From contig CAJPUR010000012.1 in the NCBI GenBank assembly GCA_905381055.1, forward strand, positions 1 through 64,000: a stretch of 64,000 bases of DNA, written 5' to 3'. This document shows positions 1 through 64,000 of this stretch, in pieces. The number at the start of each line of letters is the position of its first letter. Position 1 is the first letter of the stretch. This stretch comes from an uncultured Flavobacteriaceae bacterium. GTDB lineage: Bacteria; Bacteroidota; Bacteroidia; Flavobacteriales; Flavobacteriaceae. Position numbers and translations under genes: made by a program. The notes under the pieces were generated by a model. That model was not told the origin of the DNA. It ran no database searches and saw nothing but the letters and a program-made list of their open reading frames with translations.

Positions 1-2
1 AA

Positions 3-2237
3 TGGGATCAAGCCCTTCCAATTGGTAATGGTAGAATTGGTGCTATGATTTTTGGTGATCCAGTTAATGAAAGAATTCAACTAAATGATGATTCACTATG
101 GCCAAATGACCTTGGATGGGGTGAACCTGACGGAAATCGTGAGGATTTAGAATTAATTAGATCCCTTCTTGTTAAGGGCGATATAAAAGCTTCAGACTCT
201 CTTCTAGTTAAAAAGTTTTCAAGGAAAACTGTTGTGAGATCTCATCAAACACTTGGAGATTTATTTATAAATTTTGAGCATGACTCTATAACAGAATATA
301 GAAGAAGTTTAAATATTGACAACTCTACAGCTAGTGTTTCATATAAAACAAATGGATACCAAGTCAATCAAAAAGTATTTGCCTCGAAACCTCATCAAGG
401 AATTTTTATTATAATAGAATCCGATCATCCCAAAGGCCTTAATGGTCAGGTTTTCCTTGAACGTCCAAAAGATGAGGGAGTTCCTACGGTCAGTGTATAT
501 GAAAAAAATAATACATCATTAATAATGGATGGTGAAATAACTCAAAGAAAAGGGGAATTCGATTCGAAACCTTATCCCATTGAATCAGGTGTTAAATTTC
601 AGACTCTATTAAACTCAATTAATTTGGGAGGAGAAATTAAAACATCGAAAAATAAAATTAAATTTTCAAATGTTAATAAACTGAAATTAATCTTAGTTTC
701 TAATTCATCATATTACTTTAAAGATTATGAACAAAAAAACACCTCTGATTTAAAAAATATACTTAAATCAAATTTTAAAGAAATAGAAAAACTTCACATT
801 GAAGACTACCAGTCTCTTTTTAATAGAGTTAAGTTTGATTTAATTACAAATAATTCAAAAAAGAAAATTCCTACTGATAAAAGAATAAATGACTTGAAAA
901 ATGGAGGTGTTGATATAGAATTACAAGAAACACTATTCCATTTCGGAAGATATCTTTTAATTTCATCATCCCGAAAAGGCACACTTGCTGCTAATCTTCA
1001 AGGTTTATGGAACCCGCATATAAATGCACCTTGGAATTCTGATTACCACTTAAATATAAATCTTCAAATGAATTATTGGTTAGCAAATATGACCAAACTT
1101 GATGAACTCAATTACCCTCTTTTTGATTATGTAGATAGGCTAATTGAAAATGGAAAAGTAACCGCTAAAAAAAACTTTGGAATGAATGGATCATTTATAC
1201 CTCATGCTTCGGACCTTTGGGCTCCAACATGGCTAAGGGCACCAACAGCATATTGGGGAGCATCTTTTGGTGCTGGTGGATGGATGACACAACATTATTG
1301 GAATCATTTTGAGTATACCCGTGATATGGAGTTTTTAGAAAACAGAGCCTATCCTGCAATAAAATCTGTTGCCCATTTTTATAGTGATTGGTTAATAGAA
1401 GATCCTAGAGATGGTTTTTTGATTTCTGCTCCCTCCACTTCACCTGAAAACAGATATCTTGATAAAAATAATGAACCCGTTGCTTCATGCCTTGGAAGTG
1501 CAATGGATCAACAAGTTATTAATGAGGTCTTTAGAAATTTTTTAAAAGGTTCCGAAATTTTAAATATTGAAAATAGCTTGACAAATAAAATTAAAAAACA
1601 AATTAAAAAACTCAGGCCTGGATTTATAATTGATAAAAACAATAGAATATTAGAATGGGATAGAGAATATGTCGAATTTGAACCAGGCCATAGACATATG
1701 TCTCATCTTTATGGTTTTCATCCTGGTAATCAGATAACTAAATCCAAAACTCCTAAAATATTTAATTCAATTAAAAATACACTTGATTATCGATTAAAAA
1801 ATGGTGGTGCTGGAACTGGTTGGAGTAGAGCTTGGCTTATAAATTGTGCTGCAAGACTATTTGATGGAGAAATGGCACAAAAAAATATTGAACTTTTTTT
1901 TAAAAATTCTATTTATGATAATTTATTTGATGCCCATCCCCCATTTCAAATTGACGGTAATTTTGGATATACTTCAGGAATTTCAGAAATGCTTGTTCAA
2001 TCTCATGAGGAAAATATTATTCGTCTTCTACCTGCCCTTCCTGATAAATGGAAAAATGGAGAAATACATGGATTAAAAGCAAGAGGTAATATTGAAATTG
2101 ATATTGAATGGAAAAATAATCAAATTAATAAAGCAACTCTAAAATCTAGAGATAATAAAAATATAACTATTATTTATAAAGGGAATTCAAAAAAAGTTTT
2201 TCTAAAAAAGGATAAAAAATTATTTTTTAAAGGTTAA
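3..2237 (+). CDS. GH95 family alpha-L-fucosidase-like glycoside hydrolase (5' end outside window)
   Basis: Glycoside hydrolase of family GH95, whose known members are alpha-1,2-L-fucosidases or alpha-L-galactosidases; probably exported to degrade fucose- or galactose-containing glycans. The frame is open to the window edge: before the first ATG (position 45) it reads WDQALPIGNGRIGA, a typical GH95 N-terminal motif, so the real start with any signal peptide lies upstream. Counting from that ATG, the asparagine pair expected to activate the water is N337 and N339 in LNINLQMNYW. The acid is E468 in TSPENRYL, and D637 in QIDGNFGYTSG completes the site. The C-terminal beta-domain is present. The stop lies 4 bp from the 3' end of a convergent tRNA gene. 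Family assignment is firm; the substrate is not determined. Confidence 0.88.
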   Translation, partial: WDQALPIGNGRIGAMIFGDPVNERIQLNDDSLWPNDLGWGEPDGNREDLELIRSLLVKGDIKASDSLLVKKFSRKTVVRSHQTLGDLFINFEHDSITEYRRSLNIDNSTASVSYKTNGYQVNQKVFASKPHQGIFIIIESDHPKGLNGQVFLERPKDEGVPTVSVYEKNNTSLIMDGEITQRKGEFDSKPYPIESGVKFQTLLNSINLGGEIKTSKNKIKFSNVNKLKLILVSNSSYYFKDYEQKNTSDLKNILKSNFKEIEKLHIEDYQSLFNRVKFDLITNNSKKKIPTDKRINDLKNGGVDIELQETLFHFGRYLLISSSRKGTLAANLQGLWNPHINAPWNSDYHLNINLQMNYWLANMTKLDELNYPLFDYVDRLIENGKVTAKKNFGMNGSFIPHASDLWAPTWLRAPTAYWGASFGAGGWMTQHYWNHFEYTRDMEFLENRAYPAIKSVAHFYSDWLIEDPRDGFLISAPSTSPENRYLDKNNEPVASCLGSAMDQQVINEVFRNFLKGSEILNIENSLTNKIKKQIKKLRPGFIIDKNNRILEWDREYVEFEPGHRHMSHLYGFHPGNQITKSKTPKIFNSIKNTLDYRLKNGGAGTGWSRAWLINCAARLFDGEMAQKNIELFFKNSIYDNLFDAHPPFQIDGNFGYTSGISEMLVQSHEENIIRLLPALPDKWKNGEIHGLKARGNIEIDIEWKNNQINKATLKSRDNKNITIIYKGNSKKVFLKKDKKLFFKG

Positions 2238-2240
2238 TTG

Positions 2241-2324
2241 CGGAGAGACTGGGATTCGAACCCAGGCATCGCTTACACGATGACAGATTAGCAATCTGCT
2301 CCATTACCACTCTGGCACCTCTCC
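2241..2324 (-). tRNA. tRNA-Ser(GCU)
   Basis: The minus strand folds as a class II tRNA. Acceptor arm GGAGAGG pairs with TCTCTCC (one G-T pair). The anticodon stem GCAGA/TCTGT encloses the loop TTGCTAA with anticodon GCT, which reads serine AGC/AGU codons. A long variable arm (CATCG...CGATG) is present, as expected for tRNA-Ser, followed by a T arm containing GGTTCGAATCC. The 3' CCA is not encoded, so it must be added after transcription. A promoter with good -33 and -7 elements lies immediately upstream. Confidence 0.95.
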
Positions 2325-2349
2325 TTAATATAAATTAATTATAATGGTC

Positions 2350-2380
2350 CAAATGTAATCCATCCATTAATATTAAACAA
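2350..2380 (-). promoter_or_regulatory. Bacteroidota-type promoter of tRNA-Ser
   Basis: On the minus strand TACATTTG (2357-2350) matches the TAnnTTTG -7 consensus of Bacteroidota primary sigma factors. A TTG (2380-2378) lies exactly 20 nt upstream as the -33 element. The predicted start is near 2343, which leaves a leader of roughly 18 nt for RNase P to remove. Based on motif matching only. Confidence 0.6.
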
Positions 2381-2398
2381 TCTTTATTTTTAAAAAAA

Positions 2399-4438
2399 TC
2401 ATTTAGGATACTTAACTCGAAGATGATAAGTATTAATTAACTTATTTATCAATACTTCTTTAACTTTTTCGATTTCTGCCAATGTAATATTAGAATTTGA
2501 AAATTGCTTTTCGAACATTTGACTGTCTATAATTTGGTTTACAAATGATTTTAAGACCTCAATAGTTGGATCTTTTATGCTTTTTGATCCAGCTTCAACT
2601 GAATCAGCCATCATTAATATAGCCGTTTCTTTTGAAAATGGTTTTGGTCCATTATAGGAAAAGTCATTTTCATTAGCAAACCCATTTCTCTGTTCTTCTT
2701 TTTTATAAAAAAAATATACCTTAGAATTACCATGGTGTGTTTCAATAAAGTTAATTACTCTTTTTGGAAGATTATTTTTTTTTGCAATTTGAATTCCATC
2801 ATTTACATGATTGATAATAATTTTAGCACTTTCAACTGGAGAGATTCTTTTATGGGGTGAAGTTTTGGTAATCTGATTTTCGGAGAAATAGGTAGGATTA
2901 TTCATTTTACCAATGTCATGATATAAAGCTCCAACTCTAGTTAACAATACATTAGCTTTAATTTCAATTGCTGATGCCTCTGCTAAATTAGCAACTTGTA
3001 AAGAATGATGAAATGTACCAGGTGCTTTATCTGATAATTGCCTTAATAATTTTGAGTTAGTATCTGAGAGCTCTAAAAGTGAAACATCAGAAACTAATTT
3101 AAAAATCTTTTCATATAAATAAATAAGTGGTTGAACAAAAAGAGTTGCAAGTCCATTAATTATGAATAGACCAATAGTTAAAAATGAAAATCCAGAGAGA
3201 TTTCCTTCACGAGTAATATGAAACGCTGTGTAACATATTATATAAACAAAAACAATTTGAAAAACTGAAATAAATAAATTTGCACGTTTATAAAGTTCAG
3301 AAACGGAAAGAACTGAAACTAGACCTACCAAAAATTGGAGAAAAATAAATTCAAAACTATTAGGAACCAAAAAACCTAATAACAAAATTGTTATAAAATG
3401 AGCAAAAAGTCCAAGTCTCGAGTCAAAGAAAGCTTTGATAATTAAAGGTAAAATACATATTGGAACAGCATAAATATAATTTGGATTGAAATTTAAAACC
3501 CTAGTGGACAAGAAAATCATTAAAACTATATTAAATATAACAAAAGTTAGTTCTCGATTGTTTTTATAAATTGAATTATAATATTTATTTAAAAAAACAA
3601 AAAGGAGGCTTATAGATATTATTATTAATAGTAAATAACCAAATAAAATCCAATAAAAATTATTATCATTAAAAACCTCAGAGGAGTATTCGTTCTTTAA
3701 AGACAAAAGCTTTTGATATTTTTCCCCTTCTATCAATTCACCTTTAGAAATAATTAAAGAGCCCTCTACAACTATATCTCTTGTAATAGATAATGAGGAT
3801 AATGACTCATTTAATGACTGAAGCGTAAATTTTTCATTTTTTATTAAATTAGGAGAAATAATCTCAAAAAATAAATTATATAATGAATTTTTATAAATTT
3901 CAAATTCAGTAAATTTTAGCTTTTCATTTAAAAAATATGAAAGATTATTAATTGGGAAAACCTCATCTTTATCAACCTGAAACTCTGAATTATTTCGAAT
4001 TATTGAAATTTTTTTAATTTCATTAAAATTAACAGGTAATACACCATAAATGTATACCTCTTCAATTAATCTTTTTCCAAAATCATACACTATACTATAT
4101 TCATCCGAAGAAATTGGAAAAGAGAAAAATAGATTAAATTTTTCTGCATATTGATTAAAAACATTATTATATATCTCCTCAGAAAAATCATAATAAACAA
4201 TTGATTCTTTTTCTAATAACTCTTTCTCTTTTTCTATTTCTTTGGTAGATTTTAAAATTGGGAAATCAAATGGTGCATATATTGACTCATATTTCCATGA
4301 AGTCCCTTTAACGAGGTCATATTTAAATTTATTTTGCTTAGGAAAAAGATATGAAATGAAAATTATTGATGTTAAATAAATAATTAACTTATTTAACAGA
4401 GATTTATTTTTTAAAAAATTATAGATTATTGATCCCAT
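2399..4438 (-). CDS. PgpH-like 7TM-HD domain phosphodiesterase
   Basis: Membrane HD-domain protein of the 7TMR-HD (PgpH) family; characterised members hydrolyse cyclic di-AMP. Order of parts: an N-terminal membrane anchor (about residues 17-33), a large extracytoplasmic domain to about residue 260, a block of hydrophobic helices (about 262-450), and a cytoplasmic HD domain. The HD domain carries H477-H478 in the GTFHHSLQ motif and H507-D508 in YHDIGKMNNP, the metal ligands of HDIG proteins. Length 679 aa fits the family. The gene stands alone on the minus strand between tRNA-Ser and a divergent NlpC/P60 gene, with its own -7 element. c-di-AMP hydrolysis is inferred from the family; no diadenylate cyclase gene is in the window. 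Confidence 0.85.
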   Translation of the reverse strand: MGSIIYNFLKNKSLLNKLIIYLTSIIFISYLFPKQNKFKYDLVKGTSWKYESIYAPFDFPILKSTKEIEKEKELLEKESIVYYDFSEEIYNNVFNQYAEKFNLFFSFPISSDEYSIVYDFGKRLIEEVYIYGVLPVNFNEIKKISIIRNNSEFQVDKDEVFPINNLSYFLNEKLKFTEFEIYKNSLYNLFFEIISPNLIKNEKFTLQSLNESLSSLSITRDIVVEGSLIISKGELIEGEKYQKLLSLKNEYSSEVFNDNNFYWILFGYLLLIIISISLLFVFLNKYYNSIYKNNRELTFVIFNIVLMIFLSTRVLNFNPNYIYAVPICILPLIIKAFFDSRLGLFAHFITILLLGFLVPNSFEFIFLQFLVGLVSVLSVSELYKRANLFISVFQIVFVYIICYTAFHITREGNLSGFSFLTIGLFIINGLATLFVQPLIYLYEKIFKLVSDVSLLELSDTNSKLLRQLSDKAPGTFHHSLQVANLAEASAIEIKANVLLTRVGALYHDIGKMNNPTYFSENQITKTSPHKRISPVESAKIIINHVNDGIQIAKKNNLPKRVINFIETHHGNSKVYFFYKKEEQRNGFANENDFSYNGPKPFSKETAILMMADSVEAGSKSIKDPTIEVLKSFVNQIIDSQMFEKQFSNSNITLAEIEKVKEVLINKLINTYHLRVKYPK

Positions 4439-4460
4439 TATAGAGTAATGATGTTTTCAA

Positions 4461-4468
4461 CAAAATTA
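4461..4468 (-). promoter_or_regulatory. -7 promoter element of the HD phosphodiesterase gene
   Basis: Minus-strand TAATTTTG matches TAnnTTTG and ends 22 nt before the ATG at 4438. No TTG is visible at the right distance for a -33 element, so the promoter call rests on one motif. Confidence 0.4.
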
Positions 4469-4546
4469 AAAACATTAAAATTTTAAAGTTAATAAATTGG
4501 AAAGTTAGTTATATAATTTTTATATCTTTTTAAAATTAAAAATTTA

Positions 4547-5323
4547 TTGCCTAAAATATTGAAATTGGAATTTGGAATATGTGAACTTAGTTTGATTCCT
4601 TTAAGGATAAGTCCAAATCATGATAGCGAAATGGTTTCACAATTATTTTATGGTGAAACTTTCTCAATAATTGATACAGAAAATGATTGGTTTAAAATTT
4701 CTCTTTCTTGGGACGGTTATAAAGGTTGGATTAATAAAAAACAATTAAAGAAAATCAGTGAAATTGATTTTAAAAATATAAATTCTAACAACAGTCAATA
4801 CATAACTAATCTTTTTGAATATATTTCTTTAAAAAATGGGCACATTTTTCCAGTTTGTATTGGAGCTGATTTAAGTGTCAGTGATTTTCTTAATCATTCT
4901 CATAATTTAAAAAATATAAATAAAAACAAAAATATTAGAGAGTCTATTGTAAAAACTGCATACTGTTATTTAAATACACCCTATCTTTGGGGTGGTAAAA
5001 GTCCGTTTGGTATTGATTGTTCAGGATTATCTCAAATAGTATATAAAATAAATGGAATTAAATTAAAAAGAGATGCTAGCCAACAAGCTAAACAAGGGAA
5101 AATATTAAGTTTTATTGATGAATCTGGACAAGGTGATTTAGCATTTTTTAATGATGAAGAAGGAAAAATAGTACATGTCGGAATACTTTTAAATAATAAT
5201 AAAATAATCCATGCCCATGGAAAAGTTAGAATAGATAGAATTGATCAAACGGGAATTTTTAACTCTGATGAAAATAAGCATTCTCACAAACTTCGCTTTA
5301 TTAAAAAAATCATTATAGATTAA
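4547..5323 (+). CDS. SH3b and NlpC/P60 (C40) peptidase
   Basis: Cell-wall peptidase of the C40 family, which cleaves gamma-D-glutamyl bonds in murein peptides. An N-terminal SH3b domain (about residues 10-75) and a second SH3-like stretch precede the catalytic domain from about residue 130. Expected catalytic residues are C158 in GIDCSGLSQ, H210 in HVGILL and a third polar residue near H222 in IHAHGK. No signal peptide is seen, so it may process recycled murein peptides in the cytoplasm, like other short SH3b-NlpC proteins; that localisation is inferred. The start is TTG; no ATG lies near the domain start. It ends 2 bp from the convergent TPR gene. Confidence 0.87.
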   Translation: MPKILKLEFGICELSLIPLRISPNHDSEMVSQLFYGETFSIIDTENDWFKISLSWDGYKGWINKKQLKKISEIDFKNINSNNSQYITNLFEYISLKNGHIFPVCIGADLSVSDFLNHSHNLKNINKNKNIRESIVKTAYCYLNTPYLWGGKSPFGIDCSGLSQIVYKINGIKLKRDASQQAKQGKILSFIDESGQGDLAFFNDEEGKIVHVGILLNNNKIIHAHGKVRIDRIDQTGIFNSDENKHSHKLRFIKKIIID

Positions 5324-5325
5324 TA

Positions 5326-6567
5326 TTATTCTATTAAAGATTTCATCTCTTTAAAACCTTCATTATCTCCAATTGTGCCATATATATTCATTAGTGTTCG
5401 AATAGCTTCGGTATTTTTATTGTTAATTTGAATCAATTGTTTTAAAATAGGAATACATTTTTTATATAAATCCTCCCGTTCCAATTTAAGAACATCATAT
5501 TTTGCATTATCTGATCTTGAATTTCCCAAACTATTCATTTTATCAATAATTTCAGATTCACCTTCAAGTATTAAAGCAACCAAATTTAAGTACGGAGCTT
5601 CTAGTTTAGAATCTAATTCTATTGCTTTTAAATAATATTCTTGAGCATTTGTATTATCTCCCATTTGAGCAGTAACAACACCTAAATTAAAATAAAGAGT
5701 CGCATTGTCAGGGTCTTGTTCTAGAGCTTTATTTATTAATTCCTTAAATTTTTCTTTGTCACCTAATTCAATATATAAGTTGGCTTCAGTTAAAATTAAA
5801 GGTAAATCAGTTGGATTCTCAATACGTGCCTCCTTCACTGCACTAATAGCTTTATCTTTCTGACCCAAATTAGTGTAAATTAAAGCAATATTCTTAACGA
5901 TTTCAGGATATAATGATGGGGTTGCCCTTTTTACAGGATTTGTAAATTTTTTATCCTTAGAATATAATTCTAATTCTTGCTCAGAGGATAATTGTATTTC
6001 ATTATTGGTTTCAATTTCAGTAATATAAAATTCAATTTTTATTCCGCTAAATTTTACATCTCGTAAAATTAAATAATATTCAAGTGCAGTTTCATAATCA
6101 TTACCATTCACAGAATTAGATGCTGCATAGTATAAATATTCAATATTCTCTTGAGTATTTATCATATAAGCAAGAAAAAGCTTTTCAACAGAACTTAAAT
6201 ATTTTTTTTCATTAGTATCTTTAATTGCGGAATTAACTATATCTGCTTTTAAATTTTGAGCTTGAATATCATAATCTTTTACTAATCTTGGATCATTTTT
6301 GATTTCATTTAATTTATCTAAAGCATTCTTGTATTCGCCAAGATTTCTGTAAACATCAAAAAATATAAGATTAAATGATGATTTAGTTTTCTGATCAGCA
6401 GATGCAAAAATATTTTGATTTTTAATTAAAAAATCTTTCGTTTCGTTATAAAGTGAGTCAGCTAATAACTTTTTTGCACTTCTTAACTCTTTTTTTTGAC
6501 TCCATGTAATTGAGAAAAGTATAAAAAGGACAAATGTTAATATATTTTTCATTTTATTAATTTTCAT
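5326..6567 (-). CDS. Exported tetratricopeptide-repeat protein
   Basis: TPR protein of 413 aa with an N-terminal hydrophobic segment ([15 protein letters not shown]) that looks like a cleavable signal peptide. At least three TPR units are recognisable in the second half, for example around [19 protein letters not shown] and [20 protein letters not shown]. The start overlaps the end of gyrA by 11 nt, so it is translated from the gyrA transcript; a second ATG at 6552 is an alternative start. TPR proteins directly behind gyrA are common in Flavobacteriaceae. The partner is unknown; a scaffolding role in the periplasm is the safest inference. Confidence 0.8.
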
Positions 6568-9064
6568 CTAATTTACCATTTTCCTGAATTTGATTATCAA
6601 ATTCTTCATTATTTTCATCAACTTGATCATCATCCTTAATGACTTTAGCTACTGCTGCAATTGCACCATCTTCCTTTATCTTAATTAGCTTAACACCTTG
6701 GGTAGCTCTTCCCATTACTCTTAAATCACTTACACTCATCCTTATGGCAACACCAGATTTTTTAATAATCATTAAATCATCCTCGTCATTTACACTTTTA
6801 AGAGCTACTAAATGACCTGTCTTTTCAGTTATTGAGATAGTTTTAACACCTTTCCCCCCCCTGTTAGTGATTCTATAATCATCAAGACTCGACCTTTTAC
6901 CATATCCATTTTCTGATACAACTAAAATATCGGAATTGGACTCAACAGTTACCATTCCAACAACTTCATCATTTTCGTCTTTTAATTTAATACCTCGTAC
7001 ACCAGATGCCCCTCTTCCAAGAGGTCTGGTTTTATCCTCCTCAAACCTTATGGCTTTACCTGATTTAACAGCAAGAAGGATTTGACTTTTACCTGTAGTC
7101 AATTTTGCTTCTAAAAGCTCATCATTTTCTTTAATTGTAATTGCATTAATACCATTTGATCGTGGACGAGAATATTTTTCCAGTGATGTTTTAACTAATT
7201 GTCCCTTCTTTGTTGCCATAATAACATAATGACTATTTATGTATTCCTCATCTTTTAAATCTTGTGTATTGATAAAAGCCTTTACTTTATCGTCATGTTC
7301 AATATTTATTAAATTTTGAATTGCTCTACCCTTAGATGTTTTTGATCCCTCAGGAATTTCATATACTCGCATCCAAAAACATTTACCTTTTTGAGTAAAA
7401 AACAACATATATTGGTGATTAGTACCAATAAATAAATTTTCAAGAAAATCTTCATTTCTAGTTGTAGAGGCTTTTTGACCTACACCCCCCCTATTTTGAA
7501 TTTTATATTCTGATAAAGGAGTCCTTTTTATATATCCAGCGTGAGAGATTGTGATAACCACTTTTTTGTCAGGAATAATATCTTCAATACTAAAATTTCC
7601 TCCAGAATAATCTATTTGTGATCTCCTTTCATCACCATATTTAGATTTAATCTCCAATAATTCATCTTTAATTATTGACATTCTTATATCTTTATCATCT
7701 AAAATTTCATTCAATTCTTTTATTAACTTTACTAAATCATCATATTCTGACCTAAGTTTATCTTGTTCTAAACCAGTTAATTGTCTCAATCTCATTTCAA
7801 CAATAGCTTTTGATTGAACTTCAGTTAGTTTAAATTTTCCTTGGAGTTTACTTTTAGCCTCATCAGGGTTAGATGATGATCTTATGAGTGAAATAACTTC
7901 ATCTATATTATCAGATGCTATTATAAGTCCCTCTAGTATATGAGCTCTTTCCTCTGCTTTTTTTAGCTCGAATTTAGTCCTTCTAACAACTATCTCGTGT
8001 CTGTGATCAACAAAATATTTTATTAATTCTTTTAAATTTAAAAGCTTTGGTTTACCATTAACTAAAGCGATGTTGTTTACACTAAATGAAGATTGAAGAG
8101 AAGTATATTTATATAATTTATTTAATACAATGTTTGGAATTGCATCTCTTTTGAGTAAATAAACTATTCTCATGCCTTTCCTATCAGATTCATCTCTAAT
8201 ATTTGAAATACCCTCAATCTTTTTATCATTTACTAAATCAGCTGTTTTTTTAATCATATCAGCTTTATTTACTTGATATGGTATTTCGTTGACTACTAAA
8301 CAATCCCTTCCATCAATTTCTTCAAAATTCACTTTTGCCCTTAATACAACTCTCCCTCTGCCAGTTAAAAATGCTTCTTTAACCCCGTCATAGCCATAAA
8401 TAGTTCCTCCAGTAGGAAAATCAGGAGCCTTGATTACTGTCATTAAATCATCAATATTGATATTGTTATCCTCAATATATTTAATAATTCCGTCAATTAC
8501 CTCAGATAAATTATGTGGTGGCATATTAGTCGCCATACCAACAGCTATTCCAGAGGCACCATTAACCAGAAGATTAGGAACTCTAGTCGGAAGTACTTTG
8601 GGTTCAAATAGAGTATCATCAAAATTTAATTGAAGGTCTACAGTCTCTTTTTCAATGTCGGCAAGTATATCTTCTGAAATTTTTTGCATTCTAGCTTCAG
8701 TATACCTCATTGCAGCAGGACTATCCCCATCAATTGATCCAAAGTTTCCTTGACCATCTACTAATAAGTATCTCAAACTCCATTCTTGAGCCATTCTAAC
8801 CATTGTGTCATAGACTGATGAATCACCGTGAGGGTGATATTTACCTAAAACATCTCCGACTATTCTTGCAGATTTTCTATAAGACGTATTAGATCTTATT
8901 CCCATGTCATGCATTCCGTAAAGAACTCTTCTATGTACAGGCTTTAAACCATCACGAACATCAGGTAGTGCACGTGACACAATGACAGACATTGAATAGT
9001 CAATATAAGCAGATTTCATTTCTTCTTCAATGTTAATAGGAATTAACTTTTCACCTTCAATCAT
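6557..9064 (-). CDS. gyrA: DNA gyrase subunit A
   Basis: Breakage-reunion subunit of DNA gyrase, which with GyrB introduces negative supercoils using ATP. The N-terminal winged-helix and tower domains hold the catalytic tyrosine Y121 in [10 protein letters not shown]. The quinolone-resistance region reads [17 protein letters not shown], with S82 and D86 at the positions of E. coli S83 and D87, so the usual resistance substitutions are absent. The C-terminal beta-pinwheel contains several GGxGxK-type blades, including [11 protein letters not shown] and NRGGKGVKT. The tail is acidic. At 835 aa it is of normal size. It heads a two-gene unit with the TPR gene and is divergent from clpC across about 225 bp of AT-rich DNA, in which I see no perfect TAnnTTTG for either gene. 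Confidence 0.97.
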
Positions 9065-9289
9065 AATATTTTGTTTTAAATTGATTTATTGCTAAAATAT
9101 GTATAAAATGCCTATTTTATTAGTAATATTGATAGATTTTGTCATTAATTTTATCAACATAATAATTCATTTTTTTTAATAAATAATTTAATAATCAAAC
9201 TTTGTTAAATGATTTTTTTTTTGTCTATTTACTAAAAATATTTCTATTGTTGGAACGATTTTTGAAATAAATTAAATAAAATTTTGTTT

Positions 9290-11824
9290 ATGGATGATAA
9301 TTTTTCAGCTCGTGTTAAAGATGTCATCTCCTTTAGTAAAGAGGAGGCCCTAAGGTTGGGGCATGACTATATTGGAACTGAGCATTTAATGTTAGGTATA
9401 CTTAGAGATGGTGGAGGAAAGGCTATTACAATTCTAAATAATATTGATATTGACTTAGAAAACTTAAGAAAGAAAGTTGAAATATTAAACCCTTCAATTA
9501 TTCAGAATTCTAATCTTGAAAATTCTAAAAATAATCTTCACCTAACTAGACAAGCCGAAAGAGCTCTGAAAACTACATTTCTAGAGGCAAAACTTTTTCA
9601 GAGTGATCTAATTAATACTGTTCATTTACTCCTATGTATTTTGAGAAATGAAAATGATCCAACAACTAAGTTACTTTTGAATTTAAATATCAGTTATGAT
9701 ATTGTTAAAGAGCAATTCAAATTAATGTTAACTAACGATTCTGATTATATAGACTTTCAGAATTCTTCATCTTTCCCTGAAGAAAAAGAAGATGATTCAT
9801 CTTCAGAAAAAGAAAATCCTTTTACTCAAAAAACTTCTGCATCAAAAAGTAAAAAATCTAAAACTCCTGTACTCGACAATTTTGGAAGAGATATTACTCT
9901 TCTTGCTGAAAACAACAAATTAGATCCGGTTGTTGGTAGAGAAAAAGAAATACAAAGAGTTTCGCAGATTTTAAGTAGACGTAAAAAAAATAATCCTCTA
10001 CTTATTGGTGAACCTGGTGTCGGTAAGTCTGCAATAGCAGAAGGCCTTGCTTTAAGAATAGTTCAAAAAAAGGTTTCTAGAATTTTATATGGTAAAAGAG
10101 TTGTTTCTCTTGATTTAGCTAGCCTTGTAGCTGGAACAAAATATAGAGGGCAATTTGAAGAAAGAATGAAAGCTGTAATGAATGAACTTGAAAAGAATGA
10201 TAACATCATACTTTTCATAGACGAAATACATACTATTGTTGGAGCTGGGGGGGCAACAGGAAGTCTTGACGCTTCAAATATGTTTAAGCCTGCACTTGCA
10301 AGAGGTGAAATTCAATGTATAGGTGCAACCACTTTGGATGAATACAGGCAAAATATTGAAAAAGATGGTGCACTAGAAAGAAGATTTCAAAAAATAATAG
10401 TTGAACAAACATCTGTAGAAGAAACCTATGAAATTCTAAAAAATATTAAAGATAAATATGAAAATCATCATAATGTAATTTACACTGATGAGGCCTTGAA
10501 ATCCTGTGTTGACTTAACCTACAGATATATTTCAGACCGCTTTTTACCTGACAAGGCTATTGATGCTCTTGATGAAGCAGGTTCAAGGGTTCATATTAAC
10601 AATATGAATGTACCTGATAACATTGTAAAACTCGAAGAAAATCTCGAAAAAATCAAAGATTTAAAAAATAGTGTTGTAAAAAAACAAAAATACGAAGAAG
10701 CTGCCAAGTTAAGAGATGACGAAAAGAAAATAGAAAGAGATTTAATTTTAGCTCAAAAAAAATGGGATGAAGAATCAAAATTGAATAAAATTCAGGTTGA
10801 TGAAACTCAAATTGCTGACGTAGTTTCTATGATGAGTAATATCCCTGTAAATAAAATTGTAAAAAAAGAAAAAAACAGGCTATCTAAGCTTGCTGAAACA
10901 ATTGGATCAAAATTAATTGGGCAAAAAAGTGCTGTTCAAAAGGTTGTCAAAGCAATTCAAAGAAACAGAGCAGGGTTAAAAGTTGTTGAAAAGCCAATTG
11001 GTTCATTTATTTTTTTAGGTCAAACTGGTGTTGGTAAAACTCAACTAGCTAAGATTCTTGCCTCTGAAATATTCGAGTCTGAAGAAAATCTGATAAGAAT
11101 TGATATGAGTGAATATATGGAGAAATTTGCAGTCTCAAGACTAATAGGATCTCCTCCTGGCTATGTTGGATATGAGGAAGGTGGTCAACTTAGTGAAAAA
11201 GTCAGATTAAAACCTTACTCGGTTATTCTTCTTGATGAAGTTGAAAAAGCACATCCTGATATTTTTAATATGCTTTTACAAGTTTTAGATGATGGATACT
11301 TAACTGACAGTTCAGGAAGAAAAATTAATTTCCAAAACACTATAATCATCATGACATCAAATATTGGTGCCAGGCAAATTAAAGATTTTGGAACTGGAGT
11401 TGGTTTTTCAACCTCTTCCCAAAAAGCTCAAACTCAGGATTTAGAAAAAAATATTATTGAAAATTCTTTGAAAAAAACTTTTGCTCCAGAATTTTTAAAT
11501 AGAATTGATGATATCGTTATTTTTAACTCTCTTGATAAAAAAGATATTATCAAGATAGTTGATATTGAATTAAATAAATTAGAAGAAAGAGTCAATAAAC
11601 TTGGTTACTCTATCGAAATATCAAAAAAGTCTAAAGAATTTGTTTGTGATAAAGGTTTTGATAAAAAATATGGTGCTCGCCCATTATCAAGAGCAATACA
11701 AAAGTATATTGAGGATTTAATTGCAGAGGAAATAGTTAATAATAAGATAAATGAAGGTGATTCCATATATATTGATGTAAATAAAAACTCTGATTTTTTA
11801 ACATTAGTAAAGAAAAATAAATAA
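9290..11824 (+). CDS. clpC: ClpC-type AAA+ unfoldase (HSP100)
   Basis: ATP-dependent unfoldase that feeds substrates to the ClpP protease. The N-terminal Clp-N repeats (about 1-145) are followed by the first AAA+ module with Walker A GEPGVGKS (240-247) and Walker B LFIDEIHT. A UVR-type middle segment (KYEEAAKLRDDEKK, around 465-478) separates it from the second AAA+ module with Walker A GQTGVGKT (577-584) and arginine finger region FLNRIDD. I chose ATG 9290 because MDDNFSARVKDVI is the usual ClpC N-terminus; an in-frame TTG two codons earlier is unlikely. A Lys/Ser-rich linker (about 165-190) joins the N-domain to AAA-1. The gene stands alone on the plus strand. Confidence 0.96.
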   Translation: MDDNFSARVKDVISFSKEEALRLGHDYIGTEHLMLGILRDGGGKAITILNNIDIDLENLRKKVEILNPSIIQNSNLENSKNNLHLTRQAERALKTTFLEAKLFQSDLINTVHLLLCILRNENDPTTKLLLNLNISYDIVKEQFKLMLTNDSDYIDFQNSSSFPEEKEDDSSSEKENPFTQKTSASKSKKSKTPVLDNFGRDITLLAENNKLDPVVGREKEIQRVSQILSRRKKNNPLLIGEPGVGKSAIAEGLALRIVQKKVSRILYGKRVVSLDLASLVAGTKYRGQFEERMKAVMNELEKNDNIILFIDEIHTIVGAGGATGSLDASNMFKPALARGEIQCIGATTLDEYRQNIEKDGALERRFQKIIVEQTSVEETYEILKNIKDKYENHHNVIYTDEALKSCVDLTYRYISDRFLPDKAIDALDEAGSRVHINNMNVPDNIVKLEENLEKIKDLKNSVVKKQKYEEAAKLRDDEKKIERDLILAQKKWDEESKLNKIQVDETQIADVVSMMSNIPVNKIVKKEKNRLSKLAETIGSKLIGQKSAVQKVVKAIQRNRAGLKVVEKPIGSFIFLGQTGVGKTQLAKILASEIFESEENLIRIDMSEYMEKFAVSRLIGSPPGYVGYEEGGQLSEKVRLKPYSVILLDEVEKAHPDIFNMLLQVLDDGYLTDSSGRKINFQNTIIIMTSNIGARQIKDFGTGVGFSTSSQKAQTQDLEKNIIENSLKKTFAPEFLNRIDDIVIFNSLDKKDIIKIVDIELNKLEERVNKLGYSIEISKKSKEFVCDKGFDKKYGARPLSRAIQKYIEDLIAEEIVNNKINEGDSIYIDVNKNSDFLTLVKKNK

Positions 11825-11857
11825 AAATATATTATAAACCTACTTAAATTAGTTTCT

Positions 11858-11865
11858 TAACTTTG
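11858..11865 (+). promoter_or_regulatory. -7 promoter element of the threonine operon
   Basis: TAACTTTG followed by CA matches TAnnTTTG. With the 6-7 nt spacing seen at rnpB, transcription should start near 11872, about 20 nt before the leader ORF and about 230 nt before thrA. A clear -33 TTG is not visible. Confidence 0.5.
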
Positions 11866-11891
11866 CATATCAAATTATTTATTTTATTTAA

Positions 11892-11969
11892 ATGAAAATA
11901 ATATCTTTTTCATATCATAATTCATTAGTTAACCTCTCCACTATATCTAATTCACATACTACCCTGTAA
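11892..11969 (+). CDS. Putative threonine/isoleucine leader peptide (25 aa)
   Basis: Short ORF beginning MKIISFSYH and ending STISNSHTTL before TAA. It starts about 20 nt downstream of the inferred transcription start and lies wholly in the 5' leader of thrABC. Ile occurs at positions 3, 4 and 18 and Thr at 17, 23 and 24, and Ser is frequent. The Thr pair falls two codons before the stop, where a stalled ribosome would cover the first arm of the hairpin at 11961-11975. This is the arrangement expected of a transcription-attenuation leader sensing charged tRNA-Thr or tRNA-Ile. No homologue is known to me, and Thr content is modest, so the assignment is an inference from position, size and codons. 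Confidence 0.45.
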   Translation: MKIISFSYHNSLVNLSTISNSHTTL

Positions 11970-12015
11970 TGGGGTTACAAAATTATATTCAACAATAAAA
12001 TATTTTGAATTTTAT
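11961..12015 (+). promoter_or_regulatory. Competing hairpins in the thr leader
   Basis: ACCC (11961-11964) can pair with GGGT (11972-11975), while TGTAA (11965-11969) can pair with TTACA (11975-11979). The two hairpins share bases and exclude each other, and both begin at the end of the leader ORF. Downstream, ATAAAAT (11995-12001) pairs with ATTTTAT (12009-12015). No GC-rich stem with a T run is present, so a classical intrinsic terminator is not seen. Confidence 0.35.
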
Positions 12016-12061
12016 ATTCAATGTAAATAAAATAACCTTCTTTTATTAGAGTTTAATTTAT

Positions 12062-12085
12062 ATAAAGTAACTTCGTTTACTTTAT
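12062..12085 (+). promoter_or_regulatory. Perfect 9-bp hairpin just upstream of thrA
   Basis: ATAAAGTAA (12062-12070) and TTACTTTAT (12077-12085) are perfect reverse complements around the six-base loop CTTCGT. The stem ends 15 nt before the thrA ATG. It has no T tract after it, so it may affect initiation or mRNA stability rather than act as a terminator. Confidence 0.45.
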
Positions 12086-12100
12086 TCAAAGAAAAAAAAT

Positions 12101-14545
12101 ATGAAAGTTTTAAAATTTGGCGGTACATCTGTAGCAAATAATTATTCAATTAATAAAGTTATTAAAATTGTAAATAATCAATCCGATAAACTAGTGGTTG
12201 TTGTTTCTGCGCTTGGAGGAATAACTGACTTGTTAGATACGATTATGAATAAAGCATTAAATAATGATAAGTCATTTTTCTTAGAGATGGAAGTTATTGA
12301 AAAAAGACATCTTGAATTAATTAAAAAATCAATAAAAATTGTAAATCAAAGTAAAATAATAAGTTTTTTAAAAAAAGAGCTAAATAAACTTGAAACCACT
12401 ATTGATGGAGTTTTAGTTTTAAATGAATTAACTTCAAAAACAATTTCTAAAATTTTAAGTTTTGGTGAAGTACTCTCAAGTAAAATTATTTCTGAAATTT
12501 TCAAAGAAAAAAAATTAGATGTTCAACTAGTTGACTCTAGAAATATAATTACAACAATTCAAAAGAATAAAAAAGAAATTGTTGATTGGAATAAAACAGA
12601 AAAAAAAACTAAATCAATTTTTAATTCTTTAAATGCTAAAATTATTATTCTTCCAGGTTTTATTTCATCAAATTCTAATGGATATATAACTACTCTTGGA
12701 AGAGGTGGATCAGATTATACTGCTTCAATTATTGCAAATATATTAGATGCTAAAGTTCTTGAAATATGGACAGATGTAAGTGGCATGTATACAGCAAATC
12801 CTAATATTGTATCCCAAGCAAATCCTATAGATAGATTAACTTATTTTGAAGCTATGGAGCTTTCTCATTTTGGAGCGAAAGTTATTTTTCCTCCAACTCT
12901 GCAACCCCTTGTTGAAAAGAATATACCAGTTAAAATAAAAAATACATTTAAACCTGAAGATAAGGGAACTCTTATCGATTCAAATTCCTCTCCAAGAAAC
13001 AAACAAGTCATAAAAGGAATAAGTCATATTGACAATATTTCTTTAATTAGTCTTGAGGGTAGTGGAATGATTGGTATCCCTGGGTTTTCAAAAAGGCTAT
13101 TTGAAGTTCTACTTAAAGAAAATATAAATGTTATAATGATAACTCAAGCCTCTTCAGAACAATCAATATGTATTGGAGTAAAAAGTTTTGATTCAGAAAT
13201 TGCAAAAAGTGCAATTGACAATGAATTTGAATTTGAAATTAGCCAAAAAAAGGTTTCCCCAACAACTCTTGAAAATGGTTTAGTTAATATTGCTATGGTT
13301 GGTGAAAAAATGAAAGATCATCAAGGAATCAGTGGAAAAATGTTTAGTTCATTGGGTAATAACAATGTAAATATAAGAGCCATTGCACAAGGTGCATCAG
13401 AAAGAAATATTTCAATAATTATAAAAAAGAAAGATTGTAAAAAGGCCCTTAATACATTACATGAAAGATTTTTTGAAGAAAATATAAAGGAATTGAATCT
13501 ATTTATTATAGGTGTTGGAAATGTTGGCAGTAAGCTATTAGAGCAAATTGAGAATCAAACTGATTATCTAAAGGAAAATTTAAAATTAAGAATTAGAGTT
13601 ATTTCCATTTCAAATTCAAAAAAAATGATATTGGGAACTAATTCTATAACAATTAAAAATTGGAAAAAAACTTTAAAAAATGGAATTAAAACTAATATTG
13701 AAAAATTCTATAAACATGCAAAGAAATTAAACTACCGAAATAGTATTTTTGTTGACAATACTGCTAGTAACTTAATCTCAATGGAATATGAAAAATACTT
13801 AAATTCAAATATAGGTGTAGTAACATGTAATAAAATTGCATGTGCGGATACTTTAAAAAATTATTTGAATTTAAAGAATTTATCAAGGAAATTCGGTAGT
13901 CCCTTTTTATTTGAAACTAATGTTGGAGCTGGGCTTCCAATTATTGATACTTTAAACAACCTAATTGCATCAGGCGATCAAATAAATGAAATTCAAGCAG
14001 TTTTATCAGGGAGTTTAAACTTCATTTTTAATAATTTTAATATTAAAAGTACTTTTCATGAAATAGTTCAAAGAGCTCAAAATGAAGGTTATACTGAACC
14101 AGATCCAAAAATTGATCTAAGTGGAATTGATGTTGCAAGAAAAATATTAATTCTTGCTAGAGAAAGTGGTTTAAAAATTGAGTTAGATGATATAAAAATA
14201 TCTTCTTTTCTTCCCAAAAAATCATTAACTACTTCAAATAATAAAGAATTCTACGATTCATTAATTGAGAATGAAAATCACTTTAACAAACTATTAAAAA
14301 AAGCTAATGAAAATGATTCAAAATTAAAATATGTTGCAAATCTTAAAAATGGAAAAGCTAAAGTAGGTCTTGAAGAAATACCAAAAGGTCATAATTTTTA
14401 TGATCTTGAAGGTAGTGATAATATTGTTTTGTTTTATACAAATAGATACTCAAAACAACCGCTAATTGTAAAGGGAGCTGGAGCTGGAGCTGAAGTTACG
14501 GCTTCTGGGATATTTGCTGATATTATTAGAATTGGAAAACGATAA
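12101..14545 (+). CDS. thrA: Bifunctional aspartokinase / homoserine dehydrogenase
   Basis: Catalyses the first step (aspartate phosphorylation) and third step (aspartate-semialdehyde reduction) of threonine synthesis. The aspartokinase domain begins with KFGGTS (5-10). Two ACT regulatory units follow (about 310-460; SLEGSGMIGIPG and VNIAMVGEKMKD), the sites of feedback inhibition in this family. The homoserine dehydrogenase domain starts at about residue 468 with the dinucleotide-binding IIGVGNVGSK and includes ETNVGAGLPII and EPDPKIDLSG. At 814 aa it has the ThrA/MetL architecture. It is the first gene of thrABC, 2 bp ahead of thrB, behind a 276-nt leader with promoter and structure, which suggests transcriptional or translational control. 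Confidence 0.96.
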   Translation: MKVLKFGGTSVANNYSINKVIKIVNNQSDKLVVVVSALGGITDLLDTIMNKALNNDKSFFLEMEVIEKRHLELIKKSIKIVNQSKIISFLKKELNKLETTIDGVLVLNELTSKTISKILSFGEVLSSKIISEIFKEKKLDVQLVDSRNIITTIQKNKKEIVDWNKTEKKTKSIFNSLNAKIIILPGFISSNSNGYITTLGRGGSDYTASIIANILDAKVLEIWTDVSGMYTANPNIVSQANPIDRLTYFEAMELSHFGAKVIFPPTLQPLVEKNIPVKIKNTFKPEDKGTLIDSNSSPRNKQVIKGISHIDNISLISLEGSGMIGIPGFSKRLFEVLLKENINVIMITQASSEQSICIGVKSFDSEIAKSAIDNEFEFEISQKKVSPTTLENGLVNIAMVGEKMKDHQGISGKMFSSLGNNNVNIRAIAQGASERNISIIIKKKDCKKALNTLHERFFEENIKELNLFIIGVGNVGSKLLEQIENQTDYLKENLKLRIRVISISNSKKMILGTNSITIKNWKKTLKNGIKTNIEKFYKHAKKLNYRNSIFVDNTASNLISMEYEKYLNSNIGVVTCNKIACADTLKNYLNLKNLSRKFGSPFLFETNVGAGLPIIDTLNNLIASGDQINEIQAVLSGSLNFIFNNFNIKSTFHEIVQRAQNEGYTEPDPKIDLSGIDVARKILILARESGLKIELDDIKISSFLPKKSLTTSNNKEFYDSLIENENHFNKLLKKANENDSKLKYVANLKNGKAKVGLEEIPKGHNFYDLEGSDNIVLFYTNRYSKQPLIVKGAGAGAEVTASGIFADIIRIGKR

Positions 14546-14547
14546 TA

Positions 14548-15477
14548 ATGAACGAAGTTAAGATTTTTTGTCCAGCGAGTGTAGCAAATGTATCATGCGG
14601 ATTTGATATATTAGGATTTTGTCTTGATAAAATAGGAGACGAAATGATAATCAGAAAAACTTCTAAGCCAGGAATTAATATCACTAAAATTGTAGGGGAA
14701 AATTTACCTTATGAATCAAAAAAAAATGTTGCCGGTGTTTCTGGTATTTCATTGCTAAATGAACTTTCTACAGATTTTGGTTTTGAAATAGAAATTTATA
14801 AAGGAATTAAGTCTGGAAGTGGAATAGGAAGTAGTGCAGCAAGCTCAGCAGGGGCTGTATTTGGAATTAATGAACTTTTAGGAAAACCATTTTCTAGAAA
14901 AGAATTGATTAAATTTGCCATGAAAGGTGAAGAATTAGCTAGCGGAAGTATTCATGCTGATAATGTTGCTCCAGTTCTTATGGGGGGGTTTACTCTAGTA
15001 AGAGACATTAATTCACTTGATATAATAAGTCTTCCATTCCCAAAAAAGCTTTTTGCGTCAATAATTCATCCTGAAATTGAATTAAAAACTTCTGATTCTA
15101 GATCTGTTTTAAAACAAAAAGTTCCATTGAAAAAAGCAATTCAACAATCTGCAAATATTGCATCCTTAATCAGTGGATTATACACAGAAGACTATAAACT
15201 CATAAGTAGATCTCTTATTGATGTATTAGTTGAGCCATACAGATCTGATCTAATTCCTGCCTTTAATGATTTAAAAAAAACTTCAAGTAATAATGGATCA
15301 CTTGGTACCGGAATATCAGGATCAGGACCATCAGTTTTTGCACTATCAAAAGGTGAAAAAACTGCAAAATCTGTAACAAGTGAAATGGGTAAAGTTTTAG
15401 TTCCCTTAAATCTAAAATTTCATTCATATACATCAAAAATCAATTCAACAGGTATTAAATTAATTAGTTCAAGATGA
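14548..15477 (+). CDS. thrB: Homoserine kinase
   Basis: GHMP-family kinase converting homoserine to O-phosphohomoserine with ATP. The phosphate-binding loop is GSGIGSSAASSAG (90-102), and a conserved N-terminal motif is ASVANVSCGFD (10-20). The C-terminal GHMP motif GTGISGSGPSVFAL is intact. Length 309 aa is typical. It sits 2 bp after thrA, and its stop overlaps the thrC start as ATGA, indicating translational coupling. Confidence 0.97.
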   Translation: MNEVKIFCPASVANVSCGFDILGFCLDKIGDEMIIRKTSKPGINITKIVGENLPYESKKNVAGVSGISLLNELSTDFGFEIEIYKGIKSGSGIGSSAASSAGAVFGINELLGKPFSRKELIKFAMKGEELASGSIHADNVAPVLMGGFTLVRDINSLDIISLPFPKKLFASIIHPEIELKTSDSRSVLKQKVPLKKAIQQSANIASLISGLYTEDYKLISRSLIDVLVEPYRSDLIPAFNDLKKTSSNNGSLGTGISGSGPSVFALSKGEKTAKSVTSEMGKVLVPLNLKFHSYTSKINSTGIKLISSR

Positions 15478-16769
15478 TATATGCCAGTCTAAATAATAAC
15501 TCGCCTAGTGTCACATTCAAAGATGCTGTGATCAGAGGTTTAGCTCCTGACAAGGGTTTGTATTTTCCTAAAAAAATACCTAAACTTTCTAAATCATTTT
15601 TTGATAATATTGAAAGTCTAAATGAAAATGAAATTGCCTATGAAGCTATTAAGCATTATGTGAATTTTGATATTTCAAAAAATGAACTTAAAAAAATTAT
15701 TTCTGAAACTTTATCATTTAACTTTCCAATAATTAAAATCAGTGAAAAAATTTATTCAATGGAACTATATCAGGGTCCTACGCTTGCTTTTAAAGATGTT
15801 GGAGCAAGATTCATGGCAAGATGCTTGGGATATTTTAATAAAAAAGAAAGATCTAATAAAATTACAGTTTTAGTTGCAACATCAGGTGATACAGGAGGAG
15901 CAGTTGCTGATGGATTTCTTGATGTAGATGGAATTAACGTTATTATTCTATATCCAAGTAAAAAAGTTAGTGAAATCCAAGAAAAACAACTTACAACATT
16001 AGGGAAAAATATATCAGCATTAGAGGTTAATGGGACTTTTGACGATTGTCAAGAGATGGTTAAAAAATCATTTTTAGATAAAGACATAATTAAAAAAAAT
16101 AAACTTACCTCAGCAAATTCAATTAATATTGGTAGATGGTTACCTCAAATGTTTTATTATTTTTTTGCATACAAATACTTAAAAAAAACAAATAAACCTA
16201 TAGTCATATCAGTTCCAAGTGGAAATTTTGGAAACATATGTGCAGGACTATTATCTAAGAAAATGGGGCTTCCAATTGACCATTTTATAGCTTCTACCAA
16301 TATCAATGATGTAGTCCCAAGATATTTGAAAACCAATAAATATTGTCCAGAACCTTCAATTCAAACTATTTCAAATGCAATGGATGTTGGAAATCCAAGT
16401 AATTTTGTAAGGATTGCAAAAATATTTGACAATAATTTTAAAAAAATAAAATCTAGTCTCTCAGGTTTTCAATTTAGTGATAATCAGACAAAAGAAGCAA
16501 TAAAAGAAATATATGAAAAATCGAAGTTTATTTCTGATCCTCATGGTGCAGTAGGTTATTTAGGACTAAAAAGTTATTTAAAAATCAACAATGACAAATT
16601 AGGACTTTTCATGGGGACTGCACATCCAGTAAAGTTCATTGATGTTGTTGAAAAAACGCTAGATATGAAATTAAAATTACCTGAAAAAATAAAAACAATT
16701 ATTAAAAAAGAAAAAAAAAGCACTAAAATCAATAACTATAAAGAATTAAAAAATTATCTAATTGAATAA
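15474..16769 (+). CDS. thrC: Threonine synthase
   Basis: PLP-dependent lyase that converts O-phosphohomoserine to threonine, the last step of the pathway. The Schiff-base lysine is K107 in GPTLAFKDVGARF. The phosphate-binding and active-site motifs ATSGDTGGAVADG and SVPSGNFGNICAG are present. At 431 aa it matches the E. coli-type enzyme. It overlaps thrB by 4 nt and ends 3 bp before the convergent M24 peptidase gene, so the operon ends here. Confidence 0.96.
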   Translation: MIYASLNNNSPSVTFKDAVIRGLAPDKGLYFPKKIPKLSKSFFDNIESLNENEIAYEAIKHYVNFDISKNELKKIISETLSFNFPIIKISEKIYSMELYQGPTLAFKDVGARFMARCLGYFNKKERSNKITVLVATSGDTGGAVADGFLDVDGINVIILYPSKKVSEIQEKQLTTLGKNISALEVNGTFDDCQEMVKKSFLDKDIIKKNKLTSANSINIGRWLPQMFYYFFAYKYLKKTNKPIVISVPSGNFGNICAGLLSKKMGLPIDHFIASTNINDVVPRYLKTNKYCPEPSIQTISNAMDVGNPSNFVRIAKIFDNNFKKIKSSLSGFQFSDNQTKEAIKEIYEKSKFISDPHGAVGYLGLKSYLKINNDKLGLFMGTAHPVKFIDVVEKTLDMKLKLPEKIKTIIKKEKKSTKINNYKELKNYLIE

Positions 16770-16772
16770 TTT

Positions 16773-18179
16773 TTATTCAAGCTTAGGAATTAAAAAGTTA
16801 CTCAAAATACTTTTATTTTCCATTAATCTTTCAATTTCATTTAGTTTTCTTGGAAGTATGTCAGATAAAATTATTGGACCCTCCTTGGTTATTAATATAT
16901 CATCCTCAATTCTGATAGCTATCCCCCACCACTTTTTATCACAATTACTTCCTACAGGTATGTAAATACCTGGCTCAACTGTAACAACAGCATTTTCCTT
17001 ATATAATCCATAATTAGTTGAATCATGAACATCTAATCCGATATGGTGAGAACTACCATGAGGGAAATATTTTTTTGCATCTTTTGGGTGATCAATTATG
17101 TTTAAATCCATAAGACCATCAGCAATTACTTTATAAGAAGCATTATAAATATTTTTGTATGTATTATTAATAATAGCATTCTTTATTCCTGCCTCTTGAG
17201 CATTATATACAATTTCATAAACTTTTTTTTGTTCAGAATTAAAAATACCATTCACAGGAATAGTTCTTGAAATATCAGCACTATAGCCCATATACTCTGC
17301 TCCAACATCCATTAAAACCAGATCATTATTTTTCATAATAGCATTATTTTTAGTGTAGTGTAGAATACATCCATTATTACCAGAACCTATTATTGAGGGA
17401 AATCCAACATTAGCAATACCATATTTTTTATGAACAAACTCATGAATACCCTGAATCTCTCTTTCAGACATTCCTGGCTTTATATATTTCATTACTTCAA
17501 TAAAGCCAATACAAGTAATTTGAATTGCTTTTTTTAACAAATCTAATTCTTGCAAAGTTTTTGATTCTCTTAAAGAACTCATTAATTCAAATAAAACCTT
17601 TGAATTTAAACTTATTTTATTTTTATCAAAATTCAATTGATTTTTAAAAGACTCAACTAAATCATATAAATCAAATTTATCTTTTTTATCATCTACAATA
17701 TTATTGAAATCAAAAAAATATATATTGTCAAAAGTATTGAAATCAATAGAGGGAATTAAAAAATCAGATACGCTTTTAACCCTTTTTATCCCGAGTTTTT
17801 TTGCACCATCCAACCCAATTCTATTTGACTCCCACAAATCATTATATTTACTTTTTTTTTGAACAAAAATTATCTCATCAAATTTACCAATAGAATCGGT
17901 TTGATCATTTGAAAAAATAATCAAAACCGCATTAGGTTCAATTAAACCAGATAAATAATAAAAATTTGAATCTTGTTTATACTGATATTTTTGATTTATC
18001 GATCTGTATTGTTCAGGGTAAGAAAAAAAAACTGAAACACTATTATCGGGAAGACTTTCTCTTAGAATATCTCTTCTTGATTTGTGAAATTCTGGACCCA
18101 AGGAATATAATTCAAAATTTTGCCCATATATATCAATAGTCAAAATAAGAATTAACAAAAAAAACTTATTAAAATTCAT
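16773..18179 (-). CDS. Secreted M24-family Xaa-Pro aminopeptidase
   Basis: Metallopeptidase of the creatinase/PepP type that removes N-terminal residues preceding proline. After a signal-like segment (FNKFFLLILILTIDIYGQ) comes an aminopeptidase P N-terminal domain (about 25-165), then the pita-bread catalytic domain. Metal ligands are recognisable: Asp in DVGAEYMGYSADISRT (two Asp), His in GSSHHIGLDVHD, and Glu in VTVEPGIYIP and AIRIEDDIL. I use ATG 18179; an in-frame TTG lies one codon upstream. The signal peptide suggests a periplasmic or outer-membrane-associated enzyme, unlike cytoplasmic PepP. It is transcribed alone, convergent to thrC. Confidence 0.9.
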   Translation of the reverse strand: MNFNKFFLLILILTIDIYGQNFELYSLGPEFHKSRRDILRESLPDNSVSVFFSYPEQYRSINQKYQYKQDSNFYYLSGLIEPNAVLIIFSNDQTDSIGKFDEIIFVQKKSKYNDLWESNRIGLDGAKKLGIKRVKSVSDFLIPSIDFNTFDNIYFFDFNNIVDDKKDKFDLYDLVESFKNQLNFDKNKISLNSKVLFELMSSLRESKTLQELDLLKKAIQITCIGFIEVMKYIKPGMSEREIQGIHEFVHKKYGIANVGFPSIIGSGNNGCILHYTKNNAIMKNNDLVLMDVGAEYMGYSADISRTIPVNGIFNSEQKKVYEIVYNAQEAGIKNAIINNTYKNIYNASYKVIADGLMDLNIIDHPKDAKKYFPHGSSHHIGLDVHDSTNYGLYKENAVVTVEPGIYIPVGSNCDKKWWGIAIRIEDDILITKEGPIILSDILPRKLNEIERLMENKSILSNFLIPKLE

Positions 18180-18249
18180 CAAAATATTATTTATGATTCT
18201 AAACTTAAAATTTATTTTAAATGTAATATTTTTATAGTAAAAATTTTTA

Positions 18250-19329
18250 ATGAAAAATACTCAACTAAACAGTATTCACAAAGAACTTGGAGCGAAAATG
18301 TCAGAATTTGCTGGATATGAGATGCCAATTTTATATAAGAGTATCAACTATGAGCATAATAATGTAAGAAAAAAATTAGGGGTTTTCGATGTTTCACATA
18401 TGGGAGAATTTTTTATTGAAGGACCAAAAGCCCTTAATCTTCTCCAAAAAATATGTAGTAATAATATATCTAAACTTTCACCTGGAAAAGCACAGTATAA
18501 TTATTTACCAAACTTAAATGGAGGCGTTGTAGATGATTTTATATTATATAAATTAGAAAATGAAAAATATTTAATGGTAGTTAATGCATCAAATATTGAG
18601 AAAGACTGGAATTGGATACAAAATATAAATAAAAATTTTAATGCTAAATTAACTAATGAATCTGATTCTTATGGTTTACTATCAGTTCAAGGACCAAGAG
18701 CAATTAGAGCAATGCAAAAATTAACTTTCTATAATTTATCAACCTTTGGCTTTTATGAGCACAGAACAATCAAATTTGCCAATATTGATGGTGCAATTGT
18801 AGCCAAAACTGGATATACTGGTTCTGGTGGTTTAGAAATATATGTTAAAAATTCAAATTTAAAAAGCTTATGGAATTCTATTATGGAAGCTGGGAGATCT
18901 TTTGAAATTGAACCAATCGGATTAGCAGCAAGAGATACATTAAGAATTGAAATGGGATATTGTCTTTATGGTAATGAATTAGATGAAAATAGATCTCCAA
19001 TTGAAGCTGGATTGGGATGGATCACCAAAAATCAATTTAATTATGTTAATTCATATAGTTTAAAAAATGAAATTTCGAAAAAACAAACTAATAAACTGAT
19101 AGGCTTTAAACTTATTGATAGAGGTATTCCAAGAAAAGGTTATGAAATTTACAATTTTAAAAATGAAATAATTGGAATAGTAACTTCTGGCACTCATTCT
19201 CCAACCTTAGGTATTGGAATAGGAATGGGATATGTAAAAATAAGTAAACTTAAAAATTCAAAGATTATATTTATCTCAATAAGAAATAAAATTGTTAAAG
19301 CTGAAATCTCAAAAATCCCATTCATTTAA
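18250..19329 (+). CDS. gcvT: Glycine cleavage system T protein (aminomethyltransferase)
   Basis: Transfers the aminomethyl carbon from lipoylated H protein to tetrahydrofolate, releasing ammonia. The protein starts with the family pattern HKELGAKMSEFAGYEMP. GVFDVSHMGE (44-53) and the Asp pair D95-D96 in GGVVDDFILY, at the folate site, are conserved. The C-terminal barrel motifs GIVTSGTHSPTLG and IGMGYVK are intact. Length 359 aa is normal. The other gcv genes are not in the window. It begins a plus-strand run with the epimerase-like gene and yebC. Confidence 0.96.
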   Translation: MKNTQLNSIHKELGAKMSEFAGYEMPILYKSINYEHNNVRKKLGVFDVSHMGEFFIEGPKALNLLQKICSNNISKLSPGKAQYNYLPNLNGGVVDDFILYKLENEKYLMVVNASNIEKDWNWIQNINKNFNAKLTNESDSYGLLSVQGPRAIRAMQKLTFYNLSTFGFYEHRTIKFANIDGAIVAKTGYTGSGGLEIYVKNSNLKSLWNSIMEAGRSFEIEPIGLAARDTLRIEMGYCLYGNELDENRSPIEAGLGWITKNQFNYVNSYSLKNEISKKQTNKLIGFKLIDRGIPRKGYEIYNFKNEIIGIVTSGTHSPTLGIGIGMGYVKISKLKNSKIIFISIRNKIVKAEISKIPFI

Positions 19330-19338
19330 AACAAATAT

Positions 19339-20163
19339 TTGAAAACAATATTGATTATAGGAGCGAGTGGATACATAGGATCCAAAATTTATAGAGAATT
19401 AAATAATTATTTTAGCGTATTTGGTACATTTTTTTCAAATAAAAGTTTTAATAAAAACAAAAGATTTTTTTACTACGATATAAATAAAAATGATATATCA
19501 GTTATTTTAAATTATACAAAACCTAATTTAATTATTTCAGCTTTAAGAGGAGATTTTGAAAAACAAATTCTTGCTCATGACAAAATGATTGAATATGTTA
19601 AAAACTTTAATTGCAGGATTTTATTTTTGTCCTCATCAAATGTATTTGATGCATTCCATAATTATCCATCTTATGAATTTGATAAAACATTATCTGAAAC
19701 TGCTTTTGGAAAAATTAAAATTATTATTGAAAATAAATTATTTAAATTAAACCCTTCACAATATGTAATTGCAAGACTACCTATGGTTTTTGGAAAAAAA
19801 TCACCTAGGATTAAAAATATTAGTCTTTCTATAAAAAACGAAATACCTATTGAGGTTTTTCCTAACACTATTGTCAATATTAATAGTGATTTAAAATTGA
19901 GTCAACAAATACATTACATAATAAATAAAAAGCTCTCTGGAGTATTTCATTTAGGTTGTAAAGATCTTATATCTCACTTTGATCTTATGAAAATAATTAC
20001 AAAAATGATTTCCAAAAATAAAGTTATATTTAAACATATATATTCAACAAATCAATTACGATATATTGCTGTTTTATCAAAAAAAAATAAACTACCAGAG
20101 CATTTAAATTACAATTATGAATCAGTCTTAAAAGATATTTATATTTCAAAAAATTATATTTAA
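19339..20163 (+). CDS. NAD(P)-dependent sugar-nucleotide epimerase/reductase-like protein (extended SDR)
   Basis: Rossmann protein with the nucleotide-binding signature GASGYIGS (residues 8-15) and an overall resemblance to RmlD-type dTDP-4-dehydrorhamnose reductases. The start codon is TTG, 10 bp after gcvT; the Rossmann strand begins at once, so no other start fits. The canonical YxxxK catalytic pair is not clear: a Tyr occurs in SYEFDKT (about residue 112), where the usual Lys would be near K116. At 274 aa it is on the short side of RmlD-like proteins. The substrate is unknown and no sugar-nucleotide pathway genes are nearby. Confidence 0.72.
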   Translation: MKTILIIGASGYIGSKIYRELNNYFSVFGTFFSNKSFNKNKRFFYYDINKNDISVILNYTKPNLIISALRGDFEKQILAHDKMIEYVKNFNCRILFLSSSNVFDAFHNYPSYEFDKTLSETAFGKIKIIIENKLFKLNPSQYVIARLPMVFGKKSPRIKNISLSIKNEIPIEVFPNTIVNINSDLKLSQQIHYIINKKLSGVFHLGCKDLISHFDLMKIITKMISKNKVIFKHIYSTNQLRYIAVLSKKNKLPEHLNYNYESVLKDIYISKNYI

Positions 20164-20177
20164 TTTAAAAATTAAAA

Positions 20178-20894
20178 ATGGGAAGAGCATATGAATTTAG
20201 AAAGGCTAGAAAAATTAAGCGATGGTCTAAAATGTCAAAAATATTTACTAGAATTAGCAAAGAGATTTCTATTTCGGTAAAAGAAAGTGGGGCAGATCCA
20301 AATAATAATTCACGATTAAGGTCAGTCATACAAAATGCAAAGACAGTAAATATGCCAAAAGAAAATATAGAAAGAGCTATTAAAAAGGCCTCAGAAGTAA
20401 ACTCAGAAAAATACAAAGAAATATTATATGAAGGGTATGGCCCATTTGGTATAGCTATTTTAGTTGAAACTGCAACTGACAATAATAATAGGACAGTTGC
20501 TAATTTAAGAAGTTACTTTAATAAATTTCAAGGTAATTTAGACAAATCAGGATCAGTAGAATTTATGTTTGAAAAAAAATGTAATTTTAAATTAGATAAT
20601 AAATCAGTTGATATTGAAGAACTTGAACTTGAATTTATTGATTTTGGGGTAGACGAAGTATTTGTAGACGACAATAAAATTAATCTTTATGGTGATTTTA
20701 ATAATTTTGGTTTAATTCAAAAAGAATTAGAAAAAAAATTTTTAAAAATTCTTTATTCTGGGTTTGAAAGATTTCCCAAAATCACAACTAAATTAAACTC
20801 TGAAGAATTTAAAAAAATCGAAATATTAATAGAAAGTATTGAAGGTGACGATGATGTTCAAAATGTATATCACAATATTGAATTACGCAATTGA
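20178..20894 (+). CDS. yebC: YebC/PmpR (TACO1) family protein
   Basis: Member of the YebC/TACO1 family, described both as transcriptional regulators and as factors that relieve ribosome stalling. The N-terminal pattern MGRAYEFRKARK and KMSKIFTRISKEI is diagnostic, followed by GADPNNNSRLR and NMPKENIERAIKKAS. The middle of the protein contains EILYEGYGPFGIAILVE and TDNNNRTVANLRSYF. Length 238 aa is normal. It lies 14 bp after the epimerase-like gene and converges on the helicase gene with a 10-bp gap. Confidence 0.95.
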   Translation: MGRAYEFRKARKIKRWSKMSKIFTRISKEISISVKESGADPNNNSRLRSVIQNAKTVNMPKENIERAIKKASEVNSEKYKEILYEGYGPFGIAILVETATDNNNRTVANLRSYFNKFQGNLDKSGSVEFMFEKKCNFKLDNKSVDIEELELEFIDFGVDEVFVDDNKINLYGDFNNFGLIQKELEKKFLKILYSGFERFPKITTKLNSEEFKKIEILIESIEGDDDVQNVYHNIELRN

Positions 20895-20904
20895 AATTTA
20901 GTTT

Positions 20905-22350
20905 TTAATTAAAATAGTTTTCAGGAAAGCCTATTAGAAAAATTCTTTTTTTAGATCTTGTTATTGCGGTATAAAGCCATCTAAAAAAATCCTTAGTAGG
21001 ACCATTTGGTAAATAAGGATATTCAATAAAAACATTACTCCATTGTCCTCCTTGAGCTTTATGGCAAGTAATTGCATATGAATATTTAATTTGCAAAGCA
21101 TTAAAAAAAGGGTTCTTTTTAGTAAGAAGAAATCTTTTATATTTTGAATTGATATTTAAATAATCTTTTTGAATTTCATCATATAATTTTTTGGATTCCT
21201 GAGATGTTAATGAAGGAGACTCAGAATTCAGTGTATTAATTAATAAAATTGTTTCGAAAGAATTTTCATCGGGATAATCAACTAATTCAATAATAACTTT
21301 AATGAAATTATAATTATAAAGTTCATGACGACTGATTATTTTTATTACTCTAATTAAATCTCCATTTGCAATGAATCCTGGATCAGAATCATTAGTCAAC
21401 CAAAAATAATTATTTTTAACAACCATAAATTCTTCACCAACATTTATGTCAGATTCAAAAAACAGGATTTTACTTCTTATCTGACTGTTAAACTGATTTG
21501 CCCTTTTATTAGATCGAACAATCACAACACTATCTGACTTAATGGAACTATTAAACAAATTATCAATTGATTCGAAGACATCATTTGAATCATTAAGCCT
21601 AATAAATTCATTTTTATCAGTTTTTGGAAACTTAAACTGATTAATATTTTCATTAAAAATAGTATCTCTAATTTTAACAGCATTGATTAATATAGATGAT
21701 TTTTTTTCTTGCCTAACAATATCTTTTAACTCAAATTCATAAATATTTTTTTCAAATTTTTTAAAAAGGTATTTTTTATCTAATGCAGGATTTTTTAATA
21801 AATTAATTGGAGGAAGTTGAGCTGGATCACCTACAAAAATTAATTTGCAATTTTTACCTGAATAAACATATTTCACCAAATCATCAAGTAATGAGTTATT
21901 TTGAAAAAGATTTAGCTTTTTATTGCCTCCACTAATCATTGAGGACTCATCAATTATAAATAAACAATTTTTATGCATATTCATTTTTAAATTAAATTTT
22001 ATTACTCCAGAAGATTCGGTTTTTGTAAAATAAATTTGCTTATGAATAGTTTTAGCCTTTTTTTTAGAATAATTTGAAAAAACTTTTGCCGCTCTTCCAG
22101 TAGGTGCTAATAAAAGTGTTTTAAAATTTAATTTTGAAATATTAGATACTATATGCCCTACTAAACTAGATTTACCTGTTCCCGCATACCCTTTCAAAAT
22201 AAATATTTCATCTGTATGCTTTGAAATTATAAAATCAATCAATAATCCAATGGCTTTAATTTGTGAATTTGTTGGTAAATATGTGAATTTATTAACTAAA
22301 TATGATCTAATTTCTTTTATGGTCATTAGTTTAAAATTAAGATAATTCAT
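20905..22350 (-). CDS. RecD-like superfamily 1 DNA helicase
   Basis: Superfamily 1 helicase related to RecD and to the Bacteroidota 'exodeoxyribonuclease V alpha-like' ATPases. Walker A is GYAGTGKS (54-61), Walker B is FIIDESSM with D136-E137, and motif III is GDPAQLPPI (176-184). The C-terminal UvrD-like part has the family motif TCHKAQGGQWSNV and ends YTAITRSKKRIFLIG (motif VI). At 481 aa it lacks the N-terminal extension of RecD2. No RecB or RecC gene is nearby, so it probably acts alone in repair. An alternative start is the ATG nine codons in. It is divergent from the pilin-like hypothetical gene. Confidence 0.88.
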   Translation of the reverse strand: MNYLNFKLMTIKEIRSYLVNKFTYLPTNSQIKAIGLLIDFIISKHTDEIFILKGYAGTGKSSLVGHIVSNISKLNFKTLLLAPTGRAAKVFSNYSKKKAKTIHKQIYFTKTESSGVIKFNLKMNMHKNCLFIIDESSMISGGNKKLNLFQNNSLLDDLVKYVYSGKNCKLIFVGDPAQLPPINLLKNPALDKKYLFKKFEKNIYEFELKDIVRQEKKSSILINAVKIRDTIFNENINQFKFPKTDKNEFIRLNDSNDVFESIDNLFNSSIKSDSVVIVRSNKRANQFNSQIRSKILFFESDINVGEEFMVVKNNYFWLTNDSDPGFIANGDLIRVIKIISRHELYNYNFIKVIIELVDYPDENSFETILLINTLNSESPSLTSQESKKLYDEIQKDYLNINSKYKRFLLTKKNPFFNALQIKYSYAITCHKAQGGQWSNVFIEYPYLPNGPTKDFFRWLYTAITRSKKRIFLIGFPENYFN

Positions 22351-22382
22351 TTATAAATACTTTTAAGAATTAAAAAAATTTG

Positions 22383-22390
22383 TAGATTTG
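22383..22390 (+). promoter_or_regulatory. -7 promoter element for the hypothetical-DUF3822-rsmD unit
   Basis: TAGATTTG matches TAnnTTTG and predicts a transcription start near 22397. That rules out the in-frame TTG at 22392 as the start of the next gene and supports ATG 22416. Confidence 0.45.
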
Positions 22391-22415
22391 TTTGCGACAC
22401 TTAATAATTTTACAA

Positions 22416-23072
22416 ATGACTGCAAAATATAAGTTTGGAATTCAATCTTTCTTATGGTTACTAATTGTTTTTTTCAGCTACAAAATATACGATTCAATAA
22501 ACAGCCCAATAAACTTTAATAAAGTAAAAAACGAACGTTATAAAAAAGTTATTAATAGATTAAAACAAATTAGAACAGCTCAAATCGCATACAAAGATGT
22601 AAATGGAATTTATTCTGATAATTTTGATAGTCTTGTTTCATTTATTGATTCTGGAATATTTACTCTAGTTGAAAAAAGAGACTCCTCATTTCTTGAATAT
22701 AATCGAACTTACAGAATTGATATGTTGAAAGAAATAATTGTAATTGATACTTTAGGTACAGTAAGTGTTAGAGACTCTCTTTTTAAAAACAGTGAAGAAT
22801 ACAAGCAAATGAGTCAAATACCTATTGATGGCGTTGATGAAGAATTTACCATTAATTCACAAATAATAAACAAAAACAACTACAAGGTTTCAGTTTTTGA
22901 AGTAAAAGTTTCAAAAAATATTATTCTTTATGATCAAGATGAATTTCTTGTAAATCAGGAAAATGAAACTGTTTCTGTTGATGGAGTTAACGGCTCTGAA
23001 ATAATTTTAGGGTCACTTACAGATGTAAGTGTAAATGGTAATTGGCCAACAATATTTGATGCAACTCAATAA
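22416..23072 (+). CDS. Single-pass membrane protein of unknown function, pilin-like N-terminus
   Basis: Not assigned to a characterised family. After a short cytoplasmic start (MTAKYKFG) there is one membrane segment (SFLWLLIVFFSYKIY), then a helical stretch RYKKVINRLKQIRTAQIAYK and NGIYSDNFDSLVSFIDSG. A hydrophobic helix running into a region with a tyrosine turn of the type 'aqiAYkdvnGiYsdnfdsL' resembles the layout of pseudopilins, but the prepilin cleavage motif is missing, so this is only a structural hint. The gene is conserved, to my knowledge, next to DUF3822 and rsmD in flavobacteria. It overlaps the next gene by 14 nt and probably shares its mRNA. Confidence 0.65.
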   Translation: MTAKYKFGIQSFLWLLIVFFSYKIYDSINSPINFNKVKNERYKKVINRLKQIRTAQIAYKDVNGIYSDNFDSLVSFIDSGIFTLVEKRDSSFLEYNRTYRIDMLKEIIVIDTLGTVSVRDSLFKNSEEYKQMSQIPIDGVDEEFTINSQIINKNNYKVSVFEVKVSKNIILYDQDEFLVNQENETVSVDGVNGSEIILGSLTDVSVNGNWPTIFDATQ

Positions 23073-23817
23073 AGTTTATTTAAGGCATAACGAATTATCC
23101 ATTCATAGTTTTGTTAATGGATTTTCTTTTTCTACTTTCAATGAAGTTTTTTTCTATGAAATAAATAATAAAAATTTTTCAGAAGAAAAATTTTCAGAAT
23201 GGCTTAAAAAGAACAAACTAATTTTAGAGAAAAGTAAATTATTATATTTTTCATATCCACCAGTAGTTGTTCCTAACTCATTATTTGATTATCAAAAAGC
23301 AAAATACTACCTTGAATCATCAATTAAACTAGAAAATAAAGTAGTCAAATATGATAATATCTCAAAAACAAATCAATCTGTAATATATTATGAAAATGAC
23401 GAAAATATTAAACTTTTAAATAAATTTTTTCCAGCTATAAAATCAAAGCATTTTGTGTCGTATTTAATTGAAGAATTATCAAATATGTCAACTGGTAAAT
23501 TAAAAAAACAACTTTATATAAATTTAAGAAAGGATTTTTTTGAAATTTTCCTTTTCCAAAGTTCTCAGTTATTATTATTTAATACATATAATTATAAAAA
23601 TGCAGATGATTTTTTATACTTCTTGTTGTATATTACTGAAATTCATCATTTAAATTCAGATGAGTTTAAGCTTATTTTTTTAGGTAAGTATTCGATTTTC
23701 AACAGTTATTATGAATCAATTAAGGGTTATCATAAAGATATAGATTTTCTAATTTCAAGTTGCGAAAATAAAAAAGTTGAAACTCACCAGTCTCCATTTT
23801 TTTGTAATCTTTTTTAA
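23059..23817 (+). CDS. DUF3822 family protein
   Basis: Protein of the Bacteroidota-specific DUF3822 family, whose function is not established. The N-terminus MQLNKVYLRHNELSIHSFVNGFSF and later segments YENDENIKLLNKFFPAIK and HHLNSDEFKLIFLG match the family pattern as I know it. I prefer ATG 23059 because the family begins close to this point; an earlier ATG at 23035 would overlap the upstream gene by 38 nt instead of 14. No signal peptide or membrane segment is visible. It lies 3 bp before rsmD, an order that is recurrent in Flavobacteriaceae. Confidence 0.72.
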   Translation: MQLNKVYLRHNELSIHSFVNGFSFSTFNEVFFYEINNKNFSEEKFSEWLKKNKLILEKSKLLYFSYPPVVVPNSLFDYQKAKYYLESSIKLENKVVKYDNISKTNQSVIYYENDENIKLLNKFFPAIKSKHFVSYLIEELSNMSTGKLKKQLYINLRKDFFEIFLFQSSQLLLFNTYNYKNADDFLYFLLYITEIHHLNSDEFKLIFLGKYSIFNSYYESIKGYHKDIDFLISSCENKKVETHQSPFFCNLF

Positions 23818-23820
23818 ATT

Positions 23821-24387
23821 ATGAGAATAATTTCTGGTTTTCATAAAGGAAGAAAAATTAATGCTCCCAGAAACCTAATTGCTAGACCAACTACTGATAA
23901 AGCAAAAGAAGCAATTTTTAATATTCTGAATAATCATTATTTATGGAAAAATATTTCAGTTTTAGAATTATTTTCAGGAACAGGAAACATTAGTTTTGAA
24001 TTTGCTTCAAGAGGAGTAACAAAAATATTATTAATAGAAAATAATTATCGATGCATTGAACATATAAAAAAAACAATGAAAAGATTAAATTTCCAGTTCA
24101 ATGCAATTAAGGCTAATGTTTTTAAATTTTTATCTACAAAAATAGCATATTCATTCGATATTATTTTTGCAGATCCACCTTATGAACTAAATAAAACAAA
24201 ATATATTGAAATTATTGATTTAGTATTTAATAATAAATTTATAAATGACAATGGTGTTTTAATTATAGAACATAACGGAAATTTCACTTTCAAAGATCAC
24301 AATAAATGGGAATTTGATAAAAAATACGGAAATAATTATTTTAGTTTTTTTAAAAAAAAAGCAGGCAATAAGCCGGATTCTGTCTAG
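23821..24387 (+). CDS. rsmD: 16S rRNA (guanine(966)-N2)-methyltransferase
   Basis: SAM-dependent methyltransferase modifying G966 of 16S rRNA. The N-terminal RIISGFHKGRKI and the RPTTDKAKEAIFNIL motif are typical. The SAM-binding loop is LELFSGTGNISFE (48-60), and the catalytic DPPY motif is at 118-121. Family proteins usually end close to the FSFF motif (here FSFFKKK). This one runs on for eight more codons (AGNKPDSV) and stops at 24385-24387. Those last codons are the antisense of the 3' end of the RNase P RNA gene, so the tail is probably set by the neighbouring RNA rather than by protein function. Confidence 0.93.
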   Translation: MRIISGFHKGRKINAPRNLIARPTTDKAKEAIFNILNNHYLWKNISVLELFSGTGNISFEFASRGVTKILLIENNYRCIEHIKKTMKRLNFQFNAIKANVFKFLSTKIAYSFDIIFADPPYELNKTKYIEIIDLVFNNKFINDNGVLIIEHNGNFTFKDHNKWEFDKKYGNNYFSFFKKKAGNKPDSV

Positions 24388-24648
24388 CCCTATCATTTAT
24401 CTAGGCTTTTAATTACTTAAAAGCTCAAACCGCCTACCCTTTTACTTTGAGTGGACAACTCTCAAGCGTAAATATACTTGGCGTTTCACCGTATAGAGTT
24501 TACATGATTTCACTACAGCTTAACCTGTACATACTTTCTGTTGCACTATTCCTATTCAAAAAATGAACGACGGGTGTTACCCGCTATACTGTCCTATGGT
24601 GTCCGGACTTTCCTCTTTTAAAAATAAAAGCGATAGGATAGCCTGCTT
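24359..24648 (-). ncRNA. rnpB: RNase P RNA
   Basis: Catalytic RNA of RNase P, which trims tRNA 5' ends. On the minus strand the conserved elements appear in order: GAGGAAAGTCCGGAC (24615-24601), GGGTAACACCCG, GTGCAACAGAAAGTA (24546-24532), GGTGAAACGCC (24490-24480), and ACAGAATCCGGCTTA (24383-24369). P1 is formed by AAGCAGGC at the 5' end and GCCTGCTT at the 3' end. A T tract follows the 3' P1 strand directly and can serve as the terminator. The 5' end at 24648 agrees with a -7 element six nucleotides upstream. About 290 nt is compact for a type A RNA. The 3' end overlaps the rsmD stop region. Confidence 0.95.
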
Positions 24649-24654
24649 AAAAAA

Positions 24655-24662
24655 CAAATTTA
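24655..24662 (-). promoter_or_regulatory. -7 promoter element of rnpB
   Basis: Minus-strand TAAATTTG matches TAnnTTTG and ends six nucleotides before the first P1 base at 24648. Because the 5' end of the RNA is fixed by its structure, this site calibrates the distance from the -7 element to the transcription start in this genome. No matching -33 TTG is seen. Confidence 0.6.
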
Positions 24663-24739
24663 ATGATTTGTTAATAATATGGAATAAAAAAAATCATTGG
24701 TTTTCAATAAAATATTACATTTTTATATTTTTGAATAAT

Positions 24740-26419
24740 ATGAATCAATTTAAAGTTTCAGCATTAAAATTTAGACCGAAGGAGTTTGAAGATGTAGTTG
24801 GTCAAAAATCTATTACGGATACCCTTAAAAAGTCGATACAAACCAATCAATTACCTCAAGCATTACTTTTTTGTGGTCCAAGAGGAGTTGGAAAAACTAC
24901 ATGCGCTAGAATTTTATCAAGAAAAATTAATACTGGTATAAATACAAGCAATGATTTTTCATACAATGTTTTCGAACTAGATGCTGCCTCAAATAATTCA
25001 GTTGAAGATATCAGAAAACTAAATGATCAAGTTAGAATACCTCCTCAAACTGGATCTTATAAAGTTTATATAATAGATGAAGCACATATGCTTTCAACAT
25101 CTGCTTTCAATGCATTTTTAAAAACGCTAGAGGAACCCCCTAAATATGTTGTTTTCATATTAGCAACAACAGAAAAAAATAAAATTATTCCTACTATTTT
25201 ATCTCGTTGTCAAATATTTGAATTTAAAAGAATATCTTCAATGGATATAAAGAATTACTTGATTAAAATTTCTAAAGAAATTGAAATAAAGTATGAAGAA
25301 AATGCACTCCAAATTATAGCTGAAAAGGCTGATGGTGCTTTAAGAGATGCATTATCAATTTTTGATCAGATGTGTAGTTTTTGTGAGTTAAATCTAACAG
25401 AAGAATCAGTTTCAAAAAATCTCAATCTTTTAAGCAGAAGTATTTATATTGAAATAACAGATAAAATTATTTCTAAAAATATACCAGAAATATTAATTAG
25501 AATTAATGAGGTTATTAAAAATGGTTTTGATCCCCATGATTTAATTATCGGATTATCCTCTCACTTCAGAAATCTTTTAATATCAAAAGATCTAGAAACA
25601 ACTAAATTAATTGATGTTGATCAAAATACAAGACAAATATTAGTAGAACAAGCTTCAAAAATAGACGTTGAAATTTTAATAAAATCTTTAGACTTAACCA
25701 ATGAATGCGAATTGAATTATAAAAACAGTAATAATAAAAGATTACTTGTAGAATTAACTCTCATGAAAGTCACGTCTCTCCATTTTAATGGAGAAAAAAA
25801 AAAATTGATACCAACAATTAATTATATAAATCAAAGCAAATCTGAAAAGGTTATTGAAAAATATCAAAAAAAAGATATTGTAATTGATGAAAATAACTTT
25901 CGTAAATTGAATACTGAAGAAAATTTGATAAAAAAAGAAGATTTAATAAAAAAATCTACTGGTATTTCAAGTCTTTCAATATCAAGTATTAAAGAAAAAA
26001 AAGAATGGAAAAACAAAAAAATAAATACTTTAAGTTTTGAGAAAGAAAAAGATGAAAAATTTGATGAGAAAGATTTATTAAATATTTGGGAACAATTCTA
26101 TAAACTCAAAAAAATAAATAAGCAGGAAAACATAGCTTCTATTCTAAAAATAAATAAACCAAAATTAATAACAAATAACTTTATTGAATTTGTAGTTCCA
26201 TCCGAAATTAACAAAGTAGAATTAGAAAAAGAATTATTTGAATTATTAGATTTTCTTAAATTGAAACTAAATAACTCAATGATTAAAATTAAAATAATTG
26301 TAAACAAATTAGATCAAAAAAAATCATTTATTTATACTAATGAAGAAAAATTTAAAAAATTTGTCAAAAGTAATTCGTATATCATAAAACTCAAAGAGGA
26401 ATTTGGATTGGAATTATAA
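24740..26419 (+). CDS. dnaX: DNA polymerase III subunit gamma/tau
   Basis: Clamp-loader ATPase of the replicative polymerase. I start at ATG 24740 (MNQFKVSALKFRPKEFEDVVGQ), the normal DnaX N-terminus; the longer frame back to 24563 runs through antisense rnpB and is not coding. Walker A is GPRGVGKTT, Walker B is IIDEAHMLS, and the sensor regions LEEPPKYVVFILATTE and ILSRCQIFEF are conserved. The four-cysteine zinc module of E. coli DnaX is missing: the stretch between KINTG and FELDAASNNS has no cysteine, as in other flavobacterial proteins I know. The C-terminal third is Lys/Glu-rich, then a tau-like globular end. Length 559 aa. The gene stands alone, divergent from rnpB. Confidence 0.95.
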   Translation: MNQFKVSALKFRPKEFEDVVGQKSITDTLKKSIQTNQLPQALLFCGPRGVGKTTCARILSRKINTGINTSNDFSYNVFELDAASNNSVEDIRKLNDQVRIPPQTGSYKVYIIDEAHMLSTSAFNAFLKTLEEPPKYVVFILATTEKNKIIPTILSRCQIFEFKRISSMDIKNYLIKISKEIEIKYEENALQIIAEKADGALRDALSIFDQMCSFCELNLTEESVSKNLNLLSRSIYIEITDKIISKNIPEILIRINEVIKNGFDPHDLIIGLSSHFRNLLISKDLETTKLIDVDQNTRQILVEQASKIDVEILIKSLDLTNECELNYKNSNNKRLLVELTLMKVTSLHFNGEKKKLIPTINYINQSKSEKVIEKYQKKDIVIDENNFRKLNTEENLIKKEDLIKKSTGISSLSISSIKEKKEWKNKKINTLSFEKEKDEKFDEKDLLNIWEQFYKLKKINKQENIASILKINKPKLITNNFIEFVVPSEINKVELEKELFELLDFLKLKLNNSMIKIKIIVNKLDQKKSFIYTNEEKFKKFVKSNSYIIKLKEEFGLEL

Positions 26420-26428
26420 TTTTAAATA

Positions 26429-27325
26429 TTATGAGTGATTTTTTTTGTATAATTCTTTTATAATCCCATCAGACAAACCAATTTTTGGGATAAAAATTTT
26501 ATTTACTCCGCTCCACGAAGCAACCTTTAAAAAAATTTCAATTGCTGGTAAAATAACATCTGCTCGATCTGGATTCAAACCATATTTATACATTCTATCA
26601 TGATAATTTAATTTTGATAATGAATTAAAAAGTATTTTTAACTTTAATATTGTAAGAGGATTACCTTCCTTAATATTCAATATCTTAGAAACTTTATTTA
26701 TATTACCACCAGAACCTAATATATATAACTTAGAAAGTTTTTTTGTGTTTAATTTAATCCATTCTTCAATTTCAATCCATATTCTTTTTTTAATTTTTTT
26801 TTTCAAATATCTAACAGTGCCAATTTTATAAGATTTTGATATAACTCTATTAGAATTAACAATTAAACTAAATTCTACACTACCTCCACCTACATCAACA
26901 AACAAAAAATTTTTAAGGTAAATAGAGTTTAAATTTTCAAAAATTCTATTATTGGAAATTAAATCAGCTTCTTTTCTACCGTCAATAATTTTAATGTCTA
27001 AATCCAATTTTTTTTTTACTAATTTAACAATGGTTGACGAATTATTTGATTCTCTTAAAGCTGATGTAGCACAAATCATAAAATCATTAACTTTATGAAT
27101 TTTGATTAAAAGACTAAATACCTTTAATGCTTTAATCAGGTGCTTAATATTTTCATTTGATATCTCACCAGTAGAAAATGAGTCATCACCTAACCTAACA
27201 GGCACTCTTAGCATTGAAGACTTTAAAAAAACGGGAGGCTTTTTAGTATGAATAAAAATATTTGAAATCAAGATTCTTATAGCATTAGATCCAATATCGA
27301 TAGCTGCATACTTTTCAATTTTCAT
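26429..27325 (-). CDS. ppx: Ppx/GppA family phosphatase
   Basis: Member of the exopolyphosphatase/guanosine pentaphosphatase family with an actin-like fold. The phosphate-1 motif is AAIDIGSNAIRI (7-18) and the phosphate-2 motif is FVDVGGGSVEFSL (about 142-154). E119 in DGRKEADLI is at the position of the catalytic glutamate. At 298 aa it has only the N-terminal catalytic domains, the short form common in Bacteroidota. The start overlaps the end of ppk1 by 4 nt, so polyphosphate synthesis and breakdown are co-expressed. The choice between polyphosphate and pppGpp as substrate cannot be made from sequence. Confidence 0.9.
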   Translation of the reverse strand: MKIEKYAAIDIGSNAIRILISNIFIHTKKPPVFLKSSMLRVPVRLGDDSFSTGEISNENIKHLIKALKVFSLLIKIHKVNDFMICATSALRESNNSSTIVKLVKKKLDLDIKIIDGRKEADLISNNRIFENLNSIYLKNFLFVDVGGGSVEFSLIVNSNRVISKSYKIGTVRYLKKKIKKRIWIEIEEWIKLNTKKLSKLYILGSGGNINKVSKILNIKEGNPLTILKLKILFNSLSKLNYHDRMYKYGLNPDRADVILPAIEIFLKVASWSGVNKIFIPKIGLSDGIIKELYKKNHS

Positions 27326-29373
27326 TTATTTATATAAGTTTTAAAATAATCATAAATTTTCCATTGAGAGCGAACAGATTTTTGAGAACTTTTTGAGACA
27401 AACTTATTATGGTTTTCACCATTTACATTTCTAGATTTAACGTTATCTTTCAAACTTAATTCAAAAGTGTCCATAACTTGCTTTTTTATATCCCTATCAT
27501 AAACTGGAAAAGTCACCTCTACTCGGTTATCTAGACTTCTAGTCATTAAATCAGATGAGGATAAATATATCAATTGATCCCCTCCATTATGAAAAGAATA
27601 AATTCTGGAGTGCTCTAAAAATTTATCAATAACACTAATAACTCTTATATTTTCACTTAAACCTTTTATCCCAGGTATTAAACAACATACACCTCTAACA
27701 ATCATATTAATTTTAACACCTGAATTACTAGCGTCATAAAGTTTATCAATTATTTTATGATTTGTAATGCTATTAATTTTAATATTTATTTCTGCCTTTA
27801 TTCCATTGTGAGAATTTTCAATTTCATTATCAATTAACTTAATAAAAGATCTAAAAGTATAATGAGGAGAAACAATTAGATGATTATATTTTTTTATTTT
27901 ATAATTCACTTTTAAAAAATTAAAAACTTTATTCACTTCTTTTAGAATTTTTTGATTTGAAGTAAACATTGTTAAATCCGTATATACTTTAGATGTTGAC
28001 TCATTAAAATTTCCTGTACTTAAAAACCCAAATTTTATATTTTTATTATTAATTGATTTTTCAATTACACAAATCTTACTATGTACTTTTAATCCGGGGA
28101 CACCAAAAATTAATTCAACTCCAGCAGACTCTAACAATTCAGCAAAATTTATATTATTTTCCTCGTCAAATCTAGCCTGAAGTTCTATTTGCACTATAAC
28201 TCTCTTTCCATTCTTTGAAGCATTTATCAATGAGCTAATTACCTGAGAAATTTTTGACAACCTATAAAGAGTAATTTTAATTGATTTGACATTTGGATCT
28301 AAAGCTGATTCTCGTAAAAATTTTATAACATAAGAAAATGAAATATAAGGAGTATACAATAAAAAATCTTTTTTTGAAATTGATTCTAAAATATTTTCTT
28401 CTAAGCTTAAACCTTTAATTTCAAGAGGTTTAAATTTTTCATATAATAGATCTTCCCTATTAATACTTGGGAAATTCATATAATCCCTTCTTCTATGATA
28501 TCTACCTCCAGGAATCAAACTATCATAAGTGGAAATATTCAACTTTTCAATTAAAAAGTCAAGAGTATTCTTAGGTATATTTTTATCATAAACCATTCTA
28601 ACTGGATCTCCTTTAATACGGTCTTTAACGCTTTGAATAATTTTATTAACATAACTTTTACTAACATCTCCACCAAAATCAAGTTCAGCATCTCTGGTGA
28701 TTTTAACCATATGACTTTCTATTTTAGAATAATTAAACATACTAAAAATCAAATGAAAATTAAATCTAATTAAATCATCAAGCATCATAACGTATTGGGT
28801 TTTACCATCAAATGGCAAAACGACAAATCTTTCAATCTCCTCAGGGATTTCAATTAAAGAATATATTGATTCTTCATTTGGATTTTCAAAAAATAATTTT
28901 GAAATTAAAAATGCCTTATTATTTTTCAGGTCCTGCCTTTTTGATTTTGATAAAATAATTGTAAATAAAGCAGGACTTACATTTTGGATAAAATATTCTT
29001 TTAAAAAATTAATCTGTGAATCACCTACCTGATTTTCGTTTATAAAAAAAATATTTTCTTTTTTTAATTCAGATAATATTGAATTCAATACTTTTAAACT
29101 GTCTTTTTGAATATCAATTGATTTGAAAGTAATCTGATCAAGTAATTCTTCAGCACTAATCCCGAGAGCTCTTCTTCCTGTTTTATCGGATAATGCAATT
29201 CTTTGAATTGTAGCATATCTTACTTTATAAAATTCATCTAAATTATTTGAAAAAATACCTAGAAATCTCAATCTTTCAATTAATGGAACTTTTTTATTTG
29301 AAGCTTCTTGAAGAACTCTTGCATTAAAATCTAACCAACTTAATTCTCTATTAATATATTTTTTTACCTTCAT
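27322..29373 (-). CDS. ppk1: Polyphosphate kinase 1
   Basis: Reversibly polymerises the gamma-phosphate of ATP into inorganic polyphosphate. The N-terminus has the family sequence INRELSWLDFNARVLQEA. The autophosphorylated histidine is H431 in KVHSKICVIE, equivalent to E. coli H435. The second essential histidine is H588 in FLEHSRIYSF, equivalent to H592. QARFDEENNINFAELLESAG is also conserved. Length 683 aa is standard. It sits 6 bp after sixA and overlaps ppx, within pdxH-sixA-ppk1-ppx. Confidence 0.96.
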   Translation of the reverse strand: MKVKKYINRELSWLDFNARVLQEASNKKVPLIERLRFLGIFSNNLDEFYKVRYATIQRIALSDKTGRRALGISAEELLDQITFKSIDIQKDSLKVLNSILSELKKENIFFINENQVGDSQINFLKEYFIQNVSPALFTIILSKSKRQDLKNNKAFLISKLFFENPNEESIYSLIEIPEEIERFVVLPFDGKTQYVMMLDDLIRFNFHLIFSMFNYSKIESHMVKITRDAELDFGGDVSKSYVNKIIQSVKDRIKGDPVRMVYDKNIPKNTLDFLIEKLNISTYDSLIPGGRYHRRRDYMNFPSINREDLLYEKFKPLEIKGLSLEENILESISKKDFLLYTPYISFSYVIKFLRESALDPNVKSIKITLYRLSKISQVISSLINASKNGKRVIVQIELQARFDEENNINFAELLESAGVELIFGVPGLKVHSKICVIEKSINNKNIKFGFLSTGNFNESTSKVYTDLTMFTSNQKILKEVNKVFNFLKVNYKIKKYNHLIVSPHYTFRSFIKLIDNEIENSHNGIKAEINIKINSITNHKIIDKLYDASNSGVKINMIVRGVCCLIPGIKGLSENIRVISVIDKFLEHSRIYSFHNGGDQLIYLSSSDLMTRSLDNRVEVTFPVYDRDIKKQVMDTFELSLKDNVKSRNVNGENHNKFVSKSSQKSVRSQWKIYDYFKTYINK

Positions 29374-29379
29374 AATTTT

Positions 29380-29871
29380 TTATTTCAAATTTAAAGTCTT
29401 ACGAGAACCAAATGAAGATAAACCCTTATCAATTTTAGACCAATCATTAGTTTCAAATTCAATTTTTATCCAACTTGAAGTTGTCATATAATAATTGTTA
29501 TTATTTTTAGAAAAAAAGTTAGCAGTTGAAGTGAATGCAGGGTTATGACCAACTATTACAATTTGATTATAAATATTATCAATTTTTTTAATAAAATTTA
29601 ATATATCAATATAATTAAAAGTATATAAATTCTCATTGATAACAAGTTTTTCATATGATATTTTAGTTATATCTATCATTATTGAAGCTGTATGAAGAGC
29701 TCTATTAGCAGGACTACTAAATACAACCTCTGATGGACTAAATATTTCTTTAGAACTATTGATAACTCTATTTAAAATAGCTATCCCTTTTTCTGATAAA
29801 GGTCTGTCTTTGTCATTGAGATTATTCTCCCAGGATGATTTTGCATGACGTAATAAAATTAATTTTTTCAT
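29380..29871 (-). CDS. sixA: SixA-like histidine phosphatase
   Basis: Small histidine-phosphatase-superfamily protein (163 aa). The catalytic RHA motif holds H9 in LILLRHAKSSW, and the distal histidine lies in IVIVGHNPAF. SPANRALHTA matches the arginine-containing substrate loop. E. coli SixA dephosphorylates phosphohistidine in signalling proteins; in flavobacteria the gene is commonly next to ppk1, so the physiological substrate here could be different. It lies 3 bp behind pdxH and 6 bp before ppk1. Confidence 0.87.
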   Translation of the reverse strand: MKKLILLRHAKSSWENNLNDKDRPLSEKGIAILNRVINSSKEIFSPSEVVFSSPANRALHTASIMIDITKISYEKLVINENLYTFNYIDILNFIKKIDNIYNQIVIVGHNPAFTSTANFFSKNNNNYYMTTSSWIKIEFETNDWSKIDKGLSSFGSRKTLNLK

Positions 29872-29874
29872 AAA

Positions 29875-30516
29875 CTAAGGGGCAAGTCTGTATTTTTTCC
29901 ATTTATTTTTATAAAATTCAAATAAAATTCTATCATGAAGTCTATTCGGTCTTCCCTGCCAAAATTCAAATGAGATTACTTTAACTATATAACCACCCCA
30001 ATAATTTGGCCTCTTTAATTTATCTCTTTTATTTTCATAGCTTAATAATTTATCCTCAAGGAAGTCTCTACTTAAAATTTTTTCACTTTGAGGAGATACT
30101 ATTGCACTAATCCTGCTTCCCTCTGGTCTTGAGTTAAAATATTCATCAGATTTTTTTGAAGAGATTTTAATTGCATTTCCTTTCAATATAATTTGTTTTT
30201 CTAATGATGGCCAAAAGAAATTTAAACATACTTTTGAATCAATTGAGATTGATCTACCTTTAATACTATTATAATTTGTGTAAAAGATAAATCCGTCTAA
30301 ACTAAATTCTTTTAAAAGTACTATTCTAGATCTAGGGAATCCATCCATAGAAATAGTTGACAAAGTCATTGCATTGACTTCTTCAATTTTTTTATCATTT
30401 GAGGCTTGATCAAACCAATTTTTGAATAATTCAAAGGGAGAATTATGTTCTAAGTTATCATTTAGCTCTTGCTTATCATATGATTTTCTCAAATGTCCTA
30501 TATTATTTTTTTTCAT
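29875..30516 (-). CDS. pdxH: Pyridoxamine 5'-phosphate oxidase
   Basis: FMN enzyme that oxidises pyridoxamine or pyridoxine 5'-phosphate to pyridoxal 5'-phosphate. The N-terminal LRKSYDKQEL and AMTLSTISMDGFPRSRIVLLK are typical. FYTNYNSIKGRSI is the FMN-binding region, and the C-terminus has FWQGRPNRLHDRI and the terminal YRLAP. Length 213 aa is normal. It heads the pdxH-sixA-ppk1-ppx run and is separated from rnz by 45 bp. Confidence 0.96.
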   Translation of the reverse strand: MKKNNIGHLRKSYDKQELNDNLEHNSPFELFKNWFDQASNDKKIEEVNAMTLSTISMDGFPRSRIVLLKEFSLDGFIFYTNYNSIKGRSISIDSKVCLNFFWPSLEKQIILKGNAIKISSKKSDEYFNSRPEGSRISAIVSPQSEKILSRDFLEDKLLSYENKRDKLKRPNYWGGYIVKVISFEFWQGRPNRLHDRILFEFYKNKWKKYRLAP

Positions 30517-30561
30517 TAGTGCAATTTACAATAAGTAAAAATAATTATTTAATAAAGAAAA

Positions 30562-31467
30562 TTAAAACTCAATAATTTTACCGTCATAAGCTAATTCTAC
30601 ATTTCGAAAGTCTTTTTTTGTCTCATCAATAAATTTTGAAAAATCGTGATATCGAGTTGAAAAATGTCCTAAAATTAATTTTTTGGAATTTGAAAGCTTT
30701 GCAATTTTAGCAGCTTGCTTAGCAGTACTGTGTTTTGTTCTAAAAGCAATTTCTGTATGTTCCTCTAAAAAAGTTGATTCATGATAAAGTAAATCTACCC
30801 CATGAATAATTGGAATAATTGATTCATCATATTGTGTATCACTACAATACGCATATGATTTAGCCGGATTTGGACTTAAGGTTAGTTCAGAATTTGAAAT
30901 AACATTTCCATCCTCATCAACATAATCTTTACCTAATTTGAGGTTTTGATAAAAAGAACGGTCAACAAAAGCTAAATTTGGTGCATTTAAATTGATTTTT
31001 CTTAGCCCAATTTTTTCTTTAAAAAGAAACCCATTAGTATATACCCTATGATTTAGAGGGATAGTTGAAATAACTAACTTATTATTTTCAAATACAACTT
31101 CACTTTTAGAAGATGTAAGTTCATGAAAAATTAAATTATAATTTGTCCATGATTTGGCATAATTTAATTGAAGTGTAATAATCTCCTTTATACCTTTTGG
31201 ACCATATATATTAAGTTCAGATTCACGTCCTAATAGCCTAAAAGTACTTATAAGGCCAACTAATCCATAAAAATGGTCGCCATGTAAGTGAGAAATGAAT
31301 ATATTTTTAATTCTACTAAATTTTACACCAAATTTTCTTAATTGAATTTGCGTATTTTCACCGCAATCTATTAAAAATAGATTTCCATTTACATCAAGTA
31401 GTTGAGAGCTTGTATGTGCGTCGATTTTTGGAGTAGCAGAATGACAGCCTAAAATAGTAAGTTTCAT
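30562..31467 (-). CDS. rnz: Ribonuclease Z
   Basis: Metallo-beta-lactamase-fold endonuclease that removes 3' trailers from tRNA precursors. The zinc motif HLHGDH is at residues 60-65, and further ligands lie in SYAYCSDTQYDE, LYHESTFLEEH and LILGHFSTRY. The 301-aa length is the short bacterial form. As tRNA-Ser here lacks an encoded CCA, trailer removal by this enzyme before CCA addition would be expected. It overlaps the small gene upstream by 4 nt. Confidence 0.95.
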   Translation of the reverse strand: MKLTILGCHSATPKIDAHTSSQLLDVNGNLFLIDCGENTQIQLRKFGVKFSRIKNIFISHLHGDHFYGLVGLISTFRLLGRESELNIYGPKGIKEIITLQLNYAKSWTNYNLIFHELTSSKSEVVFENNKLVISTIPLNHRVYTNGFLFKEKIGLRKINLNAPNLAFVDRSFYQNLKLGKDYVDEDGNVISNSELTLSPNPAKSYAYCSDTQYDESIIPIIHGVDLLYHESTFLEEHTEIAFRTKHSTAKQAAKIAKLSNSKKLILGHFSTRYHDFSKFIDETKKDFRNVELAYDGKIIEF

Positions 31468-31808
31468 GTTTTATTTTTATAAATATTCAAATCCCTTTGA
31501 ATTCTTTCAATTTCAATCAAATCATAAGCTTCAATTATTGAAGGGACATAATTTATAGAATTTAAAAAATCAACTTTCTGTTTAAATAATAAAACAACTA
31601 CAAATGAATATAACTTTAAATTTATTTTTTCATTAAAAAGCAGATAAATCTCACTCTTAATTAAATGAAAATCATTTAAATTTTTTATTACAATAATCCA
31701 GTCTGAAGTATTATATTTTGAATCAAATAGATTCAAAAAATATCCTTTGTTATAGTGTTTCCCATTATTGTAGATTAAAAAAATATTATTTTTAAATTCA
31801 TTTTTCAT
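31464..31808 (-). CDS. Small rnz-associated protein, possible STAS-like fold
   Basis: 114-aa protein without a confident family. The C-terminus NYVPSIIEAYDLIEIERIQ is similar to what I recall of the small proteins that precede rnz in flavobacteria, some of which are labelled STAS-like or wrongly 'ribonuclease Z'. No metal-binding histidine motif is present, so it is not itself a nuclease. It overlaps pyrB by 1 nt and rnz by 4 nt, which indicates tight translational coupling. A regulatory or partner role for rnz is a guess. Confidence 0.6.
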   Translation of the reverse strand: MKNEFKNNIFLIYNNGKHYNKGYFLNLFDSKYNTSDWIIVIKNLNDFHLIKSEIYLLFNEKINLKLYSFVVVLLFKQKVDFLNSINYVPSIIEAYDLIEIERIQRDLNIYKNKT

Positions 31809-32749
31809 TATTTAGGAACTATAATTTTTGATGCAAGCAAATAAATGATCGCCATTCTAACTGCAACGCCATTTTGAACTTGATCTAAAATAATGGAATG
31901 TTCTGAATCGGCCACATCAGATGTGATTTCAACTCCCCTATTTATTGGACCTGGATGAAGAATAACAATATTTCTATTAATACTTTTTAATAACGATAAA
32001 TTCAAACCATATAAATTCTTATACTCATGAATTGAGGGGAAATAATTTTGATTCATTCTTTCATTTTGAACTCTTAACATATTTACAGCATCACACCACT
32101 TAATTGCCTTTTTAAAATCAGACTCGAAAGAAACTCCTAAAGATTCAATATGATGAGGAATTAATGATCTTGGAGCACATAACTTCACATTAGCCCCTAA
32201 CATTTTCAATAAAAAAATATTTGATAGAGCAACCCTAGAATGCATTATATCCCCAACTATTAAAATATTTCTATTTTCAAGATTACTAAATTTTTCTTTT
32301 AAAGAATATGCGTCTAATAATGCTTGCGTTGGATGCTCATGAGTTCCATCACCAGCATTAATAACACATGAATCAATATTCTTAGATAAAAAGTTAGCAG
32401 TGCCTGGATTAGGATGACGTATTACAATCATATCAACTTTCATAGCTAAAATATTTTTAACTGTGTCAATTAATGTTTCGCCTTTTTTTATTGAAGACTG
32501 TGACGCAGAAAAATTGATAATATCTGCACTAAGCCTTTTTTGAGCTAACTCAAAAGATAATTTGGTTCTAGTACTATTTTCAAAAAATAAATTTGCAATA
32601 GTAATGTCTCTCAAAGTCGGAACTTTCTTAATTGGACGGTTGATAAGTTCTTTAAAAAAATCAGCTGTTTCAAAAATTAAATTTACATCAGAAATATTAA
32701 GGTATTTTATACCTAATAAATGATTTACACTTAATTTTTTATGATTCAT
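31808..32749 (-). CDS. pyrB: Aspartate carbamoyltransferase catalytic subunit
   Basis: Condenses carbamoyl phosphate and aspartate in pyrimidine synthesis. The carbamoyl-phosphate motif is FENSTRTKLSFE, with S59-T60-R61-T62. HPTQALLDAYSL and the aspartate-loop MLRVQNERM follow, then HPGPINRGVEI. At 313 aa it is the catalytic chain; no regulatory pyrI gene is adjacent. It overlaps pyrR by 4 nt. Confidence 0.97.
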   Translation of the reverse strand: MNHKKLSVNHLLGIKYLNISDVNLIFETADFFKELINRPIKKVPTLRDITIANLFFENSTRTKLSFELAQKRLSADIINFSASQSSIKKGETLIDTVKNILAMKVDMIVIRHPNPGTANFLSKNIDSCVINAGDGTHEHPTQALLDAYSLKEKFSNLENRNILIVGDIMHSRVALSNIFLLKMLGANVKLCAPRSLIPHHIESLGVSFESDFKKAIKWCDAVNMLRVQNERMNQNYFPSIHEYKNLYGLNLSLLKSINRNIVILHPGPINRGVEITSDVADSEHSIILDQVQNGVAVRMAIIYLLASKIIVPK

Positions 32750-33288
32750 AAATCTTTAATTAAATAAATTGAATCACTTTTTTTAGTACCCTCCCATTCT
32801 ACTACAACTTTATCGTTTTGTATAGTATCTACCTGAATACCAACATAGTCTGGTTGGATTGGTAGCTCTCTACTATATCTCCTATCAATTAAAACTAATA
32901 ACTCAATTTTAATTGGTCTACCAAAAGTATCAATTGCAGTTAAAGCAGACCTAATACTCCTTCCAGTATATAAAACATCATCTATAAGTATGATTTTTTT
33001 TCCTTCAACAGAAATATTCATTTTTGAAAAATTAGCTGTTAATTGTTTATCTAACCTTCGAAAATCGTCCCTGAAAAAAGTAATATCTAATTTACCATAA
33101 TTAACGTCATTGATGCCATGTTTATTTAGTAATATTTCAGTTAACTTATCAAGAAGGAAAACACCTCTTGGTTGAAGACCTATTAAAATAGTGTTTTTTA
33201 AAAAAGCATGATTTTCTAGTAACTGGCAGGCTAATCTATTTAGTATTGTGTCAATTTGATTTTTATTTAAAATTTCTTTCTTTGACAT
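32746..33288 (-). CDS. pyrR: PyrR family bifunctional regulator / uracil phosphoribosyltransferase
   Basis: PRTase-fold protein; in Firmicutes PyrR binds pyr mRNA and also has uracil phosphoribosyltransferase activity. The PRPP-binding loop is IILIDDVLYTGRS (99-111), and IGLQPRGVFLLDKL matches the family. Length 180 aa is normal. It is the first gene of pyrR-pyrB-unknown-rnz. The distance from the inferred transcription start to the ATG is only about 10 nt, too short for a Bacillus-type PyrR attenuator, so RNA-binding control of this operon is not supported here. Confidence 0.93.
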   Translation of the reverse strand: MSKKEILNKNQIDTILNRLACQLLENHAFLKNTILIGLQPRGVFLLDKLTEILLNKHGINDVNYGKLDITFFRDDFRRLDKQLTANFSKMNISVEGKKIILIDDVLYTGRSIRSALTAIDTFGRPIKIELLVLIDRRYSRELPIQPDYVGIQVDTIQNDKVVVEWEGTKKSDSIYLIKDL

Positions 33289-33304
33289 TAAAATTTAATT
33301 AATG

Positions 33305-33312
33305 CAAAAGTA
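33305..33312 (-). promoter_or_regulatory. -7 promoter element of pyrR-pyrB
   Basis: Minus-strand TACTTTTG followed by CA is a perfect TAnnTTTG match in the 85-bp gap after rpsA. It predicts a start near 33298 and a 10-nt leader for pyrR. Confidence 0.5.
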
Positions 33313-33373
33313 TTACAATTATATTAAAAAACTAAAAATTAATTAAGTTTGAAATAATAATTATAAGATAAAA

Positions 33374-35539
33374 TTATTTTTTATCCATTTTTTCTTTTAA
33401 ATCTGCAAGAGCATCAAGGTCTCCTAAAGTAGTTTTTTCTGAATTAGATTTTGATTTTTGTTTGGTGGCACTTTTAAAATTTTTCTTCTCTTTATCTTTA
33501 AAAACTGAAGTGTGAGAAATAACAACTCTTTTAAATTCTTTATTAAATTCAATAATTTTAAATTCGGCAGTATCTCCTTTTTTTAGTTTACTCCCATCTT
33601 CTTTCTCCAAAAATCTCGAGGGTACAAAACCAACAACATCATCATTAAATTTAACAATTGCACCTTTATCAACAATATCTGAAACTTCAGATGAATGAAT
33701 AGAGTTTAATGTAAACTCTTTTTCATATTTATCCCATGGATTTGGAAAAGTCTGTTTATGACCAAGACTTAACTTACGACCATTAGTATCTAACTCGAGA
33801 ACAATAACATCAATGTTATCGTTTACTGATAAAATTTCCGATGGGTGTTTAATTTTCTTTGTCCATGATAAATCAGAAATATAAGCTAAACCATCAATTC
33901 CTTCTTCAAGTTCAATAAATACTCCGAAATTGGTAAAGTTCCTGACAATTCCTTTGTGTTTCGAGCCAATTGGATATTTTTTTGAAATATTAATCCAAGG
34001 GTCTTCAGTCATTTGTTTGAATCCAAGTGACATCTTTCTTGAATCCCTATCAAGTGTCAAAACGACTGCTTCAACTTCTTCTCCAACACTGACGAAATCC
34101 TGTGCAGATCTTAAATGTGTAGACCATGACATTTCAGAAACATGAACTAAACCCTCAACTCCATCTTCAATTTCAACAAAAGCACCATAATCAGCAATTA
34201 CTACAACTTTACCTTTAACTTTTTCTCCTTCTTTTACTTTATCCGAAAGATTTTCCCAAGGATGCGATGTCAATTGTTTTAGACCTAATTGAATTCTAGA
34301 TTTATTATCATCAAAATCTAAAATAACTACATTTAATTTCTGGTCTAATTCAAGTAGCTCGTTTGGATTGTTAATTCTACTCCAAGATAAATCTGTTATG
34401 TGAATCAATCCATCAACTCCACCCAAATCAATGAAAACTCCATAGGAAGTTATATTTTTGACTGTACCCTCTAAAACTTGCCCTTTTTCGAGTTGACCTA
34501 TTATTTCTTTCTTTTGTTCTTCAATATCAGCCTCAATTAGAGCCTTATGAGAAACTACTATATTTTTAAATTCATGATTAATTTTAACAACTTTAAATTC
34601 CATGTTTTTATTAACATATTGATCATAATCTCTAATAGGTTTTACATCTATTTGAGAACCTGGAAGAAAAGCTTCAATACCAAAAACATCGACAATCATT
34701 CCACCTTTAGTCTTACATTTAACAAAACCATTAACTACCTCACCAGTATCATGTGCATTATTTACTCTGTCCCAAGCCTTAATTACTCTTGCCTTCCTGT
34801 GAGAAAGAACCAATTGACCAGTCTTATCCTCTCTGGAATCAACAATTACTTCAACTTTATCTCCTAATTTTAAATTTGGATTATATCTAAATTCATTTAA
34901 AGAAATAACTCCTTCCGATTTAGCATTAATATCAATTATAGCCTCTCTATCAGTCATATATACAACTTCGCCTTCAATAACATCATCATCAGAAGTATCT
35001 ACAAAATTTTCCTTCACTAACATTTCAAACTCCAAAAGTTTATTTTCAGAAATAGCTTCTATACCATCCTCATAATTTTGCCAATCAAATTTGTTTAAAA
35101 AATCACTTTGACTTTTGTCAGTTTCATCTTGAAAAACTTTAACATCTTTTTCATTTGATTTCGATGAAATTTCCTTTTTATTTATAACCTCTTTTTTTTC
35201 AGATTTTATATTTTTTTTAGACGAAGTTTTAGTTTTTTTTAATTCTAAAACTTTTTTTGAAGAAGGTTTCTTAACTTCCTTTATCTTCTTAGATTTCTCA
35301 ATTAAAGACTTATTGACCTCTTTTTCTTTAGGAAGTTTGTTCTTAGCTGGAATCTTTACTTTGGATACTTTCTTAGCAGGAGCTTCCTTTTCCTTATTTT
35401 TTTTAATAACTTTTTTTGAAGAAGTTTTCTTTAACTCTATTTCTTTAGTATCCTTTGAAACTGAAGGCTTAACCTTCTTTTTTGTTGAAGAAGATTTAGT
35501 TTTGAGTGTAGATGATTTTGGTGATTTCTTTTCGGCCAT
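33374..35539 (-). CDS. rpsA: 30S ribosomal protein S1 with a long Lys-rich N-terminal extension
   Basis: RNA-binding ribosomal protein with six S1 repeats. They begin at about residue 187 (GEVVYMTDREAIIDI) and continue through GEVVNGFVKCKTKGGMIVDV, GTVKNITSYGVFIDLGG, GKVVVIADYGAFVEIEDG, GIVRNFTNFGVFIELEEG and a divergent sixth repeat ending VVGFVPSRFLEKE. The C-terminal tail is again Lys/Ser-rich. Residues 1-140 contain 49 lysines and hardly any hydrophobic residues; a K-[TP]-SSKK motif recurs at about 38, 91 and 104. Flavobacterial S1 proteins that I know have a much shorter N-terminal tail. The ATG 35539 is supported by continuous codon periodicity but an internal start cannot be fully excluded. 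It has its own promoter and a leader of about 113 nt. Confidence 0.93.
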   Translation of the reverse strand: MAEKKSPKSSTLKTKSSSTKKKVKPSVSKDTKEIELKKTSSKKVIKKNKEKEAPAKKVSKVKIPAKNKLPKEKEVNKSLIEKSKKIKEVKKPSSKKVLELKKTKTSSKKNIKSEKKEVINKKEISSKSNEKDVKVFQDETDKSQSDFLNKFDWQNYEDGIEAISENKLLEFEMLVKENFVDTSDDDVIEGEVVYMTDREAIIDINAKSEGVISLNEFRYNPNLKLGDKVEVIVDSREDKTGQLVLSHRKARVIKAWDRVNNAHDTGEVVNGFVKCKTKGGMIVDVFGIEAFLPGSQIDVKPIRDYDQYVNKNMEFKVVKINHEFKNIVVSHKALIEADIEEQKKEIIGQLEKGQVLEGTVKNITSYGVFIDLGGVDGLIHITDLSWSRINNPNELLELDQKLNVVILDFDDNKSRIQLGLKQLTSHPWENLSDKVKEGEKVKGKVVVIADYGAFVEIEDGVEGLVHVSEMSWSTHLRSAQDFVSVGEEVEAVVLTLDRDSRKMSLGFKQMTEDPWINISKKYPIGSKHKGIVRNFTNFGVFIELEEGIDGLAYISDLSWTKKIKHPSEILSVNDNIDVIVLELDTNGRKLSLGHKQTFPNPWDKYEKEFTLNSIHSSEVSDIVDKGAIVKFNDDVVGFVPSRFLEKEDGSKLKKGDTAEFKIIEFNKEFKRVVISHTSVFKDKEKKNFKSATKQKSKSNSEKTTLGDLDALADLKEKMDKK

Positions 35540-35652
35540 AGCCCTTAAACTTTGTATCCTACTTACATAGTATAAGAAAGAATTTAATTAAATAGTAAGT
35601 AGAAGATTGTTAATAACTCTTTTCTTTTGCATCTTTCCATACTTAAACAAAA
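35540..35652 (-). promoter_or_regulatory. rpsA 5' leader with inverted repeat and small upstream ORF
   Basis: Between the inferred start (about 35652) and the rpsA ATG lie about 113 nt, long for this window. It holds a perfect 8-bp inverted repeat, CTACTTAC (35559-35566) and GTAAGTAG (35595-35602). An 18-codon ORF (35640-35584, starting MERCKRKELL) begins about 12 nt after the inferred start. In E. coli rpsA is autoregulated through its leader; whether this leader does so is inference. Confidence 0.35.
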
Positions 35653-35658
35653 GGTTTG

Positions 35659-35690
35659 CAAATTTATATTTTTTAATTTATTATAACAAA
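35659..35690 (-). promoter_or_regulatory. Promoter of rpsA (-33 and -7 elements)
   Basis: Minus-strand TAAATTTG (35666-35659) followed by CA is the -7 element. TTTG (35690-35687) lies exactly 20 nt upstream, the same spacing as at tRNA-Ser. The -33 TTTG is the end of a run of 15 T on the minus strand (A run 35688-35702 on plus), which may act as an UP-like element. The run also follows the cmk stop codon directly. Confidence 0.65.
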
Positions 35691-35705
35691 AAAAAAAAAA
35701 AATAT

Positions 35706-36362
35706 TTAAAGGTACTTAAGTATTAAATTAAAAACTTGATTTATATTTAATAATGAAGTATCAATTTCAATAGAACCTTTGGTTTTTTTTAATGGAGAAA
35801 TCTCTCTATTCGAATCAATAAAATCCCTTTTTAGAACATTTTCTAAAACTTGATCAAAAGAAACTTCTGAATCAATACTTCTTAATTGATCAAATCTTCT
35901 TTTCGCTCTCACCTTAGGGTCAGCATTCATAAAAAATTTTTTGTAAGCATTAGGAAAAATTATTGATCCAATATCTCTACCTTCAACAACAGCATTTTTA
36001 TTTTTAACCAATTTTCTTTGTTCTTTAATCATAAATTCCCTTACTAATTTTATGGAGGAAATTTTTGAGACTTTATTGGATATATAAATTGATCTTAACT
36101 CATCTCCAAGTTTATTCTCGTTTAAACTTAATGAGCTATTTTTAGACAACGAAAAAACTGAATTATTTATTATATCTATAATTATCTTTTCATTAATTAT
36201 ATCATTAATTATAGCTTTTCTATTGATTGCTATAAATGTTAATGCTCGATACATTTGACCTGTATCAAAATGGAAGAAACCTAAATGTTTTGCTAATTTT
36301 TTTGAGATAGTGCTCTTTCCAGTTGATGCAAAACCATCAATCGCAATTATTTTATTACTCAT
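35706..36362 (-). CDS. cmk: Cytidylate kinase
   Basis: Phosphorylates CMP and dCMP to the diphosphates. Walker A is DGFASTGKST (9-18), followed by KKLAKHLGFFHFDTGQMYRA. NAVVEGRDIGSIIFPNA is the nucleotide-monophosphate motif, and FMNADPKVRAKRR is the lid region. Length 218 aa fits. It is 19 bp behind lon on the same strand; the gene order cmk-rpsA is widespread in bacteria, but here rpsA has a separate promoter. Confidence 0.96.
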   Translation of the reverse strand: MSNKIIAIDGFASTGKSTISKKLAKHLGFFHFDTGQMYRALTFIAINRKAIINDIINEKIIIDIINNSVFSLSKNSSLSLNENKLGDELRSIYISNKVSKISSIKLVREFMIKEQRKLVKNKNAVVEGRDIGSIIFPNAYKKFFMNADPKVRAKRRFDQLRSIDSEVSFDQVLENVLKRDFIDSNREISPLKKTKGSIEIDTSLLNINQVFNLILKYL

Positions 36363-36381
36363 GTATTGAAAAAATTATAAT

Positions 36382-38832
36382 TTACAAATTTTTAACTGAT
36401 TTTACTTTTTGATTAGTTATTGCAAATTTAATAACCTCATCGATATGAGTTACATAATGAATTTTTAATCCTTTTGTATATTTAGAATTAATTTCATCAA
36501 CATCCTTTTTGTTCGAAATTGACAAAATAATTTGTTGAATTTTAGATCTTTTAGCAGCTAAAATTTTTTCTTTTATACCTCCAACTGCCAATACTTTTCC
36601 TCTTAAAGTCATTTCACCTGTCATAGATAAATGCTTTTTCACTCGCTTTTGAGTTAGTAATGAAATTAGTGATGTCAAAATAGTTATACCTGCACTTGGC
36701 CCATCTTTAGGTGTTGAACCTTCAGGAACATGAATATGAATACTATATTTATCGAATTTAAAATCAGACAATCCAAATTTATTTGCATTGGACTTAATGT
36801 ACTCTAGTGCAATTGTAGCTGATTCCTTCATGATTTTACCCAGATTCCCAGTAATTGACATGGTTCCTTTTCCTTTTGATATTGAAGATTCAATAAATAG
36901 AATATCACCTCCAGTTGAAGTCCAAGCAAGTCCAACGACTACTCCAGCAATTTCATTTTTTTCGTATAAATCTCTTTCAACTTTTATTGGCCCTAAAATT
37001 TTATTTAAATCATTTACACTTAATTTTGTATTATATTTCTCCTTCATCACAATTGATTTAGCAATAAATCGAATTATTTTTGCCAATTCTTTCTCTAAAC
37101 CCCTTACTCCAGACTCACGAGTATAGCCATCAATAATCTTTTCTAAAACCAATTTATTGATAGATACTTTATCTTTATTTACCCCATGTTCTTTAAGCTG
37201 TTTCGTAAATAAATGTTTTTTTGCAATTATAATTTTTTCTTCAAGTGTATATCCATTTACATTAATTATTTCCATTCTGTCTATTAAAGCAGGATGAATT
37301 GAGCTGATATCATTTGCAGTTGCAATAAACATAACTCTAGATAAATCGTATCCTAACTCAAGAAAATTATCATAAAAATCATTGTTTTGTTCAGGATCTA
37401 AAACCTCAAGAAGTGCTGAGGACGGATCACCTTGCGAATTAGAAGTTAATTTATCAATTTCATCTAAAACAAAAACTGGATTTGAAGTGCCAGATTTTCT
37501 TATATTTTGTATAATCCTTCCAGGAAGAGCTCCAATGTAAGTCCTTCTATGACCTCTTATTTCTGCTTCATCTTTCATTCCACCAAGTGAAACCCTAATG
37601 TAATTTCTACCCAATGACTCAGAAATAGATTTTCCTAGTGAAGTTTTTCCAACTCCAGGAGGTCCAAGCAAACAAATAATTGGAGATTTCATATCATTTC
37701 GCAACTTTATAACTGCAATGTATTCAAGTATCCTTTTTTTAACTTCTTCTAAACCAAAATGATCTCTATTTAAAATTTTTTCTGCTCTTTTGAAATTAAA
37801 TTTATCTTTAGAAAATTCTCCCCAGGGTAAATCTAAAAGGAGATCTAGATAGTTTCTTTGTATAGAATATTCCCCGACTTGGGTATTCATCCTTTTTAAT
37901 TTTGAAAACTCCTTTTTAAAATGATCTTTAACTTTATTATTCCAAAGTTTGTTTTTTGATTTTTTATCAATTTCCTGTAATTCTTCATCATAAGGAACTC
38001 CCCCTAATTCCTCCTGAATTGTTTTAATTTGCTGATGAAGATAGTATTCTCTCTGTTGTTTATCGAGATCATTTCTTACTCTAGATTGAATATCATTTTT
38101 TAACTCTAATTTTTGATACTCAATATTCATATATTTTAAACATAGAAGAGCTCTTTGTTTTATTGATTTTAATGATAATATTTCTTGTTTTTCAACAACT
38201 GATAAATTCATATTTGATGATACAAAGTTTATCAAAAAAGAAGGACTTTCAATATTTTTAATTGCAAATGAGGCCTCTGAAGGAATACTTTGATTCTCTT
38301 GAATTATTTTTAAGGCAAGATCTTTTATAGAGTCAATAATTGCTTTAAACTCTTTGTTTTTATGATTAAAGTCCTCATCGCTAATTCTTTCAATTTCAGA
38401 TTTTAAATAGGGATTGTCAGAAATTACTTTTTTTATTTTAAATCTTTTTTTCCCTTGAATAATTATTGTAAGATTTCCATCTGGCATTTTTAAAACTTTA
38501 AGAATTTGAGCGACAGTACCTACATTATATATCTCCTTGGGTGAAGGATCATGAATATTTTTATCTATTTGTGCAACAACTCCTATTATTTTATCTGATT
38601 CATTTGAATCTTTTATTAACTTAATAGCCTTATCCCTTCCGGCAGAAATAGGAATAACTACTCCTGGAAATAAAACCGTATTTCTTAAAGGAAGAATTGG
38701 AACAAATTTAGGTAAATTTTCTTTTTCAAGTGCCTCTTCATCCTCTGGGGTTAATAAAGGAATTAAATCGGAATTAGAATCCAATTCTTGTAGTGACAAA
38801 TTGTCAATTGATAAGAAGTTTTTATTTTTCAT
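36382..38832 (-). CDS. lon: ATP-dependent Lon protease
   Basis: Soluble AAA+ serine protease degrading damaged and regulatory proteins. The N-terminal LON domain (about 40-240; PILPLRNTVLFPGVVIPI) is followed by a coiled-coil segment, then AAA+ with Walker A GPPGVGKT (390-397) and Walker B PVFVLDEIDK. The protease domain has catalytic S713 in PKDGPSAGIT and K756 in GGIKEKILAAKR, spaced as in E. coli Lon. Length 816 aa is normal. The 180-bp gap towards smpB contains repeated GCCAT motifs of unknown meaning. Confidence 0.97.
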   Translation of the reverse strand: MKNKNFLSIDNLSLQELDSNSDLIPLLTPEDEEALEKENLPKFVPILPLRNTVLFPGVVIPISAGRDKAIKLIKDSNESDKIIGVVAQIDKNIHDPSPKEIYNVGTVAQILKVLKMPDGNLTIIIQGKKRFKIKKVISDNPYLKSEIERISDEDFNHKNKEFKAIIDSIKDLALKIIQENQSIPSEASFAIKNIESPSFLINFVSSNMNLSVVEKQEILSLKSIKQRALLCLKYMNIEYQKLELKNDIQSRVRNDLDKQQREYYLHQQIKTIQEELGGVPYDEELQEIDKKSKNKLWNNKVKDHFKKEFSKLKRMNTQVGEYSIQRNYLDLLLDLPWGEFSKDKFNFKRAEKILNRDHFGLEEVKKRILEYIAVIKLRNDMKSPIICLLGPPGVGKTSLGKSISESLGRNYIRVSLGGMKDEAEIRGHRRTYIGALPGRIIQNIRKSGTSNPVFVLDEIDKLTSNSQGDPSSALLEVLDPEQNNDFYDNFLELGYDLSRVMFIATANDISSIHPALIDRMEIINVNGYTLEEKIIIAKKHLFTKQLKEHGVNKDKVSINKLVLEKIIDGYTRESGVRGLEKELAKIIRFIAKSIVMKEKYNTKLSVNDLNKILGPIKVERDLYEKNEIAGVVVGLAWTSTGGDILFIESSISKGKGTMSITGNLGKIMKESATIALEYIKSNANKFGLSDFKFDKYSIHIHVPEGSTPKDGPSAGITILTSLISLLTQKRVKKHLSMTGEMTLRGKVLAVGGIKEKILAAKRSKIQQIILSISNKKDVDEINSKYTKGLKIHYVTHIDEVIKFAITNQKVKSVKNL

Positions 38833-39012
38833 TTAAAAAAAATTTAAGCCATACTGTCATTTTTACAATTATTCAATACTTCAAATGCCATATTGCAGTA
38901 AAAATTAATTATGATTAATATAACGTATAACAGTTCCAAGAGTTATGCCATTTAATTTAAAGTACATTTTTAAATATTAAATTATTTAAATATTTAAACT
39001 TAAATTTATAGA

Positions 39013-39489
39013 GTGACAAAAAAAATTAATATAAAAAACAGAAAGGCTGGTTTTAAATTCAAATTGATGGATGAATACACAGCTGGAATAGTTCTAAACG
39101 GTACCGAAATAAAATCTCTTAGAGAAGGAAAAGCATCTATTGCTGAGGGTTTTTGTGAATTTAATGATAAAAATGAATTATTTGTAGTCAATATAAATAT
39201 TCAGGAATATAGATATGGAAACAATTATAATCATAAACCTAAGGCAATTCGAAAACTTTTATTGAATAAAAGTGAATTAAAAAAATTAAAAAAAGAAATT
39301 AATAATTCTGGAATAACAATTATCCCAACAAGTCTTTATATTAACGAAAAAGGATTAGCTAAAATGAAAATTTCTTTAGCTAAAGGAAAAAAACTTTTTG
39401 ACAAAAGAGAAATTTTAAAAAAGCGAGATATTGAAAAAAAACTTAATAAAGTAAAAAAAAATTTTTTAAATAAAACTAAAAAAAATTAA
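39013..39489 (+). CDS. smpB: SsrA-binding protein
   Basis: Partner of tmRNA in trans-translation, which rescues stalled ribosomes. The OB-fold motifs NRKAGFKFKLMDEYTAGIVL, GTEIKSLREGKASI and VNINIQEYRYGN are diagnostic, and the C-terminal tail is Lys-rich as in the family. The start codon is GTG; it places the conserved N-terminus at the usual distance and no ATG is available upstream. Length 158 aa is normal. The tmRNA gene is not in the window. The stop overlaps the convergent MFS gene. Confidence 0.95.
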   Translation: MTKKINIKNRKAGFKFKLMDEYTAGIVLNGTEIKSLREGKASIAEGFCEFNDKNELFVVNINIQEYRYGNNYNHKPKAIRKLLLNKSELKKLKKEINNSGITIIPTSLYINEKGLAKMKISLAKGKKLFDKREILKKRDIEKKLNKVKKNFLNKTKKN

Positions 39490-40814
39490 TTGGTATCAAA
39501 TTTTTTTGAAATTCGTAAAAGTAGATAGGCTCCAAGGATGAAAAAAAATAAAAAAGGTAGAATTGAATTTCTCATACTTCCAGTAATTTGGTCAATAAAT
39601 CCAAATAAAAACATTCCTATAATTATAGCTATTTTTTCGGTGACACCGTAAAAACTAAAGTATGATGCTGTATCATTTGTCTCTGGCATAAATTTAGAAA
39701 AAGTTGATCTTGAAAGTGGTTGAAGTGCTCCCATCACTAAGCCAACAAATCCAGCGACAAAATAAAATTGCATAGGAGTTTTAATAAAAAAAGCAATTAA
39801 ACATAAAACTCCCCAAATCAAATTTATTACAATTAACGTTTTTAAGTTTCCAAAGTGACTTGAAGATTTAGCAGCTAAAAAAGATCCAAGAATTGCTACG
39901 ATTTGAATTAAAAGTATACTTAAAATTAAACCAATTGTTTTTTCTGATTGGCTTGCCCATTGAATTTCTTCCTCACCGAAATATGTTGCCACTAACATTA
40001 CTGTTTGCAAAGCTGTACTATAAATGAAAAAAGCAAAAAGAAATTGTTTTAATTTAATATTTAACTTAATCTCGTTCCAAACAATTTTTAATTCTTTAAA
40101 ACCTTTCATTATTATATCTTTTTTTATCTTATTTTGGACTTTATTTGAAGGTAAATAATAAAAAGGTATAAGGCTAAAAAGTAACCACCAAACCCCAACA
40201 GTTATAAACGAAAACTTCATAGCCTTAATACTTGCTAAATTACCTGAACCTTCAATTCCAAAAAAGTTTGGATACATAACCATTGCAAGATTAAATAATA
40301 ACAAAATGACACTTCCAATATATCCCATAGAATATCCTTTAGCACTAATTTTATCATGTTGTTCAGGATATGCTATTTCAGGTAAATATGAATTGTAAAA
40401 AACTAAGCTAGACCAAAAGCCAATTAATGCCAAAAAATAAAGAAACAAACCTATATAAATTGATTCTATTGTAAACCAATATAATCCAACACAAGAAATA
40501 GAACCAATAAGGACAAAAATTTTCATAAATTTTTTTTTATTACCAACATAATCAGCAATACCAGATAATATTGGTAATAAAAAAGCTATTATCATAAAAG
40601 CAAAAGCAGTAACGAAACTTATCATAGCGGTGTTCTTAATTTTTAAGCCAAAAAAAATTATTTGATTGTCATTAACAAATAAGGTAGCGTAATAAATTGG
40701 GAATATTGTTGATATTATTACTAATGAATATACTGAATTAGCCCAATCATAAAAAGTCCAAGCAGATAAAAGTTTTTTGCTGCCTTTTTCTAAAGGGGCT
40801 TTCAATTTAAACAT
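39486..40814 (-). CDS. MFS transporter of the UMF1 (Atg22-like) type
   Basis: Major facilitator protein with about 12 hydrophobic helices across 442 aa. The N-terminal signature SAWTFYDWANSVYSLVI and the later SRSTFSKFMPETNDTASYFSFYGVTEK are typical of the UMF1/Atg22 group, common in Bacteroidota. Substrates of bacterial members are not established. It is monocistronic, its 3' end overlapping that of smpB by 4 nt. Confidence 0.88.
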   Translation of the reverse strand: MFKLKAPLEKGSKKLLSAWTFYDWANSVYSLVIISTIFPIYYATLFVNDNQIIFFGLKIKNTAMISFVTAFAFMIIAFLLPILSGIADYVGNKKKFMKIFVLIGSISCVGLYWFTIESIYIGLFLYFLALIGFWSSLVFYNSYLPEIAYPEQHDKISAKGYSMGYIGSVILLLFNLAMVMYPNFFGIEGSGNLASIKAMKFSFITVGVWWLLFSLIPFYYLPSNKVQNKIKKDIIMKGFKELKIVWNEIKLNIKLKQFLFAFFIYSTALQTVMLVATYFGEEEIQWASQSEKTIGLILSILLIQIVAILGSFLAAKSSSHFGNLKTLIVINLIWGVLCLIAFFIKTPMQFYFVAGFVGLVMGALQPLSRSTFSKFMPETNDTASYFSFYGVTEKIAIIIGMFLFGFIDQITGSMRNSILPFLFFFILGAYLLLRISKKFDTN

Positions 40815-40867
40815 TAATGAATAAATTTATTTCACTAAATATAGCATAATTATTTAATTATATTGTG

Positions 40868-40896
40868 TTGATTTAAATTCATTTGAATTAAATTTG
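40868..40896 (+). promoter_or_regulatory. Promoter of the msrB pair
   Basis: TTG (40868-40870) and TAAATTTG (40889-40896) are separated by 18 nt. The predicted start is near 40903, about 9 nt before the first msrB start codon. Confidence 0.5.
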
Positions 40897-40911
40897 TAGA
40901 CAAAAAATTGC

Positions 40912-41406
40912 ATGATTAAAATGAAAACCTTTTTAGCATTAATAATCTTCATTCCAATAATTTCTTGCTCGCAAAATAAAAATTATAACTTAAATAAAAA
41001 TCACGTATTCAAAATAATTAAAAGTGATAAAGAGTGGAAAAAAATTTTAACAAAAGAGGAATATAAAATTTTGAGGAAATCTGGAACAGAGAGAGCATTC
41101 ACAGGTCAATATAATTATTTTGAAAAAAAAGGGGTTTATAATTGTAAAGCCTGTAATTCTGCTGTTTATAACTCAGAAAATAAATATGATTCTGGAACTG
41201 GATGGCCCTCATTTGATAAAGCAATTAAAAATAGTATTTTATATCAAATTGACTATAAAATCGGCTATGCAAGAAATGAAATTATATGCTCCCAATGCGG
41301 AAGCCATCTTGGTCACATGTTTAAAGATGGTCCAAAAAATACCACAGGTGAAAGGCACTGTATTAATTCATTAGCATTAAACTTTAAACCCAAAAATGAT
41401 GAATAA
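40912..41406 (+). CDS. msrB: Peptide-methionine (R)-S-oxide reductase, lipoprotein form
   Basis: Reduces methionine-R-sulfoxide in proteins. The N-terminus is a lipoprotein signal (MKTFLALIIFIPIISCSQN) with a predicted lipidated C19. Zinc cysteines are C78 and C81 (CKAC) and C126 and C129 (CSQC). The catalytic C150 is in RHCINS. At the site where many MsrB enzymes carry a resolving cysteine this protein has Thr (SGTGWPSF). Being exported, it likely repairs envelope proteins. An in-frame ATG at 40921 is an alternative start. It overlaps the second msrB gene by 11 nt. Confidence 0.93.
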   Translation: MIKMKTFLALIIFIPIISCSQNKNYNLNKNHVFKIIKSDKEWKKILTKEEYKILRKSGTERAFTGQYNYFEKKGVYNCKACNSAVYNSENKYDSGTGWPSFDKAIKNSILYQIDYKIGYARNEIICSQCGSHLGHMFKDGPKNTTGERHCINSLALNFKPKNDE

Positions 41407-41803
41407 AAAAAAGTATCCAGAATCAAAGAAAAAAGAATATTGGAAAAAAACCTTAACGGAATTTGAATTCGAAATTCTTATAAATAAAGGCACAGAAAGA
41501 GCTTTTTCAGGCAAATATAATGACCACAATGAAAAGGGAATTTACAGATGTAAAGCTTGTGGAAATAATTTATATGAAAGTGATAGTAAATTTAATAGTG
41601 GATGTGGCTGGCCCAGCTATGATAAAAATATAAAAAACTCAGTTTCATTCGAGGAGGACAACTCATTTGGAATGAAAAGAATAGAGATTTTATGTTCAAA
41701 CTGTGGGGGTCATCTTGGTCATATTTTTAATGATGGTCCCACTGAAACTAAAAAAAGACATTGTGTGAATTCTGCAAGTATTAAATTTGAGCCTGAAAAA
41801 TAA
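41396..41803 (+). CDS. msrB: Peptide-methionine (R)-S-oxide reductase, cytoplasmic form
   Basis: Second MsrB, 135 aa, without a signal peptide and so presumably cytoplasmic. Zinc cysteines are C52, C55, C100 and C103; the catalytic C123 lies in RHCVNS. It has a cysteine at residue 70 (SGCGWPSY) where the first copy has Thr, so the two probably differ in how the sulfenic acid is resolved. Two adjacent ATG codons (41396 and 41399) could serve as start. The two copies are tandem and overlapping but clearly diverged, which points to an old duplication or two separate lineages. Confidence 0.94.
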   Translation: MMNKKKYPESKKKEYWKKTLTEFEFEILINKGTERAFSGKYNDHNEKGIYRCKACGNNLYESDSKFNSGCGWPSYDKNIKNSVSFEEDNSFGMKRIEILCSNCGGHLGHIFNDGPTETKKRHCVNSASIKFEPEK

Positions 41804-41811
41804 AAAATTCA

Positions 41812-41819
41812 TATTTTTG
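41812..41819 (+). promoter_or_regulatory. -7 promoter element of lpdA
   Basis: TATTTTTG matches TAnnTTTG, 19 nt before the lpdA ATG. A TTTG at 41786-41789 lies 22 nt upstream, slightly longer than the spacing at other promoters here. Confidence 0.45.
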
Positions 41820-41838
41820 TATTTAAAATTTAATATAA

Positions 41839-43230
41839 ATGATTAATTCATATGATTTAATAGTTATTGGTAGTGGACCAGGAGGTTATGTCACTGCTAT
41901 AAGGGCTTCTCAACTTGGAATGAAAACTGCAATAATTGAGAAAGAAAGTCTCGGAGGAGTTTGCCTAAATTGGGGTTGTATACCTACTAAGGCTTTATTA
42001 AAATCTGCACAAGTATTTGAGTATCTTAAAAAAGCCAATGATTATGGCTTGAAAATTAGTGAATATGATAAAGACTTTGATGCAGTAATAAATAGAAGCA
42101 GAAATGTTGCTGAAGGGATGAGCAAGGGAGTTCAATTTTTAATGAAAAAAAATAAAATTGATGTAATTGAGGGGTTTGCAAAGATTTCTAAAGGTAAAAA
42201 TGTTATTGTAAACAAAAATGGAGAAAATACCACTTATAATTCAAAAAATATTGTAATTGCAACAGGGGCAAGATCAAGAGAGCTAACTTCAATACCTCAA
42301 GATGGAAAAAAAATTATTGGATACAGAGAAGCTATGACCCTTAAAAAACAACCCAAAAAACTAACAATAATTGGATCAGGGGCAATCGGAATTGAATTTG
42401 CATATTTTTTTAATTCGATGGGAACAGAAGTTACAATAATTGAATATCAAGATAAAATTGTTCCTGTTGAAGATGAAGATATTTCTAAGGAATTAGAAAA
42501 AAATTTTAAAAAGAATGGTATCAAAATTCTGACCTCAAGTGAAGTAGTATCTGTAGATTCTAAAGGTAAAACTGTTATTGCAAATGTAAAAACAGCAAAT
42601 GGGAATGAAAAAATTGAATCAGATATATTATTGTCTGCTGTTGGAATTAAAGCAAATATTGAGGATTTAGGATTAAATGAAGTTGGAATAATAACTGAAA
42701 ATGATAAAATATTAGTTGATAATTTTTATAGTACTAATTTACCCGGCTATTATGCAATTGGTGATGTAACTAGTGGTCAATCATTAGCTCATGTGGCTTC
42801 TGCTGAGGGTATAATTTGTGTTGAGAAAATTGCTGGTCGTTCTGTTGAACCATTAAATTACAATAATATTCCTGGATGTACATACTGCAATCCTGAAATT
42901 GCATCAGTAGGTTACACTGAAAAACAAGCAATTGACAAAGGATACAAAATTAAAATAGGTAAATTTCCATTTTCTGCCTCCGGTAAAGCTCAAGCTGCCG
43001 GCAAGAGCGATGGCTTTGTCAAAGTAATTTTTGATGAAAAATATGGAGAATGGTTAGGATGTCATATGATCGGAGCTGGAGTGACTGACATGATAGCTGA
43101 AGCAGTTTTGGGTAGAAAACTGGAGACTACCGCTCAAGAAGTTTTAAAAGCAGTCCATCCTCATCCAACAATGAGTGAAGCATTAATGGAGGCTGTTGCT
43201 GATGCTTACGATGAAGTAATTCATCTTTAA
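41839..43230 (+). CDS. lpdA: Dihydrolipoyl dehydrogenase
   Basis: FAD-containing E3 component that reoxidises dihydrolipoamide in 2-oxoacid dehydrogenase and glycine cleavage complexes. The FAD-binding motif is VIGSGPGGYVTAI (9-21). The redox disulfide is C42-C47 in GGVCLNWGCIPT. NAD binding is at IGSGAIGIEFA, and the C-terminal catalytic dyad is H442-E447 in HPHPTMSEAL. Length 463 aa is normal. It could serve the GcvT encoded about 22 kb away. It converges on aroQ with a 1-bp gap. Confidence 0.97.
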   Translation: MINSYDLIVIGSGPGGYVTAIRASQLGMKTAIIEKESLGGVCLNWGCIPTKALLKSAQVFEYLKKANDYGLKISEYDKDFDAVINRSRNVAEGMSKGVQFLMKKNKIDVIEGFAKISKGKNVIVNKNGENTTYNSKNIVIATGARSRELTSIPQDGKKIIGYREAMTLKKQPKKLTIIGSGAIGIEFAYFFNSMGTEVTIIEYQDKIVPVEDEDISKELEKNFKKNGIKILTSSEVVSVDSKGKTVIANVKTANGNEKIESDILLSAVGIKANIEDLGLNEVGIITENDKILVDNFYSTNLPGYYAIGDVTSGQSLAHVASAEGIICVEKIAGRSVEPLNYNNIPGCTYCNPEIASVGYTEKQAIDKGYKIKIGKFPFSASGKAQAAGKSDGFVKVIFDEKYGEWLGCHMIGAGVTDMIAEAVLGRKLETTAQEVLKAVHPHPTMSEALMEAVADAYDEVIHL

Positions 43231-43231
43231 A

Positions 43232-43651
43232 TTATCTAGATAAAAAACTTTCAATTGCTAATCTGTATGAATCCAATCCAAAACCAAGAATTAAGCCCTT
43301 TGAATTTGGAGTTATGTAAGATTTATGTCTAAAATCTTCTCTTGAAAAAGTATTTGATATATGAACTTCAATAACTGGAACCTCAATAGATTTAATAGCA
43401 TCTCCTATTCCAATAGATGTATGAGTGTATGCGGCAGCATTAAGAATTATGCCATCCGATGAAAATCCAACCTTATGTATTTGATTAATGATTTCTCCTT
43501 CAATATTAGATTGAAAAAATTTTAAATCAATTTCAGGAAATTTCAATTTTAACTCCTCAAAATAGATGTTAAAACTTTCACTACCATATACTTCAGGCTC
43601 TCTTTTACCTAAAAGGTTAAGGTTAGGTCCATTAATTATATTAATTTTCAT
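43232..43651 (-). CDS. aroQ: Type II 3-dehydroquinate dehydratase
   Basis: Catalyses the third step of the shikimate pathway. The diagnostic N-terminus IINGPNLNLLGKREPEVYG contains the active-site tyrosine and arginine. NAAAYTHTSIGIGDAI and EVHISNTFSREDFRH, with the catalytic histidine, follow. Length 139 aa is typical of the dodecameric enzyme. It is divergent from xerD across 85 bp. Confidence 0.96.
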   Translation of the reverse strand: MKINIINGPNLNLLGKREPEVYGSESFNIYFEELKLKFPEIDLKFFQSNIEGEIINQIHKVGFSSDGIILNAAAYTHTSIGIGDAIKSIEVPVIEVHISNTFSREDFRHKSYITPNSKGLILGFGLDSYRLAIESFLSR

Positions 43652-43736
43652 TATTAAAATTTAAATAAAAGTAAAAATAGTTTTAAATCATTTATAATTA
43701 AAATTAATCTTTTAGATTTATAAAATTAAATTAAAA

Positions 43737-44630
43737 ATGAACTGGGTTAATACAATAAAGTTATTTCAAAATTATTTAAAAATTGAAAGGGGACTATCAA
43801 ATAATTCCATAATAAACTACACAAATGATATTGAGTCACTTTTAGACTTTATTAAAATCAAAAAATTAGAAATCTCTCCTGTAGAATGTGATAAAGATAT
43901 TATCAAAGAATTTTTATACAAGACATCTCCAAACATTAAAAGAAGTTCACAGAGTAGAAGAATTTCGGGATTGAAAAGTTTTTTTAATTTTTTGATATTT
44001 GAAAAAATTATTGATACTTCTCCAATTGAAAATATAGAAAGTCCAAAATCTGGAAGAATTTTACCTGAAACATTGTCTGTTAAAGAAATAGAAACATTAA
44101 TTGACTCAATTGATTTAAATCATCCCCAAGGTTACAGAAATAAAGCTATAATTGAAACTTTGTATGGTAGTGGACTTAGAGTAAGTGAATTAATTAATTT
44201 AAAAATTTCTGATTTATATTTTGATGAGGATTTGATTTTAGTTAATGGCAAAGGAAATAAACAACGTCTTGTTCCCATGGGGAATATGTCAAAAAAACAA
44301 ATTAAAATTTACATTTCAAATTATAGGATAACAAAAGAAGAAAAGTATAGGGATATCCTTTTTTTAAATAGAAATGGTAAAGGACTTTCAAGAATAATGG
44401 TTTTCAATGTTGTAAGAGACTTAGCAAAAAAAAATAATTTTAAAAAAAATATAAGTCCTCATACATTTAGACATTCATTTGCAACTCATATTTTAGAAAA
44501 TGGTGCTGATCTGCGAACAATTCAACAAATGATGGGACATGAAAATATTACTACTACTGAAATTTACATGCATTTAGATTCAAAACATTTATTAAATGAA
44601 TTAGAAAAGTTTCATCCTAGAAATATTTAA
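43737..44630 (+). CDS. xerD: Tyrosine recombinase XerD
   Basis: Site-specific recombinase that resolves chromosome dimers at dif. The N-terminal core-binding (SAM-like) domain spans about residues 1-90. The catalytic set is complete: R148 in GSGLRVSEL, K172 in NGKGNKQR, H242 and R245 in PHTFRHSFATH, H268 in GHENI and Y277 in EIYMHL. Length 297 aa and the strong match to XerC/D favour the housekeeping recombinase over a mobile-element integrase. No phage or transposon genes are nearby. Confidence 0.94.
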   Translation: MNWVNTIKLFQNYLKIERGLSNNSIINYTNDIESLLDFIKIKKLEISPVECDKDIIKEFLYKTSPNIKRSSQSRRISGLKSFFNFLIFEKIIDTSPIENIESPKSGRILPETLSVKEIETLIDSIDLNHPQGYRNKAIIETLYGSGLRVSELINLKISDLYFDEDLILVNGKGNKQRLVPMGNMSKKQIKIYISNYRITKEEKYRDILFLNRNGKGLSRIMVFNVVRDLAKKNNFKKNISPHTFRHSFATHILENGADLRTIQQMMGHENITTTEIYMHLDSKHLLNELEKFHPRNI

Positions 44631-45335
44631 TCATTTTTTTATAACTAGTCTAAAACCCTCTCCATGTATATTTACTATTTCAATATTTTTATCTTTTTTT
44701 AGATATTTTCTAAGCTTAGCAATATATACATCCATACTTCTTGACGTAAAATAGTTTTCATCTCTCCATATTTTATTCAGTGCTACCTCTCTAGATAATA
44801 AATCATTTACATTTATAATTAACAATCTTAAAAGAGCACTTTCTTTAGGAGAGAGCTTTATTGGGTTTTCTTTTATAAAAGATAAAAGTCTTAATTTAGA
44901 GTTAAAACTGAATTTTCCAATACTAAAATTTATGTCATTAGAAACAGGAATTTCAATCGAAGATCTTCTTCCAAATAGGGCTTTTAATTTTGCTAATAAA
45001 ACTTCTGAATCAAATGGCTTTGTTAAATAGTCATCTGCTCCTATCTTAAACCCCTTAAGAACGTCCTGCTTTAAATTTTTAGCTGTTAAAAAAAATATTG
45101 GTGTTTTATGATTCATCTCTCTTATCTCTTTTGCAAGAGTAAATCCGTCTTTGTATGGCATCATTACATCTAAAATACATAAATCAAATTTTTGACTTTT
45201 AAATTTCTGAAAACCTTCAATTCCATTTTTAGCAAGAATAATTTCGTAATTATTAATTGAAAGATATTCTTTTAACATTTTACCAAAGTTTATATCATCC
45301 TCAACCAATAAAATTTTTTTTCTATTTAATTTCAT
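44631..45335 (-). CDS. OmpR-family response regulator (RprY-like)
   Basis: DNA-binding response regulator. The receiver domain has acidic residues D13-D14, phosphoacceptor D56 in LCILDVMMP, and the conserved Lys in DDYLTKPFDSE. The C-terminal OmpR/PhoB winged helix contains LSPKESALLRLL and SRSMDVYIAKLRKYL. It lies 9 bp after its histidine kinase and shares the mRNA. The pair resembles RprX/RprY of Bacteroides; target genes cannot be deduced. Confidence 0.93.
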   Translation of the reverse strand: MKLNRKKILLVEDDINFGKMLKEYLSINNYEIILAKNGIEGFQKFKSQKFDLCILDVMMPYKDGFTLAKEIREMNHKTPIFFLTAKNLKQDVLKGFKIGADDYLTKPFDSEVLLAKLKALFGRRSSIEIPVSNDINFSIGKFSFNSKLRLLSFIKENPIKLSPKESALLRLLIINVNDLLSREVALNKIWRDENYFTSRSMDVYIAKLRKYLKKDKNIEIVNIHGEGFRLVIKK

Positions 45336-45344
45336 AAATGCTAA

Positions 45345-46922
45345 TCAATTTGTTGGTAATTCAATAATAAAGACTGATCCATAATTCAACTGTGATTTAA
45401 CATTAATTTTACCACCAACACTCTCAACTATATTCTTTACGTATGATAAACCTAAGCCGTGTCCCTTAACATCATGAATATTTCCACTCTGCGCCCTATA
45501 AAATTTTTTAAAAATCAGATCTTTTGTTTTTTTACTCATACCAATTCCCTCATCTTTAATTTTTATTATGATTTTTTTATTGATATTCTCGGTAGAAATA
45601 TTTATTCTTGGCGGTTTTACTGAATACTTTATTGCATTATCAAAAATATTAATAAAAACATTAGTTAAATGATGCTCATCGACATAACAAAAAGAATTTT
45701 TCGCGTTAAATTGTTTATTTATTTTACCACTTTTATTTGCAACTATTAATGAAACATGATTCAAAGAATTTTTGATAATTAAATGTATATCATGAGTTTT
45801 ATTTTCACTAAGATTAGTTCCCCTATCTAGTTGTGAAATTTTCAAAACATTTTCAATTTGATCATGCATTCTTTTATTTTCCTCCCTTATCACAGCTAAA
45901 TATTTAGAAATTTTTTTATTGGATAAATTTACATTAGAGCTTGAAATTGAATCAACTGCAAGATTTATAGTTGAAATTGGAGTTTTGAATTCATGCGACA
46001 TATTGTTTATGAAATCTGATTTAATTTCAGATATTTTCTTCTGTTTTAGAATTAAATATAATGAACTTGATGAAAGGATAACAACTACTAAAGTTAATAT
46101 AAACGATAATCCTGCAACCCCAAAAATTGATGAATAGACATAGTTATTTTTTTTTGGAAAAGAAACAATTAACTCAAGTCTACTAAATCCTTTATCATCA
46201 AGAAAAATTGGTGTAGAATAAATTTTTCCTTTTAACTTTTCATTGTAATTATTTGATCTTACTTTTGTTGGGATCCCTTCACTATGAACAACAAATTCAA
46301 TAGGCGTCATTATGTCTCTATCTTTTAGTTTTCTATTCAATAAAAAATCTAATTCCAATGCATCAATTCTTTTGTGAACTGGAAAAGTATTTGCGATTTC
46401 CATAAAAATAGTTTTGTATTTCGCCTTATCTATAGCATTAATTCTATCAATATTTTTAAGTCTTTCAACTGAATACGATAATCTATTTTCCTTATCAAAA
46501 ATATCTTTAAGAATCGTAGTAGTCTTTACTCCTTTGTAATCTTTTATATTTGATTTATTTTTTTCTAACGGGAAATCCTCTGATCTTGAGATATTATATT
46601 CTTCCTCAAGAATTCCAAAAGTATGCAGAGAAGATAGATTGGTAATTTCATCATTACCTAAAAACATAAAAACCTCCTTAAATTGAGAAGTTCTTGGTTC
46701 TCCAACAGAATCAATTAAATTCTGAAAAGTATCAATATATTCTTTAAACTCTCTTTCTTCAATTTCCTTTGCTACAGAATTAATTATTTGACCTACTGCC
46801 ATAGAAAATTCTTGCTCTTTATTTTCTATAGATGAGGAAATCCAATAAACTTGGATGATTATAATCCCCGACAAGGATAAAATAAAAAATATTAGCAATG
46901 AAATAAAAAAATTCTTTTTCAC
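45345..46922 (-). CDS. Sensor histidine kinase (RprX-like)
   Basis: Membrane histidine kinase with two transmembrane segments (about 7-29 and 264-292) enclosing a periplasmic sensor of about 230 aa with no named domain. The phosphoacceptor is H310 in NNMSHEFKTPIS. The ATPase has the N box HLTNVFINIFDNAIKYS, G1 DEGIGMSKK and G2 GHGLGLSYV. The start codon is GTG at 46922 (MKKNFFISLL). Length 525 aa. It precedes the cognate regulator. Confidence 0.93.
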   Translation of the reverse strand: MKKNFFISLLIFFILSLSGIIIIQVYWISSSIENKEQEFSMAVGQIINSVAKEIEEREFKEYIDTFQNLIDSVGEPRTSQFKEVFMFLGNDEITNLSSLHTFGILEEEYNISRSEDFPLEKNKSNIKDYKGVKTTTILKDIFDKENRLSYSVERLKNIDRINAIDKAKYKTIFMEIANTFPVHKRIDALELDFLLNRKLKDRDIMTPIEFVVHSEGIPTKVRSNNYNEKLKGKIYSTPIFLDDKGFSRLELIVSFPKKNNYVYSSIFGVAGLSFILTLVVVILSSSSLYLILKQKKISEIKSDFINNMSHEFKTPISTINLAVDSISSSNVNLSNKKISKYLAVIREENKRMHDQIENVLKISQLDRGTNLSENKTHDIHLIIKNSLNHVSLIVANKSGKINKQFNAKNSFCYVDEHHLTNVFINIFDNAIKYSVKPPRINISTENINKKIIIKIKDEGIGMSKKTKDLIFKKFYRAQSGNIHDVKGHGLGLSYVKNIVESVGGKINVKSQLNYGSVFIIELPTN

Positions 46923-47006
46923 GAGAAAATATTAGTTACGAATTCAAAATTGATAAAAAATAAAACAAAAAAATATTAATTATTTGTTAATTAAAAAATA
47001 CTAAAA

Positions 47007-47591
47007 TTACTTTTTTTTTAAAATATTAAAGATTCTGTTAACTTCAATTAGAGTTTCATCCCAATCAGTATTGTTAATAAAAAAATCAGATTCATTAATT
47101 TTATTTTCAAAATTAATTTGATTATTAATTCTTTTCATTATTTCATTCTTTTTAATTTTATCTCTTTTAATTATTCTTTTTAATCTTAAACCTAGAGGAG
47201 CATTAACAATAATAATTTTATCACATTTAAAATTTAATCCAGATTCAAATAAAACTGCAGTTTCAATTACAACAAAGGGTTTATTTTGAAATTTAATCCA
47301 CGAAGTAAAATCGGAATTTATTTTGGGATGAATTATTTTATTTAATGAAGTCAAAAGTTTATTGTCATTGAAAACTTTTGAGGAAATATATGAGGAATTT
47401 AACTTATTATTATAATAAGAATCGGGTCCAATCAAATCAATGATTGAATTTTTAGCCTCTAAATTATTCTCCATAATTTTTTTCGCTTTAATATCAGAAT
47501 TATAACAAGGAACTCCTAAAGCTTCAAAAGCCAATAAAATTTTAGATTTCCCTGAACCAATTCCTCCCGTGAGACCAACAATTTTAGACAT
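47007..47591 (-). CDS. coaE: Dephospho-CoA kinase
   Basis: Last enzyme of CoA synthesis, phosphorylating the 3'-OH of dephospho-CoA. Walker A is GGIGSGKS (9-16), followed by ALGVPCYNSD. VIETAVLFESGLNFKCD and the lid region RIIKRDKIKKNEI are conserved. Length 194 aa is normal. It ends the long minus-strand run that also holds coaBC. Confidence 0.95.
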   Translation of the reverse strand: MSKIVGLTGGIGSGKSKILLAFEALGVPCYNSDIKAKKIMENNLEAKNSIIDLIGPDSYYNNKLNSSYISSKVFNDNKLLTSLNKIIHPKINSDFTSWIKFQNKPFVVIETAVLFESGLNFKCDKIIIVNAPLGLRLKRIIKRDKIKKNEIMKRINNQINFENKINESDFFINNTDWDETLIEVNRIFNILKKK

Positions 47592-47595
47592 AATT

Positions 47596-48558
47596 CTAAT
47601 TTCTTAATAAAAACTCAACTTTTTTGGGGCTCCACCTAATTTTAGCTAAAAAATTAGGTAATGAATCCAAATTAATTTGTAAATATTTTTCATTTTGTTC
47701 TCCAATTTTATTAAAATCGACGTTAAATTTAAAATCATTAGCTTTAATATGCTTAATTTTACTTAAACTAGACGAAAATATCACTTTTACTTGATTCGGA
47801 AATAGTTTAATGCCAATACTATCGGGGAGATTTTTAACCTTTACTGGGACTAAAAAGATTTTTTCAGAAAATCTTTCAATTTTAATTTGGGATTTTACAA
47901 TATTTGGTTCAATATAAAAGTTTTTATTAGGATTAATTACATCTAAAGTATAATCTGAAATAGAAGATTCAATTGTCTGATTATTTAATAATTTAGTTTT
48001 TAACGAGTTTATTGAATCTAATAATTCACCATTACCGCTTATCCATACACTATCAGGAACTAAAATAATCTTTTCCGATAATCCATATCCATTTTTAAAT
48101 ATTATATCTGAAGGAGGAACAACTTTTACTCTTTTTCTTGTTTTCTTAGAGAAATTTAATACAATTTCATTTGGAAAAATTGCCTTTATTTCCGTTTCTG
48201 AATCAAACCTGTCTTTAATCAAATATATTAATGACTCTGTATTATATTTAAAATTTCCATTGTATGAAATTTCATTTGAAACATCAATATTTATTTTTTT
48301 TTTAAAAATTTTATGATATATAAATTGAAATCCACTTGTCTTAATTGAAACATCAACTTTATTAGAAATAGGTTCATTTAATAATATATATTTTGGTATT
48401 TTTTGAAATTTCAAATCAAAACTTATTACGGAATTGTAATCATTAGATAATTTGGTTATCATCCAAAATGATAAAGAAATAAAAAAGAAAAAAAGAAAAT
48501 ATTTTATTTTTCCTTTGCCATTGTTAAAAAAGTTTGAAAAAATATTATTCAATTGCAT
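47596..48558 (-). CDS. YbbR-like domain protein
   Basis: Membrane-anchored protein with a single N-terminal transmembrane segment (IKYFLFFFFISLSFWMIT) and an extracytoplasmic part of about 280 aa containing YbbR-like repeats, such as VDVSIKTSGFQF and KVVPPSDIIFKNGY. In other bacteria YbbR proteins are linked to diadenylate cyclase; no such gene is adjacent. I use ATG 48558; an in-frame TTG lies one codon upstream. It overlaps the end of fabI by 14 nt and precedes coaE by 4 bp. Confidence 0.8.
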   Translation of the reverse strand: MQLNNIFSNFFNNGKGKIKYFLFFFFISLSFWMITKLSNDYNSVISFDLKFQKIPKYILLNEPISNKVDVSIKTSGFQFIYHKIFKKKINIDVSNEISYNGNFKYNTESLIYLIKDRFDSETEIKAIFPNEIVLNFSKKTRKRVKVVPPSDIIFKNGYGLSEKIILVPDSVWISGNGELLDSINSLKTKLLNNQTIESSISDYTLDVINPNKNFYIEPNIVKSQIKIERFSEKIFLVPVKVKNLPDSIGIKLFPNQVKVIFSSSLSKIKHIKANDFKFNVDFNKIGEQNEKYLQINLDSLPNFLAKIRWSPKKVEFLLRN

Positions 48559-49354
48559 CAATTATTTCTTGGGTAACTCCTACAGATGAAAATCCACCAT
48601 CATGAAATAAATTCTGCATAGTAACCTTCCTTGTATAATCAGAAAACATCATAATAGTATAATCAGCACACTCTTCAGATGTAGCATTACCTAAAGGTGA
48701 AGATTTTTCAGCATAATTAAAAAACCCATTAATTCCTTTAACTCCCATTCCTGCTGTAGTTAATGTTGGGGACTGAGAAATAGTGTTAACTCTAACATTT
48801 TTTTCTTTCCCCATAAAATAACCAAAACTTCTAGCAATAGATTCTAGATATGCTTTATTATCAGCCATATCATTATAATTTGGAAAAGTCCTTTGAGCAG
48901 CTATATAAGTTAATGCAACAATACTCCCCCAAGAATTCATTGCGTCTTTTTTGTAAAGGGATTGAATCAACTTATGAAAAGAAACAGCAGATATATCCCA
49001 TCCTTTTTTCATCCACTCATGATTTAAATCAGTATATTTTTTACCTTTCCTCACATTAATTGACATTCCAATTGAGTGTAATACAAAATCAATTTTAGAA
49101 CCAAAATGAGAAATTGATTTTTCAATTAGATTTTCCAAGTCAGTTAATGAAGTAGCATCAGCAGGAACTAAAAGCGAATTGGTTTTTATAACTAAATCGT
49201 CTATTTGACCCATTCTAATTGAAACAGGGGTATTTGTTAAAACCATTTCGCCTCCTTGATCATGAATTCTTTCTGCAGTTTTCCATGCGATAGATTTTGG
49301 ATCAAGAGCTCCAAAAATAATTCCTTTTTTACCTTTTAAAAGTTTATTTGACAT
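48545..49354 (-). CDS. fabI: Enoyl-[acyl-carrier-protein] reductase (FabI)
   Basis: NADH-dependent reductase for the last step of each fatty acid elongation cycle. The SDR-type N-terminus is KKGIIFGALDPKSIAWKTA. The FabI catalytic pattern Y-x6-K is Y160-K167 in PNYNDMADNK, with Y150 upstream in LTYIAAQR. Length 269 aa fits. It sits 21 bp behind recN and overlaps the YbbR gene. Confidence 0.95.
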   Translation of the reverse strand: MSNKLLKGKKGIIFGALDPKSIAWKTAERIHDQGGEMVLTNTPVSIRMGQIDDLVIKTNSLLVPADATSLTDLENLIEKSISHFGSKIDFVLHSIGMSINVRKGKKYTDLNHEWMKKGWDISAVSFHKLIQSLYKKDAMNSWGSIVALTYIAAQRTFPNYNDMADNKAYLESIARSFGYFMGKEKNVRVNTISQSPTLTTAGMGVKGINGFFNYAEKSSPLGNATSEECADYTIMMFSDYTRKVTMQNLFHDGGFSSVGVTQEIIDAIE

Positions 49355-49375
49355 ATTTTTTTATTTAAAGATACA

Positions 49376-51028
49376 TTAATTCAATAACTGTTTTGCGTGT
49401 TGAACTGCAGTTAATGATTTAGATCCTCCTCCCAACATATCAGCAATTTCTATAATTCTTTCTTTTGAACTTAGTAATTTTAATTTAGTAACTGTATTAT
49501 TACTGGTTGAATCTTTATAAACTTTTATATGATTATCTCCAATTGCGGCTACTTGAGGAGAATGAGAGATAACTAAAACCTGCATTGTCTTGCTCATTTC
49601 TCGCATAATATCAGCGATCTTTGATGAAACATCTCCTGATGTTCCAGTGTCTATCTCATCAAAAATTATTGTGGGGAGTGATTTAAATCTTGATAAAATT
49701 ATCTTGATTGATAACATAATTCGGGATAATTCTCCACCAGAAGCAATCTTTTTCATTTCTTTAAATGTGGATCCCTTATTAGGGGCAAACTTAAATGAAA
49801 TTTTATCACATCCATTTTTTTTGAATTCATTTATTTTATTTAATTCTATTTTAAACCTGGCAGAACTCATTCCTAAATCGGATAAAATTTCCATGACCTG
49901 ATTTTTAAATTTAGAAATTACACTATTTCTTCTTTCATTTAATTCAATAGAAATTTGCTGTAAATCGTTTAATGTGTTGGATTTTATTTTTTTTAAATCT
50001 TGAATTTTAAGATTTAATTCATTGGATTTTTTCATTTTTTTATCCAAAGAATCTTTTACGCATAACAATTCTTCATAAGAATTTACTTTATGCTTCTTAA
50101 ATAAATTATTAATCTGATTAATTTTTTCATTTAAATAATCAAATCTTTCAGGATCAAAAATCAAATTTTCAATTCTAGATTCTATTTCTGATGAAATGTC
50201 ATCAGCTTCGATTTTCAAAGAATTAATTCTTTCTCTTAATTTATAGAAATCATTTGATAAACTATTTAATTTATTTAAAGTAGTAGCCAATTGAGATATA
50301 TTAACTCTTAATCCAACTGAATCATTATTAATTATTTCATTTATTTTATTTAAAAGCAAACCTATCTCTTCAATATTTTCACTTTTTTTTAATTCATCCT
50401 CAAGCTCTGAATACGGAATTTCATCAAAATTAGATTCCTCAAGCTCATGTTTCAAAAAATTAATATAATCCAAATCCTTAATCGTTTTATCATATTCATC
50501 AACAATTAGATCCATTTGTAAATTAATTTTGCTAAAAGTTGAAAGTTTATTTTTAAATTGTTTTCTGTATTCTGAATTTTGAGCTAAAGCGTCTAATAAA
50601 TCTAATTGATAATCTGAGTCAGTCAATGAAGATGTTTGAGTTTGAGAGTGTATATCCACCAAATTTTTTCCAAAGAAAAAAAGTATTTCAAGTTTTACCG
50701 GAGTATCATTTATAAAAGCTCTAGATTTACCAGAGGGTATAATTTCTCTTCTTATTATTGTTTCATTATCGTAATCAATATTATATTTCTTAAAAAGAGC
50801 TTCAATTTTATATTTTTTAATATTAAAAATACCTTCGATATAACATTTCTTATTAGGATCCTTTAAATTACTTTTATCTGCTCTTTTACCCAACAAGAGT
50901 GATAATCCTCCTAATAAAATAGATTTGCCCGCACCGGTTTCCCCTGTTATACTGGTAATTCCAGTTTTAAAGTTTATATCTAGTTTTTCTATTAAAGCGT
51001 AATTACTTATTACCAGTCTTTTTATCAA
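49376..51028 (-). CDS. recN: DNA repair protein RecN
   Basis: SMC-like ATPase acting in double-strand break repair. Walker A is SITGETGAGKS (26-36). A long coiled-coil arm spans about residues 160-370. The C-terminal head has the ABC signature SGGELSRIML and Walker B TIIFDEIDTGTSG. The start codon is TTG (MIKRLVISNYALIE), as the conserved N-terminus leaves no other choice. Length 550 aa. Confidence 0.95.
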   Translation of the reverse strand: MIKRLVISNYALIEKLDINFKTGITSITGETGAGKSILLGGLSLLLGKRADKSNLKDPNKKCYIEGIFNIKKYKIEALFKKYNIDYDNETIIRREIIPSGKSRAFINDTPVKLEILFFFGKNLVDIHSQTQTSSLTDSDYQLDLLDALAQNSEYRKQFKNKLSTFSKINLQMDLIVDEYDKTIKDLDYINFLKHELEESNFDEIPYSELEDELKKSENIEEIGLLLNKINEIINNDSVGLRVNISQLATTLNKLNSLSNDFYKLRERINSLKIEADDISSEIESRIENLIFDPERFDYLNEKINQINNLFKKHKVNSYEELLCVKDSLDKKMKKSNELNLKIQDLKKIKSNTLNDLQQISIELNERRNSVISKFKNQVMEILSDLGMSSARFKIELNKINEFKKNGCDKISFKFAPNKGSTFKEMKKIASGGELSRIMLSIKIILSRFKSLPTIIFDEIDTGTSGDVSSKIADIMREMSKTMQVLVISHSPQVAAIGDNHIKVYKDSTSNNTVTKLKLLSSKERIIEIADMLGGGSKSLTAVQHAKQLLN

Positions 51029-51093
51029 TTTTTATAAAATTTAGAGAGTTAATCAAATATAATTTACTTTAATATTCTAGTCAAAAAAAAGAA

Positions 51094-51981
51094 TCAATTT
51101 TTAATTTTTTTCCATTTATGAGCAAAAAAAGGTGAAACTTTATTTAATAATCTTATTGTCTTTTTTAATTCTACTTTTGGACCCTTTGATAATATATCAA
51201 CTATTTCAGTGGATTTAGTATCGAAAAAAGACTGAATTAAATATGAATTTGGTCTTCTTGAATACAAACTTTCAAATAAACTAAGACTCATTATTATATT
51301 TTCTTTCCCTTTCTTAGAATTAAAAACCATAGAATCCAATCCAATTCGATGATATGAATAAAAAATAGATCTGAATTCTGAGTATGTGTTTGATAATAAT
51401 GAATCAATCAACCAAAATCTATTATTAGTCCCATCACTTTGCTTCCACCCTTTAAAATTATTATTCTGAGCTAAATTTAAAATCCTCAATGCCTCGTTAA
51501 AATATTTAGTCCCAGAATTATTTTCAAATGAATCTGAATGCAAACCAATAATGACATATATATAAAAACTAATTAATGAAACTAAATTAGATTCAAAACT
51601 ATTTTTATTGTAATATAAAGGTTCAAATTCCTGATAAGTAAATGAAATATCATCATCTAAAATATTTAAAATTGGACTATCATAATTTGAATTATAGACA
51701 GGCCTTTGAGCTTGAATTTGAATGGATCCCTCAAAGTTTGAAGAATTATATTTAGTTAAATTAATTATAATACTACTGGATATCTTCTCATTAAATAATG
51801 TTTTTTTTTCAGTCCAAATATTTAAATTAACAAATTCATTTAATGAATTTTGTAATGTTTTAAAGATCTGCTGATTTGTCTGATTTACTAGATCTGAATT
51901 AACAATAACCTGGCAATTTATCTCTTGAGAATAAGAATTAAAAAAACTTAATAAAAAAAATAGATTAAATATTTTTTTCAT
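51094..51981 (-). CDS. DUF4835 family exported protein
   Basis: Exported protein of unknown function, restricted to Bacteroidota. A signal peptide (KKIFNLFFLLSFFNSYSQ) precedes the family start EINCQVIVNSD. WTEKKTLFNEKISSSI, DDDISFTYQEFEPLYYN and SFYIYVIIGLHSDSF are recognisable family segments. Length 295 aa. It overlaps coaBC by 17 nt and lies 65 bp before recN, in the same order as in other flavobacteria. Confidence 0.85.
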   Translation of the reverse strand: MKKIFNLFFLLSFFNSYSQEINCQVIVNSDLVNQTNQQIFKTLQNSLNEFVNLNIWTEKKTLFNEKISSSIIINLTKYNSSNFEGSIQIQAQRPVYNSNYDSPILNILDDDISFTYQEFEPLYYNKNSFESNLVSLISFYIYVIIGLHSDSFENNSGTKYFNEALRILNLAQNNNFKGWKQSDGTNNRFWLIDSLLSNTYSEFRSIFYSYHRIGLDSMVFNSKKGKENIIMSLSLFESLYSRRPNSYLIQSFFDTKSTEIVDILSKGPKVELKKTIRLLNKVSPFFAHKWKKIKN

Positions 51982-53182
51982 ATTCGTTCAAAATATTGTT
52001 AAAAATATCCTCGGCAATATTTGCTTTTTCTTTCAATCCATAAAATATTGGTTTACGATTTTTAGAAATATAGGTTATTTGACTTTTACCTGGGCCAAAA
52101 CAAGAAACCTTATTAGTTATAGAATTTAAAACAATTGCATCTAAATTTTTATCTAATATTTTCTTTTTAGCATTCTCAATATTATTATCAGTTTCTAAAG
52201 CAAAACCAATTAAAAATTGATTTTTTTTGTTTTTACCTAAAAATCCAAGAATATCAATTGTTTTTTTCAGTTTTAAAGATTTTAAATCTATTTCTTTTTT
52301 AATTTTTTTATTAAAAAATTTTTCAGGTGTAAAGTCAGATACTGCAGCTGAAAATATAACAATATCAGCAGAGCTAAATTTTTTAACTGACTCTTCATAC
52401 ATTTCTTGAGTGGAAAAAACACGAATTAACTCAAGATTATTTTGTTTAAGATCCAAAAATGTCGGACCAGAAATCAAATTTACTTTTGCACCCAATGATA
52501 ACGCCTTTTTGGCAAGCTCAAATCCCATTATTCCAGATGAATGATTTCCGATAAATCTTACAGGATCAATTTTTTCATAAGTAGGACCACCTGTAATTAG
52601 AATTTCTTTTTCAAAAAGAGGAAGTGATGATAAATAAATTTTTTCTACAAGATTTGAAATTTCAATAGGTTCAAGCATTCTACCTTCACCTTCAAGACCA
52701 CTTGCAAGAGAGCCCTTAGGAGATGGTAAAATGTTTTTACCATACTTTCTTAATTTTTTTAAATTTTTTTGATTAAAAGGATTAGAAAACATGTCAAGAT
52801 CCATTGAAGGAGCAATAAATACTGGGCATTTTGATGAAAGATATGCTGCAACAAGAATATTATCACATTGAGCATTAGCTAGTAGTGAAATAATATTTGA
52901 AGTTGCAGGAGCAATAATCATAATATCTGCCCAAGATGCAATTTTAACATGATTATTCCACGTAGGGTTTTGCTGATCGTTTGATATCAAACTATCAAAT
53001 ACAGGATTATTTGATAAAGTAGAAAGAGTAAGAGGTGAAACAAATTCTTTAGCTGAATGAGTAATAATAACTTTAACTTCAGCTCCCTTTTTAACTAATA
53101 ATCTTATCAGTGAAGGTATTTTATAAGCAGCAATGCCACCAGATACTCCCAGTAGAATTTTTTTTCCACTTAAAACAGACAT
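51965..53182 (-). CDS. coaBC: Phosphopantothenoylcysteine decarboxylase / phosphopantothenate-cysteine ligase
   Basis: Bifunctional CoA synthesis enzyme that joins cysteine to 4'-phosphopantothenate and decarboxylates the product. The N-terminal flavoprotein domain (CoaC, about 1-180) has GVSGGIAAYKIP and the catalytic histidine H78 in NNHVKIASWADI. The C-terminal ligase domain (CoaB) starts at ILITGGPTYEKIDPVR and includes FIGNHSSGIMG. Length 405 aa is normal. It follows rpoZ by 3 bp. Confidence 0.96.
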   Translation of the reverse strand: MSVLSGKKILLGVSGGIAAYKIPSLIRLLVKKGAEVKVIITHSAKEFVSPLTLSTLSNNPVFDSLISNDQQNPTWNNHVKIASWADIMIIAPATSNIISLLANAQCDNILVAAYLSSKCPVFIAPSMDLDMFSNPFNQKNLKKLRKYGKNILPSPKGSLASGLEGEGRMLEPIEISNLVEKIYLSSLPLFEKEILITGGPTYEKIDPVRFIGNHSSGIMGFELAKKALSLGAKVNLISGPTFLDLKQNNLELIRVFSTQEMYEESVKKFSSADIVIFSAAVSDFTPEKFFNKKIKKEIDLKSLKLKKTIDILGFLGKNKKNQFLIGFALETDNNIENAKKKILDKNLDAIVLNSITNKVSCFGPGKSQITYISKNRKPIFYGLKEKANIAEDIFNNILNEYEKNI

Positions 53183-53185
53183 AAA

Positions 53186-53515
53186 TTATATTTTTGGATC
53201 CTCTGTCTTTCTATGATATATATTGTCATTTATCCACTCTTCAATAGCAATTGCGTGTGGCTTTGGCAATCTTTCATAAAACTTTGATACTTCAATTTGC
53301 TCTTTATTTTCAAATATTTCTTCTAAACTATCATTGTAAGTTGCAAACTCCTCAAGTTTTTCATGAAGCTCTTTTTTTATATCATGATTTATTTGAGTTG
53401 AGCGTTTTGATATAATAGATAAAGCTTCATAAATATTTTCTGTAGGCTTTTCAATATTGTCTTTATCATAAGTTTTAGTTGTCAATGAAGCTTTAGATTC
53501 TCTGTATTTAGTCAT
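53186..53515 (-). CDS. rpoZ: RNA polymerase omega subunit, Bacteroidota type
   Basis: Small RNA polymerase subunit of 109 aa. The core NIYEALSIISKRSTQINHDI matches the omega fold helix. The following LEEFATYNDSLEEIFENKEQ and FYERLPKPHAIAIEEWI are specific to Bacteroidota proteins. It lies between bamD (5-bp gap) and coaBC (3-bp gap), the conserved flavobacterial order. Confidence 0.9.
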   Translation of the reverse strand: MTKYRESKASLTTKTYDKDNIEKPTENIYEALSIISKRSTQINHDIKKELHEKLEEFATYNDSLEEIFENKEQIEVSKFYERLPKPHAIAIEEWINDNIYHRKTEDPKI

Positions 53516-53520
53516 AATTT

Positions 53521-54318
53521 TTAATTTAATAATTTAATTTCTTTTTTAACAATGTCTATTTTTTCATTTAATTGAGTTTCAAAAATTGTTTCAGGATAAT
53601 ATCTCTTAATATTTTCAAATACTTTATCAACTAATTGAAGACGTTCTAATTTTTTACTTATTATACTATTTATTGCTAATTCATAAGACGATAAAAATTT
53701 ATAATATAAAGCTTCTTCCTTATATATAGTGCCAGGGTTATCAATAATAAAATTATCGATAGCCTTAATAGCAGCTCTGTAATCTCTTATAGTATAATAC
53801 TGTTTTGAAATTTCAAATGTCTTTTTTTCTAATTTACCCTGGAGCTCTTGAACATATAGATTAGCTTCTTCAGTATATTCACTATTAGGGAATTTATTTA
53901 TAAAGATCTGTAATTTGTCAATTGCTTTATATGTTTCCTTTTGAAATAAACTATACTTAGGAGAAAGCATATAATGAGATTTTGCTTCCATGAAAGAGGC
54001 TTCAATTAATCTGTCGCTGTTAGGAAAAGATTTTCTGAAGTTTTCAAATTGATATGCAGCCAAATAATAATCCTTAGTATTAAAGTAAGAATTGGCAAAA
54101 AAAAAGATAACTCGCTGCGCCTGAGGTTTGCCTTTGTAAGAAGGGACAATTTGCTCAAAAAGATTCAATGCTTTTCTATACTCTCCATCGTTGTAATATT
54201 TTTCCGCAGCTTTATTTTTTTCAACTACTGAGCCTTTACTCAAAATTTTTTGATATTCACTACAAGAAAATGATAGAAATAGAGATAAAATAAGTAAAAA
54301 TTTAAATTTTGTAAACAT
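53521..54318 (-). CDS. bamD: Outer membrane assembly lipoprotein BamD
   Basis: TPR lipoprotein of the BAM complex that inserts beta-barrels in the outer membrane. The lipoprotein signal LLILSLFLSFSCSEYQ gives a lipidated C19. TPR units are visible (AEKYYNDGEYRKALNLFEQI, RVIFFFANSYFNTKDYYLAA). Length 265 aa fits. It opens the run bamD-rpoZ-coaBC. A consensus -7 element ends only 4 nt before the ATG, so the mRNA may be leaderless. Confidence 0.92.
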   Translation of the reverse strand: MFTKFKFLLILSLFLSFSCSEYQKILSKGSVVEKNKAAEKYYNDGEYRKALNLFEQIVPSYKGKPQAQRVIFFFANSYFNTKDYYLAAYQFENFRKSFPNSDRLIEASFMEAKSHYMLSPKYSLFQKETYKAIDKLQIFINKFPNSEYTEEANLYVQELQGKLEKKTFEISKQYYTIRDYRAAIKAIDNFIIDNPGTIYKEEALYYKFLSSYELAINSIISKKLERLQLVDKVFENIKRYYPETIFETQLNEKIDIVKKEIKLLN

Positions 54319-54322
54319 TTTG

Positions 54323-54330
54323 CAAAATTA
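54323..54330 (-). promoter_or_regulatory. -7 promoter element of bamD, 4 nt from the start codon
   Basis: Minus-strand TAATTTTG followed by CAAA and then the bamD ATG. It matches the TAnnTTTGCA form seen at thrA, pyrR and rpsA. No -33 TTG is found at 18-22 nt. Confidence 0.45.
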
Positions 54331-54367
54331 ACAAAAAATCAAGATTATTGCGATTTAAATAAAATAT

Positions 54368-55273
54368 TTAAAATATTTTTTTTAATTCAAAATCAATTTC
54401 ATTAATAAGCTCATCAGAAACTGATGTTAAAGGAAGTCTTAAATTGTTTTCACAAAGATTTATTAAAGGGTTTGAAAGCAAACTTTTAATCCCTGAAGGA
54501 TTTCCTTCTTTGAAAATTAATTTAATTAGTGGTGAAAGTAAAAGTTGAATCTTATTTGCTTCTTTGGCTTTTCCACTTAACCCAAAATTTATCATTTGCT
54601 TCATAAAAGTAGGAAATGCTCCTCCAATGACAGAGATTACTCCTGAACCGCCCAACTGAACAATAGATAGGGCAAGTTCATCATCACCGGAAATAAAATA
54701 GAAATTTTTTGGAAGTTTAGTTATTAATTCTGATGCAAAAGAGAGATTTCCCGAAGCTTCTTTTATTCCTATTATATTTTTTATTTTTGATAAATTTAAA
54801 ATTGTACTTAATTCAATTCCAACTCCAGTCCTAGAAGGAACATTATAAAGAATAACTGGGATTTCTGATTTTTCAGCAATTTTTTTAAAATGTAAATATA
54901 TCCCAGATTGAGAAGGTTTATTATAATATGGACAAACTGATAAAATAGCAGAAAAATTCGCGTTTATAAATGACTTTTCTTTTTCTAAAAAACTTAAAAC
55001 TTGAATTGTACTATTACTACCAATACCAATAACAAGTGGGACTCTTTTATTATTATATTTTACAATAAATTTTAAAATTTTAATTTTTTCTTCAAAACTT
55101 AAATTTACAGACTCAGCTGTTGTTCCTAGAGCAACAATATAATCTACACCTCCAGCATTAGAATTACCATAAATTAAATGATCAATAATTTTTGGTATTG
55201 AATCATAGTCAACGTCATTATTTTTATTAAATGGAGTAATCATTGCAACTCCAGTGCCTTTTAAAAATTTCAT
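54368..55273 (-). CDS. dapA: 4-hydroxy-tetrahydrodipicolinate synthase
   Basis: Condenses pyruvate with aspartate semialdehyde, the first committed step to lysine and diaminopimelate. The N-terminal GTGVAMITPF is typical. Active-site residues are T51-T52 in LGTTAES, Y143 in LYNVPSRTG and the Schiff-base K171 in IGIKEASGN. Length 301 aa. Its substrate comes from the aspartokinase branch that ThrA also uses. It overlaps the preceding unknown gene by 4 nt. Confidence 0.96.
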   Translation of the reverse strand: MKFLKGTGVAMITPFNKNNDVDYDSIPKIIDHLIYGNSNAGGVDYIVALGTTAESVNLSFEEKIKILKFIVKYNNKRVPLVIGIGSNSTIQVLSFLEKEKSFINANFSAILSVCPYYNKPSQSGIYLHFKKIAEKSEIPVILYNVPSRTGVGIELSTILNLSKIKNIIGIKEASGNLSFASELITKLPKNFYFISGDDELALSIVQLGGSGVISVIGGAFPTFMKQMINFGLSGKAKEANKIQLLLSPLIKLIFKEGNPSGIKSLLSNPLINLCENNLRLPLTSVSDELINEIDFELKKIF

Positions 55274-55788
55274 TTTAAAATTTTACTTAAGTATTTCTTA
55301 ACCTCAAGAATAAATATATCAGTTTCAGATGGAGAAAAATTAAAAATTATATCATTAATTCTGTTATCAGCTTTAATAAAACCAATACTCATTCTTTTTT
55401 TACATTTTAAACTCAATAAATTAACTTTAATGTTTTTTATTACATCAAAATAATTAATAAGTAAATCAAATTTTTTATTAGAGAATTTTTTTAAATCACC
55501 TTTAAAATTTCCAAAAAAAGATATTTCATCTGTATTAAATAAATAATCAAATCTGTTATTATTAGAATTATTAATATCCTTATTAAAAATTAAAATTTTT
55601 ATATTTTTCCGGGACATATTAAAATATTTAGCTAAATCATCTTTAAAAGCTAAAGGTAATTTATGATTGTTATCTAAAATAATACCAATAGATCTTATTT
55701 TTTGATTAATTTTATCATTATTTATTTCAGTTTTTATTTTATTTTCAAAAATAATTTTACAAACAAGGTTATTGATAAAATCGATCAT
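55270..55788 (-). CDS. Conserved flavobacterial protein of unknown function (DUF6913-like)
   Basis: 172 aa from the ATG at 55788 (MIDFINNLVCKI); the frame extends ten codons further to a TTG, which I do not favour. No signal peptide or membrane segment. Segments such as KIRSIGIILDN, FFGNFKGDLKKFSNKKFDLL and NDIIFNFSPSETDIF resemble what I remember of the DUF6913 family found at this locus in flavobacteria; this needs a profile search. It lies between ligA and dapA and overlaps dapA by 4 nt. Function unknown. Confidence 0.6.
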   Translation of the reverse strand: MIDFINNLVCKIIFENKIKTEINNDKINQKIRSIGIILDNNHKLPLAFKDDLAKYFNMSRKNIKILIFNKDINNSNNNRFDYLFNTDEISFFGNFKGDLKKFSNKKFDLLINYFDVIKNIKVNLLSLKCKKRMSIGFIKADNRINDIIFNFSPSETDIFILEVKKYLSKILK

Positions 55789-55862
55789 TTTGAGTAAATT
55801 TATTAAAACAATAATCAATATATTTCATTACTATAAATTTATTTTAAAATTGAAATCAAATG

Positions 55863-57860
55863 TTATATTTCTAACATTTTCAAAAAATCATTTTCATTAA
55901 TAATTTTAATTTTTAATTTTTCAGCTTTTTCTTTTTTAGCAGGACCAATTGAACTTCCCGCAACCAAAAAACTAGTTTTTGAGGAAATTGATGAATAAAC
56001 AATTCCTCCATTTTCTTGAATTTTAATTTTTATTTCGTCTCTTGACATAGATTGAAATACCCCAGTTACAACTAATTTCTTTCCTTGGAGTATTTTAGAT
56101 TTATAACTTAATTCATTTTCAAACATATTTAATCCACTTAATTTTAGTTGATTAATCAATTTTAAATTTTTTTCTTTTTGAAAAAAGCTTACCACACTTT
56201 GAGCTATTCTATCACCTATATCATCAACGGATAACAGGTCATCAAAGGAAGCGTTGGATAGTTCGTTTATTGATCTAAATTTTGAAACTAATCTTTTAGC
56301 CACTGTAAAGCCTACATGACGTATTCCAATACCAAAAAGTACCTTATGAAAAGGTTGTTTTTTTGAGTTTTGTATTCCTTTGAGCAAATTATTGACTGAT
56401 TTTGCAGCCATCCTATTTAAATTAATTAAATTGTCATAAGTTAAAGAATAAATATCTCCAATATTTTTTATTAATCCATGCTTATATATCAAAGTTATTG
56501 TTTCAGAACCTAAACCCTCAACGTTCATTGCATTCCTACTTATAAAATGCTGAATTCCTCCAATTATTTGAGGATCACAATTAGTTGAATTTAAACAATA
56601 ATGCTGTGCCTCCCCTTCTAGCCTAATCAATTTTGAATTACATTCAGGACAATTTTCGATAAAATTGATTTGCTTTGATAATTCAGGCCTGTTTTTATCT
56701 ATGACTCCTGTTATTTTTGGAATGATTTCTCCCCCTTTCTCTACATAAACTTTATCTCCAATTCTTAATTTAAGCTTTTCAATTTGATCAGCATTATGCA
56801 AAGAAGCCCTTTTAACAATTGAACCAGATAATAATACAGGCTCTAAATTAGCTACAGGAGTAATTGTACCAGTTCTTCCGACCTGATAGCTTATTGATTT
56901 AAATAATGTTTCTGATTGTTCAGCTTTAAATTTATAAGCAATTGCCCATCTGGGAGATTTTGATGTAAAACCAAGTAAATTCTGATGTAAAAAAAGATTG
57001 GTTTTTATTACCACTCCGTCAATTTCAAAATTTAAATTATTTCTTTTTAATTTCCAATAATCTAAAAAATCAAAAATACTTTTAACTGATGAAGTTTTAA
57101 TGGCAAAATTAGGCACATTAAAACCCCATTTTCTAGCCTTTTCTAAAAATTCAAAATGATTGTCAAAATGATTTTCTTTCATTGAAATCCCATACATAAA
57201 GCCCATTAAAGGTCTTTTTGATACTTCTTTACTATCCTGAAGTTTAATTGAACCAGAGGCAGTATTTCTAGGATTCATATATGGTTGTTCTCCATTATCT
57301 TCTTTTTCTTTATTCATTTTTTTAAATCCATCTATTGGAATTATTATTTCACCTCTAATATCAAACTTTGGGGGGAAGTCACCAATAAGCTTTAATGGGA
57401 TATTTTTTATAGTTTTAATATTCCTAGTAACATCATCACCTTTAAATCCATCTCCACGTGTAACAGCTCTTACTAACAGACCTTTTTCATATGAAATGTT
57501 AATTGAAGCTCCATCATATTTTAATTCACATGAATATTCAATATCTTCAGATTTAATTGTTTTTTTGATTCTTTTCTCCCATTCTAAAATTTCTTCATAT
57601 GAATAAGCATTATCAAGTGAATACATTTTTTCATTATGAACATAGGTTTCAAATTTATTAGTAATATCGCTACCTATTCTCTTTGTTGGTGAATTTGGAT
57701 CATCAACTTCAGGATAGTTTTTTTCCAATAATTCAAGTTCCTTAAGTAATAAATCAAATTCATAATCAGAGATCAAGCTGTTATTGTTAATATAATACTC
57801 ATAATTACAATTATGTAATATTTTCTTAATTTCATTAATTCTATTAAGATCTCTATTCAT
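55863..57860 (-). CDS. ligA: NAD-dependent DNA ligase
   Basis: Seals nicks in DNA with NAD as adenylate donor. The Ia domain and the AMP-accepting lysine K114 in CELKYDGASI are followed by the OB fold, a four-cysteine zinc finger (NCPECNSKL and the following CLNSTNC), helix-hairpin-helix repeats, and a C-terminal BRCT domain (about 590-665, starting LQGKKLVVTGVF). Length 665 aa is normal. It is 3 bp behind prmC. Confidence 0.97.
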   Translation of the reverse strand: MNRDLNRINEIKKILHNCNYEYYINNNSLISDYEFDLLLKELELLEKNYPEVDDPNSPTKRIGSDITNKFETYVHNEKMYSLDNAYSYEEILEWEKRIKKTIKSEDIEYSCELKYDGASINISYEKGLLVRAVTRGDGFKGDDVTRNIKTIKNIPLKLIGDFPPKFDIRGEIIIPIDGFKKMNKEKEDNGEQPYMNPRNTASGSIKLQDSKEVSKRPLMGFMYGISMKENHFDNHFEFLEKARKWGFNVPNFAIKTSSVKSIFDFLDYWKLKRNNLNFEIDGVVIKTNLFLHQNLLGFTSKSPRWAIAYKFKAEQSETLFKSISYQVGRTGTITPVANLEPVLLSGSIVKRASLHNADQIEKLKLRIGDKVYVEKGGEIIPKITGVIDKNRPELSKQINFIENCPECNSKLIRLEGEAQHYCLNSTNCDPQIIGGIQHFISRNAMNVEGLGSETITLIYKHGLIKNIGDIYSLTYDNLINLNRMAAKSVNNLLKGIQNSKKQPFHKVLFGIGIRHVGFTVAKRLVSKFRSINELSNASFDDLLSVDDIGDRIAQSVVSFFQKEKNLKLINQLKLSGLNMFENELSYKSKILQGKKLVVTGVFQSMSRDEIKIKIQENGGIVYSSISSKTSFLVAGSSIGPAKKEKAEKLKIKIINENDFLKMLEI

Positions 57861-57863
57861 CTT

Positions 57864-58718
57864 TCAATTTTTAACTGCTCTAACAAATCTATTTTTGGAG
57901 TTAAAATCTTTCTTTATCTCTAAATTTTTGAATAATGTACTGTCAAATAATAATTTTAAACTTTCAACAAATATAGGATTGATTTCTAAATACAAAACTC
58001 CTTGAGATTTTAAATTCTTTTTACAGAAATTTATTATTTTTTTATAAAAAATCAAAGGATCATTTCCAGGTGGAAATAACGCGATTGATGGTTCATAATC
58101 CGTGACATTTGGCTTTATGTTTTTCTTTTCATTTTTTGAAAGATAAGGTGGATTTGATATAATAATGTCTAGTGGCTGAATCCATTTATTTAATTTCATA
58201 ATATCCTTGCAAAAAAAATTCACTTCTGAGCATAAATTTGAAGAATTTAATTTGGCAACTTTTATTGCATTTTCAGAAATATCAATTGAACTAATATGCC
58301 ATTTTTTTCTCACTAATTTTAGAGATATTGGAATACATCCACATCCAGTTCCAATATCCAAAATATTTTTTTCATGAAAAGCTAAATTTTCTTTATTTAA
58401 TAACCATTCAATTAATTCCTCAGTTTCAGGCCTTGGGATTAAAACTGACTCGTCTACATAAAAATTATTATTGTAAAAAAATACAGAGTTAGTTATATAC
58501 TGAAGAGGTTTATTATTTTTTAGATCTTTTAAAATATCCACTAAAAAGAGTAATTGTGAATTTGTTACTTTTTTTTTTGGATCAAGAGAAATTTCAGTCG
58601 AATCTATGTTGTAAAAATGTTTTATAATTGAGTTGAATAACGTTATTGTTTCATTATCGGTGTATATTTCTTTGAGATCATTTAAATACTTTGCCCTAAT
58701 TTCTTTAAAATTCAACAC
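57864..58718 (-). CDS. prmC: Peptide chain release factor N5-glutamine methyltransferase
   Basis: Methylates the GGQ glutamine of release factors RF1 and RF2. LIPRPETEELIEWLL (93-107), the SAM motif ILDIGTGCGCIPISL and the catalytic NPPY at 189-192 are all present. The start codon is GTG at 58718 (MLNFKEIRAKY). Length 284 aa. It heads prmC-ligA-unknown-dapA and is divergent from ribD. Confidence 0.95.
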   Translation of the reverse strand: MLNFKEIRAKYLNDLKEIYTDNETITLFNSIIKHFYNIDSTEISLDPKKKVTNSQLLFLVDILKDLKNNKPLQYITNSVFFYNNNFYVDESVLIPRPETEELIEWLLNKENLAFHEKNILDIGTGCGCIPISLKLVRKKWHISSIDISENAIKVAKLNSSNLCSEVNFFCKDIMKLNKWIQPLDIIISNPPYLSKNEKKNIKPNVTDYEPSIALFPPGNDPLIFYKKIINFCKKNLKSQGVLYLEINPIFVESLKLLFDSTLFKNLEIKKDFNSKNRFVRAVKN

Positions 58719-58831
58719 TAAACTTTATTTATTAATATAATAAAATTATTTCAGTATTTTTAAAATAAATTCTTAGTAAAATATCAAAAATAAATAAACT
58801 GAAAATAAATTTATCCAAAGACAATAAATAT

Positions 58832-59866
58832 ATGAAAAGATGCATAGAGCTTGCATCTAAAGGCTTAGGCGAAACATACCCTAACCCTATGGTTGGATGT
58901 GTAATAGTATACAAAAACAAGATTATCGGAGAAGGGTGGCATAAAAAAGCAGGAGAAAATCATGCAGAAATTGAAGCGATAAATAGTGTTAAAGATAAAT
59001 CTAAATTAAAAAAATCTACGCTGTATGTAAATCTTGAACCTTGCAATCATTTTGGAAAAACAAGCCCATGCACAAATAGAATCTTGAATGATCAAATTAA
59101 AAAAGTTGTAATAGGGACGAAAGATTTTTCAGATAAAATTAATGGAAAAGGAATTGAAATTTTAGAAAAAAATGGATGTAAAATTAAAGTTGGTGTTTTA
59201 GAAAAAGAATGTTTTCATTTAAATAGAAGATTTTTTGAATTTCATATTAACAATAAACCCTATATTATTTTAAAATGGGCAGAAAGTGATGATGGATTTG
59301 TATCACCTTTAAAAAAAAACAGACTAAAAAAAAAACCATATTGGCTTTCAAATGAATTTCTAATTCAAAGGTCACACAAATGGAGATCAGAAGAACAAGC
59401 TATCTTAATTGGAGTCCAGACTGCTATAGATGATAATCCATCTCTTACTGTCAGAGTTTTTAAAGGTAAAACTCCCTTGAGATTTATAATTGATCCAAAC
59501 AATAGATTACCAAAAAGTTCTGCATTACTTAACGATAATTATAATACAATTATTATAAACAAGACAATTAATAGAGTTCAATATTCAAATGAGTGGATTA
59601 AAATAAATTTTGATCTTTTTAAAAAAGAATTAACAGAAGTTTTTAAAAGGAAAAAAATTCAATCAGTTATAATTGAGGGAGGGACTAAAACTTTAAATTA
59701 TTTTATAGAACAAGATTTTTTTAATGAGGTTAGAAAAATAAGAACAGAAAAAAAATTATCATCTGGTGTAAAATCCCCTAAATTCAAAAATATATTTGTT
59801 ACTAAAGATATAATTAAAGATAATTCAATAGAATATTTTTTTAATTTTTCTACAAAAACACATTAA
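58832..59866 (+). CDS. ribD: Riboflavin biosynthesis deaminase/reductase RibD
   Basis: Bifunctional enzyme for two consecutive steps of riboflavin synthesis. The deaminase domain has zinc ligands H44 in NHAEIEAI and C71 and C80 in EPCNHFGKTSPC. The reductase domain starts at about residue 146 with KPYIILKWAESDDGFV and includes SVIIEGGTKTL. Counting starts at ATG 58832, the first canonical start. The conserved N-terminus of RibD usually begins several residues earlier, and the upstream in-frame DNA encodes KDNKYMKRCI, so a non-AUG start (for example CTG 58799) is likely. The 3' end overlaps the convergent thioesterase gene by 17 nt. Confidence 0.92.
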   Translation: MKRCIELASKGLGETYPNPMVGCVIVYKNKIIGEGWHKKAGENHAEIEAINSVKDKSKLKKSTLYVNLEPCNHFGKTSPCTNRILNDQIKKVVIGTKDFSDKINGKGIEILEKNGCKIKVGVLEKECFHLNRRFFEFHINNKPYIILKWAESDDGFVSPLKKNRLKKKPYWLSNEFLIQRSHKWRSEEQAILIGVQTAIDDNPSLTVRVFKGKTPLRFIIDPNNRLPKSSALLNDNYNTIIINKTINRVQYSNEWIKINFDLFKKELTEVFKRKKIQSVIIEGGTKTLNYFIEQDFFNEVRKIRTEKKLSSGVKSPKFKNIFVTKDIIKDNSIEYFFNFSTKTH

Positions 59867-60242
59867 AACTTTCAGGGAACCTTATTGGTTTCATTGTGCT
59901 TTTTTCAATGCAACATAAAGTCGTATTAGCAATACATATATTTTTTTTTAATTGATTTTTTATTTCATAATTAAAAATAATTGTTGCAGAAGGTGGCTTA
60001 ACCAATTTTATTTTAATTTCTAAATAGTCATTAAAAAATGCAGGGGATTTAAAATCTAAATCTGCTTTAACTACTGGCATTAAAATACCATGTGATTCAA
60101 TTTCTACATATGATATATTTAACTTTTCCATCCATTCAATTCTAGCTAATTCCAAATATTTTAAATAATTACTATGATGAACAATTCCCATTTGATCTGT
60201 TTCACAATATCTAACCAAAATTTTTTTTGTTAAGTATTTCAA
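59850..60242 (-). CDS. YbgC/FadM-type acyl-CoA thioesterase
   Basis: Hotdog-fold thioesterase of the 4-hydroxybenzoyl-CoA/YbgC type. The catalytic aspartate is D16 in RYCETDQMGIVHHSNYLKY, followed by FEL-like helix residues in YLELARIEWMEKL. Length 130 aa is normal. The start codon is TTG at 60242. It lies in the gap before dnaA, divergent from it. The acyl substrate is not known. Confidence 0.9.
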   Translation of the reverse strand: MKYLTKKILVRYCETDQMGIVHHSNYLKYLELARIEWMEKLNISYVEIESHGILMPVVKADLDFKSPAFFNDYLEIKIKLVKPPSATIIFNYEIKNQLKKNICIANTTLCCIEKSTMKPIRFPESFNVFL

Positions 60243-60416
60243 TTTTGTAGGATTTAGAAAAAATTCTTACAATTTTATAGCTCTACAAGTTGATAAAAAA
60301 AAAGTTTAAAATCAATAGCATAAATAGTTTTTTTTTTTATTTTTTTTTTAAATATTTACGTAATTAATTCAAAGGGATTTTTTTAATCATAATAAAACAA
60401 AAAAATATCAATTTTA

Positions 60417-61838
60417 ATGCCAAAGGATGCCAAGTTAGTATGGAGTAATTGCTTAAAGTTTATCAAAGACAATATTCGAACTCAAGCATACAAAACTTGG
60501 TTTGAACCAATAGTTCCAGTAAAAATTTCAGACAAAGTCCTAAGTATTCAAGTTCCAAGTAAGTTTTTTTATGAGTGGCTTGAAGAACATTACATAAAAC
60601 TCCTAAAGCTATCTTTAATTAAGGAACTTGGAGATGATGCAAGATTAGTTTACATAATCAAAATGGAAAATACTTTTGGCAATAAACAACCTTTTACTGA
60701 AAGTATTCCAAGTAGTCAGCATTCAAGCTTGAATCCTCAAAATGTTGATGGTCCAATTTCTGGAGCTGAATTAAAAAATCCTTTTGTAATTCCTGGAATT
60801 CGTAATTTACAAATTGAATCACAACTTAATCCAAATTATAATTTTGATAATTTTCTTGAGGGAGATTCTAATAGACTTGCAAGATCTGCAGGAATTGCTG
60901 TCGGTAACAAACCTGGTGGAACTTCATTTAATCCCCTACTAATATTTGGAAATGTAGGCTTGGGTAAAACTCATCTTGTTCAGGCAATTGGAGTTCATAT
61001 TAAAGAAAAGTACCCTGATAAAACTGTTTTATATATATCTGCTGAAAAATTTACTCAACAATATGTTGAATCAGTTAAAAAAAATACAAGAAACGATTTT
61101 ATTCATTTCTATCAGATCATTGACATTTTAATTATAGACGATGTTCAATTTTTTTCCGGAAAGTCAGGGACCCAAGATGTATTTTTTCATATTTTTAATC
61201 ATCTTCATCAAAATGGTAAGCAAGTAATTCTTACCTCCGATAAAGCCCCAGTTGATATGCAAGATATTGAACAAAGGCTTCTTTCAAGGTTTAAATGGGG
61301 GCTTTCAGCCGAATTACAGCAACCAAATTTTGAAACAAGAGTTTCAATTTTGAAAAATAAACTTTTCAGGGATGGTGTTGAAGTTCCTGAAAACATTATC
61401 GACTATGTTGCAAAAAATATTAAAACCAATATTCGTGAACTTGAAGGTGCAATTATATCATTAATTGCTCAATCCTCATTTAATAAAGTTGAAATAACTA
61501 ATGAATTAGCTAAAGAGATAGTTGACAAATTTGTAAAAAATACTAAACGTGAAGTTTCAATTGATTATATTCAGAAAATAGTTTCTGAATATTTTCAAAT
61601 GAACGTCGATACACTCCAATCAAAAACAAGAAAGCGTCACATTGTTCAAGCTCGACAACTTGCTATGTATTTTGCCAAAAAATTTACAAAAGCATCTCTT
61701 GCTAGTATTGGTAATCAAATTGGTAAACGCGATCATGCAACCGTACTTCATGCTTGCAAAACAGTTGATAATCTTACTTTCACTGACAAACAATTCAGAA
61801 AATACGTTGAAGATTTAAATCAAAAACTTACACTTTAG
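60417..61838 (+). CDS. dnaA: Chromosomal replication initiator DnaA
   Basis: AAA+ protein that binds oriC and starts replication. Domain I spans about 1-85 (LKFIKDNIRTQAYKTWFEPI), followed by a poorly conserved linker. Domain III has Walker A GNVGLGKTH (178-186) and Walker B ILIIDDVQFF. Domain IV contains the DnaA-box-binding signature KRDHATVLHACKTV near the end. Length 473 aa is normal. The 174-bp gap upstream is T-rich (runs near 60330-60355) but I find no TTATCCACA-like DnaA boxes there, so oriC is not placed here. Confidence 0.97.
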   Translation: MPKDAKLVWSNCLKFIKDNIRTQAYKTWFEPIVPVKISDKVLSIQVPSKFFYEWLEEHYIKLLKLSLIKELGDDARLVYIIKMENTFGNKQPFTESIPSSQHSSLNPQNVDGPISGAELKNPFVIPGIRNLQIESQLNPNYNFDNFLEGDSNRLARSAGIAVGNKPGGTSFNPLLIFGNVGLGKTHLVQAIGVHIKEKYPDKTVLYISAEKFTQQYVESVKKNTRNDFIHFYQIIDILIIDDVQFFSGKSGTQDVFFHIFNHLHQNGKQVILTSDKAPVDMQDIEQRLLSRFKWGLSAELQQPNFETRVSILKNKLFRDGVEVPENIIDYVAKNIKTNIRELEGAIISLIAQSSFNKVEITNELAKEIVDKFVKNTKREVSIDYIQKIVSEYFQMNVDTLQSKTRKRHIVQARQLAMYFAKKFTKASLASIGNQIGKRDHATVLHACKTVDNLTFTDKQFRKYVEDLNQKLTL

Positions 61839-61877
61839 TTGCTTACTTATTTCAAAACATAAATTACTTTTTAATAA

Positions 61878-62603
61878 ATGAATAAAAGAAAAATAGGTGA
61901 TCTTTATCTTATTCCTACTCCACTTGGAGAAAATTCTCATTATTCAATCCCCATTGAATTAAAAAATAAAATTGAAAAAATCAAATATTTTATAACTGAA
62001 AGTGAAAAAGGATTAAGGAGATTTATAAAAACTCAAATCCCAAAAAAAAATCAAGAAAATATTACAATAAAAATCATTAATAAATCAATAAATAAAATTG
62101 AATACAAAAACTACTTAGATCCATGTAAAAAAGGATTTGATATTATATTATTAACTGACGCAGGTTGTCCTTGTATAGCTGACCCAGGGTCTGAAATTGT
62201 CGATATTGCTCATAAAGAAAATATTAAAGTGAATCCAGTTATTGGCCCCTCCTCCATAATACTAACAATGATGGGCTCAGGCTTAAATGGACAAAATTTT
62301 GCATTTAATGGATATCTACCCGTTAAAATCAATGAACTTATAAAAAAGCTTTACGAAATAGAAAAAAAATCTATTTATAATAACCAAAGCCAGATTTTCA
62401 TTGAAACGCCATACAGAAATATGAGATTGTTCAACGCATGTATTGAAAATCTTAAGCCCTATACTAAACTTTGCATTGGTATTGATATGAATATGCCCTC
62501 AGAAAAAATATTCACTACAACTATTAAAAAATGGAAAAATAAAAAAATAAATCTTTTTAAAAAACCCTCGGTATTTATATTACATTGTGATTTACCTATA
62601 TAA
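61878..62603 (+). CDS. RsmI-like tetrapyrrole-methylase-fold methyltransferase
   Basis: SAM-dependent methyltransferase of the RsmI group, in the short form (241 aa) common in Bacteroidota beside or in place of the longer RsmI. GDLYLIPTPLGE at the N-terminus, LLTDAGCPCIADPGSEIV and VIGPSSIILTMMGSGLNGQ are the SAM-pocket motifs, and SQIFIETPYRN follows. RsmI itself methylates C1402 of 16S rRNA; that this protein does so is plausible but not shown. Its end overlaps convergent mltG by 12 nt. Confidence 0.87.
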   Translation: MNKRKIGDLYLIPTPLGENSHYSIPIELKNKIEKIKYFITESEKGLRRFIKTQIPKKNQENITIKIINKSINKIEYKNYLDPCKKGFDIILLTDAGCPCIADPGSEIVDIAHKENIKVNPVIGPSSIILTMMGSGLNGQNFAFNGYLPVKINELIKKLYEIEKKSIYNNQSQIFIETPYRNMRLFNACIENLKPYTKLCIGIDMNMPSEKIFTTTIKKWKNKKINLFKKPSVFILHCDLPI

Positions 62604-63626
62604 TTTTTTATTATTTAGCCATCTTATATATTTTTTTCTGTAAAAATTGTGAGTGCTTAATTTAACAGAGAAATTATGATATCCAGGTTTTTCTGGATTT
62701 GCCACAAAATATAAATAATTATGCATCATAGGATTAAGAACAGCATCAATTGATGAGATATCAGGCATGCATATTGGCCCAGGGGGAATACCCTTAAATT
62801 TATAAGTATTATATTTTGAATTAATTTTCAAATCCTTAAATAAAACTCTTCTGATTATTGTATCGAAATTTCTATTTTTAATTTTTATTGAAAAAACTAC
62901 TGTTGGGTCAGCTTGAAGCTTCATATTCCTTTTGAGTCTATTCAAGTACACTCCAGCAATTATGGGTTTTTCCTCAGTTTTATTTGTTTCTTTTTGAATA
63001 ATTGAAGCTAAAATTGAAATTTGAATTTTAGATAACTTAATTTGATTAGCTTTCTCAGTTCTTGATTTATTCCAGAATTTTTTGTGTTCAACTAGCATTC
63101 TATTTCGAAATTCATTTGCTGTTGTATTCCAATAAAACTCATAAGAGTTAGGAATATACATAGAGATTGCATTATTAGAATTAAAATTATTTTTTTCTAA
63201 AAAGGTTGAATCTCTGAAAGATTGAATTAAATCCAAACTATCTGATTCAATTTGAACTGAAATTCTACCAGCTAAATCCTCTAATGTCTCTTGATTATTA
63301 AAAGTTAAATCTATAGGCAAACTTTTAGATCTTAATACATTAATTATTTGATTGTTACTTGATCCTTTTAATATTTTGTATTTCCCATGTTTTATTGTGC
63401 TAGGATAACCTTTTAGTTTTGCCACAAGAACAAAAGTTTTAGTAGATTTCAGTATTGGTTTTAGTGAAAGAATTAAATCTTCGAATGAAAATTTATTAGG
63501 TATGAACAAATCAATCTCTTTTTCATCAAATGATGTATTTTTTTGATTAATAATTAAATAAAAAAATAATAGAATAAACAGAGAAAATAAGGTAATTAAA
63601 AAATAAAAGTTTTTTTTCCTAATCAT
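62592..63626 (-). CDS. mltG: Endolytic murein transglycosylase
   Basis: YceG/MltG family lytic enzyme thought to terminate nascent glycan strands. One N-terminal transmembrane segment (about 8-26), then a LysM-like subdomain and the YceG domain. The catalytic glutamate is E213 in ILASIIQKETNK, and MKLQADPTVVFSI and FKGIPPGPICMP are the other family motifs. Length 344 aa. It overlaps the end of the GNAT gene by 8 nt. Confidence 0.95.
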   Translation of the reverse strand: MIRKKNFYFLITLFSLFILLFFYLIINQKNTSFDEKEIDLFIPNKFSFEDLILSLKPILKSTKTFVLVAKLKGYPSTIKHGKYKILKGSSNNQIINVLRSKSLPIDLTFNNQETLEDLAGRISVQIESDSLDLIQSFRDSTFLEKNNFNSNNAISMYIPNSYEFYWNTTANEFRNRMLVEHKKFWNKSRTEKANQIKLSKIQISILASIIQKETNKTEEKPIIAGVYLNRLKRNMKLQADPTVVFSIKIKNRNFDTIIRRVLFKDLKINSKYNTYKFKGIPPGPICMPDISSIDAVLNPMMHNYLYFVANPEKPGYHNFSVKLSTHNFYRKKYIRWLNNKKLYR

Positions 63627-64000
63627 TCAAAATTTTTTGAAATATTAATTCATTATTAAATTTGTTATTATAAAAATTCCAGTCTTTTTTTAGACCGACC
63701 TTTTCATATCCTAATGATTTAAACAATCTAATGGATATTAAATTTTCCTCACATATATTCACATATATTTGATGCACATCTAGTTTTTTTTTTATCCATT
63801 TTTCAATAAGAATCAATGCATTTTTACCCGCACCTAAATTTCTATATTTCTCGTCAATTATAATACCTAAAGCTAATCTTTTATTTTCTGGACTGAAATC
63901 GAAAAGATCAATTAATCCGATTCTATTAAATTCATCAGAAAAAATAACCATTCTTAGCTGTTTAACTTCAAAAATATCTCTGTTAGAATTAAGAATATAT
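63619..64000 (-). CDS. GNAT family N-acetyltransferase (5' end outside window)
   Basis: Acetyltransferase of the RimJ/SpeG-like GNAT group. The acetyl-CoA-binding motif A is IIDEKYRNLGAGKNAL, and motif B includes NICEENLISIRLFKSLGYEK. The frame continues without stop from the ATG at 63951 to the window edge, encoding SNRDIFEVKQLR just before it, so that ATG is internal and the true start is outside. Substrate unknown; small molecules or protein N-termini are both possible. It overlaps mltG and probably shares its transcript. Confidence 0.88.
   Translation of the reverse strand, partial: YILNSNRDIFEVKQLRMVIFSDEFNRIGLIDLFDFSPENKRLALGIIIDEKYRNLGAGKNALILIEKWIKKKLDVHQIYVNICEENLISIRLFKSLGYEKVGLKKDWNFYNNKFNNELIFQKILND

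Follow-up and report, generated by a model that had tools for sequence, protein, structure and literature searches.

The window, by which we mean the whole 64,000-nucleotide stretch of DNA that was analysed, is part of contig C12 of a 1.73 Mb genome in 34 contigs from an uncultured Flavobacteriaceae bacterium. Within it, a Clp ATPase gene ends at position 11824 and thrA begins at 12101, leaving a 276-nt gap (11825-12100) upstream of a thrABC operon whose first gene, thrA, is presumed to be under leader control (Table 1). The name clpC comes from an initial annotation, made from the sequence alone; none of the listed NCBIfam models gives the Clp protein a score that reaches its cut-off. Elsewhere in the window, Rfam matches mark a tRNA (2241-2324, minus strand) and a class A RNase P RNA (24354-24649, minus strand).

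Table 1 Features of the thrABC operon and of the region upstream of it
Feature	Positions	Strand	Support
Predicted promoter −7 box TAACTTTG of the leader transcript, Bacteroidota TAnnTTTG type	11858..11865	+	motif match
Leader ORF, 25 codons, MKIISFSYHNSLVNLSTISNSHTTL, stop TAA at 11967-11969	11892..11969	+	equivalents in 76/92 thrA upstreams, window included
Thr-Thr codons ACT ACC at the leader end; ACC opens the 5' arm of hairpin A	11958..11963	+	
Hairpin A (ACCC/GGGT), leader stop codon in the loop	11961..11975	+	
AU-rich element TTATATTC, corresponding to UAUAU..(U/C)CG, which follows hairpin A in the family	11983..11990	+	
Hairpin B, A/U-rich, TTGAAT-TTTAT-ATTCAA	12005..12021	+	
Perfect 9-bp hairpin, ending 15 nt upstream of thrA	12062..12085	+	
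thrA, bifunctional aspartate kinase/homoserine dehydrogenase I	12101..14545	+	NCBIfam NF006959, 1008.6 bits, cut-off 726
thrB, homoserine kinase	14548..15477	+	TIGR00191 and NF002288, both above cut-off
thrC, threonine synthase	15474..16769	+	TIGR00260, above cut-off

The initial annotation had proposed a leader-peptide attenuator in this gap, and all of the parts that it described are present in 11825-12100 where it had placed them. Among dinucleotide shuffles of the gap, 115 of 500 contained an ATG ORF of 20–60 codons, and 112 of 1000 a perfect stem of at least 9 bp; a GC-bearing stem like ACCC/GGGT arose in 9 of 500. The folding energy of 11872-12115 is unremarkable (z −1.65, with 12 of 200 shuffles equally good). 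By these shuffle counts the ACCC/GGGT stem alone is unusual in the window, and the other parts depend on comparison. Weak when judged from the window alone, the reading of the gap before thrABC as a real leader-peptide regulatory region is settled through sequence comparison.

The leader across Flavobacteriaceae

Searches with the ThrA protein gave a match in three of four genomes of the genus, and in 146 of 149 Flavobacteriaceae genomes at E ≤ 0.001, a count that includes other aspartokinases. The ThrA proteins of the two genus mates (L006 and L007) are 70% and 68% identical to that of the window. Three samples of thrA upstreams were compared: i) a main sample of 92 from Flavobacteriaceae (L005-L007, L011-L099), ii) a held-out sample of 20 (L176-L195), among the least similar thrA in the family list, and iii) a class-drawn sample of 20, one of which, L143, comes from Flavobacteriaceae itself.

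A script found the combination of a promoter box, a Thr/Ile-rich ATG ORF of 18–41 codons and a C-run/G-run hairpin A in 76 of the 92 main upstreams, after one of its 77 picks, L014, had been removed as spurious. The ORF keeps its Thr and Ile codons in relatives, a check that the initial annotation had proposed. Much of Flavobacteriaceae has such a Thr/Ile leader, preceded by a promoter box and with a hairpin where the ORF stops. Since the selection script scored Thr/Ile content, stem strength and promoter, the 76/92 count is biased towards the idea, and the held-out rate is lower. A fixed, stricter rule, drawn up once the 92 had been examined, accepted 66 of the 92 main, 8 of the 20 held-out and 4 of the 20 class-drawn upstreams (L143 being one of the four), and none of the controls (0/39 hisG/ilvD upstreams, 0/1120 shuffles and 0/112 reverse complements). 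Four further held-out upstreams (L178, L186, L189, L192) carry the arrangement by eye and fail the fixed rule, and hairpin A lies at the leader stop in six of the 20 class-drawn upstreams (L143, L144, L148, L149, L160, L162; by eye or by rule). There is no leader in L066, L093, L179, L181 and L195, where thrA immediately follows another gene; the genes ahead of these leaderless thrA have similar-looking products, and the one tested (L195) matched threonine ammonia-lyase, IlvA. By eye, a promoter-like box lies near thrA itself in L177, and a looser one in L080 and L091.

The strict TAnnTTTG box occurs 8–60 nt upstream of the leader ATG in 70 of the 76 leaders, against a shuffled mean of 5.3, and a −7 motif of this type is named for F. 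psychrophilum (PMC9723704). From its position in the window, the leader transcript would start at about 11870-11873. A leader-peptide attenuator calls for a promoter of its own, which the predicted box would supply in 70 of the 76 leaders and in the window, and for an ORF rich in codons for the product of the pathway, which is found in the family and is weak in the window. Over the 76 leaders, Thr makes up 33% of the last 15 in-frame codons, versus 1.4% and 0.7% in the two shifted frames, and Ile 15%. Every one of them has an in-frame ACC (Thr) codon within the 5' arm of hairpin A, and the last base of the leader stop falls in a range from 7 nt upstream to 17 nt downstream of the point where the hairpin A stem ends. 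The window's own leader is Thr-poor, with 3 Thr codons in 25 against a family mean of 19.9%; 11 of the 76 leaders have a lower share.

A covariance model, R1, trained on 20 Flavobacterium-like thr leaders and searched against 30 genomes (E up to 1), gave 12 matches in 11 genomes. Eight lie upstream of thrA (E 4e-14 to 0.71), four of them training sequences, and the model recovered the thr leader of G017, outside the training set, at E 8.6e-7; the other four matches lie elsewhere in the genomes, all at E ≥ 0.156. R1 is narrow: it had no match in 19 of the 30 genomes, missed the window's own leader, and detected no second operon of the same design in the 30 genomes. In the window's own genome, the pattern ACCC-N5-GGGGT occurs in one unrelated place, and a control pattern in two.

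The two hairpins and the spacer

The pairing of both hairpins was compared with that of arms swapped between genomes, a test that does not remove relatedness; native arms pair better than swapped ones for hairpin A (z −6.3, n=76) and for hairpin B (z −9.7, n=76). Hairpin A is nearly invariant across the 20 Flavobacterium-like sequences, so that their alignment says little about it. RNAalifold recovers both hairpins from these 20 sequences, with four pairs of hairpin B showing changes on both sides. Counted over both helices jointly, there are 14 cells with two-sided changes versus 3.5 in shuffles, and the covariation score is 0.206 versus 0.101, a value that none of 500 shuffles attained; as for pairs with two-sided changes, 57 of 500 shuffles had at least as many (4). 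From a mixed alignment of 69 sequences RNAalifold returned almost nothing (−0.86 kcal/mol), presumably because spacing varies. In 59 of the 76 leaders, the stretch 10–62 nt past hairpin A yields a best local hairpin that exceeds the average for shuffled versions of that stretch. The AT hairpin that the initial annotation had noted occupies the position of hairpin B, and in Flavobacterium-like relatives this hairpin has compensatory changes; within the genus it was undetected in L006 and weak and displaced in L007.

Two other structures of the initial annotation find no support. It had read the ACCC/GGGT and TGTAA/TTACA stems as mutually exclusive hairpins that form a switch; by eye, the TGTAA (11965-11969)/TTACA (11975-11979) stem is lost in both aligned genus mates, and the 3' arm of hairpin A pairs with downstream RNA no better than swapped controls do. 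The perfect 9-bp hairpin, which had been counted as part of the attenuator, is at chance level (112/1000 shuffles) and absent by eye in the two genus mates, and probably lies outside the regulatory system.

Between the two hairpins, an AU-rich element recurs. ATAT is found within 40 nt downstream of hairpin A in 68 of the 76 leaders (shuffled mean 32.0), and TCCGT or TTC(A/G)G in the spacer of 47 of 76 (shuffled mean 4.7). The window lacks the CG portion of this element. A YAYAW motif lies 5–20 nt downstream of hairpin A in 56 of 76, at varying distance. The spacer from the leader stop to thrA has a family median of about 85 nt and measures 125 nt in the window.

Signals between the leader and thrA

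Two features define a classical attenuator: i) a terminator with a U-tract, here before thrA, and ii) an anti-terminator pairing that excludes it. A recognisable terminator is missing. The scan found no T-tract terminator in 11700-12200 of the window, as the initial annotation had remarked, and the same holds for 73 of the 76 such leaders; a single script, looking for a stem followed by a U-tract, detected one downstream of hairpin A and ahead of thrA in 3 of 76 thr leaders (and in 3 of 380 shuffles), and upstream of hisG in 19 of 19 cases, the window's own genome (L142) included. Nor was an anti-terminator pairing found: between the 3' arm of hairpin A and the spacer, native sequences pair more weakly than swapped ones (z +2.5), the wrong direction for such an interaction.

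The his leaders form a set of their own. L142, which lies upstream of hisG on contig C13 of the window's genome, and L124-L141 look by eye like classical his attenuators with several His codons, and terminators of the AACCCGTTTGA...CAAACGGGTTTTTT type stand in all 19 hisG upstreams. Upstream of ilvD, L119 and L103 have, by eye, possible Ile/Val-rich leader peptides followed by U-tract terminators, and several further ilvD upstreams have a CCTGTATC...GATACAGG terminator.

Terminators do occur among thr leaders of the class. Hairpin A has a U-rich tract after it in the relatives L017, L055 and L078 as well as in L148 of the class-drawn sample, and the script marked terminator-like sites in 6 of the 20 class-drawn thrA upstreams (L148, L153, L154, L157, L158, L162), that of L162 being weak and further downstream. 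A Thr/Ile leader with a strong U-tract hairpin is found in the Bacteroidia upstreams L153, L154 and L157 (by script) and L156 (by eye), and L191, from the Flavobacteriaceae genome G079, is by eye a classical thr leader with a AACCTTTC...GAAAGGTTTTTTTTT terminator, in contrast to the terminator-less form. From these classical leaders, the thr operon appears to be leader-attenuated elsewhere in the class, and it seems that the class attenuates this operon in two styles, the window having the style without a recognisable terminator.

Long-range pairing between leader and spacer gave P 0.0008 for the whole leader; for sub-regions over all sequences the values were P 0.28, 0.039 and 0.088, and two pairing sub-regions gave P 0.016 and 0.036 outside the Flavobacterium-like set. 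Because the sub-region signals are weak or absent and the helices fall in differing places, we do not claim long-range pairing. A match of ACGGAC at the leader start in some genera with GUCCGU in the spacer looked promising by eye and is not general. Among the candidates examined in these leaders, we found no pairing that couples ribosome position to downstream structure.

The C/G ratio of the spacer is 1.97 immediately past hairpin A and 3.41 over its final 40 nt. In controls it is lower: 0.97 for the 11 thrA upstreams that have no leader, 0.84 before ilvD, and 0.42 before and 1.18 after the his terminators. The leader ORF has a C/G of 1.74 itself, so the C skew is not specific to the spacer, and the skew of the window's spacer is mild (11 C versus 7 G, 1.57). 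Over the last 95–120 nt upstream of thrA, five terminator-bearing thr leaders have C/G of 0.61–1.21; twelve other hairpin A-style leaders have 1.0–6.0 over 80–130 nt, L162 (1.0) and L183 (1.15) among them. The conserved hairpin B sits inside the C-rich spacer. The window's own genome has a rho family match above cut-off at C12:113450-115042; a shorter rho family match at C31:5839-6891 (a 355 aa open frame) is either a second gene or an assembly duplicate. Given the C-over-G spacer and the rho gene in the genome, we infer, tentatively, that Rho-dependent termination is the leading candidate for the output step.

A model for thrABC control and its alternatives

On balance, we favour a model in which thrABC is under an attenuator where a ribosome reads threonine, and perhaps isoleucine, and where Rho is the leading candidate for the off-step. 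A transcript from near 11871 would carry the leader ORF with Thr among its final codons. With charged tRNA-Thr scarce, the ribosome would stall at the Thr codons on or just before hairpin A and hold this hairpin open, and transcription would continue into thrA. With threonine plentiful, the ribosome would reach the stop codon in or beside hairpin A and depart; hairpins A and B would then form in the untranslated spacer, and transcription would then end upstream of thrA, with Rho as the leading candidate for the terminating factor. The geometry of the leader suggests both outcomes, since hairpin A overlaps and directly follows the Thr codons and either contains the stop or is closely followed by it, such that a stalled ribosome would open hairpin A and a finished one would free it. 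Threonine sensing through leader translation very probably operates in the family. The sequences show the anatomy and its conservation, the in-frame tie between Thr codon and hairpin, and the lack of a recognisable intrinsic terminator, whereas translation, stalling, the direction of the response and, above all, the Rho step are inferred.

The main rival to Rho is RNA processing or polymerase pausing at the AU-rich element. Hairpin A and this element would make a pause or endonuclease site between the two hairpins, ribosome position would decide whether the site is used, and hairpin B would protect the thrABC mRNA at the 5' end left by processing. The conserved AU-rich element does sit between the two hairpins, and conservation extends to hairpin B, even though this is generally without a U-tract after it and an anti-partner was not found; the YAYAW motif, however, stands 5–20 nt after hairpin A in only 56 of 76 leaders and at varying distance, and we consider this alternative rather unlikely. 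Quite improbable is a classical attenuator whose intrinsic terminator the scans overlooked, with hairpin A as a weak terminator. The U-rich tracts after hairpin A in L017, L055, L078 and class-drawn L148 would fit it, as would terminator-like sites, marked by script in 6 of the 20 class-drawn upstreams and seen by eye in L156 and L191; against it stand the 73 of 76 leaders without a site between hairpin A and thrA, versus 19 of 19 his leaders with one, and the lack of a site in the window. Translational attenuation, an option that the initial annotation had raised, would have the leader structure hide the thrA start unless a ribosome stalls. In F. johnsoniae, mRNA structure modulates how translation starts (PMC6847099), and the 9-bp hairpin lies 15 nt upstream of the window's thrA; this hairpin is not conserved in the two genus mates, and the leader has no effect on the predicted openness of thrA positions −20 to +5, which is 0.554 with the leader, 0.548 without it and 0.538 with shuffled leaders (72 of 76 leaders, the four with spacers over 130 nt being excluded). 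With the thrA start equally open in each case, sequestration of the start finds no support and we regard this alternative as highly improbable.

A further explanation concerns the genus, and is compatible with the preceding ones, which concern the family: the leader in the window's genus could be a decaying remnant without function. Thr codons are few in its three members (3/25, 5/29 and 2/23), hairpin B was not found in one genus mate and is weak in the other, and R1 misses the window's leader. Against decay, the window and L006 share the hairpin A block ACTACCCTGTAATGGGGTTA without a difference and L007 retains part of it, while the surrounding region has diverged, and the leaders of all three members end Thr-Thr-Leu-stop. 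This retention amid diverged flanks argues that hairpin A and its two Thr codons are under selection in the genus, as appears to be the case from the three sequences. We therefore consider decay unlikely, and threonine sensing is likely still at work in the window's genus.

The favoured model can be set beside known leaders. In E. coli, thrL is a short Thr/Ile-rich leader ahead of thrABC whose translation reports charged tRNA. The window's short Thr/Ile leader also precedes thrABC, and its translation should likewise report charged tRNA; unlike thrL, the window form is without a detected U-tract terminator or anti-terminator pairing and has its hairpin on the last Thr codon and the stop. The Rfam Thr_leader family gave no match in the window at gathering score; with the threshold relaxed to E 5, it also matched none of eight loci, made up of the window's own and seven from relatives. 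E. coli tnaC senses free tryptophan at its stop codon and exerts Rho-dependent leader control. If the Rho reading is right, leader translation would in both cases decide Rho termination in an untranslated spacer; unlike in tnaC, the conserved parts of the thr form are Thr codons and a hairpin at the stop, and the role of Rho is putative. The flavobacterial his leaders (L124-L142) share with the thr form the organism family and, by eye, a short leader with several codons for the product, and differ in their intrinsic terminator (19/19, versus 3/76 thr leaders). The classical Bacteroidia thr leaders L153, L154, L156 and L157, together with L191, have a Thr/Ile leader ahead of thrA as well and, unlike the window form, a strong U-tract hairpin after it. 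We regard a broader reading as plausible, though short of probable: Bacteroidia would possess a separate type of threonine attenuator whose off-step is no intrinsic terminator. A hairpin at the stop codon that includes the final Thr codon would act together with the AU-rich element and hairpin B, by way of Rho, RNA processing or polymerase pausing, whereas in those genomes textbook terminators serve the his leaders.

Flavobacterial attenuation by leader peptides has been noted in the literature before; the thr form without a terminator would be a novel version of it. A comparative attenuator study of 2004 by Vitreschak and others may cover Bacteroidetes as well. A 5' element of hisG is named in PMC9723704, in whose main text the word threonine does not occur, and short ORFs reminiscent of leader peptides are described for Bacteroides thetaiotaomicron (PMC7366714). 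Bacteroidota mRNAs are without Shine-Dalgarno sequences (PMC6847099). An attenuator survey (PMC2965389) starts from Rho-independent terminators and is therefore expected to miss the terminator-less thr form; neither 'Bacteroid' nor 'threonine' occurs in its main text. Literature searches on Bacteroidota attenuation, Rho and F. johnsoniae profiling brought up no title or abstract opening on such a thr leader, and Table S7 of PMC9723704 may list one.

Little experimental work on attenuation in Bacteroidota was found in the literature. If the favoured model is true, a threonine-sensing leader without the terminator of the his type would mean that two off-steps coexist in one family. The thr leader would also offer a compact, conserved target in culturable Flavobacterium for asking whether Rho or another factor reads leader translation.
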